Part shown: positions 1 through 64,000 of the stretch, piece by piece
Layout of the letters: each line of letters opens with the position of its first letter
Position numbering within the stretch: position 1 is the first letter of the stretch
Assembly (NCBI RefSeq): GCF_030450055.1
Contig: NZ_CP118480.1
Coordinates: 3,657,501-3,721,500 of the forward strand
Length of the DNA stretch: 64,000 nt
Source: Gallaecimonas kandeliae
GTDB lineage: Bacteria; Pseudomonadota; Gammaproteobacteria; Enterobacterales; Gallaecimonadaceae
Direction: 5' to 3'
The notes under the pieces: generated by a model
The model's database searches: none
What the model saw: only the letters and a program-made list of their open reading frames with translations
What the model was told of the DNA's origin: nothing
Translations under genes and position numbers: made by a program

Positions 1-3000
1 TGCCGGAATACCCCCAGGCCCTGCAATTCCTGGGGGACGGCGCCCTGTTGAGCCTCAAGGGTGACCGCCGGCTGGGTTACCTGGCCAGGGGCGTCGGCAA
101 GGTGCAACTGGAGGTGGCCCAGCTGCTGCCAGGCCAGCTGGCCCAGCTGGTGGACCAGCGCAACGGCAGCTTCGCCAAGCCCAACCTCGACAACCAGGCC
201 TTCGACCGCCTGGTGACCCGCACCCTCATCAAGCAGGCCCTGCCGGTGGCCGACCCCGGCCAGACCCAGTACGGCAGCCTGGATCTCGGCCCCTTCCTCA
301 AGGACAGGCGCGGCATCTTCGTGGTCAAGCTGACCCCCGCCGCCGAGAAGGACGACCAGACCTTCGATTACTACCAGAGCGAGGCCCATGACCTGCGCTT
401 CCTGGTGGTGACCGATCTCGGCATCCTCGCCAAACGCAGCCGCGACGGCAGCCAGGACCTCTTCGTGCAGTCCCTGGCCAGCGGCCAGCCCGTGGCCGGG
501 GCCCAGGTGGCGGTGATCGGCCGCAACGGCCAGCCGGTGGCCGAGGCCCAGACCGACGACCAGGGCCATGCCCGCTTTGCCAAGCTGGACCAGCTGCGCC
601 GGGAAAAGACGCCCCTGCTCTACCGGGTGGAGAAGGACGGCGACCTCTCCTTCCTGCCCATTGGGGACTGGCGCCGCCACCTGGACCTGTCCCGCTTCGA
701 CACCGGCGGCGCCGGCGAGAGCGACGATCCCAAGGCTCTGGGGGCCTACCTCTTCACCGACCGCGGCCTCTACCGGCCGGGCGAGACAGTCCACATCGCC
801 AGCCTGGTCAAGGGCCAGGACTGGGCGACGCCCCTGGAAGGGCTGCCGGTCAAGCTCACAGTCCTGGACCCCCGCGGCCTCAAGGTGCTGGACCGCACCT
901 TCCAGTTGGACGGCAGCGGCTTTTCCAGCCTGGATTTTACCAGCGGCGAAGTGGCCCCGGCCGGCGACTACCAGGCCAGGCTGTCCCTCATTCGCGACAA
1001 GCACCGCCTGACCCTGCTGGGCAGCGTCGGCTTCAAGGTGCGGGACTTCGAGCCCGACCGCATCAAGGTGCGGCTGGCACTGGCCGGGGCCGACAAAACC
1101 GGCGGCCATCCGCCCATCGGCTGGCTGAAGCCGGCCGAGGTCCAGGCCCTGGTGCAGGCCGAACAGCTGTTCGGCGGCCCGGCCGGCAAGCGCCGGGTCA
1201 CGGGGGAGATGCTGCTGTCGCCCACCGACATCGGCTTCCCCCTGTGGCCCGGCTACCGCTTCGGGGTCCAGGGCAAGCTCAAGGAGTCCTTCCGTGACCA
1301 GCTGGCGGACGCCGAAACCGACGATAAGGGCCAGGCCCAGCTGCAACTGGCCCTGGACCGCTTCGAGGGCAGCACCTACAAGCTGCACCTGCTGGCCAGG
1401 GTCATGGAGGCAGGTTCTGGCCGGGGGGTCAGCGCCCAGGCCGAGGCCCTGGTGTCCAACGCCGAACTGCTGCTGGGCTACAAGGCCGACGGCGACCTCG
1501 GCTTCATCGCCAAGGGCGGCGAACGCCACGTCAGGCTGCAGGCCGTGGGCCAGGACCTCAAGGGCGTCGCCACCGCCGTCCAGGCCGAGCGCATCGAGCG
1601 GCGCTGGGTGTCGGTGCTGATCAAGCAGCAGGACGGCAGCTACCGCTACGAGTCCCGCCGCAAGGACATCAGCCTGGGTAGCCAGCCGTTGGCCCTGGCC
1701 GCCGATGGCCTGGACCTGGCCCTGGACACCCAGGCCCCCGGGGATCACCGCCTGCGCTTCAGCGACGCCCAGGGCCGCCAGCTCGGCCAGCTGGACTACA
1801 GCGTCGCCGGCAAGGGCAACGCCAGCCGCGCCCTGGACCGCAACGCCGAGCTGAACCTCAAGCTGGACAAGGGCCAGTACCAGCCCGGTGACGACATCCA
1901 GGTCGCCATCCAGGCGCCTTACAGCGGCGCCGGCCTCATCACCATAGAGCGGGACAAGGTCTACGCCTTCAAGTGGTTCAAGATGGACGGCACCCGCTCG
2001 GTGCAGCAGATCCGCCTGCCGGCCGGCATAGAGGGCAACGCCTATGTGAACGTGCAGTTCCTGCGCGCCCCCGACTCCGACCAGATCTTCATGAGCCCCC
2101 TGTCCTACGCCGTGGCCCCCTTCCAGGTGGACCTCGGCGCGCGCCGCCAGGCCCTGGCGCTGACGGCCCCGGCCCAGCTCCAGCCCGGCCAGACGCTGGA
2201 CCTGGACCTGGATCTGCCCCAGGCCGGCAAGGTGCTGGTGTTCGGGGTGGACGAGGGCATCCTGCAGGTGGCCCGCTACCAGGCCCCGGATCCCCTGGGC
2301 CACTTCTTCGCCAAGAAGGCGCTGTCGGTGGACTCCAGCCAGATCCTCGACCTGCTGCTGCCCGACCTCAAGCTCCTGATGCGCAGCGCCGCCCCCGGCG
2401 GTGACGCAGCCGCCCTGCTGGCCGCCAACCTCAACCCCTTCAAGCGCAAGCACGCCGCCCCCGTGGTCTACTGGTCCGGCATCCAGCAGTTGGCGGCAGG
2501 GCATCACCGGTTCCAGTATCCCGTGCCGGACAGCTTCAACGGCAAGCTGCACCTCTTCGCCGTCAGCGTCGCCCCAAACAGCATGGGCGCCACCCAGGGC
2601 GCCGTGCAGGTCAAGGGCCCCCTGGTGCTGAGCCCCAACGCCCCGACCTTCCTGGCCCCGGGCGACCAGAGCCAGGTGGCCCTGGGCCTCTACAACACCC
2701 AGGACAAGCCGCTGCAGGTGGCGCTGCTGCTGGAGGCGAGCCCCGGCCTCAAGCTGCTGGACGGCGCCCAGCGCCAGCTGACCATAGCCCCTGGCCAGGA
2801 GGCAAGGGCCCGCTTCCAGGTGCAGGCCACGGCCAGCCTCGGCGAGGCCAGGCTGCATTGGACGGCCAGCACAGGCCAGGGCGGCTTCCAGCGCACCGAG
2901 ACCCTCTCGGTCAGGCCCGCCAGCCCCTACAGGACGGCCCTGCGCACCGGCATGCTGGAGGACGACCAGCAGCAGTTGGCGCCCCAGCGCGACCTCTACG

Positions 3001-4430
3001 CCCCCTTCGCCAAGCAGGAGGCGGGGCTGGCCGCCAGCCCGCTGCTCTGGGCCCAGGGCCTCAAGGCCTACCTGGGCCACTACCCCCACGCCTGCACCGA
3101 GCAGCTGGTGTCCAAGGCGGTGCCGGCCATCTTCCTCGGCACGGCGGCGGACAACCAGGCCAGCTTCGAGCAGCTGCTCGACCAGCTGCGCAGCCGCCAG
3201 AACGGCGACGGCGGCTTCGGCCTCTGGGCCGCCAATCCCGTCGTTGAGCCCATGGTGGCCCTCTACGTGGTGGACATGCTGCTGGACGCCCGCCAGCAGG
3301 GCTACCCGGTGCCCCAGGACATGCTGGACAGGGCCGACAGCTACCTGTCCGGCCTCAGCAACGGCCCCAGCGACGGCCTGGCGGAACTACGGGAGCGGGC
3401 CTACGGCGCCTACCTGCTGGCCCGCCAGGGGGTCAGGGTCAGCGGCGCCCTGGCCGACATCCGCGAACGGTTGCAGCGCCGTTACCCCAAGAACTGGCAG
3501 GCCGACATCGCCAGCGCCTGGCTGGCCGCCAGCTTCACCTTGATGCAGCAGCAGGAACTGGCCCAGCCCCTCTGGGACGCCCAGCAATGGCAGTTGCTCA
3601 GCGACAAGCCACAGCGCCTCGGCGTCTACCTGGGCCCCCTGGTCCACGACGCCCAGCTGCTGACCCTGCTGGCCCGCCACGCCCCACAGCGCCTGGCCAA
3701 GCTGCCGGAGGCGCTGCTGCCGAAGATGGGCCAGTGGCTGAGCGACCAGAACTACAGCTCCCTGTCCGCCGGCACCCTGATCCGGGCACTCAGCACCTAC
3801 GGCGACAGGGCCCAGAGCGGCAACCTGGCCCTGAGCGCCCAGGTCAAAAGTGCCTGGCAGGCCCTGGCCCTGCCCCTGGCGGCCCTGCCGGCCGGCACCG
3901 ACCAGCTGAAATTGGAGAAGAGCGGCCAGGCCCCGGCCTTCTACCTGGTCACGGAGGCGGGCTTCGACAAAACGCCCCCGGCCCCCTTTAGCCAAGGCCT
4001 GGAGGTGAGCCGCGACTATCTGGACCTGGCCGGCAAGCCCCTGGCCCAGGTCAAGCTGGGCCAGGAATTCCTGGTGCGGCTGCGGCTGCGGGCCACGGCC
4101 CTGGACAGCCTGGCCCAGGTGGCCATCACCGACCTGCTGCCCGGCGGCGTGGAGCCGGTGCCGCGGGACGCCGGCGACGACTTCCACGGCTGGCAGCCGC
4201 CGGTGGGGGTCGCCAAGCTCAGCGACTGGCGGCCCCAGTGGCTCAACCTGCGGGAAGACAGGCTGGTGCTCTACGGCACGGCCAGCCGCGACGCCGCCAC
4301 CTTCGTCTACAAGGTGCGGGCCACCAACGTCGGCCGTTACCTGGTGCCGCCGCCCTATGCCCAGGGCCTCTACGATCCCCGCCAGCAGGCCCTGGGCCAG
4401 GGTGGTGAACTGGTGATAGTGGCGCCATGA
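1..4430 (+). CDS. yfhM: Bacterial alpha-2-macroglobulin family protein (YfhM-like), 5'-truncated by window
   Basis: Large periplasmic protease-trapping protein. The frame is open from base 3 with no credible start (the first possible start is a TTG at 48), so the N-terminus and lipobox lie outside the window. About 1,475 residues are visible, against roughly 1,650 for E. coli YfhM. MG-type beta-sandwich domains fill the first two thirds. The thioester motif CTEQ is intact at 3093-3104, inside the alpha-helical thioester domain (motifs QNGDGGFGLW and EPMVALYVVDML). In this family a cleaved bait region exposes the thioester, which then captures the attacking protease. The stop overlaps the start of pbpC by 4 nt, the usual pairing of this protein with PBP1C, which suggests joint envelope defence and repair. 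Confidence 0.95.
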   Translation, partial: PEYPQALQFLGDGALLSLKGDRRLGYLARGVGKVQLEVAQLLPGQLAQLVDQRNGSFAKPNLDNQAFDRLVTRTLIKQALPVADPGQTQYGSLDLGPFLKDRRGIFVVKLTPAAEKDDQTFDYYQSEAHDLRFLVVTDLGILAKRSRDGSQDLFVQSLASGQPVAGAQVAVIGRNGQPVAEAQTDDQGHARFAKLDQLRREKTPLLYRVEKDGDLSFLPIGDWRRHLDLSRFDTGGAGESDDPKALGAYLFTDRGLYRPGETVHIASLVKGQDWATPLEGLPVKLTVLDPRGLKVLDRTFQLDGSGFSSLDFTSGEVAPAGDYQARLSLIRDKHRLTLLGSVGFKVRDFEPDRIKVRLALAGADKTGGHPPIGWLKPAEVQALVQAEQLFGGPAGKRRVTGEMLLSPTDIGFPLWPGYRFGVQGKLKESFRDQLADAETDDKGQAQLQLALDRFEGSTYKLHLLARVMEAGSGRGVSAQAEALVSNAELLLGYKADGDLGFIAKGGERHVRLQAVGQDLKGVATAVQAERIERRWVSVLIKQQDGSYRYESRRKDISLGSQPLALAADGLDLALDTQAPGDHRLRFSDAQGRQLGQLDYSVAGKGNASRALDRNAELNLKLDKGQYQPGDDIQVAIQAPYSGAGLITIERDKVYAFKWFKMDGTRSVQQIRLPAGIEGNAYVNVQFLRAPDSDQIFMSPLSYAVAPFQVDLGARRQALALTAPAQLQPGQTLDLDLDLPQAGKVLVFGVDEGILQVARYQAPDPLGHFFAKKALSVDSSQILDLLLPDLKLLMRSAAPGGDAAALLAANLNPFKRKHAAPVVYWSGIQQLAAGHHRFQYPVPDSFNGKLHLFAVSVAPNSMGATQGAVQVKGPLVLSPNAPTFLAPGDQSQVALGLYNTQDKPLQVALLLEASPGLKLLDGAQRQLTIAPGQEARARFQVQATASLGEARLHWTASTGQGGFQRTETLSVRPASPYRTALRTGMLEDDQQQLAPQRDLYAPFAKQEAGLAASPLLWAQGLKAYLGHYPHACTEQLVSKAVPAIFLGTAADNQASFEQLLDQLRSRQNGDGGFGLWAANPVVEPMVALYVVDMLLDARQQGYPVPQDMLDRADSYLSGLSNGPSDGLAELRERAYGAYLLARQGVRVSGALADIRERLQRRYPKNWQADIASAWLAASFTLMQQQELAQPLWDAQQWQLLSDKPQRLGVYLGPLVHDAQLLTLLARHAPQRLAKLPEALLPKMGQWLSDQNYSSLSAGTLIRALSTYGDRAQSGNLALSAQVKSAWQALALPLAALPAGTDQLKLEKSGQAPAFYLVTEAGFDKTPPAPFSQGLEVSRDYLDLAGKPLAQVKLGQEFLVRLRLRATALDSLAQVAITDLLPGGVEPVPRDAGDDFHGWQPPVGVAKLSDWRPQWLNLREDRLVLYGTASRDAATFVYKVRATNVGRYLVPPPYAQGLYDPRQQALGQGGELVIVAP

Positions 4431-6721
4431 GGCGCCGCTACCTGGCTCTCGCCGCCCTGGCGGCCTTGCTGCTGGGGCTGAGGTTGTCGGCGCCGCCCCT
4501 TTCCGCCGCCTCCCCCGGCTCCCGAGAGGTGCTGGCGGCGGACGGCAGCCTGCTGCGCCTGACCCTGGCCGCCGACGGCCAATACCGGCTCTGGCAGCCC
4601 CTGGCAGGGATAGCCCCGGCCATGGTCCAGGCCATGCTGCTCAAGGAAGACCGCTACTTCCGCTGGCACCCTGGCATCAATCCCGTAGCCCTGGGCCGGG
4701 CGGCCCTGGCCACCTACATCGGCGGCGACCGCCAGGGCGCCTCCACCCTGACCATGCAGCTGGCCAGGCGACTCTACGGCATCAACAGCAGGACGGTGCC
4801 GGGCAAGCTCGAGCAGATGCTGGCCGCCCTCTGGCTGGAGGCCCGCTATTCCAAGCGGGCCCTGCTGGAGGCCTACCTCAACCTGGCCCCCATGGGCGGC
4901 AACGTCGAAGGAGTGGAAGCCGCCGCCCGCATCTACTTCCATAAAGGTGCCCGGGACTTGTCCCTCAACGAGGCCCTGAGCCTGGCGGTGATGCCCCAGA
5001 GCCCGGCCCGCCGGGCCCGTTTCGGCAACGACTTCCAGGCTGCCCGCGACCGCCTGGCCAGGCTCTGGCTGGACAGCTACCCCCAGGACCCCAAGGGCCA
5101 GGGCCTGCTGGCCCTCACCGCCCTGGGCCATGACCGCGGCGCCTTGCCCTTCGCGGCCCCCCACTTCAGCCGCTACCTGCTGGCCGGCAGCGACCAGGCC
5201 GTCATCCACAGCACCCTCGACAGCCGCCTCCAGGCCCTGCTCGAGCGGCGGCTGCGCAGCTACCTGGCCGGCAAGGCGGACCTTGGCATCAAGAACGCAG
5301 CCGCCCTGCTGATCGACAGCCGCGACCAGGCCGTCAAGGCCTGGGTCGGCTCGGCGGATTTCTTCGACCCGGGCATCCAGGGCCAGGTGGACGGGGTGCT
5401 GGCCCGGCGTTCACCGGGCTCCACCTTGAAACCCTTCCTCTACGGCCTGGCCTTGGACCAGGGGCTTATCCACCCCTTGAGCATCCTCAAGGACGCCCCC
5501 ACCGCCTTCGGCGACTTCGAACCGGAGAACTTCGACCATCGCTTCATGGGCCCGGTCAGCGCCCACGACGCCCTGATCCGCAGCCGCAACGTGCCGGCGG
5601 TCTGGCTGGCCGGCCAGTTGGAAGACCCAGACCTCTACGGCCTGCTGCGCCAGGCCGGCATCCAGGGCCTTAAAGGCAGGAACCACTACGGCCTGGCCCT
5701 GGCCCTGGGCGGCGGCGAGCTGAGCATGGCGGAGCTGGGCCGCCTCTACCTGATGCTGGCCAGCCATGGCGCCCACTACCCCCTGCGCAGCCGCCAGGAC
5801 CAGCCCGTCAGCCCGCCCAGCCCACAGCTGCTGAGCCCGGCCGCCAGCTTCCTGGTGCTGGACATGCTCAAAGACAACCCCCGCGCCGACGGCCTGCCCA
5901 AGGGCAACTGGACGGTATCCTGGAAGACGGGCACCTCCTGGGGCTTCCACGACGCCTGGAGCGCCGGCGTCACAGGCCCCTATGTGCTGGTGGTCTGGGT
6001 GGGCAACTTCGACGCCACCCCCAACCCCGCCTTCGTGGGGGTGCAGGCGGCGGGGCCGCTGTTCTTCGCCCTGAGCGACGCCCTCCAGGCCAGCCTGCCG
6101 GCCACGGCGGACAGGCCCCGCCTGCCGCCCCAAACCGTGAAGAAAGTGAAGATCTGCGCCGCCTCGGGCGAGCTGCCCAACCCCTGGTGCCCCAGGGTGG
6201 TGGACGGCTGGTTCATCCCGGGCATCTCCCCGGTCAAGGTCTCGACCCTGCACAGGCCGGTCTGGGTGGACAACAAGACAGGCCAGGCCGCCTGCCCGCC
6301 CCATGACCTAAAGGCCCAACACCAGGAGGTGTTCGCCTTCTGGCCCTCGGATCTGGCCGCCCTCTTTGCAGCGGCCGGACTGCCCCGCAAGGCACCGCCG
6401 CCCCTGCCCGCTTCCTGCTCGGGGAATGGCCTCGCCCAGGCCGGCACCTCAGCCCCTTCGGCCGCCCCCCAGATCCGCTCGCCCCTCAAAGGAGTCAGCT
6501 ACCGGCTGCGCCAGCCCAAGGACAGCATCCCGCTGCGGGCCGACGCCGGCCCCCAGGTCAAGGCGCTCTACTGGTTCGCCGGCCGCAGTTTCCTGGGCAA
6601 GACGGCCCCCGGCCAGACGTTGGAATGGCGGCCCCAGCACTCGGGCCACTACCCCCTCTCGGTCAGCGATGACCAGGGCCAAGGCGCCAGCCGCGAGCTG
6701 GAGGTCAGCCTCCAACCTTGA
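4427..6721 (+). CDS. pbpC: Penicillin-binding protein 1C
   Basis: Bifunctional murein glycosyltransferase/transpeptidase-like protein of 764 aa (E. coli PbpC 770). An N-terminal membrane anchor (residues 5-27) is followed by a GT51 domain with KEDRYFRWHPGIN and GASTLTMQLARRL. The penicillin-binding domain has the SxxK motif STLK near residue 331, SRN near 385 and KTGTS near 499. A Cys-containing C-terminal domain (residues about 570-760) matches the BiPBP_C extension of PBP1C. It is translationally coupled to the upstream macroglobulin (ATGA overlap), consistent with peptidoglycan repair alongside a periplasmic protease trap. Confidence 0.96.
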   Translation: MRRRYLALAALAALLLGLRLSAPPLSAASPGSREVLAADGSLLRLTLAADGQYRLWQPLAGIAPAMVQAMLLKEDRYFRWHPGINPVALGRAALATYIGGDRQGASTLTMQLARRLYGINSRTVPGKLEQMLAALWLEARYSKRALLEAYLNLAPMGGNVEGVEAAARIYFHKGARDLSLNEALSLAVMPQSPARRARFGNDFQAARDRLARLWLDSYPQDPKGQGLLALTALGHDRGALPFAAPHFSRYLLAGSDQAVIHSTLDSRLQALLERRLRSYLAGKADLGIKNAAALLIDSRDQAVKAWVGSADFFDPGIQGQVDGVLARRSPGSTLKPFLYGLALDQGLIHPLSILKDAPTAFGDFEPENFDHRFMGPVSAHDALIRSRNVPAVWLAGQLEDPDLYGLLRQAGIQGLKGRNHYGLALALGGGELSMAELGRLYLMLASHGAHYPLRSRQDQPVSPPSPQLLSPAASFLVLDMLKDNPRADGLPKGNWTVSWKTGTSWGFHDAWSAGVTGPYVLVVWVGNFDATPNPAFVGVQAAGPLFFALSDALQASLPATADRPRLPPQTVKKVKICAASGELPNPWCPRVVDGWFIPGISPVKVSTLHRPVWVDNKTGQAACPPHDLKAQHQEVFAFWPSDLAALFAAAGLPRKAPPPLPASCSGNGLAQAGTSAPSAAPQIRSPLKGVSYRLRQPKDSIPLRADAGPQVKALYWFAGRSFLGKTAPGQTLEWRPQHSGHYPLSVSDDQGQGASRELEVSLQP

Positions 6722-6758
6722 CCTTGGCCAGGCAAGCATCCTTATGGCGTTATTTCGA

Positions 6759-6787
6759 TTGCCAGTTTCTTAACATCTCCATAAAAT
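6759..6787 (+). promoter_or_regulatory. Candidate sigma-70 promoter for the 6824 lipoprotein gene
   Basis: TTGCCA (6759-6764), a 17-nt spacer and TAAAAT (6782-6787) lie in the AT-richer gap between pbpC and the lipoprotein gene. Spacing and hexamers fit a sigma-70 promoter; no experimental support. Confidence 0.5.
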
Positions 6788-6823
6788 CCGCCAACCTGAC
6801 AAACTGACACCATAAGGAAATGC

Positions 6824-8980
6824 ATGAAAACCATAAGGAAAGCCCTTCCCTGCCTGATCGCTGCCCTGTTGCTGGGAGGTTGCGGCGGAGGTGGCGGCGG
6901 CACAGAGCCGGCCAAGGCTATCCCCAACCAGGCCCCCAGCATCCAGCTGACCGACCTGACCGTCACCGAGCGGGCCAGTGCCCAGCTGACCGCCACGGCC
7001 AGTGACAGCGACGGCAGCGTCGCCAAGTACGCCTGGACCCAGGTCTCTGGCCCCCAGGTGACCCTAGCCGGCACCGACACCGCCAGCCTCGGCTTCACGG
7101 CCCCGGACCTCGACGAGGACGCCCAGTTGGTGTTCAGCCTGACCGTCACCGACGACAAGGGCGCCACCAGCACCGCCACCAGCACAGTGACCGTCAAGGC
7201 CATCAAGCATGAGCTGGCCCTCTCCGGCCTGGCCTACGACGGCCCCCTGCCGGGCGCCACCATCACCCTGACGATCTCGGGCCGCGACGCGCCCCTGACC
7301 ACCACCGCCGACAACGACGGCAACTTCCACTTCTCGCTGCAGTTGGACGAAAAGGAAGACGGCGCCCTGCTGAGCCTCGAGGCCAAAAGCGCCAGCAACG
7401 CCAAGGCCGTACTCAGCTCCTGGCTGGGTAAGGCCCAGGACCTGCTGGCCCAGGGCAGCAGCCTGGATACCCAGCAGCAGCCGCGCCTCGCCGTGACCCA
7501 GCTGAGTACGGCCCTGGACGGCCTGCTCACCACCAAGCTGGGCCATGCCCCCGCCAGCCAAGCGGAGTATGATCAGGCCAAGAGCCAGCTGGACGCCCTC
7601 CACTGGATCAACCTGGCGGCCCTGATCAAGGCGGTGGTGGACAAGGGCGCCGCCCTGCCCAGCGGCGTCACCGACACCCGTGATCTGGCCCTGCACGTCT
7701 TCGAGCACCAGGATTGGGTGGACCAGCAGACCAGCCAGGCCGGTTTCAGCGACATGGTGGACGCCATGCTGGCCGACAGCCAGGTCCTGCCAACCCAGAC
7801 CATGGCCCCGCCGGCCAGCATGACCCAGTTCGACAAGGCCCAGGCCCTGAACTCCAACGCCAACTGGCATTGGGCGGCAGACGGCACCGGCCAGCTCACC
7901 GAGGTCGACATCCCGACACCGGCCCCCTTCACCTGGCAGGCCGAGAACGGCAGCTGGGTGGCGACCTTCAGCGGCCAGGCCATGGAGCGGAGCTATGACG
8001 TAGGGGACAGCACCCATACCCAGTGGCTGACCAAGGCCAGCCTCAGGCCCATAGCCCTGAGCAACGGCCAGCTGCTGGTGGTGGAAGAAAGCTGGATGCA
8101 TTGGGAGGAGGTCAGCCACCCCAGCGGCGGCACGCCCCAGACCACCAATGGCGACGATCACTTCATCTACACCAGCTGGTACCTGACCGACGACGCCGTC
8201 CAGCCCCTGGCCGTCTCGGCCCCCACCACCCTGGGCCTGCCGCTGCCGGCCTTGGAGCAGAGCAGCACCCTGGTCCATGGCGACCAGAACTTCGACTACA
8301 ACAGCGTCCTGCAGCACTACAGTGCCCAGTTCCAGTTCAACGCCGACGGTACCGGCCTGCGCCTCGACAACCAGGCCCCCTTCCAGTGGCAGCAGGGCGA
8401 CCAGGGCCTGCAACTGTTCTGGGGCGACCAGAGCCAGTGGCGCTTTGGCCAGCTGCGTTCGGACAACAACCTGGTCAGGGTGACGTCCGAACTGGGCGGC
8501 CAGGTGATGCCGCTGCTGGTCAAGCAGGATTGGCCGGCCGGGACCTTCGACAAGACGGTCTTCATGGCCTATCGCCGCGACGCCCTCAACTCCCCTCGCA
8601 GCTACTACTGGTTCGAGTTCCACAGCGACGGCACAGCCACCGCCAATTGGGCCGACGACTACGACGAGAACGGCCTGACCCAGTCCGATTACGGCTCAAT
8701 GCCCATGTTCTGGACCCTGGAGGAAGGCAGGCTGCACATGGTCCGCTACCGCAACAAGTCCACCGGCCGGACCTGCACCGACCTCCAGGATCCCGACTGC
8801 GTCATCTACAACAACCGCTACCTCACCTTTGGCGGCGAGCATGACGGCTCCTGGACCGTGGAGCTGGACAACAGCTACCACTATTCCTTAAACGCCGAGC
8901 CCGAACTGCATTCCATCGACATCCGCCAGTTCGACGTGCTCCAGGCCCCGCCCATAGACGTCAGCAAGCTGCCCAACTGA
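6824..8980 (+). CDS. Large lipoprotein with N-terminal PKD/Ig-like domain, function unknown
   Basis: 718-aa predicted lipoprotein. The signal peptide ends in a lipobox LLLGGC with the lipidated Cys at residue 20, followed by a Gly-rich linker. Residues about 32-125 form a PKD/cadherin-like beta-sandwich (core AWTQVSGPQVTL and SLTVTDDKGATS). The remaining ~590 residues are rich in Trp, Asp and Gln and match no family I recognise; the repeated 'DGTG' and 'W.F..DGT' style suggests beta-structure. A helical stretch around residues 180-310 separates the two. It has its own candidate promoter and terminator, so it is probably monocistronic. It is likely surface or outer-membrane associated. Confidence 0.8.
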   Translation: MKTIRKALPCLIAALLLGGCGGGGGGTEPAKAIPNQAPSIQLTDLTVTERASAQLTATASDSDGSVAKYAWTQVSGPQVTLAGTDTASLGFTAPDLDEDAQLVFSLTVTDDKGATSTATSTVTVKAIKHELALSGLAYDGPLPGATITLTISGRDAPLTTTADNDGNFHFSLQLDEKEDGALLSLEAKSASNAKAVLSSWLGKAQDLLAQGSSLDTQQQPRLAVTQLSTALDGLLTTKLGHAPASQAEYDQAKSQLDALHWINLAALIKAVVDKGAALPSGVTDTRDLALHVFEHQDWVDQQTSQAGFSDMVDAMLADSQVLPTQTMAPPASMTQFDKAQALNSNANWHWAADGTGQLTEVDIPTPAPFTWQAENGSWVATFSGQAMERSYDVGDSTHTQWLTKASLRPIALSNGQLLVVEESWMHWEEVSHPSGGTPQTTNGDDHFIYTSWYLTDDAVQPLAVSAPTTLGLPLPALEQSSTLVHGDQNFDYNSVLQHYSAQFQFNADGTGLRLDNQAPFQWQQGDQGLQLFWGDQSQWRFGQLRSDNNLVRVTSELGGQVMPLLVKQDWPAGTFDKTVFMAYRRDALNSPRSYYWFEFHSDGTATANWADDYDENGLTQSDYGSMPMFWTLEEGRLHMVRYRNKSTGRTCTDLQDPDCVIYNNRYLTFGGEHDGSWTVELDNSYHYSLNAEPELHSIDIRQFDVLQAPPIDVSKLPN

Positions 8981-8984
8981 CCCG

Positions 8985-9012
8985 AAGCCGCCGCAAGGCG
9001 GCTTTTTCTTTA
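8985..9012 (+). terminator. Rho-independent terminator after lipoprotein gene
   Basis: Stem AAGCCGCC / GGCGGCTT with a GCAA tetraloop (8985-9004), followed by a T-rich tail. Confidence 0.85.
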
Positions 9013-9128
9013 CCGGCGAGGGCTTGTCCAGTTCGGCTGCCAGGGCCTTGGGATTTCTTTCCTTCCTTAGCTGCTGCACCGGCTGCCAGGCTCAAGTACA
9101 CTAGGCCGGAATTTGTAAGGACGAGATC

Positions 9129-9878
9129 ATGGCAGACAACAACAGCACCGACTTCGGTTTCAAGACGGTCCCGGCGGCGGAAAAAGCCAAGATGGTAGCC
9201 GGGGTCTTCCACTCGGTGGCCGGCAAGTACGACCTGATGAACGACCTGATGTCCATGGGCATCCACCGCCTCTGGAAGCGTTTCACCATCGATCTCTCCG
9301 GAGTGCGTCCGGGCCAGAAGGTGCTGGACTTGGCCGGTGGTACCGGCGACCTGGCCGCCAAGTTCGCCCGCCTGGTGGGCGACAACGGCGAAGTGGTGCT
9401 GGCCGACATCAACGATTCCATGCTCAACGTCGGCAAGGAAAAGCTGCGCAACATGGGCATAGTCGGCAATGTGCGCTTCGTGCAGGCCAACGCCGAGTGC
9501 CTGCCTTTCCCCGACAACCATTTCGACCTCATCACCATCGCCTTCGGCCTGCGCAACGTCACCGACAAGGCCGCGGCCCTGAAATCCATGTGCAGGGTGC
9601 TCAAGCCCGGCGGCCGCCTGCTGGTGCTGGAGTTCTCCAAGCCCCAGTCACAGCTGCTGACCCAGGCCTATGATCTCTATTCCTTCAAGGTGCTGCCGGC
9701 CATGGGCAAGCTGGTGGCGGGGGACAGCGAGTCCTACCAGTACCTGGCCGAGAGCATTCGCATGCACCCCGACCAGGAAACCCTGAAGTCCATGATGCTC
9801 GACGCCGGCTTCGACGAGGTGGAATACCACAACCTCACCGGCGGCATAGTGGCCCTGCACCGCGGCTTCAAGTTCTAA
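9129..9878 (+). CDS. ubiE: Ubiquinone/menaquinone biosynthesis C-methyltransferase UbiE
   Basis: SAM-dependent methyltransferase of 249 aa that C-methylates the demethylated benzoquinol (and demethylmenaquinol) ring. The SAM site I motif [12 protein letters not shown] and the UbiE signatures [18 protein letters not shown] and [13 protein letters not shown] are intact. The ATG follows a TAAGGA ribosome-binding site by 8 nt. It is the first gene of a tight ubiE-ubiJ-ubiB run, as in most gammaproteobacteria. Confidence 0.98.
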
Positions 9879-9879
9879 G

Positions 9880-10482
9880 ATGCCCTTCAAACAGCTGCTC
9901 CAGGCCCTGATGGAAACCGGCAGCAACAGGCTGCTGGCCCTGGACGAGGCCAGCAACCGCCGCCTGGCCCGCCTCAAGGGCAAGGCGATACTGGTTCGCC
10001 TCACCGACGTCGGGCTCAGCCTCGGTTTCACCGTCACCGAGGCCGGCCTGCTGGTCACAGGCGACCTGGCCGAAGCCGACGCCACAGTGGCGCTGCCGCT
10101 GTCGGCCCTGGACGAACTCAAAGACAGCGCCAACCTGCCCCGCGCCATCAAGGAAGGGCGGCTGGAGCTCACCGGCGATCCCTTGCTGCTCAAGCAGTTT
10201 TCCGAACTCTTCGCCAAGCTCGACATCGACTGGGAAGGGGAACTGGCCCGTTATATCGGCGACGTACCGGCCCACCTGCTGCTGAGCACGGCCACCAAGG
10301 TCAAGGCCAGGCTGGATAAGGGCCTCAAGGGCTTTTCCCAGTGGGGCGCCGAGCAGCTCACCGAGGAATCGCGCCTGACCCCCAGCGGCCTGGAACAACA
10401 GGCCTTCTTCGACGACGTGGACGACCTGAAAAGCGACCTCGAGCGCCTTAGCCGCCGCCTCGAGGCACTGGAGCGCAAATGA
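9880..10482 (+). CDS. ubiJ: Ubiquinone biosynthesis accessory factor UbiJ (SCP2 domain)
   Basis: 200-aa protein (E. coli UbiJ 201). The N-terminal half is an SCP2 sterol-carrier fold that binds lipid quinone intermediates in the soluble Ubi complex. The C-terminus is a charged helix ([18 protein letters not shown]) of coiled-coil type. It starts one base after the ubiE stop and overlaps ubiB by 4 nt, so the three genes are translationally coupled. Confidence 0.93.
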
Positions 10483-12095
10483 GCAGCCTGCGCCTGCATA
10501 AGGTACTGAAAACCTTACTGAACCACGGCATTGACGAGCTGGTGCCGCGCCGCTTCTGGCCCTGGTACATGCGCCTCTGGCGACTCTCCCTGTTCTGGAT
10601 CCCCAACAGGCACAAGAAGAGCCCCCGCGGCCAGCGGCTGCGCCTGGCCTTCGAAGCCCTGGGGCCCGTCTACATCAAGTTCGGCCAGATGCTCTCCACC
10701 CGCCGCGACCTCTTGCCGGACGACGTGGCCCTGGAACTGGCCAAGCTGCAGGACAGGGTGCCGCCCTTCGACGGCGCCCAGGCCCGCGCCAGCATAGAGC
10801 GCAGCCTCGGCGGCCCCCTGGAGCACTGGTTTACCGACTTCGACGAGAAGCCCCTGGCCTCGGCCTCCATCGCCCAGGTGCACACGGCCCGCCTCAAGGA
10901 CAGCGGCCAGGAGGTGGTGCTCAAGGTGATCCGCCCCGGCATCCAGAAGGTGATGGCGGCCGACGTGTCCCTGATGGGCACCTTCGCCGCCCTGGCGGCC
11001 AGGCTGCTGCCGGACGGCCGCCGTCTGAGGCCCAAGGAAGTCGTCAAGGAATACCAGAAGACCCTCTTCGACGAGCTGGATCTGCTGCGCGAGGCGGCCA
11101 ACGCCATCCAGCTGAGGCGAAACTTCGAGGGCTCAGACTCCCTCTATGTGCCCGAGGTCTACCCGGATCTGTGCCGCAAGCGCCTGCTGGTGATGGAGCG
11201 CATCTACGGCATCCCAGTCGCCGACATTGACGGCCTCAAGGCCAACGGCACCAACCTCGAGCGGCTGGCGGAAAAGGGCGTGGAGGTGTTCTTCACCCAG
11301 GTGTTCAGGGATTCCTTCTTCCACGCCGACATGCACCCTGGCAACATCTTCGTGGCCTTCGAAAACCCCCAGGATCCCAAGTACATCGGCATCGACTGCG
11401 GCATCGTCGGCACCCTGGCCAAGGAAGACAAACGCTACCTCGCCGAGAACTTCGTGGCCTTCTTCAACCGCGATTACCGCAAGGTGGCGGAGCTGCACGT
11501 GGATTCGGGCTGGGTGCCCTTCGACACCAGCGTCGACGAGTTCGAGGTGGCCATCCGCACCGTCTGCGAGCCCATCTTCGAAAAGCCCCTGGCCCAGATC
11601 TCCTTCGGCCAGGTGCTGGTCAACCTCTTCAACACGGCGCGGCGCTTCAACATGGAAGTGCAGCCCCAGCTTGTGCTGCTGCAAAAGACCTTGCTTTACA
11701 TCGAAGGCCTGGGCCGCCAGCTCTACCCCGAGCTGGATCTGTGGAAGACGGCCAAGCCCTTCCTGGAAGACTGGCTGAAAGAGCAGATGGGCCCCAAGGC
11801 CATGTTCCGCCATATGAAGGCCAACCTGCCGTTCTGGGGCGAGAAGCTGCCGGAGCTGCCGGATCTCCTTTACGACAACCTGCGCCTGGCCCGGGACTGG
11901 CAACAGCGGGCCATGCTGCGTGAACAAGAACAGGCGTTGGCCGCCGACAGGCGCAGCCAGATGATGGGTTGGCAGATACTGGCCGCCAGCCTGCTGATCT
12001 CGGCGGCGGTGCTGCTGGACAAGGTGCATTGGTGGCTGCCCGCAGCCCTGGCCCTGGGCGCCCTGGTCAGTTGGATAAAGGCGCTGCGAAAATAA
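10479..12095 (+). CDS. ubiB: Ubiquinone biosynthesis regulatory protein kinase-like UbiB
   Basis: 538-aa ADCK/ABC1 atypical kinase-like ATPase needed for ubiquinone synthesis. The family KxGQ motif is present ([16 protein letters not shown]), with the Ala-rich loop [10 protein letters not shown], the HADMHPGN catalytic loop and the IDCGIVG metal-binding motif. Two C-terminal transmembrane helices (about 490-536) anchor it to the inner membrane. The start overlaps ubiJ by 4 nt. Confidence 0.97.
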
Positions 12096-12097
12096 CC

Positions 12098-12119
12098 ACC
12101 AGGGGTATAATGCCCTGGT
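12098..12119 (+). promoter_or_regulatory. TATAAT box inside a 7-bp inverted repeat upstream of tatA
   Basis: ACCAGGG (12098-12104) and CCCTGGT (12113-12119) flank GTATAATG, which holds a perfect TATAAT at 12106-12111. A good -35 at standard spacing is not evident. It could be a tat promoter with an operator, or just a hairpin between ubiB and tatA. Confidence 0.35.
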
Positions 12120-12145
12120 ATGTCAGACATTATTAGAGGTTGACT

Positions 12146-12379
12146 ATGGGTATCAGCTGGCCCCAATTACTGATCTTGTTGGTGGTAGTACTAGTGCTGT
12201 TCGGCACCAAGAAGCTGCGCAACATCGGCTCTGACCTGGGCTCCGCCGTCAAGGGTTTCAAGAAGGCCATGCACGAAGACGAGGAAGCCCCCAAGAAGGA
12301 ATTGGAAGACAAGCCCGACGCCGAATTCAAAGAAGACAAGCAGGAGGACAAGGCCAAGTCTGACAAGGACAAGGTCTGA
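12146..12379 (+). CDS. tatA: Sec-independent protein translocase subunit TatA
   Basis: 77-aa pore-forming Tat subunit. An N-terminal membrane helix (residues 5-20) precedes the hallmark [15 protein letters not shown] hinge and amphipathic helix, then a highly charged Asp/Glu/Lys tail. I chose the ATG at 12146 over a TTG six bases upstream because AGAGG lies 7 nt before it and Tat proteins begin MG-[IF]. The stop overlaps tatB (TGATG). Confidence 0.96.
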
Positions 12380-12735
12380 TGTTCGACATCGGCTTCGGGG
12401 AGCTGGTACTGGTGGCGCTGGTGGCGCTCATAGTGCTGGGGCCCGAACGCATGCCGGCGGCGGCCCGCACCCTGGGCCGTTGGGTGCGCACCTTCAAGGG
12501 CATGGCCCAGCAGGTGCGCAGCGAGCTGGAACGGGAATTGGAAGCCCATGAGCTCAACGAGAGCATGAAGCAGGCCGACAAGCTGGGCAAGGACCTGCCC
12601 AAGGAGCTGGAGCAGAAGGTCGAAGACATGAAGCGCAGCGCCGAGGAACTGAACAGGCCCTACGCCAAACCGGCAGAGCCACCTGCGAAGCCGGCTCCCC
12701 AGGCCGAAGACAAGTCCCAGGATCGCCATGAGTGA
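12379..12735 (+). CDS. tatB: Sec-independent protein translocase subunit TatB
   Basis: 118-aa twin-arginine receptor subunit that works with TatC. It begins [20 protein letters not shown] with the conserved Glu in the membrane helix, then GPERMPAAARTLGRW. The tail is a long amphipathic helix followed by a Pro/Ala-rich end. It overlaps tatA by 1 nt and tatC by 8 nt. Confidence 0.96.
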   Translation: MFDIGFGELVLVALVALIVLGPERMPAAARTLGRWVRTFKGMAQQVRSELERELEAHELNESMKQADKLGKDLPKELEQKVEDMKRSAEELNRPYAKPAEPPAKPAPQAEDKSQDRHE

Positions 12736-13459
12736 GATGCCCCTGCTGCAGCACCTGCTGGAGCTGCGTTCCCGCCTGCTGCGCGCCCTGATGGCGGTGG
12801 GGCTGATGCTGCTGGTCACCGCCTTTTTCGCCAAGGATCTCTACCACCACCTGGCGCTGCCGCTGATCAGCCATCTGCCCAAGGGCGCTTCGATGATCGC
12901 CACAGACGTGGCCTCGCCCTTCTTCGCGCCCTTCAAGCTGGCCCTGGTGCTGGCCTTCTTCGCGGCCATGCCGGCCATCCTCTACCAGATCTGGGCCTTC
13001 GTGGCCCCAGGCCTCTACCAGCACGAGCGCCGCCTGGTGGCGCCGCTGCTGGCCGTCAGCAGCCTGCTCTTCTACGGTGGCATCGCCTTCGCCTATTTCG
13101 TGGTGTTCCCGGTGATCTTCGCCTTCTTCACCTCGGTGGCCCCCGAAGGGGTGACCATAGCCACCGACATCTCCAGTTACCTGGATTTCGTACTCAAGCT
13201 GTTCTTCGCCTTTGGCCTCGCCTTCGAGATCCCCATCTTCGTGCTGCTGCTCTGCTATACGGGCGTGACCGACATCCAGAGCCTCAGCGCCAAGCGTCCC
13301 TATATCGTCGTTATCGCCTTCACACTGGGCATGCTGTTGACCCCGCCCGACGTGATTTCCCAGACCCTGCTGGCCGTGCCCATGTGGCTGCTGTTCGAAT
13401 CCGGCCTACTGATGGCCAGGCTGGTGGGTCTGAAACCCAAGGATGAGGAGCCCTCATGA
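12728..13459 (+). CDS. tatC: Sec-independent protein translocase subunit TatC
   Basis: 243-aa polytopic receptor for twin-arginine signal peptides. It has the N-terminal LLQHLLELRSRLLRAL signature, FAAMPAILYQIWAFVAPGLY and FGLAFEIPIFVLLL, with six predicted membrane spans. It overlaps the next gene by 4 nt, so the exported protein downstream is probably made from the same mRNA. Confidence 0.97.
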   Translation: MSEMPLLQHLLELRSRLLRALMAVGLMLLVTAFFAKDLYHHLALPLISHLPKGASMIATDVASPFFAPFKLALVLAFFAAMPAILYQIWAFVAPGLYQHERRLVAPLLAVSSLLFYGGIAFAYFVVFPVIFAFFTSVAPEGVTIATDISSYLDFVLKLFFAFGLAFEIPIFVLLLCYTGVTDIQSLSAKRPYIVVIAFTLGMLLTPPDVISQTLLAVPMWLLFESGLLMARLVGLKPKDEEPS

Positions 13460-13950
13460 AACTGCGTTACCTGCCCCTGCTGGTCCTGGCCTTCGGCGCC
13501 AGTGCCAATATCCAAGACAAGCTGGCCCAATGCGCCCAATTGAGCGACGACGGCCTGCGCCTGGCCTGTTTCGATGCCCTGGCCAAGCAGGCCAGGAGCC
13601 AAGGCGACATGGCCGTAGCTCCTGTGACTTCCGCCGAGGAACAGGCTCTGCAGCGCCCCAAGGTGGTGGCAGAGACCCATGACCCCGTGGCCAGCTTCGG
13701 CATGGAGCAGCAGGTCGAGAAGAAACACGAGCTGGACAGCATCAAGGCGGTGGTGGTCAAGATCAACAAAGACCCCTACGGCAAGCTGATCCTGGTGCTG
13801 GATAACGGCCAGACCTGGAAGCAGGGTGACAGCGGTTACAGCGGTATCAAGACCGGCGACACCGTCAAGCTGGAGAAGGGTGCCCTGGGCGCCGTCTACC
13901 TGGGCAAGGACGGCGGCGGCCGCACCATCAGGGTCAGCCGCAGCAAATGA
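13456..13950 (+). CDS. Small exported protein with CAxL..DxxRLACFD motif, function unknown
   Basis: 164-aa secreted protein. The signal peptide MKLRYLPLLVLAFGASA is followed by a two-Cys motif (CAQL...RLACFD) that recurs in VasI-like and other periplasmic proteins. The C-terminal half looks like a small beta-barrel (LILVLDNGQTWKQGD, DTVKLEKGALGAVYL). It lies between tatC and tatD with 4-nt overlaps on both sides. No type VI secretion genes are nearby, so the VasI resemblance should not be read as function. Confidence 0.75.
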   Translation: MKLRYLPLLVLAFGASANIQDKLAQCAQLSDDGLRLACFDALAKQARSQGDMAVAPVTSAEEQALQRPKVVAETHDPVASFGMEQQVEKKHELDSIKAVVVKINKDPYGKLILVLDNGQTWKQGDSGYSGIKTGDTVKLEKGALGAVYLGKDGGGRTIRVSRSK

Positions 13951-14729
13951 GGCTCTGCGACATCGCCATCAACTTGACCGACGGCGCCTTTGACGCCGAC
14001 CGGGAGCAGGTGGTGGCGACCGCCTCTGACGCCGGCGTGCCCTACCTGATACTGACAGGGACCAGCGAGGCCGAGAGCGAGAAGGCCGCCGACTACGCGG
14101 CCGGCCGCCCCGGCCTCTACGCCACCGCCGGCGTCCACCCCCACTATGCCGCCGAGGCCTCCCCGGGCTTTATCGAGAGGCTGCGACAACTTGCGGTCCG
14201 GCCCGAGGTGCTGGCCATAGGGGAATGTGGCCTGGACTTCTTCCGGGATCTCTCGCCACGCCCTGTCCAGGAGGCCGTCTTCGAAGCGCAGCTGGCGCTG
14301 GCGGCCGAGCTCAAGATGCCGGTGCTGCTCCACGAGCGGGAGGCCGGCGAGCGCCAATACCAGATACTGCGCCAATACCGGGACAAGCTGCCCGGCGCCG
14401 TGGCCCACTGCTTCACCGGCGACGAGGCCACCCTCAAGCGCTGGCTGGAGCTGGATCTCCATGTGGGTATCACCGGCTGGATCTGCGATGAACGCCGCGG
14501 CGGCCACCTCAAGGAACTGGTGCGCCTGATCCCCGAGGACAGGCTGCTGCTGGAGACCGACGCCCCCTACCTGATCCCGCGGGATCTCAAGCTCAAGCAC
14601 AGACGCAACGAGCCCCAGTACCTGCCCCATATTCTTGCCACCGTCGCTGCGTGCCGCCGGCAGGACCCAGAAGCCCTGGCAGCCAGTACCCTGGCCAACA
14701 GCCAGCGCCTTTTCGGGTTCACCGGGTAG
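13947..14729 (+). CDS. tatD: TatD family metal-dependent DNase
   Basis: 260-aa TIM-barrel hydrolase, the same length as E. coli TatD. Family motifs are present: DIAINLTD, TAGVHPHYA, AIGECGLDFFRD, VLLHEREA, VAHCFTGDE and LLETDAPYLIPRDL, carrying the His/Glu/Asp metal ligands. TatD enzymes act as DNA 3'-exonucleases in repair; clustering with tat genes is positional, not a role in export. The start overlaps the previous gene by 4 nt. Confidence 0.95.
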   Translation: MRLCDIAINLTDGAFDADREQVVATASDAGVPYLILTGTSEAESEKAADYAAGRPGLYATAGVHPHYAAEASPGFIERLRQLAVRPEVLAIGECGLDFFRDLSPRPVQEAVFEAQLALAAELKMPVLLHEREAGERQYQILRQYRDKLPGAVAHCFTGDEATLKRWLELDLHVGITGWICDERRGGHLKELVRLIPEDRLLLETDAPYLIPRDLKLKHRRNEPQYLPHILATVAACRRQDPEALAASTLANSQRLFGFTG

Positions 14730-15761
<1,032 letters not shown>

Positions 15762-15882
15762 GCAGGGGCCCAAAGCCCTGTTGCAGCCCATTGAGTTTCA
15801 CTTAGGCTGCTCACTGGAATATTGATAGATCCTAATCAAGGCACTGGAACCTCGGTGCCTTCGGAAAAATGCGAGGACGTTG

Positions 15883-16596
15883 ATGAAAGTGTCCGTAGTG
15901 ATACCTGCCAAGAACGAGTCGGAAAACCTGCCCGGCCTGCTGGCGGAAATCCAGGCCAGCCTGGCCGATGTGCCCTTCGAAGTGGTGGTCATAGACGACG
16001 CGTCGGAAGACAACAGCTGGGCGCTGCTGACCGAGATGAAGCAACAGCACGACTGGCTGCGCGCCCTGCGCTTCGCCAAGAGCTGCGGCCAAAGCACCGC
16101 CATCTGGCACGGCGGCCGCGCCGCCCGCGGCCAGTACGTGGTCACCATAGACGGTGACGGCCAGAACGACCCGGCCGACATTCCCAAGCTGCTGGCCCTG
16201 GCCGAGAGCCAGCCCGAAGGCCCGCTCTGCGTCTGCGGCATCCGCACCCGCCGCAATGACAGCTGGGGCAAGCGCATGTCCTCCAAGATCGCCAACGGCG
16301 TGCGCCGCCGCCTGCTCAACGACGATGTGGTGGATACCGGCTGTGGCCTCAAGTTGATCAGCCGTGAGCTGTTCCTGACCCTGCCTTACTTCAACCACAT
16401 GCACCGCTACTTCCCGGCCCTGTCCAAGCGCGCCGGCGCCAAGGTGCTGAGCCAGCCCGTCAACCACAGGGCCCGTACCGCCGGTGTTTCCAAGTACGGC
16501 CTCAACAACCGCCTCTGGGTGGGCCTGGTCGACATGTTCGGGGTACGTTGGCTGCAGAAAAGGGCCAAGCTGCCCACCCTCACCGAGGAACTGTGA
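15883..16596 (+). CDS. Glycosyltransferase family 2 (polyprenyl-phosphate sugar transferase, DPM1/ArnC-like)
   Basis: 237-aa cytoplasmic GT-A enzyme without membrane helices, like dolichol-phosphate mannose synthase. Visible motifs are VIPAKNESENLPGLL, VIDDASEDNSW and TIDGDGQNDPADIPKLL (metal-binding DxD type). I chose the ATG at 15883, preceded by GAGGA, rather than the TTG just before it. The stop overlaps the LABN gene (TGATG), and an ArnT-like transferase follows. The set fits transfer of a sugar to undecaprenyl phosphate; the sugar cannot be told from sequence. Confidence 0.85.
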   Translation: MKVSVVIPAKNESENLPGLLAEIQASLADVPFEVVVIDDASEDNSWALLTEMKQQHDWLRALRFAKSCGQSTAIWHGGRAARGQYVVTIDGDGQNDPADIPKLLALAESQPEGPLCVCGIRTRRNDSWGKRMSSKIANGVRRRLLNDDVVDTGCGLKLISRELFLTLPYFNHMHRYFPALSKRAGAKVLSQPVNHRARTAGVSKYGLNNRLWVGLVDMFGVRWLQKRAKLPTLTEEL

Positions 16597-16862
16597 TGAA
16601 AGAAAACCTCTGGCTGGTGGTCGGCTTCGCCGGCCAGCTGCTTTTTTCCGCTCGCTTCCTGCTGCAATGGCTGGCCAGTGAAAAGGCCAAGCAGAGCATA
16701 GTGCCCAAGGCCTTCTGGTATTTCTCCCTGGGCGGCTCCACATTGCTGCTGGTCTACGCCGTCTACCGCCAGGACCCGGTGTTCATGGTCGGCCAGGGCG
16801 CAGGCCTTGCCATCTACCTGCGCAACCTGCAGCTGATCAAGGCCCATGAGAGCCGAAACTGA
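16596..16862 (+). CDS. Lipid-A-disaccharide synthase N-terminal-like (LABN) membrane protein
   Basis: 88-aa membrane protein with three predicted helices. It has the LABN-family hallmarks FAGQLLFSARFLLQWLASE and FWYFSLGGSTLLLVYA. Stand-alone LABN proteins lie beside polyprenyl-phosphate glycosyltransferases and are thought to help move the lipid-linked sugar across the membrane (family-level inference). It overlaps the GT2 gene by 1 nt; the gene downstream starts about 5 nt after, or just inside, its end. Confidence 0.85.
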   Translation: MKENLWLVVGFAGQLLFSARFLLQWLASEKAKQSIVPKAFWYFSLGGSTLLLVYAVYRQDPVFMVGQGAGLAIYLRNLQLIKAHESRN

Positions 16863-16866
16863 CGCC

Positions 16867-18510
16867 ATGAAAGCAGACAACACCTACCGCCTTGGCTGGC
16901 TGATGCTGGCCGTCGTGGTGCTGGCCGGCATCGGCCTGCGCTGGCCCTGGCCGGCGGACGAACCCCGCTTCGCCCTCATCGCCCAGGAGATGGTCAACAC
17001 CGGCCAGTGGCTGATCCCGCACCGGGTGGGTGAACTCTATCCGGACAAGCCGCCCATCTTCATGTGGGCCATAGCCCTCTTCGTCTGGCTCAAGGTGCCG
17101 CTGAAGCTGGCCTTCCTGCTGCCTTCGGCCCTGGCCGGCCTGGGTACCGCCTGGCTGACGGTGGACCTGTCCCGCCGCCTCTTCGGCCAGGAAGCGGCGA
17201 CCCGCACCCTCTGGCTGTTGGCCTTCACCCTGCAGTTCACATTGCAGGCCAAGACGGCCCAGATCGACATGCTGGTGGTGTTCTGGATCACCTTGGGCGG
17301 CTACGGCCTGGCCAGGCACCTGCTGCTGGGGCCGGACTGGCGCTGGTACTTCATCGGCTTTGCCGCCGCCGGCTTCGGGGTCATCACCAAAGGGGTAGGG
17401 GTACTGGCGCTGTTCCTGCTGCTGCCGCTGCTCTGGCGCAAAGATCTGCGGGCCAATATGAGCAAGCGCGGCTGGCTGGGCCCGCTGGTGCTGCTGGCGG
17501 CCATCGCCACCTGGGGCCTGCCCATGCTCTGGTACGCCGCCCACAGCAGCAACCCGGAAGCCATGGCCTACAGGGACAACATCCTCTTCAACCAGACCGC
17601 CAACCGCTATGTCCATTCCCTGGGCCACAAGAAGCCCTTCTGGTATTACCTGGTCGAAGTGGTGCCGGTATTCTGGCTACCGCTGTCGCTGATGATCCCC
17701 TTCCTGGCCAAGACATGGTGGAAGGAAAAGGCGCGGCCTGAAGTGCTGTTGCCACTGGTGATGGTGGTGGCGGTACTGCTGTTCTTCTCCATCAGCCCCG
17801 GCAAGCGCGGCGTCTACATCACCCCGGCCCTGCCCTGGCTGGCCCTGGTGACGGCGCCCTTCCTGGAGCAGGCCCTGGCCGGCCGCTGGTGCCAGCGCCT
17901 GTGGCGTGGCCTGGGTTGGCTGCTGACGGCAGCGCTGCTGATCGCCGCCGCCCTGCCAAAGGCCCACAAGCTGCTGGGCACCGAAGGCGTGGTGTTCCTG
18001 GCCGTCACAGGCATCTTGATGCTGGCCGCCCAGTGGCTGAGCCGCAACAAGCCCGTCTGGCAGGGCTGGGGCTGGGTGATAGGGGGCTTCTGGCTGGGCT
18101 ATAGCCTGCTGGGCGGGCCTGCCCTTGATACCGTACGCACCCCCGTCGACATCATGGCCAAGGTCAGCCAGCGCATCGGGCCCGATGGCAAGCTGGCGCT
18201 GCTGGACTACAAGGAGCAGTTCGCCCTCTTTGCCGACAGGCCAGTGGTGCAGTTTGGCTTCCATGGCGACCTGCCTGCCCAGCGGGCCGCCGCCCGCGAC
18301 TGGGTGCAGCAGGGCCAGCAGTACTATGTGCTGGGACCCAAGCGCAACATAGAGCAGTGCTTCAAGCTGAGTGACGACCTCTTCGTGGGCGATCGCCACG
18401 GTGGCCTCTGGTACCTGGTCAGCGCCGACCAGCTCAAGCCCGGCTGCGAGCCTGGCGTGGAGCCGGCCCCACGCTACCAGGGGCCCGATTACGGCGTTAT
18501 CAAGCCCTGA
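16867..18510 (+). CDS. ArnT/PMT-like glycosyltransferase family 39/83 membrane protein
   Basis: About 547-aa integral membrane transferase with a dozen predicted helices. The first periplasmic loop has the catalytic-type PADEPRFALIAQEMV segment and the LYPDKPPIFMWAIALF motif, matching ArnT (PDETRYAEISREM, YFEKPIAGYW). A soluble C-terminal domain follows the last helix. The ATG at 16867 gives a start close to helix 1, as in ArnT; an in-frame ATG at 16846 is an alternative. It probably moves a sugar from an undecaprenyl carrier to lipid A or another envelope acceptor, as the last step of this three-gene cassette. Confidence 0.85.
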   Translation: MKADNTYRLGWLMLAVVVLAGIGLRWPWPADEPRFALIAQEMVNTGQWLIPHRVGELYPDKPPIFMWAIALFVWLKVPLKLAFLLPSALAGLGTAWLTVDLSRRLFGQEAATRTLWLLAFTLQFTLQAKTAQIDMLVVFWITLGGYGLARHLLLGPDWRWYFIGFAAAGFGVITKGVGVLALFLLLPLLWRKDLRANMSKRGWLGPLVLLAAIATWGLPMLWYAAHSSNPEAMAYRDNILFNQTANRYVHSLGHKKPFWYYLVEVVPVFWLPLSLMIPFLAKTWWKEKARPEVLLPLVMVVAVLLFFSISPGKRGVYITPALPWLALVTAPFLEQALAGRWCQRLWRGLGWLLTAALLIAAALPKAHKLLGTEGVVFLAVTGILMLAAQWLSRNKPVWQGWGWVIGGFWLGYSLLGGPALDTVRTPVDIMAKVSQRIGPDGKLALLDYKEQFALFADRPVVQFGFHGDLPAQRAAARDWVQQGQQYYVLGPKRNIEQCFKLSDDLFVGDRHGGLWYLVSADQLKPGCEPGVEPAPRYQGPDYGVIKP

Positions 18511-18515
18511 TCCTT

Positions 18516-18583
18516 CCCTGGACCTGTCGAAGGTCCAGGGAAAACCCCAAACAAAAGCCCCGGCATCAGGCCGGGGCTTTTTT
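18516..18583. terminator. Twin hairpin terminator between convergent genes
   Basis: A first hairpin, CCCTGGACC / GGTCCAGGG (18516-18540), is followed by a second, AAAGCCCCGGC / GCCGGGGCTTT (18554-18580), with A and T runs on either side. It can work for the + strand glycosyltransferase operon and the - strand regulator. Confidence 0.85.
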
Positions 18584-18597
18584 CATGGTAACCAGGA

Positions 18598-19473
18598 TCA
18601 ATTGTCGTCCGTCTTACCCAGCAGGGCCGCCGCCAACTGGCTGGCCAGGCGTTCCCGCTCCAACAGGTAGTAATGGCCTGTTTCGTTGGCCCGGCCGATG
18701 AACTCCATGCCCAGCACGTTGCAGAGAGAGTCGGCATCGCCGCGGTAGCCGCGCCAGATCACGCCGTGGATATGGCTGTGACGGGTGATGCGGTCCATCA
18801 GCTTGCGCAGGCACCTTTCCAACTGGCTGTCGCAAAGACCACCGGCATGGGTGACCAGCAGATAGCAGGGGGCGTTTTCTTCCGGCAACTGCCCTGGGGT
18901 CAGCTTGCTGAAGTAGTCATCCCCGTCGATGGCGATGGCGTCCTTGGCCGACTTCTTTATGGGCACCATGACCATGTGGGCCAACAGCAGGTCGTGATGG
19001 CGGATCAACTGGTGGGACAGGCGGCCCTCGGCATTCAAGCGGCGGCAGGCCTCGATCATGACGTCGCCACTGTCGCAGGCGCCCACCCAACCGTAGAAGC
19101 GCTCGAACTCGGCCTGGTCATCCTCGCTCATCTCGACCCCCACCTTCAGGTGGTCGGCAACTCGGTAGCGATAGAAGAAGGCGCGCAGGCGGGTCCAAGG
19201 CTCGCGCAGCAGGAAGGCATCCGCCAGCTCTTTGGCTTCGTCGTCCTCACTCTCACAGAGCGTTTTCAGGGGGTCGTCCCCCACGGCGGCAATGATCTGG
19301 GCCTGGCGGTAAAGAGAAGGCGTAGTCACCCCCCGCTCCCATCGACTGATGGTCACGGCATCCAACCTGGCAAAGGCTTCTCTGCGGCAGGAGAGGTGGT
19401 GTGCGAACTCTTCCTGCGAAAGACCCAAAGTACGCCGTTTCGCTTTCACGAAAGCGGAAAATTCAAAATTCAT
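18598..19473 (-). CDS. XRE-family transcriptional regulator with long C-terminal domain
   Basis: 291-aa DNA-binding protein. The N-terminal helix-turn-helix (about residues 5-75) has RRTLGLSQEEFAHHL and TISRWERGVTTPS. The remaining ~200 residues form a separate domain; its end (RDITRHSHIHG-like helix, then GVIWRGYRGDADSLCNVLG and MEFIGR) resembles the last part of a GNAT acyltransferase fold, but I cannot confirm an acetyl-CoA site. The ATG at 19473 has AGGTGG upstream; a TTG directly before it is less likely. A 16-bp palindrome lies in its first codons. Target and ligand are unknown. Confidence 0.75.
   Translation of the reverse strand: MNFEFSAFVKAKRRTLGLSQEEFAHHLSCRREAFARLDAVTISRWERGVTTPSLYRQAQIIAAVGDDPLKTLCESEDDEAKELADAFLLREPWTRLRAFFYRYRVADHLKVGVEMSEDDQAEFERFYGWVGACDSGDVMIEACRRLNAEGRLSHQLIRHHDLLLAHMVMVPIKKSAKDAIAIDGDDYFSKLTPGQLPEENAPCYLLVTHAGGLCDSQLERCLRKLMDRITRHSHIHGVIWRGYRGDADSLCNVLGMEFIGRANETGHYYLLERERLASQLAAALLGKTDDN
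19441..19456. promoter_or_regulatory. Perfect 7-2-7 palindrome in the XRE gene start, possible operator
   Basis: CGCTTTC-AC-GAAAGCG is a perfect inverted repeat 17-32 nt downstream of the ATG of the XRE gene. Size and symmetry fit an XRE dimer site for autoregulation, but it also encodes the KAK codons and may be chance. Confidence 0.25.
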
Positions 19474-19657
19474 CAACCACCTATTGTGCTTGAAGTTGTT
19501 TGGCAGTGGTCGCGCCGCAAGTGTCCCTTTTTGGCGTTGCTCCGGTAAATAGCATTATGGGCCATAGAGTCCATTATCATGCCTATTTCTTAAGCTCTTG
19601 TTATTTAAGATGCCAATGTTAGTCTTTAAGGAGTTGTTACACTTTTTGAGAAACAGC

Positions 19658-20134
19658 ATGCCGCGTATCTGGCTTTTTGTCACCCTGTGTTTTTACGCCG
19701 CTTTTGCCCAGGCTGGCGTCTATCAGTGCAAGACGGCACAGGGCAAAGTGGAGTATCGGGATACCCCTTGCCAGCACGGCATCCAGAGACTTTACCAGAA
19801 AGACAAGACGGGTCCCCAATCCAAGACCCGCGTTACCCGCAGCCAGCAGTTCAAGCCCCTGGTCGGGCAATGGTGCAACTTCGCCACGTCCCTTTCCCTG
19901 ACCGGTGCCAAGGATCTCAGCAAACCTGCCCAGTGGACCTTCGGTGACCGCCAGTTGGAGGTGGTCAATGGCCCCCTCCAGATCCTCAGCGACTTCAGCC
20001 AGGAAGAGGAGCTGCTGCAGGTGGATGACCCCCGCTTGGGTAACTACCATCTGGTCATGCAAGGTGCCGACGGCATGGTAATGAAAGGCGACTACGGCTA
20101 CTACTTCTTTAGGCGCGGCCACTGCGCACCTTGA
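19658..20134 (+). CDS. Small exported DUF4124-type protein
   Basis: 158-aa exported protein. The signal peptide MPRIWLFVTLCFYAAFAQA is followed by GVYQCKTAQGKVEYRDTPC, the DUF4124 pattern (short beta-hairpin with two Cys). The rest has no family I recognise. I chose the ATG at 19658 because the signal peptide begins there and GAG lies 7 nt before it; a TTG at 19646, 12 nt downstream of a strong AAGGAG, is an alternative. The upstream 184 nt are unusually AT-rich and probably hold divergent promoters for this gene and the XRE regulator. Confidence 0.7.
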   Translation: MPRIWLFVTLCFYAAFAQAGVYQCKTAQGKVEYRDTPCQHGIQRLYQKDKTGPQSKTRVTRSQQFKPLVGQWCNFATSLSLTGAKDLSKPAQWTFGDRQLEVVNGPLQILSDFSQEEELLQVDDPRLGNYHLVMQGADGMVMKGDYGYYFFRRGHCAP

Positions 20135-20190
20135 TGTCCGGCTACAAGCGTTGTACTTATTAGGCCGCTTGCAATCATAAGAAGACTCCC

Positions 20191-21315
20191 ATGATCGACA
20201 TCGACCAATACCTGACAGTGCTGGCCCGCAACGAGGGCTCGGATCTCTACCTGTCCACAGGCGCGCCGCCCTGCGCCAAGTTCCATGGCCAGCTCAAGGC
20301 CCTGGCCAAGGACGCCTTGGCCCCGGGTGAGATCGCCGAAGTGGCTGACTTCGTCATGGACGAAGAGCAGCGACTCAAGTTCAACAAGGAGCTGGAGATG
20401 AACCTGGCCCGCTCCATTCCCGGTGTCGGTCGCTTCCGGGTCAACATCTTCAAACAGCGCAACGAAGTCAGCATAGTGGCGCGCTATATCCGCAACGACA
20501 TCCCCAAGCTGGAAGACCTGGGCATGCCGGAAGTGCTCAAAGACGTGATCATGTCCAAGCGCGGCCTGGTGCTCTTCGTCGGTGCCACCGGTTCGGGCAA
20601 GTCCACCTCCCTGGCGGCCCTCATCGACTACCGTAACAGCAACGCCAGCGGCCACATCATCACCATCGAAGATCCGGTGGAGTTCGTCCACAAGCACAAG
20701 AAGAGCATCATCAACCAGCGGGAAGTGGGCACAGACACCCGCAGTTTCCATGCCGCCCTGATCAACACCCTGCGCCAGGCGCCTGACGTCATCCTCATCG
20801 GTGAGATCCGTGACCGCGAGACCATGGAGCACGCCCTCGCTTTCGCCGAAACCGGCCACCTCTGTATCTCCACCTTGCACGCCAACAACGCCAACCAGGC
20901 CCTGGACCGTATCATCAACTTCTTTCCGGAAGAGCGCCGCCCCCAGCTGCTGTTGGACCTGTCCCTGAACCTGAGGGCCTTCGTCTCCCAACGCCTGGTG
21001 CCGACGGTGGACGGCAAGCGCTGTGCCGCCGTGGAGATACTGCTGGGCACCTCCACAGTGCAGGACATGGTCAAACGCGGCGATGTCCACGCCATCAAGG
21101 AGATCATGCAGAAGTCCGAGAACCTCGGCATGCAGACCTTCGACACAGCCCTGTTCAAACTGCACATGGAAGGCAAGATCGACCTCGACCAGGCGCTGCG
21201 CAATGCCGACTCCGTCAACGACCTGCGCCTCAAGGTCAAGCTGGCCAAGAACGAAACGGCCGGCAGCGGCGCCATGGACCTGCGCCTGGAAGGGGAAGAA
21301 GGCGAGGACGAATAA
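20191..21315 (+). CDS. pilU: PilT/PilU-type twitching motility ATPase
   Basis: 374-aa hexameric ATPase that drives type IV pilus retraction. The Walker A GATGSGKST, the Asp box ITIEDPVEFVH, the Walker B region VILIGEIRDRETME and the His box LCISTLHANNANQA are intact. The acidic tail (RLEGEEGEDE) and the sequence favour PilU over PilT; no pilT or other pilus gene is adjacent. It is followed by a chemoreceptor after 100 nt, so the two may be read separately. Confidence 0.88.
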   Translation: MIDIDQYLTVLARNEGSDLYLSTGAPPCAKFHGQLKALAKDALAPGEIAEVADFVMDEEQRLKFNKELEMNLARSIPGVGRFRVNIFKQRNEVSIVARYIRNDIPKLEDLGMPEVLKDVIMSKRGLVLFVGATGSGKSTSLAALIDYRNSNASGHIITIEDPVEFVHKHKKSIINQREVGTDTRSFHAALINTLRQAPDVILIGEIRDRETMEHALAFAETGHLCISTLHANNANQALDRIINFFPEERRPQLLLDLSLNLRAFVSQRLVPTVDGKRCAAVEILLGTSTVQDMVKRGDVHAIKEIMQKSENLGMQTFDTALFKLHMEGKIDLDQALRNADSVNDLRLKVKLAKNETAGSGAMDLRLEGEEGEDE

Positions 21316-21415
21316 GGCTACTAAGACCAAAGTTCAATCAAGACCAAGGATGTTGCTGTCGATAAGGAATAAAACCGATCACGGGAAACCGGATGCCTGA
21401 AAGGGGGAGTAAGGC

Positions 21416-23098
21416 ATGAAATGGCAGATCCGCAACAAGATGCTGTTGTTGGCCGTGGTGCCGGCCATGCTGCTGGCCCTGGCCATGCAGCTGCTGGCCA
21501 GCTACGACCAGAAGGCCGAAGAAAGCCGTAGCCTGGCCGAACTGCGCCAGACCCTGGTGAAAACCAAGGAGAGTGAGCTGGTCCACTATGTGGAGTTGGC
21601 TTTCACCGCCATCAAGCCCCTCTATGACAGTCCCGACGCCAACAGCCCGGCGGTCATGGAAGAGGCCAGGAAGCGGCTCAGATCCTTGGAGTTCGGCAAG
21701 GACGGCTACATCTTCGGTTACGACGACAAGGGCACCAAGGTGTTCCAGGGCCGGGGCGGCAAGGGCGAAGGCAACAACTACTGGGATCTCCAGGACGCCA
21801 ACGGCGTCTACCTGATCCGCGACCTCATCAAAGCCGGCAAGAAAGGTGGCGACTTCGTCACCTACCATTACCCCAGGCCCGGCGCCGATAGCACCCCCTA
21901 TCCCAAACTCTCCTACGCCATCTACCTGGACAAGTGGCACTGGATGATCGGCACCGGCTTTTATATCGACGACATCGACGCCCAGATAGCTAAGCAGGCC
22001 GAACAGAGCCAGCAGGCCCTCGCCAAGCAACGATGGCAGCAAGGCGGCCTTATGGTGGTGATGCTGGCCCTGCTGGTGGTCGCCACCGCCTGGCTGGCCT
22101 CGACCCTGGTCAAGCCCCTGCGCCACCTCACCGACGGCCTCACGGATCTGGCCAGTGGCGAGGGGGATCTCACCCGCCGCCTGGACGTGGAAGGCAACGA
22201 CGAAACGGCGTTGCTGGCCCAGGCCTTCAACACCTTCGTTTCCAAGATCCACGACCTGGTTCTGGACCTCACCCGCGCCGTCCACCAGTTGCAGGAGTTG
22301 AACGGCAGGCTGAGGGCCAGCGCCCAGCAGGCCAGCGACGCCCTCAAGCTGCAGAAAACCGACGCCGAGCAGGTCTCCCACGCCATGGAGCAGATGGCAT
22401 TGGCGACCCATAACGTGGCCGAATCGGCCCAGAACGCCGCCCAGGCCACCAGGGGGACAGACGGCCAGGCCAGGGCCATGCAGGCCAACGTGGACGACAC
22501 CATAGACGCCATAGGGGGCCTGGCCCGCGACATAGAGCAGGCTGCCGGCAGCATGGAAACCCTGGGAGCCGACGTGGAGTCCATCGGCTCCATACTGGAC
22601 GTGATCCGCGCCATCGCCGAGCAGACCAACCTGCTTGCTTTGAACGCCGCCATAGAGGCGGCCAGGGCCGGCGAGCAGGGCCGCGGTTTCGCTGTGGTGG
22701 CAGACGAAGTCAGGTCCCTGGCCAGCCGCACCCAGCAGAGCACTGAGGAGATCCAGGAGAAGATAGGCCGGCTGCAGCAAGGGGCGCGGGCGGCTGTGGC
22801 CACCATGATGGAGAGCCGCAAAGGCAGCGAGAGGGCTGTGGAAAAGGTCAACGGCACAGGCGAGATCCTGGCTTCCATCACCAATGCCGTCTCAGAGATC
22901 AACGGCATGAACAACCAGATCGCCACCGCCGCCGAGGAGCAGTCCAGCATTGGTGCTGAAGTGAACCAGAACCTCGGCCGTATCAGCGGTCATATCAGTG
23001 ACACCGAGGCCCTGACCGCCCACAACAACAGCCTCTGTGGCGATCTGGACAAACTGTCAGGGGAGTTGGGGCAGCTGATCGGCCGTTTCAGGGTTTGA
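21416..23098 (+). CDS. Methyl-accepting chemotaxis protein with single Cache domain
   Basis: 560-aa chemoreceptor. Membrane helix 1 (about 8-29), a periplasmic sCache_2 domain ([53 protein letters not shown]), helix 2 (about 206-228), a HAMP linker and a long cytoplasmic coiled-coil rod follow in order. The signalling tip [20 protein letters not shown] is intact. sCache_2 domains often sense small organic acids, but the ligand is unknown. A GGGGGAG site precedes the ATG. Its 3' end overlaps a convergent gene by 11 nt. Confidence 0.94.
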
Positions 23099-23411
23099 GG
23101 CGGCGTACCACGCTGTCCTGTCCTTCGACCTCAGGCCGTACCGCTTCCCGGGGACCAGGGCTGTAACGGTCGCCAAACTTGAGCCAATGCTCCTTGGGCA
23201 GGTGGATGAGGTAGAAGTACTCGCGGTGGGTGTCTGTCACCAGCCCCAGGCCCAGGGCGGCCAGCTCGAAATGGACATCGTTGATGTAGTCTATGGTGAA
23301 GCGCTGACGGCCACTCAGCTCCTGCACATCCTCCCGGGTCAGGTAGACGCCTTCCCGCACATGGCCGACGCGGGCATGCAGCCAGTGTGCGAATTCTTTG
23401 GCGCTTTTCAT
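23088..23411 (-). CDS. Conserved-looking small protein, function unknown
   Basis: 107-aa soluble protein with no signal peptide. It is predicted alpha/beta: helical N-terminus ([16 protein letters not shown]), then [21 protein letters not shown], then [14 protein letters not shown] do not recognise a family. The N-terminal part could be a small helix-turn-helix-like fold, but no clear motif supports this. Codon use matches neighbouring genes and the frame is not a shadow of an annotated gene. It converges on the chemoreceptor with an 11-nt tail overlap. Confidence 0.6.
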
Positions 23412-23459
23412 GATCCCTCCACACTGCGCCTGCCCATGACTTTGTTATAGCAAAGCCGG

Positions 23460-24896
23460 TCAGATCAACCGCAGAGAGATCCCTGATGTGTGAAAAAGGC
23501 CCTGCTCTTCCTCCAGCATGGAACTGAGCAACGGCCGCTGCGCCAGCCAAGGGACAGGCAAGGCAAGCACCAGCTCGTTATCCTGGCTATGCAATTGGAT
23601 GCCTTCAGGCGGGTCCTGGCGGCTGGCACAGAGCAGTATGGCCAGGCGCAGCAGGGCGGCCGGCAGCAGCAGGCGCCTTGGGAGCCCGTCCAGGGAGCCT
23701 TCCTGGTGGGCCAGCAGGGCCACCAGATCGCGGCGCTCGTGCTGGTTGAAGCCGGGAAGATCCAGGTGGTTGAGCAGGTAGGCGCCGTGATCGGCCGCCT
23801 GCTTGAAGCCCACTGCCAGCCCCAGCTCATGGAGCCTGGCGGCAGCGGCCGCCAGCGCCACTTGCTCGGGGTCGAGGGAGAGGGGCGCCAGGGCGCTAAC
23901 CAGCTCGGCCACCCTTTCCCCCTGGCTTTCGTCCAAGGAGAAACGGGCGCTGATGGCGGCCAGGGTACGGCTGCGCACATCCAACTCCGGTGCCGGCAAG
24001 AGGCCATAGATGACCCCTTCGCGCAAGGCACCGCCAGAGGCTTCCATGGCGCTGACGGCCAGGCTCTCGAAGATGGCGATAAGGATGGCGAGGCCCGCCG
24101 CAAAGACCGGCTTACGCTCTTCCATCAAGCCAGGCATGGCCAGGCTGTCCATGTGGCCGCAGGCGACAGTGGTCGCCAGGGTTTGGCGCAGCCGCGCCAG
24201 GGTCAGGGTCTCGTTCTCCCCCCTTGCCAGCTGCACTTCCTGGACGGCCTGGACCGAGCCGGAAGCGCCGACGCAGTGGTCCCAGCCCAACGCGAGGTAA
24301 TGGTCGCGCAGCGGGGTCAGCTTGCTTTGCGCGGCCGCTATGGCGGCATCGAAGGCCTGCTGGCTGAGGTTGCCGTCGGCGAAGTAACGGTTCTGGAAAG
24401 TGACGCAGCCCATCTCCAGGCTTTGCAGCTTTTCGGGGGCGAAGTCGGTGCCGATCACCAGTTCGGTGGAGGCACCGCCGATGTCGACCACCAGTCGCCG
24501 GCCTTCCTGGCCGCTGGTGTGGGCGACGCCCTGGTAGATGAGGGCCGCCTCTTCCTCGCCGCTGATCACCTGGATGGGGCAACCGAGGATGCGCTCACCT
24601 TCGCGAAGGAAGGTATCGGCGTTCCTGGCATAGCGAAGGGTGGCGGTAGCCACCACCCTCACCTGCTCTGAAGGTATGCCCTGCAGCCGCTCGGCGAAGA
24701 GGGTCAGGCATTGCCAGCCCCTTTCCATGGCTTCGAGGGACAGCTGGTAGCTGTCGTCCAGGCCGGCAGCCAGGCGCACCTTGCGCTTGACCTTGGCCAG
24801 GGTCTGCACCTGGCCGTGGCAGGAACGGGCTACCAGCATGTGGAAGCTGTTGGAGCCGAGATCGATGGCCGCATAGAGCGGACTGACGGCACCCAA
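23460..24896 (-). CDS. gppA: Exopolyphosphatase / guanosine-5'-triphosphate,3'-diphosphate pyrophosphatase
   Basis: 478-aa Ppx/GppA phosphatase of the actin-like ATPase fold, converting pppGpp to ppGpp and acting on polyphosphate. The phosphate-binding motifs are AAIDLGSNSFHMLV and VVDIGGASTELVIG. The C-terminus is the HD-like helical domain. I chose TTG 24896: it gives MGAVSPLYAAIDLG, aligning with the E. coli start MGSTSSLYAAIDLG, and GAGG overlapping the rhlB stop lies 8 nt upstream. Longer frames would run far into rhlB. It forms an operon with rhlB, as in E. coli. Confidence 0.95.
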   Translation of the reverse strand: MGAVSPLYAAIDLGSNSFHMLVARSCHGQVQTLAKVKRKVRLAAGLDDSYQLSLEAMERGWQCLTLFAERLQGIPSEQVRVVATATLRYARNADTFLREGERILGCPIQVISGEEEAALIYQGVAHTSGQEGRRLVVDIGGASTELVIGTDFAPEKLQSLEMGCVTFQNRYFADGNLSQQAFDAAIAAAQSKLTPLRDHYLALGWDHCVGASGSVQAVQEVQLARGENETLTLARLRQTLATTVACGHMDSLAMPGLMEERKPVFAAGLAILIAIFESLAVSAMEASGGALREGVIYGLLPAPELDVRSRTLAAISARFSLDESQGERVAELVSALAPLSLDPEQVALAAAAARLHELGLAVGFKQAADHGAYLLNHLDLPGFNQHERRDLVALLAHQEGSLDGLPRRLLLPAALLRLAILLCASRQDPPEGIQLHSQDNELVLALPVPWLAQRPLLSSMLEEEQGLFHTSGISLRLI

Positions 24897-24906
24897 GCCT
24901 CTTGCC

Positions 24907-26211
24907 TCAGTTTGAGGAGGGACGGCGCGGACCGCGGCTACGGCCCCTGTTGCCACCACCGTCACGGCCACCGCCACTACGACCATGGCCAGGCCTGTCG
25001 CGGCCGGCCCTATGCAGGCGCAGCGGCGGCTTGAGGTCGGTCAGCAGGGCGTCGTGGCGGTACTGGGTCACGGGGATCTCGTGCCCTATGTACTCCTCGA
25101 TGGCCGGCAGGTTGAAGACGTACTCTTCACAGGCCAGGCTGACGGCATGGCCTGAGGCGCCGGCGCGGCCGGTACGGCCGATGCGGTGCACATAGTCTTC
25201 GCAATCGTCGGGCAGGTCGAAGTTGTAGACATGGGTCACGGCCGGGATGTGCAGGCCCCTGGCCGCCACGTCGGTGGCCACCAGTATGTCCAGCTTGCCC
25301 TGGGTGAAGTCCTCGAGGATCTTGAGGCGCTTCTTCTGGGGCACGTCACCTGTCAGCAGGCCCACCCTGTGGCCGTCGGCCGCCAGATGGCCCCAGACCC
25401 GCTCGCAGACGATCTTGGTGTTGGCGAAGACGATGGCCTTGTCCGGCCAGTCTTCTTCCATCAGGGTCAGCAGCAGCTTGAACTTGTCTTCCTTGGACGG
25501 ATAGAAGAGTTCTTCGGTGATGCGGGCGCCAGTTTTCTGCTCCGGCTCCACCTGCACGTGCTCGGGGGTGTTCATGTGTTCGTAGGCCAGTTCCTGCACC
25601 TTGAAGGAGAGGGTGGCGGAGAACAGCAGGTTCAGGCGCTGGGCCGGATCCGGCATGCGCCTGAACAGGTAACGGATATCCTTGATGAAGCCCAGGTCGA
25701 ACATGCGGTCGGCTTCGTCCAACACCACCACCTGGATGGCCTTGAGGTCGAAGACGCCCTGCTTGAAGTAGTCGATGATGCGGCCTGTGGTGCCGATCAG
25801 GACGTCCACGCCCTCTTCCAACTGTTTGCGTTGGCTGTCGTAGCCCTCACCGCCGTAGATTAGGCCCATCGTAAAATTCGATGCCTTGGCCATGGCGACC
25901 GCATCCTTGTGGATCTGGATGGCCAGTTCCCGGGTCGGGGCCATGATGATGGCACGGGGTTGTTGCGGGGTGCGATCGGCTGAGGCGGGATGTGTTAACA
26001 GATGGTGGAAGGTGGCGGCGAGGAAGGCAATTGTCTTGCCTGTGCCCGTTTGTGCTTGACCGGCAACGTCTTTTCCCTGGAGCGCTATGGGCAGGGACAG
26101 CGCCTGTATGGGTGTGCAATTGTGAAAACCCTTCTCGGCGAGGGCCTTCAACACCGGTTCTGCTAGGCCAAGTTCATCGAACTTGGTTTCGGTTAAATGT
26201 GTCTTTGTCAT
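24907..26211 (-). CDS. rhlB: ATP-dependent RNA helicase RhlB
   Basis: 434-aa DEAD-box helicase of the RNA degradosome. The Q motif [18 protein letters not shown], motif I AQTGTGKT, Ia [21 protein letters not shown] and [10 protein letters not shown] are all present. The C-terminal tail is Arg/Gly-rich ([18 protein letters not shown]), typical for RNase E and RNA contact. It is divergent from trxA and followed 10 nt later by gppA. Confidence 0.97.
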
Positions 26212-26237
26212 AGGCTTCCAAGCATATCAGCTTCGAC

Positions 26238-26266
26238 TTGCAATGAGGAACAGATTCCATTGAAAT
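26238..26266 (+). promoter_or_regulatory. Candidate sigma-70 promoter for trxA
   Basis: TTGCAA (26238-26243), 17 nt and TGAAAT (26261-26266) lie between rhlB and trxA. Each hexamer matches consensus at four of six positions. Confidence 0.4.
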
Positions 26267-26328
26267 AGGCCCAGCTAGCGCCGAGGCCGCTATTTCGCCC
26301 CGTGTCGCATAACCCTTTGGAGATAGCC

Positions 26329-26655
26329 ATGAGCGATAAAATTGTTCACTTGAGCGACGACAGTTTCGAGAGCGATGTCCTGCAAGCTCAGGGCCCCGTC
26401 CTGGTCGATTTCTGGGCCGAGTGGTGTGGTCCCTGCAAGATGATCGCCCCCGTTCTGGACGACGTCGCTGAAGAATATGCTGGCCGCCTCACCGTCGCCA
26501 AGCTCAATATCGATCAAAACAGCGACACCCCGCCGAAATTCGGTATCCGTGGTATCCCGACCCTGCTGCTGTTCAAGAACGGCCAGGTCGCTGCCACCAA
26601 AGTCGGAGCCCTGTCCAAGACCCAACTCAAAGAGTTCCTGGACACCAATATCTAA
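26329..26655 (+). CDS. trxA: Thioredoxin 1
   Basis: 108-aa cytoplasmic thiol-disulfide oxidoreductase with the active site WCGPCK and the cis-Pro motif [10 protein letters not shown] chose the ATG at 26329 because GGAGAT lies 6 nt before it and the length equals E. coli TrxA (109). A 9-codon upstream extension starting at 26302 has no ribosome-binding site. The gene sits between rhlB and rho, the standard order in this group. Confidence 0.98.
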
Positions 26656-26664
26656 GCCCGACCA

Positions 26665-26700
26665 CAAGGCGCCGCCAGGCGCCTTGTTCGTTATTGTTGC
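26665..26700 (+). terminator. Terminator between trxA and rho
   Basis: Perfect stem CAAGGCGCC / GGCGCCTTG (26665-26686) followed by a loosely T-rich run. Confidence 0.7.
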
Positions 26701-26834
26701 CTTTTTGTCCTAGACGCGGTCCAGGTTCACTGCTAATTTAGACCCGTTACTTCCCTTCATGCCCTTCCTGTATTCACGCCGGGGCGTGGAAATTTCCCGT
26801 TTGATACCAAAACGTTGAATAACAACCCACCACT

Positions 26835-28100
26835 ATGAATCTAACCGAATTAAAGAACACGCCAGTTTCGGAACTGGTAGCCCTGGCCGATGAAATGGGC
26901 CTGGAAAACATGGCGCGGGCGCGCAAACAGGACATCATCTTCGCCATCCTCAAGGCCCATGCCAAATCAGGGGAAGACATTTTCGGTGATGGCGTCCTGG
27001 AAATACTGCAGGACGGTTTTGGTTTCCTCCGCAGCGCAGATTCTTCCTACTTGGCCGGCCCAGACGACATTTATGTCTCTCCCAGCCAGATCCGTCGTTT
27101 CAACCTGCGCACCGGTGACACCATTTCCGGCAAGATCCGGCCCCCCAAGGAAGGCGAGCGCTATTTCGCGCTGCTCAAGGTCAGCGAAGTCAACTTCGAC
27201 CGCCCGGAAAACTCCCGCAACAAGATCCTCTTCGAAAACCTCACTCCCCTGCACGCCAACAGCCGCATGCGCATGGAGAGGGGCAACGGCAGTAAAGAGG
27301 ACATCACTGCCCGGGTCCTGGACTTGGCCTCCCCCATCGGCATGGGCCAGCGCGGCCTGATCGTCGCGCCGCCCAAGGCCGGTAAGACCATACTGCTGCA
27401 GAACATCGCCCAGAGCATCACCTACAACCACCCCGAGTGCGTCTTGATAGTGTTGCTCATCGACGAGCGTCCCGAAGAAGTGACCGAGATGCAGCGCCTG
27501 GTCAAAGGCGAAGTGGTGGCCTCCACCTTCGACGAGCCGGCCAGCCGCCACGTGCAGGTAGCCGAGATGGTCATCGAGAAGGCCAAGCGCCTGGTCGAGC
27601 ATAAGAAGGACGTGGTGATCCTGCTGGACTCCATCACCCGTCTGGCCCGCGCCTACAACACCGTCGTGCCCAGCTCCGGCAAGGTACTGACCGGTGGTGT
27701 GGACGCCAACGCCCTGCACAAGCCCAAGCGCTTCTTCGGCGCCGCCCGTAACGTCGAGGAAGGCGGCAGCCTGACCATCATCGCCACCGCCCTGATCGAC
27801 ACCGGCTCCAAGATGGACGAAGTCATCTACGAGGAGTTCAAGGGCACCGGCAACATGGAACTGCACCTGTCCCGCAAGATAGCCGAGAAGCGCGTCTTCC
27901 CGGCCATCGACTTCAACCGCTCCGGCACCCGCCGCGAAGAGTTGCTGTGCCGCGACGACGAGCTGCAGAAGATGTGGATACTGCGCAAGATCCTGCACCC
28001 CATGGACGAGATCACCGCCATGGAGTTCCTCATCGACAAGCTGTCCATGACCAAGACCAACGACGAGTTCTTCGAAGCCATGAAGCGCTCCAAGAGCTGA
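26835..28100 (+). CDS. rho: Transcription termination factor Rho
   Basis: 421-aa hexameric RNA-dependent ATPase (E. coli 419). The N-terminal helix bundle with [20 protein letters not shown], the RNA-binding OB fold ([18 protein letters not shown]), the Walker A APPKAGKT and the Q/R loops ([20 protein letters not shown]) are complete. The 150-nt leader after the trxA terminator may carry the autoregulatory Rho-dependent signal known for rho genes; I see no fixed motif for it. Confidence 0.99.
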
Positions 28101-28113
28101 GTCCTGTCGAGAG

Positions 28114-28146
28114 AAAAAACGGTCGCCCAGGCGGCCGTTTTTTTTT
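28114..28146. terminator. Terminator after rho
   Basis: Stem AAAAAACGGTCGC / GCGGCCGTTTTTT with loop CCAG (one G-U pair) and a long T run to 28146. The A-run side could serve the convergent Lrp-type gene. Confidence 0.9.
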
Positions 28147-28158
28147 ACCTCTTAGCGG

Positions 28159-28602
28159 CTAGAGCCTCTCATCCTTGGGCGAGTCCATCACCACCATGGT
28201 AGTGATGGCGTCGACCTGGGGACATTCACCCAGGACATTGGCGTGGAAGCGCTTGTAGGAGGCCAGGTCCCGGGTTTCCACCCTCAGCAGGTATTCGCTC
28301 ATGCCGGTGATGTTGTGGCACTCGGTGACCTCGTCGGCGAAACGGACCTGCTCCTCGAAGGCCAACTGGGAGGCCTTGCTGTGGTTGGACAGGCCCACAG
28401 ACACATAGGCCACGAAACCTATCCCCAGTTTGCCGTTGTCCAGCACCGCCCTGTAACCCTTGATAATGCCGGCGCGCTCCAGCTCCTGGACTCGCCGCAG
28501 GGTAGCCGAGGGTGACAGGCCGATGCGCTCGGCCAGCTCCACATTGGCGATACGGCCATCCCTTTTCAGGCTGTGCAATATTCCTTCGTCAAATTTATCC
28601 AT
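28159..28602 (-). CDS. Lrp/AsnC family transcriptional regulator
   Basis: 147-aa regulator. An N-terminal winged helix (DGRIANVELAERIGLSPSATLRRVQELERAGII) precedes an RAM/AsnC ligand-binding domain (VDAITTMVVMD at the end). It is divergent from a LysE-type exporter, the classic arrangement in which the Lrp-type protein controls amino-acid export. Two direct repeats in the intergenic region are candidate sites. Confidence 0.92.
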   Translation of the reverse strand: MDKFDEGILHSLKRDGRIANVELAERIGLSPSATLRRVQELERAGIIKGYRAVLDNGKLGIGFVAYVSVGLSNHSKASQLAFEEQVRFADEVTECHNITGMSEYLLRVETRDLASYKRFHANVLGECPQVDAITTMVVMDSPKDERL

Positions 28603-28713
28603 AGCGATTATTTATTGCGAAAATCATCTTAACCAAACAAATTTAAGCACCTTATTGCGACCGGCTCCAAGTACCATTTTCTGGTCTCTGCCTTTCCTCA
28701 AGAGGAGCCTGTC
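28603..28713. promoter_or_regulatory. Divergent regulatory region, direct repeats TTATTGCGA
   Basis: AT-rich 111 nt between the Lrp-type regulator and the LysE-type exporter. TTATTGCGA occurs at 28612-28620 and again at 28652-28660, exactly 40 nt apart (about four helical turns), which would place both on the same face for an Lrp-type octamer. AGAGGAG precedes the exporter ATG. Confidence 0.4.
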
Positions 28714-29298
28714 ATGCCGCTGGAACAGCTCTGGACCTTGGTCCTGTTCGCCTTCGCCACCACCTTCTCGCCCGGCCCGAACAACATCATGCTGATGACC
28801 TCAGGGGCCAACGTGGGTTTCTGGCGTTCCCTTCCCCACATGCTGGGGGTCGTGATCGGCTTCAGCCTGATGGTGATACTGGTGGGGTTGGGGCTGACCG
28901 GGCTCTTCACGGCTTATCCCTGGCTCCACCAGGTGCTCAAGGTGGCCGGCATGCTTTACCTGGCCTACCTGGCGGTGAAGATAGCCTTCAGCAAGCCCAG
29001 GGAGGTCGGTGTTTCCTACAGACCCATGGGCTTCTGGGCCGCCGCCGCCTTCCAATGGGTGAATCCCAAGGGCTGGACCATGGCCCTGACGGCCGTCAGC
29101 CTCTACAACCCCGCCGCCACCTGGCTGGCCCTAGGCTTGATAGCCCTGGTCTTTGCCAGCATCAACCTGCCCTCCGTCTGCGTCTGGACAGCCGCCGGCA
29201 GCCAGCTCAGCCGGCTCTTGTCCCAGCCACACTGGCTGAGGCGCTTCAACCTGCTGATGGCGGTCCTGCTGCTGGGCTCGACACTGCCGCTGCTCTAG
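28714..29298 (+). CDS. LysE family amino-acid exporter
   Basis: 194-aa inner-membrane exporter with six predicted helices and the family signature FSPGPNNIMLMTSGANVGFWRSLPHMLGV near the N-terminus (TFSPGPNNIML). PKGWTMALTAVSLY matches the second conserved segment. The substrate is unknown; the divergent Lrp-type regulator supports amino-acid export. Confidence 0.9.
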   Translation: MPLEQLWTLVLFAFATTFSPGPNNIMLMTSGANVGFWRSLPHMLGVVIGFSLMVILVGLGLTGLFTAYPWLHQVLKVAGMLYLAYLAVKIAFSKPREVGVSYRPMGFWAAAAFQWVNPKGWTMALTAVSLYNPAATWLALGLIALVFASINLPSVCVWTAAGSQLSRLLSQPHWLRRFNLLMAVLLLGSTLPLL

Positions 29299-29341
29299 CC
29301 GGGAGGCCGTGCCCCGGGCTGCGCTCGGGCCCGCAGAAGGC

Positions 29342-29347
29342 TATAAT
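29342..29347 (+). promoter_or_regulatory. Candidate -10 box for ubiD-fre
   Basis: Perfect TATAAT at 29342-29347, 18 nt before the ubiD ATG. No convincing -35 at 16-18 nt spacing. Confidence 0.35.
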
Positions 29348-29364
29348 GGCGCCACTTCGCCCAC

Positions 29365-30852
29365 ATGGCAGATAACATGAAATACAAGGACCTGCGGGAC
29401 TTCATCGAGCAGCTCGAACAGATGGGCGAGCTCAAGCGCATCAAGCACCCCATCAGCACCGAACTGGAAATGACGGAGATCGCCGATCGCACCCTGCGTG
29501 CCGGTGGCCCGGCCCTGCTTTTCGAGAACCCTGTGGGCCACAACATGCCGGTGCTGGCCAACCTCTTCGGCACCCCCAAGCGGGTGGCCCTGGGCATGGG
29601 CCAGGAAGACGTCAGCGCCCTGCGTGAAGTGGGCAAGTTGCTGGCCTACCTCAAGGAACCCGAGCCGCCCAAGGGCTTCAAGGAACTCTGGGACAAGCTG
29701 CCGGTGTTCAAGCAGGTGCTGAACATGCCGGTCAAACGCCTCAAGTCCGCCCTCTGCCAGGAAGTGGTGCTGGAAGGCGACCAGGTGAACCTCGACGCCA
29801 TCCCCATCCAGAAGTGCTGGCCTGACGACATAGCGCCGTTGATGACCTGGGGCCTCACCGTCACCAAGGGCCCCTACAAGGAGCGCCAGAACCTCGGCAT
29901 CTACCGCCAGCAGAAGCTGGGCAAGAACAAGCTGATCATGCGCTGGCTATCCCACCGCGGCGGCGCCCTGGATTTCGCCGAATGGAAGGAAGCCCACCCG
30001 GGCGAGAAGTTCCCTGTGGTAGTGGCCTTCGGCGCCGACCCCGCGACCATCCTCGGCGCCGTGACCCCTGTTCCTGACAGCCTCTCCGAATACGCCTTCG
30101 CCGGCCTCTTGCGCGGCAACAAGACCGAAGTGGTCAAGGCCGTCAGCTGCGACCTCGAAGTGCCGGCCGGCGCCGAGATAGTGCTGGAAGGCTATATCGA
30201 CCCGGAAGAGACCCACATGGAAGGGCCCTTCGGGGACCACACCGGCTACTACAACGAGCAGGAACGCCACGCGGTGTTCACCGTCACCCACATCACCAGG
30301 CGCAAGGACGCCATCTACCATTCCACCTACACCGGCCGTCCGCCGGACGAACCTGCGGTGCTGGGAGTGGCGCTGAACGAGGTGTTCGTGCCCATACTGC
30401 AGAAGCAGTTCCCGGAGATAGTGGACTTCTACCTGCCCCCCGAGGGCTGCAGCTACCGGATGGCGGTGGTGACCATGAAGAAGCGCTACCCCGGCCACGC
30501 CAAGCGGGTGATGCTGGGGGTCTGGTCCTTCCTGCGCCAGTTCATGTACACCAAGTTCGTCATCGTCTGTGACGACGACATCGACGCCCGCAACTGGCAG
30601 GACGTGATCTGGGCCATCACCACCCGCATGGATCCCAAGCGGGATACGGTGCTGATCGACAACACCCCCATCGACTTTTTGGATTTCGCCTCGCCGGAAG
30701 CGGGCCTAGGGTCCAAGATGGGGTTGGATGCCACCAACAAGTGGCCAGGGGAAGTGCATCGCGAATGGGGCAGGCCCATAGTGCAGGACCCGGCCGTGGT
30801 GGCCCGTATCGACGCCATCTGGGACCAGCTTGGCATCCTCGACAACAACTGA
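29365..30852 (+). CDS. ubiD: 4-hydroxy-3-polyprenylbenzoate decarboxylase UbiD
   Basis: 495-aa prenylated-FMN-dependent decarboxylase of the ubiquinone pathway (E. coli 497). Family motifs include [42 protein letters not shown] (with the catalytic Glu-Arg-Glu region) and [16 protein letters not shown]. The start [13 protein letters not shown] parallels E. coli MDAMKYNDLRDF; the second ATG at 29377 cannot be excluded. No ubiX is in the window. Followed by fre, as in E. coli. Confidence 0.97.
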
Positions 30853-30858
30853 GTGCTT

Positions 30859-31554
30859 ATGCAACGAATTCAATGCCGGGTGCAGGACGTGCGCCCCTTC
30901 ACCGACACCGTCTACCATGTGCGCCTCAAGGCCCCCAAGGGCCAGGCGTTCGCCGCCGGCCAATACCTCAAGGTGGTGCTGAGCGAGGAAGACAAGAGGC
31001 CCTTCTCCATCGCCTCCCTGGCCGATGACGACTTCATCGAGCTGCACCTGGGCGCCTTCGGGGCCGACAGTTGGGCCATGCAGGTGGTGGCGCATTTCCA
31101 AAGCCACGAAACGGTGGAGATAGAGCTGCCCGCCGGCCATGCCCAGCTGCGCGAAGACAGCGACAGGCCGCTGATCCTCATCGCCGGCGGCACCGGCTTC
31201 TCCTATGTGCGGGCCCTGGTGCGCCGCGCCCTGCAGATGGATCCGCTCAGGCCCATCCAGCTCTACTGGGGCGGCAAGACCCCACAAGCCCTCTACCTCC
31301 ACGAGGAGATCAAGGCCCTGGCCGCCCTCAACCCCAACCTCCAGTACATACCTGTGCTGGAAGACAAGCCGGCCGGCTTTCCCGGCGAGGAAGGGCTGGT
31401 GGTGGAAGTGGTGAAAGACAGGCACCCTGATCTGTCCGGTTTCGACATCTACATCGCCGGCCGCTTCGAGATGGCCGCCGTGGCCCGTGACCTCTTCCTG
31501 GCCCAGGGCGCCGTGCGCGAACACCTCTACGGCGATGCCTTCGCCTTCATATAA
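30859..31554 (+). CDS. fre: NAD(P)H-flavin reductase
   Basis: 231-aa ferredoxin-reductase-fold enzyme that reduces free flavins. RPFSIAS (flavin contact), LILIAGGTGFSYVRALV (nucleotide site) and the C-terminal DIYIAGRFEMA...GDAFAFI match E. coli Fre closely, including its last residues. The ATG at 30859 follows the ubiD stop by 6 nt and a GTG at 30853 is the other option. Reduced flavin from Fre could feed prenyl-FMN synthesis for UbiD (inference from the pairing). Confidence 0.95.
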   Translation: MQRIQCRVQDVRPFTDTVYHVRLKAPKGQAFAAGQYLKVVLSEEDKRPFSIASLADDDFIELHLGAFGADSWAMQVVAHFQSHETVEIELPAGHAQLREDSDRPLILIAGGTGFSYVRALVRRALQMDPLRPIQLYWGGKTPQALYLHEEIKALAALNPNLQYIPVLEDKPAGFPGEEGLVVEVVKDRHPDLSGFDIYIAGRFEMAAVARDLFLAQGAVREHLYGDAFAFI

Positions 31555-32671
31555 TCTGCTGGCGCTGTTGCTGGTCGCGCTGAACCTGCGGCCGGCCCTG
31601 TCCAGCCTGGGGCCCGTCTTGCCCGACCTGGGACTGTCGGCCACCGCCGCCGGTTGGCTGACGACCTTGCCGGTGCTCTGCCTCGGTCTCTTCGCCCCCC
31701 TGGCCCCGCTGCTGGCCCAGCGCCTTGGCCTGGGCTGGGCGGTGCGCCTGGCGTTGCTGGCGATCCTGGCCGGGGTGCTGCTGCGTGGCCTTGGCAGCCC
31801 CTGGGCCCTGTTTGGCGGCATGGTGCTGGCCGGCGCCGGTATAGGGGTGGCGGGGGTATTGCTGCCCGGCATCGTCAAGAGCGACTTTTCTCAGAAGGCC
31901 GGCCTGGTCACGGGCCTCTACACCATGGTCCTCTGCCTGGGCGCGGCCGCGGCCGCCGGCACCATGGTGCCCCTGGCCGGTTTCTTCCACTCCACCAGCC
32001 TGGCCCTGGCCAGTTGGGCCCTGCCGGCCCTGCTGGCCTTGCTGATATGGCGCTACGGTCAAGGTGGTAACCTGCCGCTGCAGGCCGCGCGGCCCAAGCC
32101 GCTCTGGCATTCGGCCCTGGCCTGGCAGGTCACCCTCTACATAGGGCTGCAGTCGGCCCTGGCCTACAGCGTCTTCGCCTGGCTGCCCAGCATGCTGATC
32201 AACCGCGGCCTGAGCCCGGCGGCGGCCGGCTGGCTGACCTCGGTCTCCATCTTCATCCAGGCGCCGGCGGCGCTGTTGGCCCCGGCCTTGAGCCACCTGG
32301 GGCGCGACCAGAAACTGCCCATAGGCCTGTCCATGGTTGCCACCCTGGTTGGACTGATGCTGATCCTCTTGGCAGGGGACGCTTGGCTGTGGCCGGCGGG
32401 GCTCATCCTGGGTGTGGGCCAGGGCGCCTCCTTCGGCCTGGCCCTGGCGCTGCTGGTGCTGCGCAGCCCCGACAGCCAGGTGGCGGCCCGGCTTTCCGGC
32501 ATGGCCCAGGGCCTGGGCTACTGCCTGGCCGCCCTGGGGCCCTTGGCGGTGGGCGCCTGGCAGGACGGTTTCGGCGGCTGGACGGCGACGGCGCCACTGC
32601 TGGCGGCCATCAGCCTGATGGCTACCCTCTTCGGCCTGCTGGCCGGACGCAACCGCCTGATAGCCGCCTAG
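31535..32671 (+). CDS. MFS transporter, CynX/NimT type
   Basis: 378-aa, 12-helix major facilitator protein. It has the CynX/NimT-type start NLRPALSSLGPVLPDLGLS and VLLPGIVKSDFSQKAGLVTGLYTM. The ATG at 31535 lies inside the end of fre (20-nt overlap); the frame upstream would read through fre. Substrates in the subfamily include cyanate, nitroimidazoles and others, so none can be assigned. Confidence 0.85.
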   Translation: MPSPSYNLLALLLVALNLRPALSSLGPVLPDLGLSATAAGWLTTLPVLCLGLFAPLAPLLAQRLGLGWAVRLALLAILAGVLLRGLGSPWALFGGMVLAGAGIGVAGVLLPGIVKSDFSQKAGLVTGLYTMVLCLGAAAAAGTMVPLAGFFHSTSLALASWALPALLALLIWRYGQGGNLPLQAARPKPLWHSALAWQVTLYIGLQSALAYSVFAWLPSMLINRGLSPAAAGWLTSVSIFIQAPAALLAPALSHLGRDQKLPIGLSMVATLVGLMLILLAGDAWLWPAGLILGVGQGASFGLALALLVLRSPDSQVAARLSGMAQGLGYCLAALGPLAVGAWQDGFGGWTATAPLLAAISLMATLFGLLAGRNRLIAA

Positions 32672-33630
32672 ATCAGGCCGCTGAGGCGCATCAGGTAGAT
32701 ACCGCCGGACAGGCTCAGCACCGAGCCCAGGGTGGACACCAGTATGATGTTGGCGGTGAGCTGGGCATTGGCCCCCATGGCGCGGGCCATGACGAAGGCC
32801 GCTGCCGCCGTCGGTGAGCCCAGCATCACGAACAGCAGCGCCACATCCTTACCGGCAAAGCCCAATCCCCAGGCCACCAGGCTTGAGAGCCCAGGCATCC
32901 ACAAAAGCTTCACCAGGCTGGCCTGGCCGGCCAGTTTCGAATCCGATTTGAGCTCCCGGAAGTTGAGGGTGGCCCCTATGGTCAGCAGGGCCAGGGGCAA
33001 CGTCATGCGCCCCAGGGACTGGCCCACATCCAAGGCCAGGGCCGGCAACCGCCATTCCATCACCGAGAACGGCAAAGCCAGCGCCACTGCGATGATCAGG
33101 GGGTTCTTGCAGACGGTGGCCAGGGTCTGGCCCCAGCGCCGCCCGCCCCCTGACAGGGCCAGTATCGACAGCACGTTGAACAAGGGAATGCCCAGGGCCA
33201 GCAGCACCGCCGCCCGGCCGAGGCCCGCCTCGCCGAAGAGGTTGACGGCCATGGCCAGGCCTATGATGCCGAAGTTGGATCTGAAGGCCCCCTGCACGAA
33301 GGCGCCCCTGTCGGCCTGGGCCAGGCCCTTGGCCCTGGCCCAGAGGCTGCAGCTCAAATAGGTGAGCAGGACAGCCGCCGCCAGCAGGGCCATCAGCGGC
33401 AGATCCAGCACCTGGCGGATATGGGTCTGGCTGATGGAGATGAACACCAGCACCGGCAGGCAGACCAGGAACACCAGGCGGGAGCCGGTATGGACGAAGG
33501 CCTCGTCCAGCAGCCGGGTGCGGCGCAGCAAGGCGCCCAGGGCCACCAGCAGGAAGATGGGGGCCACCATGCGGGCGGTGAACAGCAAGGTATCCCAGTA
33601 GAGGGCCAGGCCCTGGAGTTGGGTGGTCAT
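32668..33630 (-). CDS. AEC family transporter (auxin efflux carrier/malonate permease-like)
   Basis: 320-aa membrane protein with ten predicted helices in two halves, including RSNFGIIGLAMAVNLFGEAG and the C-terminal KLLWMPGLSSLVAWGL, LFVMLGSPTAAAAFVMA segments of AEC proteins. The ATG at 33630 begins MTTQLQGLALYWDTLLF, just before helix 1. Its TAG stop shares the palindromic CTAG at 32668-32671 with the TAG stop of the convergent MFS gene. Substrate unknown. Confidence 0.88.
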   Translation of the reverse strand: MTTQLQGLALYWDTLLFTARMVAPIFLLVALGALLRRTRLLDEAFVHTGSRLVFLVCLPVLVFISISQTHIRQVLDLPLMALLAAAVLLTYLSCSLWARAKGLAQADRGAFVQGAFRSNFGIIGLAMAVNLFGEAGLGRAAVLLALGIPLFNVLSILALSGGGRRWGQTLATVCKNPLIIAVALALPFSVMEWRLPALALDVGQSLGRMTLPLALLTIGATLNFRELKSDSKLAGQASLVKLLWMPGLSSLVAWGLGFAGKDVALLFVMLGSPTAAAAFVMARAMGANAQLTANIILVSTLGSVLSLSGGIYLMRLSGLI

Positions 33631-33748
33631 GAAGGGACTCGGTGGTGGCCTTGGCCTTATCAAAGCGCCTTTGGCGGCCCGGCTCAAGGGCCATGCGCCC
33701 TGCGGTTGCCAGGGTGGCGCCAGCGGCGTTCGGCACGCCGTCAGCGGC

Positions 33749-34162
33749 TCAGTCGTCGTGGCCCTGCTGGCGGCGGCAGCGCTCTATGGCGTCACGGCGG
33801 GAAAGGTTGCCCTCCAGCCGGCATTCGATATGGACACGGCGGGTCTTGTAGAGGGGCTTGTAATCGCTGGCGACGATGAACACCACCAGGTGGTAGGGCT
33901 CACCGAGGAACCAGGCGCGTTGGGTCAGCACCACCCCTTCCTTGCCCTGCCAGTTGATGGCGCTGACCACGGGCGCCTTGTAGCTGGCCCCCGGCGCCTG
34001 AAGGTGCCTGGGGTCGCGGCGGCGCAGCAGATCCTTGAGGAAACTGTCCTGGTCGGAATAGGCGATGTCGGCAAAACGAGACGACAACAGGGGCTCCGGC
34101 GTCGCGGCCGGTGCCAAACAGGGGCAGAGCAGTAAGAGGGTAACGACAAGCCAGCGCATCAT
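33749..34162 (-). CDS. Small exported protein, function unknown
   Basis: 137-aa protein with a signal peptide (MMRWLVVTLLLLCPCLAPAA). The mature part is basic with YSDQDSFLKDLLRRRDPRHL and a closing RRDAIERCRRQQG; a Cys pair (ECRLEG...ERCRR) could form a disulfide. I know no family. GGAG lies 5 nt before the ATG. It is flanked by the AEC transporter and hemY on the same strand with gaps of about 100 nt, so it is probably transcribed alone. Confidence 0.65.
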   Translation of the reverse strand: MMRWLVVTLLLLCPCLAPAATPEPLLSSRFADIAYSDQDSFLKDLLRRRDPRHLQAPGASYKAPVVSAINWQGKEGVVLTQRAWFLGEPYHLVVFIVASDYKPLYKTRRVHIECRLEGNLSRRDAIERCRRQQGHDD

Positions 34163-34209
34163 AGCGTCTCCAGTCTCTTTGGAAAGACTAGCGCAATCAA
34201 AGGCTTTTT

Positions 34210-34249
34210 CCTGTCAATAAAGTGAGGCCGCGCCCTGGTGGCGCGGCCT
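34210..34249 (-). terminator. Hairpin after hemY
   Basis: Perfect 10-bp stem AGGCCGCGCC / GGCGCGGCCT (34225-34249), 5-nt loop, followed on the - strand by CACTTTATT. The U run is weak, so strength is uncertain. Confidence 0.6.
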
Positions 34250-34253
34250 GCCT

Positions 34254-35375
34254 TCAAGCCAGGGTCCGGTACTGGGCCAAGGCCGCGTCCAGGTTGCCCA
34301 GTCGCTCCAGGATCTGGGCCAGGGCCAGGCGCCATTGGGGCTCTTCCTTGAGCTGGAGCGCCGCCTCCAGGTAACGCCTGGCTTCCTTGAGATCCCCCTG
34401 CCTGGCACTGAGCTGGCCCAGGGTCGCCAAGAGGGCGGGGTCGTTGTCACGCTTGTGGTGCCATTTCAGCAACTGGCGCTGCAGCTCGGCCGCATCTTCG
34501 GTGCCGGCCAGGGCCGCCAGCTCGGCCAGCAAGGCGGGGTGGGGGTCGCGTTTGAGGGCCGGCATCAGCAGATCCAGGGCCTTGTCCCTGGCGCCGGCCG
34601 CGGCATAGGCCCCGGCCAGATCCGCCAGCACCTCGGGCTGTTGGCGGCTGTGCTTGTCCAACACCTGCTCCAGCCTGGACAGGCTGGCCTGGCCTTCCTT
34701 GGCGGCGACGCCGATCCGCGCCTTGAGGGCCGCCAAGTGGTAGCGGTCCTGCTCGGCGTCGGTGAGGCTGTCCAGGTGCGGCCAGAGCGCCGCCAGGTCC
34801 CCTTCGGCCAGGGCCAGGCGGGCGGCCAACTGGTTGCCGCTCTTGCCTTGGCGCTGCCCTTCTTCCAGGGCGTCGAAGGCCTGGCGGGCCGACTCCAGAT
34901 CCCCCAGCTGCAGCAGCAGGGCGGCCCTGGCCAGGGGTTGGTCCAGCTCGGCCAGCAGGCGGTCACGCTCGGCCTTGTCGCCGGCCCTGTGCTCGGCATA
35001 GGCGGCGGCCAGGCGCGGCAGGTCGGGCAGTTGGGAATGGGGCACGGCTGCAGCCAGAGCGGCGCCGGCCTGGCCGTACTGGCCCTGCCAGAGCTGGGCC
35101 CAGGCCTTGGAGGCTTTCTTGTTGGCACGGCGGCCGCTGCGATCGCTGAACCAGCTGCGGGAGCTGCCGAAGGAACGGGCCAGGCGCCGCACCAGCCAGT
35201 CCAGGCACCAGATGAGTCCCAACAGCACCAGCAGCGATATGCCCAGGCTCACCACCGACATCTCTATGGTGTAGCGGCCCATGGCGATCAGCACATAACC
35301 GGTATTGCCCATCAGCCAGGGACCTATCACCAGGCCGGCGATGAGCAGGGCCAGCAGCAGGATGAGGCGGATCAT
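34254..35375 (-). CDS. hemY: HemY, membrane protein of the hem operon (TPR-rich)
   Basis: 373-aa inner-membrane protein. Two N-terminal helices (about 3-22 and 38-62) precede the HemY_N region (GYVLIAMGRYTIEMS) and a series of TPR-like helical repeats (RYLEAALQLKEEPQWRLALA). Its exact role in heme synthesis is unknown; it is distinct from the Bacillus HemY oxidase. The start overlaps the upstream hemD-hemX frame by 4 nt. Confidence 0.92.
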   Translation of the reverse strand: MIRLILLLALLIAGLVIGPWLMGNTGYVLIAMGRYTIEMSVVSLGISLLVLLGLIWCLDWLVRRLARSFGSSRSWFSDRSGRRANKKASKAWAQLWQGQYGQAGAALAAAVPHSQLPDLPRLAAAYAEHRAGDKAERDRLLAELDQPLARAALLLQLGDLESARQAFDALEEGQRQGKSGNQLAARLALAEGDLAALWPHLDSLTDAEQDRYHLAALKARIGVAAKEGQASLSRLEQVLDKHSRQQPEVLADLAGAYAAAGARDKALDLLMPALKRDPHPALLAELAALAGTEDAAELQRQLLKWHHKRDNDPALLATLGQLSARQGDLKEARRYLEAALQLKEEPQWRLALAQILERLGNLDAALAQYRTLA

Positions 35376-37141
35376 GGCTTGGCCTCCGCGTAGCGCAGGG
35401 AATCGAGCTGGGCCGGCAGGCTCAGGCTGATCTGCAGCGCCAGCAGCTGGTCCAGCTCGCCCAGGAAGGCCTGGGTAGCCTGCTCCTTGGTGTCGGCATA
35501 GCCGGTCAGCCAGTCACGGGCCTGGCGCAGGTTGGCTTGGAAGCGCTCCTGGTCACCGGCGAAGAGGGCCAGGCGGGATCCGTCCAGGGCCAGGCGCAGG
35601 GCCTCGCGCAGGTAGGCCTGGTGGCTGGGGCTCATCAGCGGCGCCACTTCGCCGTCACGCTTGCGGATCTTGATGAAGTCGTCGGTGAAGCGCTGCCAGG
35701 ACTTGGCCAGGTTGTCGCGCCAGTCGCCGCTGTCCTGGGTCAGGGACAGGTCGGCCTTCTGCTCGGCCAGATCCGGCAGCTTGACCATGTTCAAGGGCAA
35801 CTTGGCCACCTGCTGGGCCAGGCCGCCGAGGCGCATGGCGATGGCGGTGCGGTCGATCTGGGGCTGGGCATCCAGGCTGGCGAGATCGGCCGCTATGGCC
35901 TGGCGCCAAGCCAGGTTGTCGCTGCTCTCGGGCAGCTGCTTGAGGGCCTGGTCTGCGTCTTCCAGCAGGGCCTTGGCGACAGTGAGATCCTGGGCCAGAT
36001 AAAGGCGGCGGTTGGCCATGCGTACCAGGCTGGCCGCTTCCTCACGGGGCCAGCTGACCGCCTGTTCTTCCTTCTGCTGGACAGCCGCCAGCTGCTCGCG
36101 CAGCTGGGCCAAGGCCGCATCCTGCTGCTTCAGCGCCTTGGCCTGGGCGGCCAGGGTCGCGCCCATCCCACTCGCACCGCGCTCCAGCTCGGCAACCCGG
36201 GCCGGATCCACCGTCGGGGCCTTGGGCGCCTTGGCGGCCAGTTGCTGCTGGTAGTAGCTCCAGCCGGACAGGGCCAGGGCGCCGGCGCCCAGCAGCAGTG
36301 CCAGCAAGGCCAACGCCAGGGAGGCCTTGCCGCCCTTGGCGGCCTGGGGTTTGCCGGGGGCGGCGGGCTTGGGTGACGGCTTGGGCTCGGAGGCCTGGGT
36401 CGGGGGAGTGGGGGTCTTGTCCGTCATGGGGGCGGCACTTTCCTTGAAATGATGAATGATGGCCTCGTCCGAGGCGTCCTTGAGCAGCACCAGCTGCTCG
36501 AAACCCTGCCGGCGGCAATGGTCGGCCACGCGCTGCGACGGCACCAGCAGGGTCAGGGAATGGAGCCAGTCCAGCAGCGGCGGCGGCGTGGTGGCCAAGA
36601 GGGCATCCAGCAGGCTCTGGGAGGTGATGAGGACCTGGTCGACACTGGCGTCCTGCCAGGCCAGGAACTGCTCCGGCGCCACGCTGACCGGCTGGCGGCG
36701 GTAGAGCTCCAGGGCCTTGACCTGGGCACCGCGCTCGCCAAGCACCTGGGCCAGCAGCTCGCGGCCGCCGTTGCCGCGGGCGATGAGGATGCTCTCGTCC
36801 TGCACCTTGGCCAGGGCCGGCTGGGCCAGCAGGCCTTCGGAGTCCGGCGGCTCGGCCACCAACACCGCCTGGGCACCGGCATCGCGCAAAGCCTGGGCCG
36901 TGGCTTCGCCGACGGCGGCGTAGCGCGGCCCCTTGGGCAGGGGTTTTGGCAGGCCGGCCACGGCGTTGCTGGACACCGCTATCACCCAGGCGGCCTGGGC
37001 CAGCTCTTCGGCCAAGCCGGGTTGGGGCGGCAGTATCTCGATATCCAGCAGGGGCACCACCAGCGCCTTGACGCCCTCGGCCTGGAGGCGTTCTGCCAGC
37101 CGGCTGGCCTGGGGTTCGGGTCTGGTGATGAGCAATGTCAT
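35372..37141 (-). CDS. hemDX: Uroporphyrinogen-III synthase fused in frame to HemX
   Basis: One open frame of 589 aa covers two proteins that are separate in E. coli. Residues 1-238 are a HemD fold ([44 protein letters not shown]), the enzyme closing and inverting the tetrapyrrole ring. Residues from about 239 ([11 protein letters not shown]) are HemX: Pro/Ala/Lys linker, one membrane helix (about 275-295), coiled coil and the C-terminal domain ([20 protein letters not shown]). No stop separates them. An internal ATG at 36427 with AAGGA about 13 nt upstream could also yield free HemX. The frame overlaps hemC and hemY by 4 nt each. Confidence 0.9.
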
Positions 37142-38070
37142 AGGCTTCTTCCGTAGACGGCTTCCAGTATGGCCTTGGCGCCGCTGTCCAGCAGCTGCTG
37201 GCCCAGGGTCTGGCCCAACGCTTCGGCCTGGCTGGCCGGGCCGCGGATCTCGGCCTCGATGATGGCGCCGCCGTCCGGCTGCCCGACCAGGCCGCGCAGC
37301 CAGAGCTCCTCGCCTTGCAGTTCAGCATAGCTGCCGATGGGCACCTGGCAGCCGCCCTGGAGGCGTTCGTTCATGGCCCGCTCGGCGCTGACCCTGATCC
37401 GGCTCGGCTCGTGACCGAGGGGGGCCAGCAGCGCCAGTACCCGCTCGTCGCCCAGCCGCGCCTCTATGCCGACGGCGCCCTGGCCCACGGCGGGCAGGCT
37501 CAGCTCAGGCGGCAGGGCGCTGCGGATGCGGTCGCCCATGCCGAGGCGCTTGAGGCCGGCGCAGGCCAGGATGATGGCGTCGTACTGGCCATCGTCCAGC
37601 TTGGCCAGGCGGCTGTTGACGTTGCCGCGCAGGTCCTTGACCACAAGATCGGGGCGGCGGGCCCGCAGCTGGCACTGGCGGCGCAGGCTGGAGGTGCCCA
37701 CCACGGCGCCGGCCGGCAGCGCGTCCAGGTCGGGGGATCGGTTGGAGACGAAGGCGTCCAGGGGATCCTCGCGCTCGCAGATGGTGACCAGGCCCAGGCC
37801 TTCGGGGAACTCTACAGGCACGTCCTTCATGGAATGGACGGCGATGTCGGCCCGGCCGTCCAGCATGGCCAGCTCCAGCTCTTTGACGAAGAGGCCCTTG
37901 CCGCCGACCTTGGCCAGGGGGGTGTCGAGGATCTTGTCACCCTGGGTGGTCATGGGCACCAGCACCACTTCCAGACCGGGGTGGGCCGCTTCCAGGGCCT
38001 CTTTCACATGGTGGGCCTGCCAGAGGGCCAGGGGACTTTGCCGGGTGGCAATACGAATGGATTGGGACAT
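37138..38070 (-). CDS. hemC: Porphobilinogen deaminase (hydroxymethylbilane synthase)
   Basis: 310-aa enzyme polymerising four porphobilinogens to hydroxymethylbilane. [32 protein letters not shown] and [18 protein letters not shown] are intact, and the dipyrromethane cofactor Cys lies in [16 protein letters not shown]. It heads the conserved hemC-hemD-hemX-hemY series opposite cyaA. A DUF2914 gene lies 39 nt upstream on the same strand. Confidence 0.98.
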
Positions 38071-38109
38071 CGCTGCGCTGCCTTGGATTGTTCTCAGCTC
38101 ATCCTACCA

Positions 38110-38490
38110 CTAGGGGGCTGTGCTTTCGACCAGGGTGTGCTGGTAGAGCAGGGTGCCGTCGTCGCTCAGCACCTCCAGCCGCCAGGTGCCGGGCCTGATG
38201 TGTTTCTGCGACCAGGTACGCCAGCGATCGGCCCCCAGCGGCAGGGCGATATCGGCCTGGAGCGCGCCGTTGAAGTACCAGCGGTGGTGCAGCTTCTGGC
38301 CGGCGCCGCCATGGACCTCGGTGAAGAGCACCAGCTTGTCCAGGCCCTTGGGCAGTTGGTCACCCTGCAGCACGCCTACGGGCTCCCGCTGCACCACGTC
38401 GCGGCACAGCACCACGCGGCTCAGGTCGGGGGTCGCCAGCACCAGGGGGCTGAGCAGGCTAAGCAACAACCAGAGAAAGCGTCTCGACAT
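38110..38490 (-). CDS. Exported DUF2914 protein
   Basis: 126-aa protein with signal peptide (MSRRFLWLLLSLLSPLVLA) and a DUF2914 domain: FTEVHGGAGQKLHHRWYFNG, WRTWSQKHIRPGTWRLEVL and a final LLYQHTLVE. The fold is a beta-sandwich; function is unknown. It sits between hemC and cyaA, 39 nt upstream of hemC on the same strand, so it may share the hem operon promoter. Confidence 0.85.
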   Translation of the reverse strand: MSRRFLWLLLSLLSPLVLATPDLSRVVLCRDVVQREPVGVLQGDQLPKGLDKLVLFTEVHGGAGQKLHHRWYFNGALQADIALPLGADRWRTWSQKHIRPGTWRLEVLSDDGTLLYQHTLVESTAP

Positions 38491-38563
38491 GGTCGAATAG
38501 TCCTTTTTCTTAATAATCTCAGCAGTATACCTATCGCCTTGGCGCCGACAGGAAATTGAGGCG

Positions 38564-38592
38564 TTGGCGAAAGGGGCGCCAGGGTTTAAAAT
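38564..38592 (+). promoter_or_regulatory. Candidate sigma-70 promoter for cyaA
   Basis: TTGGCG (38564-38569), 17 nt and TAAAAT (38587-38592), 29 nt upstream of the cyaA ATG. The -10 overlaps a CRP-like site. Confidence 0.55.
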
Positions 38593-38610
38593 GTGACCGA
38601 ATTAACACTT
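38589..38610 (+). promoter_or_regulatory. Candidate CRP-cAMP site overlapping the cyaA -10 box
   Basis: AAATGTGA-N6-TAACACTT: the left half is a perfect CRP half-site and the right half matches six of eight positions of TCACATTT. It covers the -10 element, as in E. coli where CRP-cAMP represses cyaA. Confidence 0.55.
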
Positions 38611-38620
38611 TAGACGGTCC

Positions 38621-40969
38621 ATGTCCCCCATCAGCCTCGACCAGCTCACCCTCAACATCGCCGCCCTGCACGCCGAACGCCGGCGCCTGGCCCGCCAGGC
38701 CATGACGCCCCAGGCGGCCATGGTGTTCGACCTGGTGCCGGCGCTGTTGCATTGCCAGGACCAAGCCCTGCCCGGCGGCGAGGAGGCGGCACCCCACGGC
38801 ATCCGCAGTGTCGAGGACGAGCCTCTGCGTAAACGCCTGGCCACCCGGCTGGGGGTCAAGGCGGACAGCCCCTCCGACGACAGCATACTGGCCGTCTATT
38901 CCATGGGCTCCACCGGCACCCTGGGCCAGACCCGTTGCTCGGATCTGGACATCTGGGTCTGCCACAGATCCTGCCTCGGCGCCGAAGAGCGCCAGGCCCT
39001 GGCCGCCAAGTGCGACCGCCTCACCGACTGGGGCAAGGGCCAGGGCATGGATCTGACCTTCTTCCTCATAGACCCCGAACAGTTCCGCCAGGGCAACAAA
39101 CAGGGCATGAGCGGCGAGTCCTGCGGCAGCTTCCAGCATTGGCTGTTGCTGGACGAATTCTACCGCAGCGCCATCTGCCTGGCCGGCCAGCTGCCGATCT
39201 GGCTGCTGGTCAGCCCGGACGACAAGACCCCCTACCTGCAGGCCAAGGCCAACCTCTTCGCCAAGGGGGTGGACCCCCACCAGTGGATAGACCTCGGCTC
39301 CCCGGACCCCATACCGGCGGACGAGTTCCTCGGCTCCATGCTCTGGCTGCTCTACAAGGGCATAGAAAATCCCTACAAGGCGCTGCTGAAGCTGACCCTG
39401 ATGTCCGCCTACGCCCGCCAGTACCCGGCGGTGCGGCTGCTGTGCAACGAGTTCCGCCGCGCCCTGCACAGGGGCGAGACCGAGGTCATGGCCCTGGACC
39501 CCTATCTGCTGCTGGAGCAGTACCTGCGTGAGCTGGACCTGGGGCCCGTAGAGCTGGATACGGCCCGCACCTGCCTCTACTTCAAGTGCGGCGGCGACAA
39601 CCTGCTGGAACTGCCCGCCAACCACGCCCAGGCGCTGGCCGACCTGGCCCAGTCCTGGGGCTGGGACCAGGCCAAGCGCGAGCAGCTCCAGGATCACCGC
39701 CACTGGCCCCTGGCGGAGCTGCAGGAATGGCACTTGCGGCTGCGTGAGCAGATGCTGGCCGGCCTGCACGAGGCGCGGGAGCTGTTCCGCCGCACCGGCA
39801 CAGTGTCGCGGCTCTGCCCCATCGAATTGACGGTGCTGAGCCGCAAGCTGGACGCCGCCTTCGCCGAGAAGCCCAACAAGCTGCAGCAGCTGTGCCTGCC
39901 GCCCCGGGTGGAAATGGGCCAGCCGAGCCTGGTGATCCGCAAGGACGGCCAATGGCAGCTGGCCTGCCCCCAGTCCGCCAAGACCCTCTACCAGTGCCAG
40001 GAGCTGCCCGGCCTGTTGGCCTGGTGCCTGCTCAACGGCCTGATCAGCAGCCATACCGAACTCCAGCTGGAAAGCGACAGCCTCAGCCTGGACAGCCTCG
40101 ACAGCCTCTGCCGCAGCATGGCCTGGCTGGGAGAGAAGATCGATCCCGCGCACCAGATCCTGGCCCAGCCGGCCCAGCTGGAGCGGGCCCAGATCATCAT
40201 CAACCTGGAGCAGGACGCCACCCGCGACATCAAGCTCAAACGCGGCCAGGTTCCCAACCCGCTGATGTTCGGCGAGGAAAAAGAGGTACTGGTGGGGGAA
40301 CTGACGCTGGTGGTGCGCAACACCTGGGGGGAATGCACAGTGCAGACCTTCAGGGGCAACCATGCCCTGGCCGAGCTGCTGCTGGCGCTGCTGCCGCTGA
40401 TGCCGGGGGACAGCCTGCAGGCCAAGCGGGTCCATATCCATTGCTTCGCCAGCCAGTTGGGGGAAACCATAGCCCACAAGGTGCTGGACCTTATCGCCGC
40501 CGCCCAGGCCCGCCTCACCCAAGGCCCCTGGACCCTGTGCGTCGGCAACGGCAAGTGGGTGTTCTGGTATCACGCCGGCGAGCTGCACTGGCAGGAAATG
40601 ACCGATCCCTTGGCTTTCTACGCCGCCCTGTCGGCGGCCAAGCTGGAACAGCACAGCCACAGCAAGGACCCGTCAGTGCCGGCCCCCGTCTATGCCCACG
40701 CCCTCTGCGGCCTGGTGCAGTTCTTCTTCATCAACAGGGAAGACGGTTACAGCCTCTACGTGTCCAACGAGCAGAACCAGATCAGCTATTACCACTACCC
40801 GGCCATGGACAAGGCCAACCTGGTGAACCTGATCAGCCGCTTCTACACCCAGAAGGAAAGCCTCTGCCCCAGCGCCACCTTCAACCTGCCCCAGTACTAC
40901 GAACTGGTGGAAAAGGAAGGGCATTGGCAGATGCAGCCTCTGACCACCTCGGCCCTGTCCGAACCCTGA
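38621..40969 (+). CDS. cyaA: Class I adenylate cyclase
   Basis: 782-aa cyclase making cAMP from ATP (E. coli 848). The catalytic nucleotidyltransferase motif GSTGTLGQTRCSDLDIWVC has the two metal-binding Asp residues; FFLIDPEQFRQG, GSFQHWLLLDEFYRS and PIWLLVSPDD also match. The C-terminal regulatory part ends ...QYYELVEKEGHWQ. The ATG at 38621 has no good ribosome-binding site (GACGGTCC), which fits the weak translation typical of cyaA. Regulated by a promoter with a CRP-like site. Confidence 0.97.
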   Translation: MSPISLDQLTLNIAALHAERRRLARQAMTPQAAMVFDLVPALLHCQDQALPGGEEAAPHGIRSVEDEPLRKRLATRLGVKADSPSDDSILAVYSMGSTGTLGQTRCSDLDIWVCHRSCLGAEERQALAAKCDRLTDWGKGQGMDLTFFLIDPEQFRQGNKQGMSGESCGSFQHWLLLDEFYRSAICLAGQLPIWLLVSPDDKTPYLQAKANLFAKGVDPHQWIDLGSPDPIPADEFLGSMLWLLYKGIENPYKALLKLTLMSAYARQYPAVRLLCNEFRRALHRGETEVMALDPYLLLEQYLRELDLGPVELDTARTCLYFKCGGDNLLELPANHAQALADLAQSWGWDQAKREQLQDHRHWPLAELQEWHLRLREQMLAGLHEARELFRRTGTVSRLCPIELTVLSRKLDAAFAEKPNKLQQLCLPPRVEMGQPSLVIRKDGQWQLACPQSAKTLYQCQELPGLLAWCLLNGLISSHTELQLESDSLSLDSLDSLCRSMAWLGEKIDPAHQILAQPAQLERAQIIINLEQDATRDIKLKRGQVPNPLMFGEEKEVLVGELTLVVRNTWGECTVQTFRGNHALAELLLALLPLMPGDSLQAKRVHIHCFASQLGETIAHKVLDLIAAAQARLTQGPWTLCVGNGKWVFWYHAGELHWQEMTDPLAFYAALSAAKLEQHSHSKDPSVPAPVYAHALCGLVQFFFINREDGYSLYVSNEQNQISYYHYPAMDKANLVNLISRFYTQKESLCPSATFNLPQYYELVEKEGHWQMQPLTTSALSEP

Positions 40970-40981
40970 GTTCCCCCAAAG

Positions 40982-41010
40982 AAAAAGGGCTGCCCAACGC
41001 AGCCCTTTTT
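40982..41010. terminator. Terminator between cyaA and cyaY array
   Basis: Stem AAAAAGGGCTGC / GCAGCCCTTTTT with loop CCAAC; A and T runs on both sides make it suitable for both strands. Confidence 0.9.
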
Positions 41011-41020
41011 TCTGCCCGCC

Positions 41021-41590
41021 TTTTAGAGGCTTAACTTCAGATCGGCGCCGGCCTGGCGGCTGACCGCCTCGTCCAGGAAGGCCTTGAGCTCGGCGCCACT
41101 GCGCACGTCGAACCAGAGCCCGTCACGGTAGCCAAAGTGGTGGCCGTTGAAACGGGTGGCCACCCAGACCTGGTGCCAAGGATGCCGGCTGGTGCAGCCG
41201 GCCTGGCACCTTTTAGAGGCTTAGCTTCAGATCGGCGCCGGCCTGGCGGCTGACCGCCTCGTCCAGGAAGGCCTTGAGTTCGGCGCCGCTGCGCACGTCA
41301 AACCAGAGCCCGCCCCGGTAGCCAAAATGGTGGCCGTTGAAACGGGTGGCCACCCAGACCTGGTGCCAAGGATGCCGGCTGGTGCAGCCGGCCTGGCACC
41401 TTTTAGAGGCTTAACTTCAGATCGGCGCCGGCCTGGCGGCTGACCGCCTCGTCCAGGAAGGCCTTGAGCTCGGCACCGCTGCGCACGTCGAACCAGAGCC
41501 CGTCACGGTAGCCAAAATGGTGGCCGTTGAAACGGGTGGCCACCCAAACCTGGTGCCAAGGATGCCGGCTGGTGCAGCCGGCCTGGCACC
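41021..41590 (-). repeat. Three exact 190-bp tandem units: cyaY 3' end plus hairpin spacer
   Basis: Units at 41021-41210, 41211-41400 and 41401-41590 have an identical 190-bp period and run directly into intact cyaY, whose last 156 nt (41591-41746) are the fourth, functional copy. Each unit, read on the - strand, is 50 codons of the cyaY C-terminus (from HQVWVATRF to DLKLSL) with stop, then a 34-nt hairpin spacer. Against intact cyaY, copies differ at 2, 5 and 2 positions; only one change (Asp to Gly in the middle unit) alters the protein. Units lack start codons and are not genes. This fills the 570 nt between the cyaA terminator and cyaY. Confidence 0.97.
41172..41210. repeat. Nested hairpin spacer of the cyaY array (also 41362-41400 and 41552-41590)
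   Basis: Outer stem GGTGCCA / TGGCACC and inner stem GCCGGCT / AGCCGGC around loop GGTGC, with an asymmetric bulge AGGAT opposite C. The spacer is identical in all three units. The end of intact cyaY matches only the first bases (GGTGC on the + strand). Confidence 0.9.
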
Positions 41591-41592
41591 TT

Positions 41593-41922
41593 TTAGAGGC
41601 TTAACTTCAGATCGGCGCCGGCCTGGCGGCTGACCGCCTCGTCCAGGAAGGCCTTGAGCTCGGCGCCGCTGCGCACGTCGAACCAGAGCCCGTCACGGTA
41701 GCCAAAATGGTGGCCGTTGAAACGGGTGGCCACCCAGACCTGGTGCAGGGGCGGCTGCTTGTTGATGATGATCTTGGAATTGTCAGGAAACAGCAGGTCC
41801 AGCTTGCCGCCCAAAGACTCCACTTCGATGTCCAGGCCGCTGTCCTCAGCCACCTTTTCCACGGCGTCTTCTATGGCCAACAACAGGGCGTCGGTCAAAT
41901 CCTCGTACTGGCTGTCGTTCAT
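41593..41922 (-). CDS. cyaY: Iron donor protein CyaY (frataxin)
   Basis: 109-aa bacterial frataxin that binds iron and modulates Fe-S cluster assembly by IscS. The acidic first helix ([21 protein letters not shown]) holds the iron-binding residues; the sheet has [26 protein letters not shown] and the family core [15 protein letters not shown], ending [18 protein letters not shown]. Length is near E. coli CyaY (106). The gene is complete, but its 3' half is duplicated three times downstream. It is divergent from lptM and convergent with cyaA, as in enterobacteria. Confidence 0.97.
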
Positions 41923-42001
41923 CTCTTACCTTCGGTTTTGCAAAAGCCATGGGTAGTGCGATTATAGGGTCAGAGCCCGATAAATCCGATAGCGATACCA
42001 A

Positions 42002-42124
42002 GTGAGAAAGCGCCTTCTACTCCTGGCCTTGTTTGGCCTGTTGCTGGGTGGTTGTGGCCAGAAAGGCCCCCTTTATACCCCCGACCAACCCCAGAACAAC
42101 CAACCCGGCGAGCAGCAGCCATGA
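42002..42124 (+). CDS. lptM: LPS translocon maturation lipoprotein LptM (YifL)
   Basis: 40-aa lipoprotein starting at GTG 42002. Signal peptide [17 protein letters not shown] is followed by the lipidated Cys18 and GQKGPLYTP, the LptM hallmark (CGQKGPLY). LptM binds the LptDE outer-membrane LPS translocon and helps LptD disulfide maturation. The stop overlaps the lysA ATG (ATGATG). Its place between cyaY and lysA/dapF matches yifL in E. coli. Confidence 0.93.
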   Translation: MRKRLLLLALFGLLLGGCGQKGPLYTPDQPQNNQPGEQQP

Positions 42125-43371
42125 TGCACCGTTACCAGAACCAGCAGCTGATGTTGGAAGATTGCAGCGTCGCCGCCCTGGCGGAGCGCTTCGGCACTCC
42201 TCTCTACCTCTATTCCCAGGTCGCCATTGAGCAGGCCTTCAACGCCTTCGCCGAGCCACTCAAGGGCCGTAAGCACCTGATCTGCTATGCCGTCAAGGCC
42301 AACTCCAACCTGGCGGTGCTGAACCTGCTGGCCCGCCTCGGCGCCGGCTTCGACATCGTCTCAGGCGGCGAACTGGCCAGGGTCATGGCCGCCGGCGGCG
42401 ACCCGGCCAAGGTGGTCTTCTCCGGGGTCGGCAAGACCCGCGCCGAGATGGCCCAGGCCTTGAAGGCCGGCATCCACTGCTTCAACGTCGAGTCCGTCGC
42501 CGAGCTGGACCGCCTCAACGCCGTGGCCGCCGAGCTGGGCCTGGTGGCCCCCGTCTCCATCCGCGTCAACCCGGACGTGGACGCCAAGACCCACCCCTAT
42601 ATCGCCACCGGCCTCAAAGAGAACAAGTTCGGCATCGATATCCGCATGGCCCCCGACGCCTTCCGCAAGGCCGCCAGCCTGCCCCACCTCAAGGTGGTGG
42701 GGGTGGACTGCCACATCGGCTCCCAGCTGACCCAGACCCAGCCCTTCGTTGACGCCATCAAGCGCCTGATCGAGCTGGAGCAGCAGCTCCAGGCCGACGG
42801 CATAGTGCTGTCCCACCTCGACATCGGCGGTGGCCTTGGGGTCAGCTACACCGACGAGCAGCCCCCGACCCCGGCCCAGTACCTGGCACAAGTGCTGCCG
42901 CTGATCCCCGCCAACCTGACCGTGGTGCTGGAGCCCGGTCGCGCCCTGGTGGCCAACGCCGGCCTGCTGGTGGGCCGGGTGGAGATGACCAAGGACAACG
43001 GCTTCAAGCGCTTCGTGATCCTCGACACCGGCATGAACGACCTGATGCGCCCCACCCTCTACCAGGCGGTGATGCCGGTGCTGGCCGTCAAGGAGGCCCA
43101 GAACCAGGGGCCCGTCTCTGACCTGGTGGGCCCTGTCTGCGAGACAGGCGATTGGTTGGCCAAGGACGTCCCCCTGGCCGCCGAGGAAGGTGACCTGGTG
43201 GCCATAGGCGGCGCCGGTGCCTACGGCTTCACCATGAGTTCCCAGTACAACAGCAGGCCCCGCGCCGCCGAGGTGATGGTCAGGGGCGATGAAGCCCTGC
43301 TGATCCGCCAGCGCGAGACGGTGGAGAACCTCTGGGCCGGTGAACAGCTGCTGCCGGAGGCTTCATGCTAG
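42121..43371 (+). CDS. lysA: Diaminopimelate decarboxylase
   Basis: 416-aa PLP enzyme converting meso-diaminopimelate to lysine. PLP Lys is in [27 protein letters not shown] and [14 protein letters not shown] bind phosphate and PLP, and [13 protein letters not shown] supplies the partner-subunit Cys. The ATG at 42121 overlaps the lptM stop; the next ATG at 42124 is equally possible. lysA directly before dapF puts substrate maker and user in order dapF product to lysA. Confidence 0.97.
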
Positions 43372-44195
43372 TTCAGTTCGCCAAGATGCACGGCCTGGGC
43401 AACGACTTCATGGTGGTGGACAACGTCACCCAGAACGTCTTTTTCTCGGCCGAACAGATCCAGAAGCTGGCCGACCGCCACACCGGCATCGGCTTCGACC
43501 AGCTGCTGGTGGTGGAGCCGCCCTACGATCCGGACCTCGACTTCCACTACCGCATCTTCAATGCCGACGGCTCCGAAGTGGAGCAGTGCGGCAACGGCGC
43601 CCGCTGTTTCGCCCGTTTCGTGCGCCTCAAGGGCCTGATCAACCGCAACCGCATCAAGGTCTCCACGGCCAAGGGCAAGCTGACCCTCAACATCGACAAG
43701 GACAACCTGGTCTCGGTCAACATGGGGGTGCCGGTGCTGGAGCCGGCCCAGGTGCCCTTCAGGGCCCAGAAGGAAGAGAAGACCTACATACTGCGGGAAG
43801 GGGAACACACCTTCTTCGCCGGTGTCGTGTCCATGGGTAACCCCCATTGCGTATTGCAGGTGGACAGCACCCAGGACGCCGACGTCGCTCAGATTGGCCC
43901 GCTGCTGGGGGGCTCGGACCGCTTCCCGGAAGGGGTCAACGTCGGCTTCATGGAAGTGGTGAGCCGCGACCATGTCCGGCTGCGGGTCTATGAGCGCGGC
44001 GCCGGCGAAACCCAGGCCTGCGGCAGCGGCGCCTGCGCCGCCGTGGTGGTAGGCCAGCTCCAGGACAAGTTGGGCAAGAAGGTACGGGTGGATCTGCCCG
44101 GCGGCAGCCTCCAGATCAACTGGGCCGGCCCGGGGGAACCCCTCTACATGACGGGCCCGGCCGAACACGTGTACGACGGACAGATACACCTATGA
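43365..44195 (+). CDS. dapF: Diaminopimelate epimerase
   Basis: 276-aa enzyme interconverting LL- and meso-diaminopimelate. The catalytic cysteines lie in [15 protein letters not shown] and [12 protein letters not shown], and [12 protein letters not shown] is at the N-terminus. It overlaps lysA by 7 nt and the next gene by 4 nt. Confidence 0.98.
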
Positions 44196-44866
44196 GCGAG
44201 AGCAACACCGCCAGCCTGCTGGCCCTGGACGAGGAACTGGTCGCCGAGTACCTGGAGACCAACCCGGACTTCTTCGGGCGCCATCCCGAGCTGCTGGCCA
44301 GGCTGCGCCTGCCCCACGGCGAGAAGGGCTCGGTGTCGCTGCTGGAGCGCCAGTTGGAACTGGCCCGCCACAAGCACCGGGACCTCGAGGAAGAGATCAC
44401 GGCACTGCTGGGGGTGGCCGCCCACAACGAGCAGGTGGCCAAGGCCTGCCATGAGCTGGGCCTCCAGGCCCTGGCCGCCACCAGCCTCGACCAGCTGATC
44501 GCCCTGCTCGGCGAAGGGGTGCGCATCCATCTGGGCATGGACATCAGCCGGCTGGTGCTCTGCGCCCGCTTGGCCGAAACCCAGCAGAAGGCCCTGAGTT
44601 CGGTGTTCGAACGCCTGGCCAAGGGGCCCTATTTCGGCCGCCTCACCGAGGACGAAAAACGGCTGTTGCTGGGCCATGCCCCGGTCAGGGCCGAGTCCCT
44701 GGCGCTGCTGCCCATCCGCCGCCAGGACAAGCTGCTGGGGATCTGGGTTATCGCCTCCCCCGACGCCGGCCATTTCCAGCCGGACATGGACGCCCTCCTG
44801 GTCGGCCAGCTCTGCGACCTGCTGGCCCTGCGCCTGGCGGCCTTGAGCCATGCCGAGCTTCGCTGA
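44192..44866 (+). CDS. yigA: DUF484 family protein (YigA-like)
   Basis: 224-aa cytoplasmic protein. Residues 15-60 ([24 protein letters not shown]) give the DUF484 signature; a helical linker then leads to a GAF-like domain (about 85-220). Function unknown; it lies between dapF and xerC in most gammaproteobacteria. It overlaps dapF by 4 nt and xerC by 17 nt. Confidence 0.92.
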
Positions 44867-45740
44867 AGCCCTGCCCCGCTACTACCGCCACCTGGCCAGC
44901 GAGCGCCAGCGCTCGCCCCATACCCTGGCCGGCTACCGCCGCCAGTTGGACGCCCAGGCCGCCTTCTTCCAAGACAGGGGCCAAAGCCGGCTGGAACAGG
45001 TCAAGGAAGGGGAGATCCGCCAGTGGCTGGCCGCCGAGACCCGCCGCGGCCAGTCTCCCCGCTCCCTGGCCCAGGGGCTCTCGGCCCTGCGCGGCCTCTA
45101 CCAGTACCTGCTGCACCTGGGGCTGCTCAGCGACAACCCGGCGGCCAGGGTCAAGCCCCCCAAGCAGCCGAAACGGCTGCCCAAGGCCCTGGATCTCGAT
45201 GAGACCGGCAAGCTCTTCGCCGCCGACAGCAAGGACCCCCTGCTGCTGCGGGACAAGGCCATGCTGGAGCTGCTCTACGGCTGCGGCCTGCGCCTGTCGG
45301 AGCTGGTGGGAGTCGATTGTGGCCAGATCCGCGGCGGCGAGCTGATGGTCACCGGCAAGGGCGGCAAGGACCGCATAGTGCCGGTGGGCCGGGCGGCCCT
45401 GGCCGCCGTCGAGAGATGGCTCAAGGTGCGCGGCCAGTTCGCCAAGGGCGGCGAGCGGGCGCTCTTCATCAGCAACCGCGGCGCCCGGGTGTCGGTACGC
45501 ACTGTGCAACAGCGGCTCGGCCAGTACGCCCAGAAGGCCGGCCTCGACAGCCACCTGCACCCCCACAAGCTGCGCCACAGCTTCGCCACCCACCTGCTGT
45601 CGGCCAGCGGCGACCTGAGGGCCGTACAGGAATTGCTGGGCCACAGCCAACTGGCCACCACCCAGATCTACACTCATCTTGATATGGACCGCTTGGCCAA
45701 GGTCTACGACGCCGCCCACCCGAGAGCGAGACGCAAATGA
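44850..45740 (+). CDS. xerC: Tyrosine recombinase XerC
   Basis: 296-aa recombinase that resolves chromosome dimers at dif with XerD. The catalytic set is complete: Arg in GCGLRLSELVGV, Lys in GKGGKDRIVPVG, HKLRHSFATHLL (HxxR), GHSQLATTQIYTH (His and the nucleophile Tyr). It overlaps both neighbours. The adjacent conserved genes show this is the housekeeping XerC, not a mobile-element integrase. Confidence 0.98.
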   Translation: MPSFAEALPRYYRHLASERQRSPHTLAGYRRQLDAQAAFFQDRGQSRLEQVKEGEIRQWLAAETRRGQSPRSLAQGLSALRGLYQYLLHLGLLSDNPAARVKPPKQPKRLPKALDLDETGKLFAADSKDPLLLRDKAMLELLYGCGLRLSELVGVDCGQIRGGELMVTGKGGKDRIVPVGRAALAAVERWLKVRGQFAKGGERALFISNRGARVSVRTVQQRLGQYAQKAGLDSHLHPHKLRHSFATHLLSASGDLRAVQELLGHSQLATTQIYTHLDMDRLAKVYDAAHPRARRK

Positions 45741-46444
45741 TCCATTACCGCCCCCTGGGCCCCATCGCCGCCATCAGCTTCGATCTGGACGACACGTTGT
45801 ACGACAACAGGCCCGTGATCCAGGCCGCCGAAGACAAGCTCTATGCCTGGCTGGCGGAGAGGGTCAAGCTGCGGGAGGACAGCCGCAGCTACTTCCAGCA
45901 GTGGCGCCAGCGGGTGCTGAAGGAAAAGCCGGCCCTGCGCCACGATGCCACCGCCAGCCGCCACCAGGCGCTGCTGCTGGGGCTCAAGGCCCTGGGGGTG
46001 CCCCAGGCCCAGGTGCTGGCCGACGCCGCCATGGGCCACTTCCTGGCCTGGCGCTCCGAGGGGGACATAGCCCCGGAAGTGCACCAGATGCTGGCCTACC
46101 TGAGCGGCCGTCGGCCGCTGATCGCCATCTCCAACGGCAATGCCGATGTCGAGCGCCTGGGCCTGGGCCAGTATTTCAAGGCGAGCTTCCACGCCGGCGG
46201 CAGCCGCCGCATGAAGCCGGACCCGGACCTCTTCGTCGCCGCAGCCCAGCACCTGAAATTGACCCCCAAGGCCATACTGCACATCGGCGACCACCTGGAC
46301 GACGACATCCAGGGTGCCCTGCTCGCCGGCTACCAGGCCGCCTGGTACAACCCCAAGGGCCACTCCCTGCGCCAGCACCCCAGGGGCCGGCTGCTGCCCC
46401 ATTTCGAGTTTGGCGCCTTGGACTCGCTGCAGCAGTTGCTATAA
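45737..46444 (+). CDS. yigB: HAD-family hydrolase YigB (FMN phosphatase type)
   Basis: 235-aa haloacid dehalogenase-like phosphatase. Motif I SFDLDDTLYDN, motif II AISNGNAD, the Lys in MKPDPDLF and motif IV HIGDHLDDDIQGAL are intact. E. coli YigB dephosphorylates FMN in riboflavin metabolism. It overlaps xerC by 4 nt. Confidence 0.93.
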   Translation: MIHYRPLGPIAAISFDLDDTLYDNRPVIQAAEDKLYAWLAERVKLREDSRSYFQQWRQRVLKEKPALRHDATASRHQALLLGLKALGVPQAQVLADAAMGHFLAWRSEGDIAPEVHQMLAYLSGRRPLIAISNGNADVERLGLGQYFKASFHAGGSRRMKPDPDLFVAAAQHLKLTPKAILHIGDHLDDDIQGALLAGYQAAWYNPKGHSLRQHPRGRLLPHFEFGALDSLQQLL

Positions 46445-46445
46445 T
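46440..46445 (+). promoter_or_regulatory. Candidate -10 box for uvrD
   Basis: Perfect TATAAT at 46440-46445, at the end of yigB, with TTGGAC at 46418-46423 (16-nt spacing) as a weak -35. Confidence 0.45.
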
Positions 46446-46461
46446 GGCCGCCAGGCTCAAC

Positions 46462-46481
46462 CACTGTATAAATTTCCATGA
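46462..46481 (+). promoter_or_regulatory. Possible LexA box at uvrD start
   Basis: The 20 nt beginning CACTGTATAA contain a good left LexA half-site (CTGTATA); the right half matches consensus at about six of ten positions. It covers the uvrD ATG at 46478. uvrD is SOS-controlled in E. coli; this match is weak. Confidence 0.3.
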
Positions 46482-48634
46482 CCATTGCCCAGCTGCTGGA
46501 AGGCCTTAACGGCAAACAACGGGAGGCGGTGGCCGCCCCCCAAAGCAACCTGTTGGTGCTGGCCGGGGCCGGCTCCGGCAAGACCCGGGTGCTGGTGCAC
46601 CGCATCGCCTACCTGATCCAGGCCCTGCAGGTGTCCCCCCACGCCATCATGGCCGTGACCTTCACCAACAAGGCCGCCAGCGAGATGCGCGGCCGGGTGG
46701 AGCAGCTGCTGGGCGGCGCCCTGCGCGGCCTCTGGCTCGGCACCTTCCACGGCCTGGCCCACCGGCTGCTGCGCTTCCATCACCAGGACGCCAGGCTCCC
46801 CGAGAACTTCCAGATCCTCGACTCCGACGACCAGCTGCGGCTGGTCAAGAGGGTGATGCGCAGCCTCAATATCGACGACAAGAAATGGCCGCCGCGCCAG
46901 GCCATGGCCTACATCAACACCAAGAAGGACGACGGCCTGCGCCCGCGGCACATAGACCCCCAGGATCCGGTGGAAAGGCTCTGGCACCAGATCTACGAGG
47001 CTTACCAAAACGCCTGCGAACTGGCCGGCCTGGTGGATTTTGCCGAGCTGCTGCTGCGGGCCCTGGAGCTGCTGCGGGATAACCCCCATCTGCGCGACCA
47101 TTACCAGGCCCGCTTCCGCCACATACTGGTGGACGAGTTCCAGGACACCAACAGCATCCAGTACGCCTGGCTGCGGCTGCTGACCGGCCCCCAGAGCCAC
47201 GTGATGATCGTCGGCGACGACGACCAGTCCATCTACGGCTGGCGCGGCGCCCGCATCGACAACATCCACCGCTTCCTGGAAGACTTCGCCCCGGCCACCA
47301 CCATCCGCCTGGAGCAGAACTACAGATCCACAGGCACCATTTTGAAGGCCGCCAACGGCCTCATCACCCATAACGCCGAGCGCCTGGGCAAGGATCTCTG
47401 GACAGAAGGCCAGCACGGCGAGCCGGTGTCCGTCTATGCCGGCTTCAACGAAATAGACGAGGCCCGCTTCGTGGTCAGCCGCATCCAGGCCTGGGTAGAC
47501 GAGGGCGGCCGCTGGTCGGATTGCGCCATCCTCTACCGCAACAACGCCCAGTCGCGGGTGCTGGAAGATGCCCTGCTGCGGGAAAACCTCAAGTACCGCA
47601 TCTACGGCGGCCTGCGCTTCTTCGAACGCCAGGAGATCAAGGACGCCCTGGCCTACCTGCGGCTGATGGCGAGCCGCGACGACGACGCCGCCTTCGAGCG
47701 GGTGGTCAACACCCCCACCCGCGGCATAGGGGACCGCACCATAGGCATCATCCGCCAGCAGGCCCGCGAGCAGGGCACCACCCTGTGGCGGGCCGCCCGC
47801 CAGTTGCTGGAAGCCAAGGTGCTGTCGGGCCGGGCCGGCAACGCCGTCCAGGGCTTCCTGACCTTGGTGGACGGCCTGGAGGAGCAGGGCTGCGACCAGG
47901 TGCTGAGCCGCCAGGTGGACGTGGCCATCAAGGAATCCGGGCTCCTGGCCCACTACCAGGCCGAGAAGGGCGAGAAGGCCCAGGCGCGGGTGGAGAACCT
48001 GGAGGAACTGGTGTCCGCCACCCAGGACTTCGAGCCCCCCGAAGGGGCGGAGGAGATGAGCGAGCTCAACGCCTTCCTGGCCCACGCCGCCCTGGAGTCC
48101 GGCGACACCCAGGCCGACGAGTTCGAGGACGCGGTGCAGATGATGACCATGCACACCGCCAAGGGCCTGGAGTTCCCGTTGGTGTTCCTGGTGGGGGTGG
48201 AAGAGGGCATGTTCCCTTCCATGCAGTCCACCACCGACCCGGAGCGCCTCGAGGAAGAGCGGCGGCTCTGCTATGTGGGCATGACCCGCGCCATGAAGAA
48301 GCTCTACCTCTGCTACGCCGAGTCGCGCCGCCTCTACGGCCGCGACGAGTACCACACCCCCAGCCGCTTCCTCAAGGAGATCCCCAAGGACTGCCTGGAG
48401 GAGGTGCGGATGCGTACCCAGGTCAGCAGGCCCATGGCCCAGTACCAGAAGTCCAGCGACCAGTTCAACGAGACGGGCCTGAGCCTCGGTCAACGGGTGC
48501 GCCACGCCAAATTCGGCGACGGCATCATCATCAACTACGAAGGCTCAGGGCCCCAGTCGCGGGTGCAGGTGGCTTTCGATGAGGCGGGCCCCAAGTGGCT
48601 GGTGGTCGCCTATGCCAGATTGGAGTCGATCTAA
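46478..48634 (+). CDS. uvrD: DNA helicase II UvrD
   Basis: 718-aa SF1A helicase for nucleotide-excision and mismatch repair (E. coli 720). Motif I GAGSGKTRVLVHRIAYL, Ia VTFTNKAASEMRGR, II VDEFQDTNSIQY, III GDDDQSIYGWRGA, IV LEQNYRSTGTIL, V TMHTAKGLEFPLVF and VI EERRLCYVGMTRA are complete. The C-terminal Tudor-like RNA-polymerase contact (GQRVRHAKFGDGIIINYEG) is present. Confidence 0.98.
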   Translation: MTIAQLLEGLNGKQREAVAAPQSNLLVLAGAGSGKTRVLVHRIAYLIQALQVSPHAIMAVTFTNKAASEMRGRVEQLLGGALRGLWLGTFHGLAHRLLRFHHQDARLPENFQILDSDDQLRLVKRVMRSLNIDDKKWPPRQAMAYINTKKDDGLRPRHIDPQDPVERLWHQIYEAYQNACELAGLVDFAELLLRALELLRDNPHLRDHYQARFRHILVDEFQDTNSIQYAWLRLLTGPQSHVMIVGDDDQSIYGWRGARIDNIHRFLEDFAPATTIRLEQNYRSTGTILKAANGLITHNAERLGKDLWTEGQHGEPVSVYAGFNEIDEARFVVSRIQAWVDEGGRWSDCAILYRNNAQSRVLEDALLRENLKYRIYGGLRFFERQEIKDALAYLRLMASRDDDAAFERVVNTPTRGIGDRTIGIIRQQAREQGTTLWRAARQLLEAKVLSGRAGNAVQGFLTLVDGLEEQGCDQVLSRQVDVAIKESGLLAHYQAEKGEKAQARVENLEELVSATQDFEPPEGAEEMSELNAFLAHAALESGDTQADEFEDAVQMMTMHTAKGLEFPLVFLVGVEEGMFPSMQSTTDPERLEEERRLCYVGMTRAMKKLYLCYAESRRLYGRDEYHTPSRFLKEIPKDCLEEVRMRTQVSRPMAQYQKSSDQFNETGLSLGQRVRHAKFGDGIIINYEGSGPQSRVQVAFDEAGPKWLVVAYARLESI

Positions 48635-48642
48635 ATAAGCCG

Positions 48643-48726
48643 TCCCTGGCGCCGCGTTCCGGCCAGCCCGTCCGGGGGCGGGCGTTCAGCCGCAGCCAAG
48701 CAACGCTTGGCTTTCTGGCTTCACCC
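48643..48726 (-). repeat. Structured intergenic repeat, copy A
   Basis: 84 nt between uvrD and the 48780 lipoprotein gene, read on the - strand, align with 62083-62164 on the + strand at roughly four of five positions. Shared core: GGTGAAGCC, a hairpin, GCTGCGGCTGAACGC, GGACGGGC and CCAGGGA. The hairpin here is AGCCAAGC / GCTTGGCT (48694-48712). Confidence 0.8.
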
Positions 48727-48743
48727 ATCCCTGGCACAACGGC

Positions 48744-48780
48744 CCAATAAAGAACCGCTCTTGAGCGGTTTTTTATTGGC
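48744..48780. terminator. Bidirectional terminator between uvrD and lipoprotein gene
   Basis: Stem AACCGCT / AGCGGTT (48753-48770), extended by CCAATAA and TTATTGG, with T runs on both strands. Confidence 0.85.
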
Positions 48781-49100
48781 TAAAAGATCAGCGCCAACGC
48801 CAGCACCCCTATGGCGCCGGGGATCAGCTGCTGCAGCAGTTGGGCCCAGTCCTTGCTCTCTTTGTCACTGGGGCCCTGGCGATGGCGGATGCTGTCTATC
48901 TTCGGCCAGGGTATGGCCCCGTCCTGGGTCTGGAGCACCTGGGGATCCTGGCCCAGGTAGCGGGTGCTGAGCTCGCTGCCGTCGCTCAGGCGCACTACTA
49001 TGGCCTCCCCCTGGCGCAGCTCGGCGTTGTCGGCCACTTCCTGGGTACTGGCACAGCCGGCCAGCAGCAATAACAGCACCCAAAAACAGTGTCTTTTCAT
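48780..49100 (-). CDS. Small lipoprotein with C-terminal membrane segment, function unknown
   Basis: 106-aa predicted lipoprotein: MKRHCFWVLLLLLAGC with the lipidated Cys at residue 16. The middle (EAIVVRLSDGSELSTRYLGQD, IPWPKIDSI) is a small beta-rich domain resembling SH3-like folds; the last 15 residues are hydrophobic (IPGAIGVLALALIF) and could be a second membrane contact. No family recognised. Confidence 0.7.
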   Translation of the reverse strand: MKRHCFWVLLLLLAGCASTQEVADNAELRQGEAIVVRLSDGSELSTRYLGQDPQVLQTQDGAIPWPKIDSIRHRQGPSDKESKDWAQLLQQLIPGAIGVLALALIF

Positions 49101-49143
49101 GGGCCTGGCCTCCGGGGTCTTCTTCCCCTAGCCTAGCCCAGCT

Positions 49144-50022
49144 TCAGCGCCGCCGCGCTTGGCGCACCGCATCCAGGATGAACAGCAACAAGGCCCCCCA
49201 GATGAAGCCGAAGGTCAGCATCTTGCTGGCGTCGAAGGCCTCGCCGTAGAGAAAGACCGCCATCAGGAAGGTCAGGCTGGGGCCTATGTATTGGAAGAAG
49301 CCCAGCACCGACAGCGGCAGGGAGCGGGCGGCGGCGATGAAGCAGAGCAGCGGCACTGTGGTCACCAGGCCGGCGGCCACCAGCAGGCCGTTGAGCTGCC
49401 AGGGATTGGCCGTGAGGTGGGCCGTGGGGCTGTCCAGCAGGTTGAGGTAGAGCAGGGCGGCCGGCAGCAGCAGCACCGTCTCCACGAAGAGCCCGGCTAT
49501 TGGGTCCACCGGCACCTTCTTGCGGAAAAGGCCGTAGAGGCCGAAGGAAACGGCCAGCACCAGGGCTATCCAGGGCAGGGAGCCGAAGGCGATGAGCTGT
49601 ATCGCCACGCCGCCGGCGGCCAGGCCCAGGGCCAGCCATTGCAGGCGCCGCAGCCGCTCACCGAGGAACAGCATGCCCAGGGCCACGTTCACCAGGGGGT
49701 TGATGTAGTAACCCAGGCTGGCGTCCAGCATGTGGTCGCTGTTGATGGCCCAGATGAAGAGCCCCCAGTTGGTGGCTATGAAGCAGGCGGTCAGCATCAG
49801 GGTCTGCCACTGGCGGCGTTCCTTGAGCACCTGGCGCACGGCGCCCCACTTGCCCAGCACCAGCAGCAGCACCGCCAGCAGCAGGCAGGACCAGATCACC
49901 CTGTGGGTGAGGATCTCGGTGGCGGGCACCTGCTGGATCAGTTTGAAATAGGCCGGGGCTATGCCCCACATGGTGTAGGCCGCCACCGCGTAGAGGCTGC
50001 CCTTGGATTCCACGGTCGACAT
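49144..50022 (-). CDS. rarD: EamA-family permease RarD
   Basis: 292-aa drug/metabolite transporter with ten predicted helices. GSLYAVAAYTMWGIAPAYFKL at the start and YINPLVNVALGMLFLGERL plus FFQYIGPSLTFLMAVFLYGE mark RarD within the EamA group. Start ATG 50022 has GGAG 5 nt upstream; the GTG at 50028 is too close to it. Substrate unknown despite the historic chloramphenicol-sensitivity name. Confidence 0.9.
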   Translation of the reverse strand: MSTVESKGSLYAVAAYTMWGIAPAYFKLIQQVPATEILTHRVIWSCLLLAVLLLVLGKWGAVRQVLKERRQWQTLMLTACFIATNWGLFIWAINSDHMLDASLGYYINPLVNVALGMLFLGERLRRLQWLALGLAAGGVAIQLIAFGSLPWIALVLAVSFGLYGLFRKKVPVDPIAGLFVETVLLLPAALLYLNLLDSPTAHLTANPWQLNGLLVAAGLVTTVPLLCFIAAARSLPLSVLGFFQYIGPSLTFLMAVFLYGEAFDASKMLTFGFIWGALLLFILDAVRQARRR

Positions 50023-50083
50023 GACCACTCCGGGAAGGGAAGAAAGCCCGCCTATGCTACCAGAAGCCGGCGAGCCGAACCGC

Positions 50084-50650
50084 TCAGTTTGCCGGGTGGC
50101 GATGGCAGCTGAGCAGGTGATCGTTCACCAGCCCCACCGCCTGCATGAAGGCATAGATGATGGTGGGCCCCACGAAGCGGAAGCCGCGCTTCTTGAGATC
50201 CTTGGAGATCCGCTCCGCCAGGGGCGTCACCGCCGGCACCTCGGCCGAACTGGCGAAGCGGTTGATGATGGGCTGGCCGTCCACGAAGCCCCAGAGGTAG
50301 GAAGCGAAGCTACCAAACTCCTGCTGCACCCGGATGAAGGCCTGGGCGTTGCCTATGCTTGCCGCCACCTTGAGACGGTTGCGCACTATGCCGGGGTCGG
50401 CCAGCAGCCGCTGCTGGTCGGCCTCGGTGAAGGCCGCCACCTTGTGGACGTCGAAGCCCTGGTAGGCGGCGCGATAGGCGTCGCGCTTGCGCAATATGGT
50501 GATCCAGGACAGGCCGGCCTGGGCCCCTTCGAGGATCAGGAACTCGAAGAGGGTCCTGTCGTCATGCACTGGGCTCCCCCATTCCTGGTCGTGGTATTGG
50601 CGGTAGAGGGGATCGCTGCCGCACCAGGGGCAGGCTTGCAGGTCGTCCAT
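50084..50650 (-). CDS. tag: DNA-3-methyladenine glycosylase I
   Basis: 188-aa base-excision glycosylase removing 3-methyladenine. The zinc ligands are visible: CPWCGSD...YHDQEWG near the start and NDHLLSCHRH at the end; FEFLILEGAQAGLSWITILRKR carries the active-site Glu. ATG 50650 has AGGAG 5 nt upstream and aligns with known Tag starts, so longer frames are rejected. Confidence 0.96.
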   Translation of the reverse strand: MDDLQACPWCGSDPLYRQYHDQEWGSPVHDDRTLFEFLILEGAQAGLSWITILRKRDAYRAAYQGFDVHKVAAFTEADQQRLLADPGIVRNRLKVAASIGNAQAFIRVQQEFGSFASYLWGFVDGQPIINRFASSAEVPAVTPLAERISKDLKKRGFRFVGPTIIYAFMQAVGLVNDHLLSCHRHPAN

Positions 50651-50861
50651 GAGGGCTCCTATGGCTGTGGTTGGGTACAGGGTAACGGCAAAGGGGCGGC
50701 CGGTGAAAGCCCGATGGCGAAAGGTGGGGTTGAGCAAATTTTAGGCAGATGAAAGATGTAGCCTTTTGAACTGCCAAGTTTTTATGTGACGGAGGCCAAG
50801 GAATTCCCGGCGATCTGTGCCTATGGTTTAGGGGATTTGTCGCCTTGCTGGTGGCAAAAAA

Positions 50862-53519
<2,658 letters not shown>

Positions 53520-53524
53520 ACCAC

Positions 53525-53551
53525 AAGCCCCGCCAAGCGGGGCTTTCTTTT
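53525..53551 (+). terminator. Terminator after chitinase
   Basis: Perfect stem AAGCCCCGC / GCGGGGCTT, loop CAA, then TCTTTT. Confidence 0.88.
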
Positions 53552-53632
53552 GGTCACCCTCCTAGGGCGGCCAGGCCCCGCTTCCTTCTCCTTGCCCTTT
53601 CTGCCAAGCTTTGGGCAATCAAGGAGATAGCC

Positions 53633-54724
53633 ATGTTTCGAACCCTGCTGCTGTTAGCCCTCTTCGCCCTGCCGGCCCTGGCCGACGTGGAGGAGGACCG
53701 CCTGCCCAAGGCCGAGGCCGCCATGCCCGGGCTGCTGGCGCCCTTCGCCCCGCTGCTGGCCAAACTGGACGATAAGGCCAGCCTGGATACCGTCACCGCC
53801 GTCGCCAGCCAGGGCTGGGCCCTCGGCAAGTCCCTGGCCCGCCAGAAACTGGACGACAGGCCCCTCTACTGGTTCCGCCTGGCCGGCAAGGCCAAGTTGC
53901 GCGCCCTGGCGCTGCCCCAAGAGCAGAAGGCGGCACTGTTGCGCCGCTTCGAGGCGGTCAGCCGCGGCATCGACGACGTCCAGTTCACCGGGCCCGAGAA
54001 GCACATCTTGCTGACCGGCTTCGACCCCTTCTTCCTGGACCGCCATATCGACCAGTCCAACCCCTCCGGCCTGGCGGCCCTGCTGCTGGACGGCCAGGTG
54101 ATCGAGAAGGACGGGGTCAGGGCCCGCATCGAGACGGTGCTGATCCCGGTGCGCTTCAAGGACTTCGACGACGGCCTTATCGAACGGCTGTTGTTGCCCT
54201 ATTACAGCCAGAAGACGGCGGACATGGTGGTGACGGTGTCCATGGGCCGGGAAGACTTCGACCTGGAGCGCTACCCAGGCAAGCGCCGCAGCGCCGAGGC
54301 CCCGGACAACCTCAACGTCATGACAGGCGCCACCGCCGTGCTGCCCAAGCTGCCGCTGCTCTACGGCAAGCCCCTGTCGGGCCCCGAGTTCGTCACCTTC
54401 AGCCTGCCGGCCGCCGCCATGGCCGCCACCTCAGGCCCCTTCCCCATCCACGACAACCGCAAGGTGGCCACCCTGGACGGCGACTTGGAAGCCCTGCACC
54501 TGTCGGAGATCCAGAGCCAGGTATCGGTGCGCGGCTCCGGCGGCGGTTACCTCTCCAACGAGATCAGCTACCGCGCCATCCGCCTGCGCAACCTGATGAA
54601 GAGCCCTATCCCGGTGGGCCACATCCATGTGCCGCGCATCAACGCCTACGACAAGGCCAAGGAAAAGGCCAGCTGCGACCAGCTCAAGGCCATGCTGGAA
54701 AACGCCCTGGTGGCCCTGAAATAG
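53633..54724 (+). CDS. Exported C15 (pyroglutamyl peptidase)-like protein, catalytic Cys replaced by Ser
   Basis: 363-aa protein with signal peptide (MFRTLLLLALFALPALA), an added ~100-residue helical N-terminal region and a C15-like core: ILLTGFDPFF...NPSG, VVTVSMGRED..LER (Glu retained), GGYLSNEISY and GHIHVP (His retained). Cytoplasmic pyroglutamyl peptidases have Cys in the GxxxCN position; here codon 308 (TCC, 54554-54556) is Ser. The exported location and extra N-terminus also differ from the classic ~215-aa enzyme. It may be inactive, a serine variant, or bind rather than cleave. Confidence 0.8.
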   Translation: MFRTLLLLALFALPALADVEEDRLPKAEAAMPGLLAPFAPLLAKLDDKASLDTVTAVASQGWALGKSLARQKLDDRPLYWFRLAGKAKLRALALPQEQKAALLRRFEAVSRGIDDVQFTGPEKHILLTGFDPFFLDRHIDQSNPSGLAALLLDGQVIEKDGVRARIETVLIPVRFKDFDDGLIERLLLPYYSQKTADMVVTVSMGREDFDLERYPGKRRSAEAPDNLNVMTGATAVLPKLPLLYGKPLSGPEFVTFSLPAAAMAATSGPFPIHDNRKVATLDGDLEALHLSEIQSQVSVRGSGGGYLSNEISYRAIRLRNLMKSPIPVGHIHVPRINAYDKAKEKASCDQLKAMLENALVALK

Positions 54725-54738
54725 CGGAGTCCAGGCAC

Positions 54739-54767
54739 AAAAAAGGCAGCCATCGGCTGCCTTTTTT
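54739..54767. terminator. Terminator between convergent peptidase-like gene and argS
   Basis: Stem AAAAAAGGCAGC / GCTGCCTTTTTT with loop CATCG; usable on both strands. Confidence 0.9.
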
Positions 54768-54779
54768 CTTGAGGACCTC

Positions 54780-56516
54780 TTACATCCGTTCGAGGGTCTT
54801 GATGCCCAGCAGGTCCAGGCCCAGCTTGAGGGTGCGGGCCGTGAGGTGGGCCAGCTTGAGGCGGGAGTCGCGCACGCCCTGGTCCTCGGCGCTCAGTATC
54901 GGGCAGGCCTCGTAGAAGCCGGAGAAGAGGCCGGCCAGCTCGAAGAGGTAGAGGCAGAGGTAGTGGGGGGCCCCTTCGCGCACCACCGAGTCGATGGTCT
55001 CTTCGAACTGAAGCAGCTTCTGGGCCAGGGCCTTCTCCTGGGGCTCGGCCAGTACCAGGGGCGCGGCCAGGCTCTGGGCCTCGATGCCGGCCTTGCGGAA
55101 GATGCTGGCGACGCGGGTATAGGCGTAGAGCATGTAGGGGGCAGTGTTGCCCTCGAAGCTCAGCATGGCGTCGAAGCTGAAGATGTAGTCGGAGCTGCGG
55201 TGCTTGGAGAGGTCGGCGTACTTGACGGCGCCTATGCCGACGGCGTGGGCAATCTCGCGCAGCTCGGCCTCATCGAAGTCGCTGTTGCGCTCTTTGACCA
55301 GCTGGTAGGCCTTGTCTTCGGCCTCAACCAGCAGGTCGATGAGCTTGACGGTGCCGCCACTGCGGGTCTTGAAGGGGCGGCCGTCTTCGCCGTTCATGGT
55401 GCCGAAGCCCATGTGCTCCAGGCTCAGTTCGTCGCGCACGAAGCCGGCCTTGTGGGCCAGGGCGAACACCTGCTTGAAGTGCAGGGCCTGGCGCTGGTCC
55501 ACGAAGTAGAGGGCGCGGTCGGCCTTGAGCACCCGGTCGCGGTGGCGCATGGCCGCCAGGTCGGTGGTGGCGTAGAGGTAACCGCCGTCGGCCTTCTGGA
55601 TGATGATCGGCAGTATGGAGCCGTCCTTGTTCTTGAACTCGTCCAGGAAGACGCACTTGGCGCCCTGGTCTTCCACCAGCAGGCCCTGCTGGTCGAGGTC
55701 GGCCACGACCTGGGCCAGGTCGGCGTTGTAGGCGGACTCGCCCATGACATCATTGCGGGTCAGGCTGACGTTGAGCTTCTGGTAGACCTCGTGGCAGTGG
55801 CTCAGGGAGATCTCGTTGAATTCCCGCCACATCTTCAGGCAGTCTTCGTCGCCGCCCTGGAGCTTGACTACCAGCTCGCGGGCACGGGTGGCAAAGTCGG
55901 GGGACTCGTCGAAGCACTGCTTGGCGGCGCGGTAGAAGACCTCCAGGTCGGACAGCTCCATGGCGGCCTGGTCCTTGCCCTCGGCCTTGAGCTTCTCCAG
56001 GTAGGCCAGCAGCATGCCGAACTGGGTGCCCCAGTCGCCGACGTGGTTCTGGCGGACCACCTGGTGGCCCAGGAATTCCAGGGTGCGTACCACGGCGTCA
56101 CCGATGATGGTGGAGCGCAGGTGACCGACGTGCATCTCCTTGGCCAGGTTGGGGCTGGAGTAGTCCACCACCACCTTCTGGGGAGCGGGACGGGTCACGG
56201 CCAGGTGATCATCGCTCAGGGCCTGCTCGGCCTGGACGGCCAGCCAGTCGGCCTTGAGGTGGATGTTGATGAAGCCGGGACCGGCGATCTCGACCTTGTC
56301 GGCCATGTCACCCAGGTCCAGGTGGCCCAGCAGGGTCTCGGCGAAGGCGCGGGGATTCTGGCCCATGCGTTTGGCGGCACCCATGACACCGTTGGCCTGA
56401 TAGTCGCCGAACTCGGGTCGCGCCGATTGGCGCACCGCGGCCGGAGTACCTTCAGGAGCACCGGCTGCCACCATGGCAGCGGCAACCTTGTCATTGAGCA
56501 GCGCTTGAATGTTCAC
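54780..56516 (-). CDS. argS: Arginyl-tRNA synthetase
   Basis: 578-aa class I synthetase (E. coli 577). The HIGH-type motif is [25 protein letters not shown] precedes it, and the C-terminal anticodon-binding domain ends [22 protein letters not shown]. ArgRS enzymes commonly lack a strict KMSKS; here the loop is [15 protein letters not shown]. It is read alone, ending at a shared terminator. Confidence 0.98.
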
Positions 56517-56549
56517 AGAACCATCCCATCCGAGAAATTGAGCAAAGGG

Positions 56550-57380
56550 TCAGCATTCTACCCCAGACACCGCCCCTTGGCACCAGGCCAGGGGGTCAGG
56601 CACCTGGTATTGGTAGCCAAGCAATGCGGCCGTCCAGTCCCCCAGCACCCGCTTGCCACCCTTCTGGTCTACAAAGTGTGGCTCGGCCAGGCCAGCCAGC
56701 CTGGCCGCCTCCCCGTAGAAATGGTCGCGGCGGTAGGCCACTGGGGCCACGCCGTGGAAGATTTGGCCCCAGGCCTGGCGCTCGAGGACCGCCAGGCAGA
56801 GCCCCACCGCATCGGCCTGGTGGATGAGGTTGACCGGCGCCGCCCCCCGCTCCAGATCCCGCTTGCCGGCCAGGAAGCGGCCAGGATAACGGCCTGGGCC
56901 GAAGAGGCCGGCCATGCGGATGACGCTGGCGCTGTAGCGCGGGTCGGCCAGCAGTTGCTGTTCGGCCTGGGCCAGGGGAGAAGCGGGATCGGCGGGGCTG
57001 GTTTCGTCCAGCTCGGCTTCCTGCTCGGCCAGGGCGCCGCTGGAGGACACCAGCAGCATGTTTTGCACGGCGCTGCCGGCCAGGCCGTCCCGCAGCCGCT
57101 GCAGCATCTTGAGGTAGTCTTCCCCCTTGCCGCGGCGGATACCGGGGGGGAAGGCCAGCACCAGCTGCCGGCACTGGGCCAGGACTCCCAGATCGTTATT
57201 TTCCGTCAGATCCAGGGCCACAACAGCCAGGCCAAGCTCGGCCAGCTCGGCGCAACCGGCCTGGCTTCGCCTGGTGACCAGTATCTTGTTTCCCTTATCT
57301 CTCAACGCCTTGGCCAAGGGCAACCCCAGCCAGCCGGCACCGATCACGGCTGTATCAAATTGCATCGTTTTAGGCACCAT
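56550..57380 (-). CDS. NAD-dependent epimerase-like protein (YeeZ family)
   Basis: 276-aa extended short-chain dehydrogenase-like protein. The nucleotide-binding motif is DTAVIGAGWLGLPLAKAL, with LLVSSSGAL and ASVIRMAGLFGPGRYPGRFLAG further on; the catalytic YxxxK pattern is not evident, as in YeeZ. The start used is ATG 57380; ATG 57365 (MQFDTAVIGAG) begins closer to the fold and is a good alternative. Substrate unknown. Confidence 0.85.
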   Translation of the reverse strand: MVPKTMQFDTAVIGAGWLGLPLAKALRDKGNKILVTRRSQAGCAELAELGLAVVALDLTENNDLGVLAQCRQLVLAFPPGIRRGKGEDYLKMLQRLRDGLAGSAVQNMLLVSSSGALAEQEAELDETSPADPASPLAQAEQQLLADPRYSASVIRMAGLFGPGRYPGRFLAGKRDLERGAAPVNLIHQADAVGLCLAVLERQAWGQIFHGVAPVAYRRDHFYGEAARLAGLAEPHFVDQKGGKRVLGDWTAALLGYQYQVPDPLAWCQGAVSGVEC

Positions 57381-57634
57381 GAAAAATTATTGCTACACAC
57401 CTGCCTACCGTTGTTGTACAGTGCACAGGTGTTCGTCGAATGGCTCTTTTGCAAGCGGAGTTCATTGGATGACCAGGCCACCCGGACGACGTCCCGGCTG
57501 GGTGGTCCACCCTTCAAGCCCGTAGCCTTCTCAGTGGGAACCGAGTCGGCTGTTTTTTCGGGCTAGCCCGGTGGCAATAGAAACAGGCAGAATCCCCTCT
57601 TCCCTCATCTAGCCATTGTCACCGGGCTTACTTT
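57381..57634. other. 254-nt gene-free region with several strong hairpins, possible RNA gene
   Basis: No credible ORF. From left to right: AT-rich 20 nt; hairpin CCACCC-GGAC / GTCC-CGGCT-GGGTGG (57478-57505); CCGAGTCGG followed by CTGTTTTTT (57541-57557), terminator-like on the + strand; perfect palindrome CGGGCTAGCCCG (57559-57570); and a long inverted repeat AGCCCGGTGGCAAT (57565-57578) with ATTGTCACCGGGCT (57615-57628), one G-U pair, 36-nt loop. This could be a + strand small RNA of about 150 nt ending near 57557. Not assigned to a known family. Confidence 0.35.
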
Positions 57635-58171
57635 CTAAGCTCTCCTTTCCAACACCTTCTTCAGCTTGGCCAGGCCCTCCTCGTACTGGCGACCCAAGAT
57701 GCTGTCCATGAAGAGCCCGACATAACGGCCCACCAGATCGTTGCCGAAATTGGTGCGAAAGCCCCAGGTGACGTCGCTGCCCCCTTGCTCAGGGCGGATC
57801 CTGAAATAGCTGTCGGCCTGGCCCTGGCCGGCAAAATCCAGTTTCATGGCCACATAGCCAGGCGCATTGAATTCGATCAGGGTCATGGAGCCGCTGCCCA
57901 CATCGGGCTTGTCGGACTGCCAGGCCAGCTTGTGGCCGCGCTCCCCGGCCTTGCCGCTGATCTCGTAGCGGGCCGAGGGATCCAGGCCGTACCAGGGGGA
58001 CCATTGGTTGAACTGGGTCAGGTCTGTGACCTTGGTGAACACCGACTGGGGCTTGGCATCGATGTGGATGCTGCGCTCCACCTGCACTTCCCTCGGCAGG
58101 AAGAGGCCCACCACCAGCAGGATAACCACCAACAGCACCAGGGCGGTGACGATACGTTTCAGCCAAATCAT
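57635..58171 (-). CDS. Membrane-anchored SRPBCC (polyketide cyclase-like) protein
   Basis: 178-aa protein with one N-terminal membrane helix (IVTALVLLVVILLVVGLFL) and a SRPBCC/START-like lipid-binding fold: VERSIHIDAKPQSVFTKVTDLTQFNQWSPW, GYVAMKLDFAGQGQADSYFRI, DSILGRQYEEGLAKLKKVLE. Function unknown; SRPBCC domains bind hydrophobic ligands. It lies downstream of the ZIP-permease gene with a 62-nt gap and could be in the same transcript. Confidence 0.85.
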   Translation of the reverse strand: MIWLKRIVTALVLLVVILLVVGLFLPREVQVERSIHIDAKPQSVFTKVTDLTQFNQWSPWYGLDPSARYEISGKAGERGHKLAWQSDKPDVGSGSMTLIEFNAPGYVAMKLDFAGQGQADSYFRIRPEQGGSDVTWGFRTNFGNDLVGRYVGLFMDSILGRQYEEGLAKLKKVLERRA

Positions 58172-58233
58172 CTTGTTTTCCTTGTGGTGTCGCTAGCTAA
58201 GCACTAGCAGTACGGACCTTCCCTGGCAAGGCT

Positions 58234-59949
58234 TCAGTGGTGATGGTGGGGCTTGATAGCCAGGCCCTTGGGCCAGAGTTCCGCCACGAAACCCCTGGCG
58301 CCACGGCGCAGCAAGGCGGTGGCGAAGATGGCCAGCAGCGCCAAGGCGCTCAGCACCCGCCATCCGCCAGTCCCGGCCGGTACCAGGGCCGGCAGGGAGC
58401 TGCCGTTAACCCCCAACCCCTGGCTGACGCCCAGGGCCAAGGTGGCCGCCAAGGCCAGTACCACCAGCACGTAGCTCCAGGCAAAGCGCCTGCTGTGCTG
58501 GTCGGCCAGGTAGCGCAGCAGCCCCAGGTTCAATGCCGGCCCCACCAACAGCAGCGCCAGCGCCGCCCCCCAGTCGAGGCCAAAGGCCAGCAGCACCGCC
58601 ACCACAGGGGTCAGACCGGTGGCGCAGAGATGCAGCGGCAGGGCCAGGACCAATACCAGCAGCAATTGCCAGATCGGATGGGCGGCCAGGGCGTCCCAGA
58701 GCGGGTGGGGCGCCAGGGTGGCGGCCACCACCAGGCCGGTGATCACCCAGGGCGCCGTGTGGTCGATGAGGTGGCCATAGCCCATCTCGAAGGCCGAGCG
58801 CAGCGGCGCCTCGGCGTCGTGCTGGAAGCAGCTGCGCCCCGGCACCCTGGGCAAGAGCCGCACCAGCAGCCAGGCCGAAGCCAGGGCCAGCAGCAGCACC
58901 GAGAGGAAGCGCCACAGGGTCAGTTTGCCCCCCAGCAGGGCCAGGCTGGCCAGCAGGGCGTCGATGCCAAAGACGGGGGCGGCCAGCAGGAAGGCCAGGG
59001 CCATCACCGGCTGGGCGCCGTGTTGCAGCAGCTTGGGATAGACCCGGGCCGCGTCGGGCAGGCACACCGGCAACAGCAGGCCCCAGGCCATGCCGCGCCA
59101 CAGGCCTCTGTCATGTTCAACACGGCCGTGGCGCAGGGGCCGCAGCCAGTTCAGCAGCAGCGCCAGGCCGTAAGCCGCCAGCAGCCAGGGTGACAGGGTC
59201 AGCAGCAGCTGCCAGAGCCGCAGCAGGGCGGCGCCTGTCTGGCCGTGGTCATGGCCGTGCAGCTGCACCTGGAACAGGGCCGGCAGGGAAATGGCCAGCA
59301 GCACCGCCGCTCCCAAGAGGCCGCCGAGGCCCGCCGTCAGGTTGGAGCCGTGGTGATGCTGGCTGAAGGGCCTGTGCAGCACCACGTGCAGCAGGGTGCC
59401 GGCCACCAGCCCCTGGAGCCAGCCCAGCTGCTCGGCGCCGAGCTGCGGCAGCCAGCGGTAGCCGAGGAAGTAACCGATCAGGGTGCCGGCCACCACCAAC
59501 CCCAGGGCCAGGCTGGCGGCCAGGCGGCCGAACTGGGGCCGCAGCAGCCACCAGAGGGTCAGGCCCACCGGCAGCCGATGCAGCACCACCCCCAGGGCCA
59601 GCAGGGCGCCGGATTGGCCCTGGCCGCCCACCAGGGCGGTGCCGTCGGTGATGGCGTGCAACGCCAGGCCGCCGATGCCCACCAGCAGGGTCAGGTTGTG
59701 AGTGGCCTTGGCGGCGCCGCGAAAGAGGTGCTCCACCTGGCCAGGGCCCACGGCGCCGGCCAGCAGCAGCAAGAGCACCGGCCAGCCCCCTTCATGGAGG
59801 GCCTCGGGCATGACGTGGAACAGCAGCAGGCCGCCGATCACCACAAAGATGAAGTTGTCCAGCAGCACCAGCCAATGGGGCTGGCGCGACAGTTGCCGAT
59901 AGAGCAGGGGGCCGGCCAACAGGGCCAGCAGACTCAAGACCAGGAGCAT
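58234..59949 (-). CDS. ZIP-like zinc transporter domain fused to SO_0444/ArsP-type permease, His tail
   Basis: About 571-aa polytopic protein made of two transporters. Residues 1-~235 are ZIP-like: eight helices with LHAITDGTALVG and VVLHRLPVGLTLWWLL, matching ZIP helices 4 and 5. Residues ~250-565 are a duplicated permease of the ArsP/DUF318 group (PVCLPDAARVYPKLLQHGA, ALAFLLAAPVFG, then CATGLTPVVAVLLAFGLDWG), which includes Cu/Zn efflux proteins. The C-terminus ends KPHHHH, and HQHHHG-like His runs lie in a loop (SQHHHGSN, HGHDHGQ). ATG 59949 is preferred over TTG 59988. A Zur-like box lies 24-38 nt upstream. Direction of transport is unclear. Confidence 0.85.
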   Translation of the reverse strand: MLLVLSLLALLAGPLLYRQLSRQPHWLVLLDNFIFVVIGGLLLFHVMPEALHEGGWPVLLLLLAGAVGPGQVEHLFRGAAKATHNLTLLVGIGGLALHAITDGTALVGGQGQSGALLALGVVLHRLPVGLTLWWLLRPQFGRLAASLALGLVVAGTLIGYFLGYRWLPQLGAEQLGWLQGLVAGTLLHVVLHRPFSQHHHGSNLTAGLGGLLGAAVLLAISLPALFQVQLHGHDHGQTGAALLRLWQLLLTLSPWLLAAYGLALLLNWLRPLRHGRVEHDRGLWRGMAWGLLLPVCLPDAARVYPKLLQHGAQPVMALAFLLAAPVFGIDALLASLALLGGKLTLWRFLSVLLLALASAWLLVRLLPRVPGRSCFQHDAEAPLRSAFEMGYGHLIDHTAPWVITGLVVAATLAPHPLWDALAAHPIWQLLLVLVLALPLHLCATGLTPVVAVLLAFGLDWGAALALLLVGPALNLGLLRYLADQHSRRFAWSYVLVVLALAATLALGVSQGLGVNGSSLPALVPAGTGGWRVLSALALLAIFATALLRRGARGFVAELWPKGLAIKPHHHH

Positions 59950-59972
59950 GGGGATCTCGAAAGGAAAAGCGC

Positions 59973-59987
59973 TGTTATAGGATAACA
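59973..59987. promoter_or_regulatory. Candidate Zur box upstream of ZIP-permease gene
   Basis: TGTTATAGGATAACA matches the gammaproteobacterial Zur palindrome TGTTATANTATAACA at all but one non-N position. It lies 24 nt before the ATG at 59949, over the likely -10 (TATAAC/TATCCT on the - strand). Confidence 0.6.
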
Positions 59988-60005
59988 AAGCCAGGAGGTC
60001 CCTGG

Positions 60006-60896
60006 CTACGCGTCCTTCTTGGGCAGCACGGCGAAGTGGCCGTTGAACAGGGAGGCCGGCGCCGCCTGGCCCGCCTCAGTGACCAGGGCGTCCACCTTCA
60101 CCCTGGCCTTGCGGCCGGACTTGAGGGCCTCCAGGCCATGCCAGTCCTCTACCGGCTGGCTCAGCATCAACGGTGCCTGGGTCAGAGGCCGCTTGTAGCT
60201 GATCTCCCCCTTGGCCAGCACTATGTCCCCCTCCAATCCCAGGGTCTTGAGTTGCCACCAGACCCGCCCCCAGGCGGTGAGGGTGGCCAGGGCGTAGTGG
60301 CTGCCGGCAAAAAGGCTGCCGTGCAGGTTGCTGTTGGCCTGGAAATCCCCCCTGGTGAAGAGCTGTTCGCCGTTGAAGGCCGCCACCCGCAGGTCCATGA
60401 AGCGGGACAGGGGTATGGTCTGGTGCCAGGTGTCGGTCAGCTCCTTGGCCCAGGCCCGCTGGGTGCTGGCCATGGCCTTGGCCATCTTGAAATGGGGTAT
60501 GACGCCGTAGAGGGTATGGGCCGGCCCCAGCAACTGGTAACCCGCCTTCTGGTAGAAGGCCAAGGCCCCTTCCCGGGCGTTGAGTTCGACACTGTCCAGG
60601 CCCAGGCTGTCGGCCAGGGCTTCCAGGCCCGCCAATATCCTGGCCCCCAATCCCTTGCCCTGCTGCCCAGGCGCCACCGCCATATAGCGGATCTGCCCCA
60701 CGCCAGGGGCGCTCTGGTGCAGCCGGCCTGCGGCCAGGATCTGCTCGCCGTCCCTCACCATCAGGTGCCAGCTCTTAGCCTCCAGCTCGTCCTGCTCCGA
60801 GCCAGGGGGCTGCTGCCAGGGAGCCCTCAGCACCTGCCAGCGCAGGGCGAAGTAGTCGGCGAAGTCTTTGGGGGTCAAGGGGCTACAAAGCTGCAT
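60006..60896 (-). CDS. yiiD: Bifunctional GNAT acetyltransferase / hotdog thioesterase-like protein (YiiD)
   Basis: 296-aa two-domain protein. Residues 1-~150 are a GNAT fold (YFALRWQVLRAPW, IRYMAVAPGQQGKGLGARIL, ELNAREGALAFYQKAGY). Residues ~155-296 are a hotdog domain (FNGEQLFTRGDFQANSNLHGSLFAGSHYALATL). This pairing defines YiiD, which in E. coli has been linked to fatty-acid initiation (named FabY there). In E. coli it follows yihY-dtd; here it lies about 1.3 kb from dtd with dps between. Confidence 0.9.
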   Translation of the reverse strand: MQLCSPLTPKDFADYFALRWQVLRAPWQQPPGSEQDELEAKSWHLMVRDGEQILAAGRLHQSAPGVGQIRYMAVAPGQQGKGLGARILAGLEALADSLGLDSVELNAREGALAFYQKAGYQLLGPAHTLYGVIPHFKMAKAMASTQRAWAKELTDTWHQTIPLSRFMDLRVAAFNGEQLFTRGDFQANSNLHGSLFAGSHYALATLTAWGRVWWQLKTLGLEGDIVLAKGEISYKRPLTQAPLMLSQPVEDWHGLEALKSGRKARVKVDALVTEAGQAAPASLFNGHFAVLPKKDA

Positions 60897-61011
60897 GAGA
60901 TCAAGATCCTGTGGCCGAGGATGTCATTAGATAACAAGGGCGGGATGCCGGCAATTAATCGGATAAAACTATTGTTTCAAATAATTTTAAGCGTTAATCC
61001 ATTGTAACCTG

Positions 61012-61022
61012 GCTAGGCTAAG
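61012..61022 (+). promoter_or_regulatory. Possible sigma-S type -10 for dps
   Basis: GCTAGGCTAAG matches the extended sigma-S -10 pattern KCTAYRCTTAA at 8 of 11 positions, with no -35 at the usual spacing; 30 nt before the dps ATG. Confidence 0.3.
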
Positions 61023-61051
61023 CTAGGACATCTGACGACTAAGGAGGCCCC

Positions 61052-61528
61052 ATGAGCAACCACAATCTGATCGGTTTGAACCAGGAAGGGGTGACCAAGC
61101 TCACCGCCATGCTCAACCAGCTGCTGGCCAATTACCAGATCCTCTACATGAACACCCGCGGCTTCCACTGGAACGTCCGTGGCGACAACTTCTTCGAGCT
61201 GCACCTCAAGTTCGAGGAGACCTACAACGAGCTGCTGCTGAAGGTAGACGAGATAGCGGAGCGCATCCTGACCCTGGGCGAGCGTCCGCTGCACAGCTTC
61301 AGCGCCTACATAGAGCGTGCCGCCATCAACGAGGAGCGGGACGTCACCGACGGCAAGAAAGGGGTGGGCCACCTGCTGGATTCCTACCAGGCCCTGATCG
61401 CCCAGCAGCGCCAGATCCTGGCCCTGGCCGGCGAAATAGGCGACGAAGGCACCGCCTCCCTGATGAGCGACTACATCAAGGCGCAGGAAAAGACCGTCTG
61501 GATGCTGGGCGCCTACCTTAACAAGTAA
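61052..61528 (+). CDS. dps: Dps family DNA-binding ferritin-like protein
   Basis: 158-aa dodecameric mini-ferritin that oxidises and stores iron with peroxide and may shield DNA. The ferroxidase motif HWNVRGDNFFELHLKFEETY is intact; DEIAERILTLGERPLHS follows. The N-terminus is short and uncharged, so direct DNA binding is doubtful. AAGGAGG precedes the ATG by 5 nt, a strong ribosome-binding site. Confidence 0.96.
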   Translation: MSNHNLIGLNQEGVTKLTAMLNQLLANYQILYMNTRGFHWNVRGDNFFELHLKFEETYNELLLKVDEIAERILTLGERPLHSFSAYIERAAINEERDVTDGKKGVGHLLDSYQALIAQQRQILALAGEIGDEGTASLMSDYIKAQEKTVWMLGAYLNK

Positions 61529-61549
61529 AGGCTGCTTCGCTAGGCTAAG

Positions 61550-61575
61550 AAGCCACCCATCAGGGTGGCTTTTTC
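61550..61575 (+). terminator. Terminator after dps
   Basis: Perfect stem AAGCCACCC / GGGTGGCTT, loop ATCA, then TTT. Confidence 0.85.
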
Positions 61576-61590
61576 ATGGACGGAGGAAAA

Positions 61591-62073
61591 ATGCACCTCA
61601 GACAGGCAACCCCCGCCGACGCCGCGGCCATCTGGGAACTGCGCCGGCTATCCTTGCTGGCCGGCTGCCGCGGCTTCTACCCCGATGACCTGCTCGAGGC
61701 CTGGGCCGGCGGCCCCATGCCGGCCGACTTTGCCCAGCATATCCGCGGCCATTGGTACCTCATCGAAGAGGGGCAGCAGTTGCTGGCCAGCGGCACTGTG
61801 AACCTGGATTCGGGCCGGCTGGACGGCCTGCTGGTGCATCCGGAGGCTTTTCGCCAGGGCCTCGGCAAATGGATGATGGCCCACTTGGAGCTGCTGGCCC
61901 GCCAGCATGGCTTGGACAGCCTGAGCCTGGACGCCAGCCTCAACGCCGTTCCCTTCTACAGCGCCTTGGGGTTCGAGGGCGGCGAAACGGGGTTTTACCA
62001 GTCTCCCAGGGGCATGACGCTGGCCTGCATGCCGATGCGTAAATCCCTGGTCGATACCGCGCCACAGGGGTAA
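61591..62073 (+). CDS. GNAT family N-acetyltransferase
   Basis: 160-aa acyltransferase fold: HLRQATPADAAAIWELRRLSL at the start, LDGLLVHPEAFRQGLGKWMMAHLE (acetyl-CoA pyrophosphate loop RQGLGK) and LSLDASLNAVPFYSALGF. ATG 61591 follows GGAGG by 5 nt. The target is unknown. It is read just after the dps terminator. Confidence 0.88.
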   Translation: MHLRQATPADAAAIWELRRLSLLAGCRGFYPDDLLEAWAGGPMPADFAQHIRGHWYLIEEGQQLLASGTVNLDSGRLDGLLVHPEAFRQGLGKWMMAHLELLARQHGLDSLSLDASLNAVPFYSALGFEGGETGFYQSPRGMTLACMPMRKSLVDTAPQG

Positions 62074-62082
62074 ATCAGGAAA

Positions 62083-62164
62083 GGTGAAGCCCAAAAGCCA
62101 GGCGCTGCCTGGCTGCGGCTGAACGCGAGCCTCTGGACGGGCGAGCCGGGCGCGCCGCCAGGGA
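62083..62164 (+). repeat. Structured intergenic repeat, copy B
   Basis: 82 nt between the GNAT gene and dtd, aligning with 48643-48726 in inverse orientation. Its hairpin AGCCAGGC / GCCTGGCT (62096-62114) has G-C where copy A has A-T in the same stem position, a compensatory change. Confidence 0.8.
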
Positions 62165-62184
62165 GGGCTCCCAGCTCCCGGCTT

Positions 62185-62622
62185 TTAGACGTTAAGCCAA
62201 AAGGTCACAGGCCCGTCGTTGCAGAGGCTGACCTGCATGTCGGCGCCGAAGCGGCCCGTCTCGACCCCCAGCCCCAGCTCCCGGCAGCATTGGCAGAAGA
62301 GTTCATAGAGGCGCTCGCCCTCGGCCGGCACTGCGGCGCTGGAGAAGCTGGGCCTGTTGCCGCTGTTGGTGTCGGCGGCCAGGGTGAACTGGCTGACCAC
62401 CAAGAGGGCGCCGCCGGCCTGGCTGACGTTGAGGTTCATCTTGCCCTGGTCGTCCTCGAACACCCTGTACTTGCAGACCTTCTCGGCCAGGCGGCGGGCC
62501 TTGGCGTCGTCGTCGCCCTTCTCCACCCCCAGCAGCACCAGCAAGCCCCTGTCGATGGCGCCCTGGGTGCGACCCTCTATATCCACCCTGGCCTGGCTGA
62601 CCCTCTGGATCAGCCCTATCAC
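62185..62622 (-). CDS. dtd: D-aminoacyl-tRNA deacylase
   Basis: 145-aa proofreading enzyme that removes D-amino acids and glycine from mischarged tRNA, the same length as E. coli Dtd. The active-site motif [17 protein letters not shown] and the C-terminal Gly-cisPro segment [11 protein letters not shown] are intact. It overlaps the prolyl aminopeptidase gene by 4 nt. Confidence 0.98.
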
Positions 62623-63572
62623 TTGAGCTTCTCCCAGACCCAGTCCAGGGCCTTGATCAAGCCGTCGGTGATGCCGGGCTCCATGGCGCTGTGACCGGCG
62701 GCCGGCACTATCCAGAGCTGGGCGTCAGGCAGCTTGGCGGCCAGGCTGGTGGCGTTCTCCAGCTTGCAGACCATGTCGTAACGGCCGTGGACCAGGACTG
62801 TGGGAATGCCGGCCAGCTTGTGGGCGTCCAGCAGCAGCTGGTCTTCGTCCAGGAAGCAGCGGTGCACGAAGTAGTGGCACTCCATGCGCCCCACGGCCAG
62901 GGCCAGGCTGGGATCCGTGTAGATCTCGTCGACGCGGGCCGGCGGCACCAGGTTGACCATGCGCCCTTCCCAGAGGGTCCAGGCCTTGGCCGCCTGCATC
63001 CGCTCCAGCTCGTTGTCCGAGGTCAGCAGCGCATAGTAGCGGGCCAAGAGATCATGGGCTTCGCCTCCCAGAGGCTCGAGGAAGTCCCGGTAGTGGTCGG
63101 GGTAGACCTGGGCGCTGCCGCCGTCTGGTGCCGTCATCCAATGGATGTCCTCGTCCCTGGCCAGGAAGATGCCGCGCAGCACCAGGGCCTTGACCCGCTG
63201 GGGATGGGTCTCGGCATAGGCCAAGGCCAGGGTGGAGCCCCAGGAGCCGCCGAACACCAGCCAGCTGTCGATGCCGAGGTTGGCGCGGATCAGTTCGATA
63301 TCGGCCACCAGGTTCTGGGTGTTGTTGCCTTCCAGGCTGGCGTGGGGCCGGGAGCGGCCGGCGCCCCGCTGGTCGAAGAGGATCACCCGGTAGCGGGCCG
63401 GGTCGAAGAAGCGGCGCATGGTCTCGTTGCAACCCGCGCCGGGGCCGCCGTGCAGCACCACCACCGGCAGCCCCTGGGGGTTGCCCACTTCTTCCACGTA
63501 GAGTTCATGGCCGTCCCCCACCGGCAGCCACTGCTGCCAGTTGGGGGTTATCTCAGGCAACAGTGTCCGCAT
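62619..63572 (-). CDS. pip: Proline iminopeptidase (prolyl aminopeptidase)
   Basis: 317-aa alpha/beta hydrolase of peptidase family S33 that removes N-terminal proline. [21 protein letters not shown] forms the oxyanion region; the nucleophile Ser is in [15 protein letters not shown], the acid Asp in [10 protein letters not shown] and the His in [10 protein letters not shown]. The gene is inserted between yihY (20-nt overlap) and dtd (4-nt overlap), which are adjacent in E. coli. Confidence 0.96.
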
Positions 63573-64000
63573 CGTCGCTCTCCTCTTCCTGCAGGTTCTC
63601 GTCGCACTCGGTGAGGTAGGCGGTCAACTCCGCCCCCAGCAGCACGATCAGCCAGCAGAGGTAAATCCAGAAAAATAAAATGGGTATGGCCGCCAGGGTG
63701 CCGTAGATCAGCTGGTAGGACGGCACCTGGGCCACGTAGAAGGCGAAGGCCCGCTTGGAAAACTCGAACAGCACCGCCGCCAGCACGGCGCCGCCCACGG
63801 CGTGGCGCACCTTGACCCTCTTGTTGGGCACCAACAGGTAGAGCACCATGAAGGCGGCCCAGGAGGCCAGGAAAGGCGCCAGGCGGATAAGGGAGGTGCG
63901 CACCCCGGACAGGGCCCCTTGCTGGAACACCTCCATGCCCACCACATAGGAGGTGATGGCCAGGGAAGCCCCCATCAGCAGCGGCCCCAGGGTCAGTACC
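63553..64000 (-). CDS. yihY: YihY/BrkB family membrane protein, N-terminus outside the window
   Basis: The last ~148 residues of a YihY/virulence-factor BrkB protein; the frame is open to the window edge (GPLLMGASLAITSYV continues upstream). Several membrane helices are visible with FWIYLCWLIVLLGAELTAYL, the family's conserved C-terminal signature, then an acidic tail. Once called RNase BN in error; function unknown. First gene of yihY-pip-dtd on the - strand. Confidence 0.93.
   Translation of the reverse strand, partial: VLTLGPLLMGASLAITSYVVGMEVFQQGALSGVRTSLIRLAPFLASWAAFMVLYLLVPNKRVKVRHAVGGAVLAAVLFEFSKRAFAFYVAQVPSYQLIYGTLAAIPILFFWIYLCWLIVLLGAELTAYLTECDENLQEEESDDADTVA

Follow-up and report, generated by a model that had tools for sequence, protein, structure and literature searches.

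Behind the complete cyaY gene of Gallaecimonas kandeliae, on the minus strand, lie three extra copies of the tail of that gene. The array is real, and it looks like one instance of a copying of gene tails that recurs across the genes of this genome, rather than a private system of frataxin. We believe, on balance, that it is a gene-end tandem array, which arose when the end of the gene was duplicated and which then grew by unequal exchange, with tails rotating through the functional position. The features are listed below by their coordinates in the window, the stretch of 64,000 nucleotides that was analysed.

38621..40969, plus strand: cyaA, class I adenylate cyclase, the convergent neighbour of cyaY
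40982..41010, no strand assigned: terminator-like hairpin separating the array from cyaA, each strand with a T run (repeat search and DNA fold)
41023..41175, minus strand: displaced tail T3, closest to the terminator-like hairpin; 2 private changes, 2 of 2 synonymous
41176..41212, minus strand: spacer 3, same sequence as spacer 1
41213..41365, minus strand: displaced tail T2; 5 private changes, 4 of 5 synonymous
41366..41402, minus strand: spacer 2, same sequence as spacer 1
41403..41555, minus strand: displaced tail T1; 2 private changes, 2 of 2 synonymous
41556..41592, minus strand: spacer 1, AAGG plus 33 nt, palindromic; matches to cyaY cover 19 of the 33 nt
41593..41745, minus strand: tail T0, the last 50 codons and the stop of intact cyaY; 0 private changes among the four tails
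41593..41922, minus strand: intact cyaY, frataxin homologue of 109 aa (ORF list and Pfam)

The cyaY protein matches the Pfam family Frataxin_Cyay with an E-value of 1.1e-26, and the stops of cyaY and cyaA are separated by 623 nt. TRF places the array at 41019-41746 (period 190, 3.8 copies, 97% match, score 1393), while the ungapped repeat search gives spacings of 190, 190 and 190. Each unit of 190 bp is made up of 153 nt of coding sequence (50 codons and the stop), the AAGG that follows the stop in all four tails, and 33 spacer nt; there are no indels between the four tails, and the three 33-nt spacers are identical. An earlier note on this DNA had described three 190-bp units behind an intact cyaY, and together with the alignment these results confirm both its coordinates and its anatomy. 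Since the four tails differ in their private changes (0, 2, 5 and 2), a plain duplication during assembly is argued against, and we consider an assembly artefact an unlikely source of the array. Its tandem units at a gene border, within the size range from tens of bp up to about 200 bp, give the array the dimensions of a minisatellite or VNTR.

The spacer, together with its neighbouring GG and CACC, forms a two-step palindrome. Folded as DNA with its flanks (41 nt) it reaches -17.5 kcal/mol, with a z-score of -5.4 and none of 200 shuffles as stable; folded as RNA (39 nt), it is equalled in stability by 1 of 3000 GC-matched stretches of the genome. Same-strand matches to cyaY of at least 9 nt cover the 19 of 33 nt listed above, with none on the other strand, and GCCAGGCCGGC, from near the end of cyaY, and CTGCACCAG, from the start of the tail, adjoin each other within the spacer. 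This coverage was reached by 32 of 20,000 GC-matched 33-mers of the genome sample, in a post hoc test devised once the spacer had been seen; a single 11-nt match between spacer and cyaY is weak, being found in 2.2% of 1967 controls. In the alignment, the unit remains similar across the spacer's second half, interrupted by small gaps. The spacer appears to be built largely of pieces of cyaY. Template switching could leave such a join of gene pieces in palindromic order. The earlier note had argued that simple tandem duplication is hampered by the need for a hairpin at the first junction; because the spacer seems to be made largely from the gene itself, this objection loses much of its weight.

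Behind the distal tail, 40982-40993 and 40999-41010 form the arms of a perfect inverted repeat of 12 bp (DNA fold z -4.8). We read its T run as pairing inside the stem, and a simple promoter and terminator scan of the cyaY stretch listed no terminators and no promoters. The earlier note had taken this hairpin for the native terminator of cyaY. That label does not fit the four sister species (G001-G004), where the ends of cyaY and cyaA overlap in three (by 12, 12 and 4 nt) and lie 6 nt apart in the fourth, leaving no room for a terminator of this type.

All four sister species have one cyaY with one tail and zero units, so that the array is not a fixed set of three shared by relatives. In an order-wide sample, 311 of 394 genomes contain a match to the cyaY protein, and more than one match is found in this genome only. 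A genome-wide search of the kind that the earlier note had proposed places the unit only at the cyaY locus of the one-contig, 3.84-Mb genome; the 19-nt core of the hairpin matches exactly at three sites, every one of them within the array, and with two mismatches at five further sites outside it. Searched with a hairpin model, the array reaches 76.8 bits, and 16.8 bits is the most that any other listed match in the genome attains, with 150 of 652 first-look candidates scored. No blastn match was found in plasmid and phage collections and no exact 27-mer in viral contigs, and Rfam on 38000-46000 gave one sub-threshold match, outside the array (mir-133, 25.2 bits against a gathering threshold of 55.5). 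A dispersed element as the identity of the spacer was thus rejected, there being nothing convincing outside the array from the core, model, or viral, plasmid and phage searches. Among the literature matches listed for frataxin or CyaY together with tandem repeats, none contained the term 'tandem repeat'.

Tail duplications at other genes were sought in the window and in 60 stretches, each 20 kb long, which together make up 1.264 Mb or 33% of the genome; they were looked for as local direct repeats with offsets of 40-700 bp and matches of at least 28 nt. The search returned 29 clusters, 14 of them labelled as tails; two of these were dropped (L078, with an offset of 574 and two similar whole ORFs, and the L091 cluster at 18732, which holds about 15 nt of gene). 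This leaves 12 gene-tail duplications including cyaY, or about 9.5 per Mb, each beginning within the 3' end of a protein gene; five of the 29 clusters lie wholly inside a gene and one is head-only. The eleven other genes were assigned by Pfam except where stated; the names erpA, ratA, pxp and tcdA are ours.

L041: MgtE-type transporter
L046: Fe-S biosynthesis protein, erpA-like
L050: ratA-like, before an RnfH gene
L061: membrane protein without a Pfam match
L072: pxpB-like, before a pxpC-like gene
L082: two tail arrays, at a ThiF-family, tcdA-like gene and at the adjoining thiolase gene
L085: acyltransferase
L088: DUF1439 gene
L089: alpha/beta hydrolase
L091: MTHFR

Eight of the 12 arrays stand before a convergent neighbour, an arrangement shared by 33% of genes (P 0.018). 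Their offsets are 77, 78, 79, 82, 82, 85, 86, 89, 90, 119, 153 and 190 bp; nine genes thus fall within 77-90 bp, none between 40 and 76 bp although the search range included these values, and cyaY has the offset of 190. As judged by eye, the strict layout of the cyaY locus (gene, spacer, displaced tail, and a terminator right after the last tail) is seen again at mgtE, the tcdA-like gene and the thiolase gene. The erpA-like and acyltransferase arrays have a terminator-like hairpin within the unit, the L061 array has an extra spacer at its end, and the DUF1439 and MTHFR arrays have more downstream sequence in common. The pxpB-like and ratA-like arrays are junction arrays without a terminator; in such arrays on overlapping gene pairs each unit spans the end of the first gene and the start of the second, and both genes are whole. 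Arrays at overlapping or abutting stop/start junctions were observed at L072 5068-5379 (pxpB-like/pxpC-like), at L050 16151-16394 (ratA-like/RnfH) and, in the sister species G003, at L116 2277-2558 (ftsW and the next gene). The spacers of the different genes do not look alike by eye, except for 12 nt common to those of cyaY and L061.

In G003 four tail duplications were counted in 0.4 Mb: three labelled as tails by the script (one of them also as a head), and one, at L132, which was labelled as a head, counted by reading and spans 20 nt only. G001 has none in 0.4 Mb, and four other genera combined have one in 0.8 Mb; rates between genomes are indicative only, as GC content is a confounder (0.63-0.65 in G. 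kandeliae and G003, 0.53 in G001, 0.41-0.44 in the others).

Repeats of other kinds were also observed in the sample. L041 696-2128 holds a 604-bp unit in 2.4 copies, which includes a complete short ORF of 72 aa and an intergenic palindrome rich in GC, and L052 17014-17913 is a 448-bp duplication of 100% identity that carries a 125-aa ORF twice. By eye, the intergenic palindromic stretches at L041 ~700-830, L045 7340-8130 and L048 11950-12200 are similar, and perhaps represent a BIME-like dispersed family.

Most of the differences between tail copies are synonymous. At cyaY, 8 of the 9 private changes are synonymous in the cyaY frame, where 3.3 of 9 are expected if the same kinds of change are placed at random sites (P 3e-4). 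Pooled over 14 arrays (12 of G. kandeliae and two of G003, with the three copies of cyaY pooled as 8:1 and otherwise one displaced copy each), there are 49 synonymous and 22 non-synonymous codon differences. Left out of this count are L116; L132, whose 20 nt show no difference; one of the two displaced copies of L091, namely the second; stretches that lie out of frame ahead of the conserved tails; and an L061 copy with a less favourable 4:4; with that copy in place of the other the ratio becomes 49:25, with both copies 53:26, and without cyaY 41:21 or 41:24. The observed synonymous share is 66-69%, compared with about 31% expected if all change were neutral and about 47% if the gene branch alone were under selection. 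A ratio of 49:22 was reached in 0 of 20,000 all-neutral simulations and in a fraction of 5e-5 under the half-neutral model; on recount, the half-neutral P is 0.0001-0.0002 (0.0002 for 49:25), and 0.002-0.006 without cyaY. Of 80 nucleotide differences in 15 aligned pairs, 50 fall at codon position 3. The signal is carried by mgtE (9:1 at 81% identity), MTHFR, the tcdA-like gene and cyaY, while ratA (4:4), pxpB (3:3), the acyltransferase (3:3), the hydrolase (2:2) and, in G003, HlyD (0:1) and recQ (5:6) look neutral. This excess of synonymous differences suggests that the displaced tails at several genes once worked as gene ends, having been displaced through repeat exchange or brought in from other strains.

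One might suppose instead that the displaced cyaY tails are expressed and kept by selection today. The synonymous excess at cyaY would agree with this, and each tail lies in a 65-codon frame that is open between stops. Yet these frames contain no ATG, their product would be half a frataxin domain, and displaced tails elsewhere have acquired a premature stop (recQ of G003) or lost their stop (the hydrolase, L089), so that we regard present selection on the tails as extremely improbable.

From the anatomy, the recurrence at other genes, the absence from sister species, the spacer composition and the synonymous excess we infer the following course of events. A single aberrant replication or recombination event would have placed a copy of the final ~156 nt of cyaY behind it, and the first join, made by template switching from pieces of cyaY, would have produced the palindromic spacer. 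Out-of-register homologous exchange between the repeats could then have raised the number of units from one to three, which would explain why the spacers are identical. The same exchange, within the lineage or with DNA of other strains, would swap the tail that is joined to the gene body; displaced tails would in this way have served as functional ends, and their differences would be mostly synonymous as a result. The array may persist because, between convergent genes, extra DNA without a promoter or start codon is nearly neutral. Neither a dedicated enzyme nor a present function would be necessary. This course is in line with the exact period, the identical spacers, the 19 of 33 spacer nt that match cyaY, the 11 other genes, the zero units in four of four sisters, the convergent position of 8 of 12 arrays, the synonymous excess, and the tyrV and rnpB arrays of Escherichia coli described below. 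It does not predict that 9 of 12 offsets fall within 77-90 bp, a range that cyaY itself lies outside, and the neutral-looking arrays at six genes and the post hoc nature of the spacer test also speak against it.

The main rival explanation, which we think unlikely for cyaY, is that the new ends came from outside. DNA of a diverged strain would recombine into the gene body, bringing its own end and an intergenic piece (the spacer), and rejoining inside the recipient's old tail would displace that tail; the cyaY units would then multiply by unequal exchange. Homology-facilitated illegitimate recombination is described for three naturally competent species and for E. coli conjugation in the available text of PMC3240628. 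As between orthologues of different strains, the similarity of gene and displaced copy ends a few nt past the stop at cyaY, mgtE, the tcdA-like gene and the thiolase gene (by eye). The tail differences show the synonymous excess, and gaps total a multiple of 3 in the tcdA-like, acyltransferase, erpA-like and ftsW alignments, although they do not in those of cyaY, mgtE, DUF1439 and MTHFR, upstream of the well-conserved part. A ComEC-type gene is present in the genome; TfoX_N was not found, however, and of the 14 control genomes 10 have a ComEC match as well, among them E. coli. Head-only duplications are scarce (one labelled, against 12 tails), most of the cyaY spacer is made of pieces of cyaY, and the thiolase and mgtE spacers were not seen in the sister loci read for these two genes, where the thiolase match in G003, with only 54% identity, is possibly a paralogue. 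An outside source may nonetheless be needed for the tails of some genes, such as mgtE, as the synonymous share of 66-69% exceeds the ~47% expected under drift after duplication, and replacement from outside may be how the mgtE array originated. Judged by eye, the terminator next to the displaced tail of mgtE is very similar to those that directly follow the gene in G001 and G004, is less like that of G002 and differs from that of G003. This likeness to two sister species is in keeping with an outside source; it also suggests that the displaced tail probably sits at the position of the old end. Read by eye from the alignments, the sites that bear on which mgtE tail is the older are mixed. The order of gene body, newer end and old end that the earlier note proposed is therefore plausible given the mgtE terminators; at the cyaY locus the sister species have no terminator at that place.

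The earlier note had likened the array to a miniature integrative element, implying a dedicated mechanism that repeatedly inserts a 3' end and hairpin between gene body and old end. The order and polarity would fit such a mechanism, several genes are affected, and the offsets are narrow, with 77-90 bp at 9 of 12 genes; apart from this narrow range there is little positive evidence for it. Against the comparison, the 190-bp unit has no recombinase or payload and is confined to one locus, the spacer is not dispersed and has no plasmid, phage or viral match, and by eye the spacers of different genes are unlike, the 12 nt of cyaY and L061 excepted. We consider a mechanism of this kind very unlikely. 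A genus-specific process, in which a fresh 3' end of preferred size is repeatedly attached to a gene body while the old one moves on towards the terminator, would account for the same offsets, and we hold it to be quite unlikely.

Arrays of comparable design are known elsewhere. In E. coli K-12, whose sequence itself is our source here, the tyrV (178 bp, 3.1 copies) and rnpB (113 bp, 3.5 copies) arrays begin inside the 3' end of a gene and consist of full units and a partial one, as does the cyaY array, in which each unit likewise repeats the gene end; among the literature matches listed for tyrT and rnpB, nothing dealt with those repeats. The overlap of array and gene is 19 nt for tyrV and 23 nt for rnpB, in contrast to 153 nt for cyaY, and tyrV and rnpB are genes for stable RNAs, whereas cyaY codes for a protein. 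Arrays at RNA genes were also observed in G. kandeliae and a sister species: at L072 13585-14016, a 122-bp array of 3.5 copies starts in the 3' end of a tRNA-Val gene (13544-13619), its units holding, by eye, a terminator together with the decayed body of a tRNA-like sequence and resembling the tyrT repeats of E. coli, and at L101 3337-4016 of the sister species G001 there is a 102-bp array of tRNA-like 3' parts and terminators (tRNA-Asn by eye).

Integrative elements can replace the 3' end of their target gene and displace the old end. A displaced or duplicated gene end flanking the insert is common to them and to cyaY, but the cyaY array has no integrase, payload or dispersed attachment site: 37 nt separate the tails, and no ORF of at least 60 aa is listed within the units. 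REP and BIME sequences are imperfect palindromes behind genes, dispersed in many intergenic regions; the cyaY spacer is likewise an imperfect palindrome behind a gene, but at a single locus. Of the dispersed MIRU family, too, the array lacks the dispersal, its unit being found at one place in the genome. In the available text of PMC2734929, the MIRU-VNTR locus VNTR3239 of Mycobacterium tuberculosis, between rnc and fpg1, has units of 55 and 79 bp, the interval is 1-54 bp in the other mycobacteria listed, and its organisation varies among isolates. Like the cyaY array it lengthens the interval at a gene border, although such variation is described for VNTR3239 and the cyaY array comes from one genome; unlike it, VNTR3239 starts 40 bp after the rnc stop according to the same text, and is hence no tail array (PMC2734929). 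The cyaY array thus resembles known arrays, and what appears to be new is the long protein-coding tail, the signature of coding selection and the occurrence as a set at several genes.

The displaced tails may preserve, as small fossils, the ends that these genes had earlier. Were tails to take turns in the functional position, or to derive from other strains, gene-end turnover and short-range recombination would become directly measurable; and should a genus-specific supply of ends be at work, the arrays would be a readable record of former gene ends. What began as a single curiosity at cyaY becomes a class whose rate (12 in 1.264 Mb), bias in position and size preference any mechanism would have to explain.
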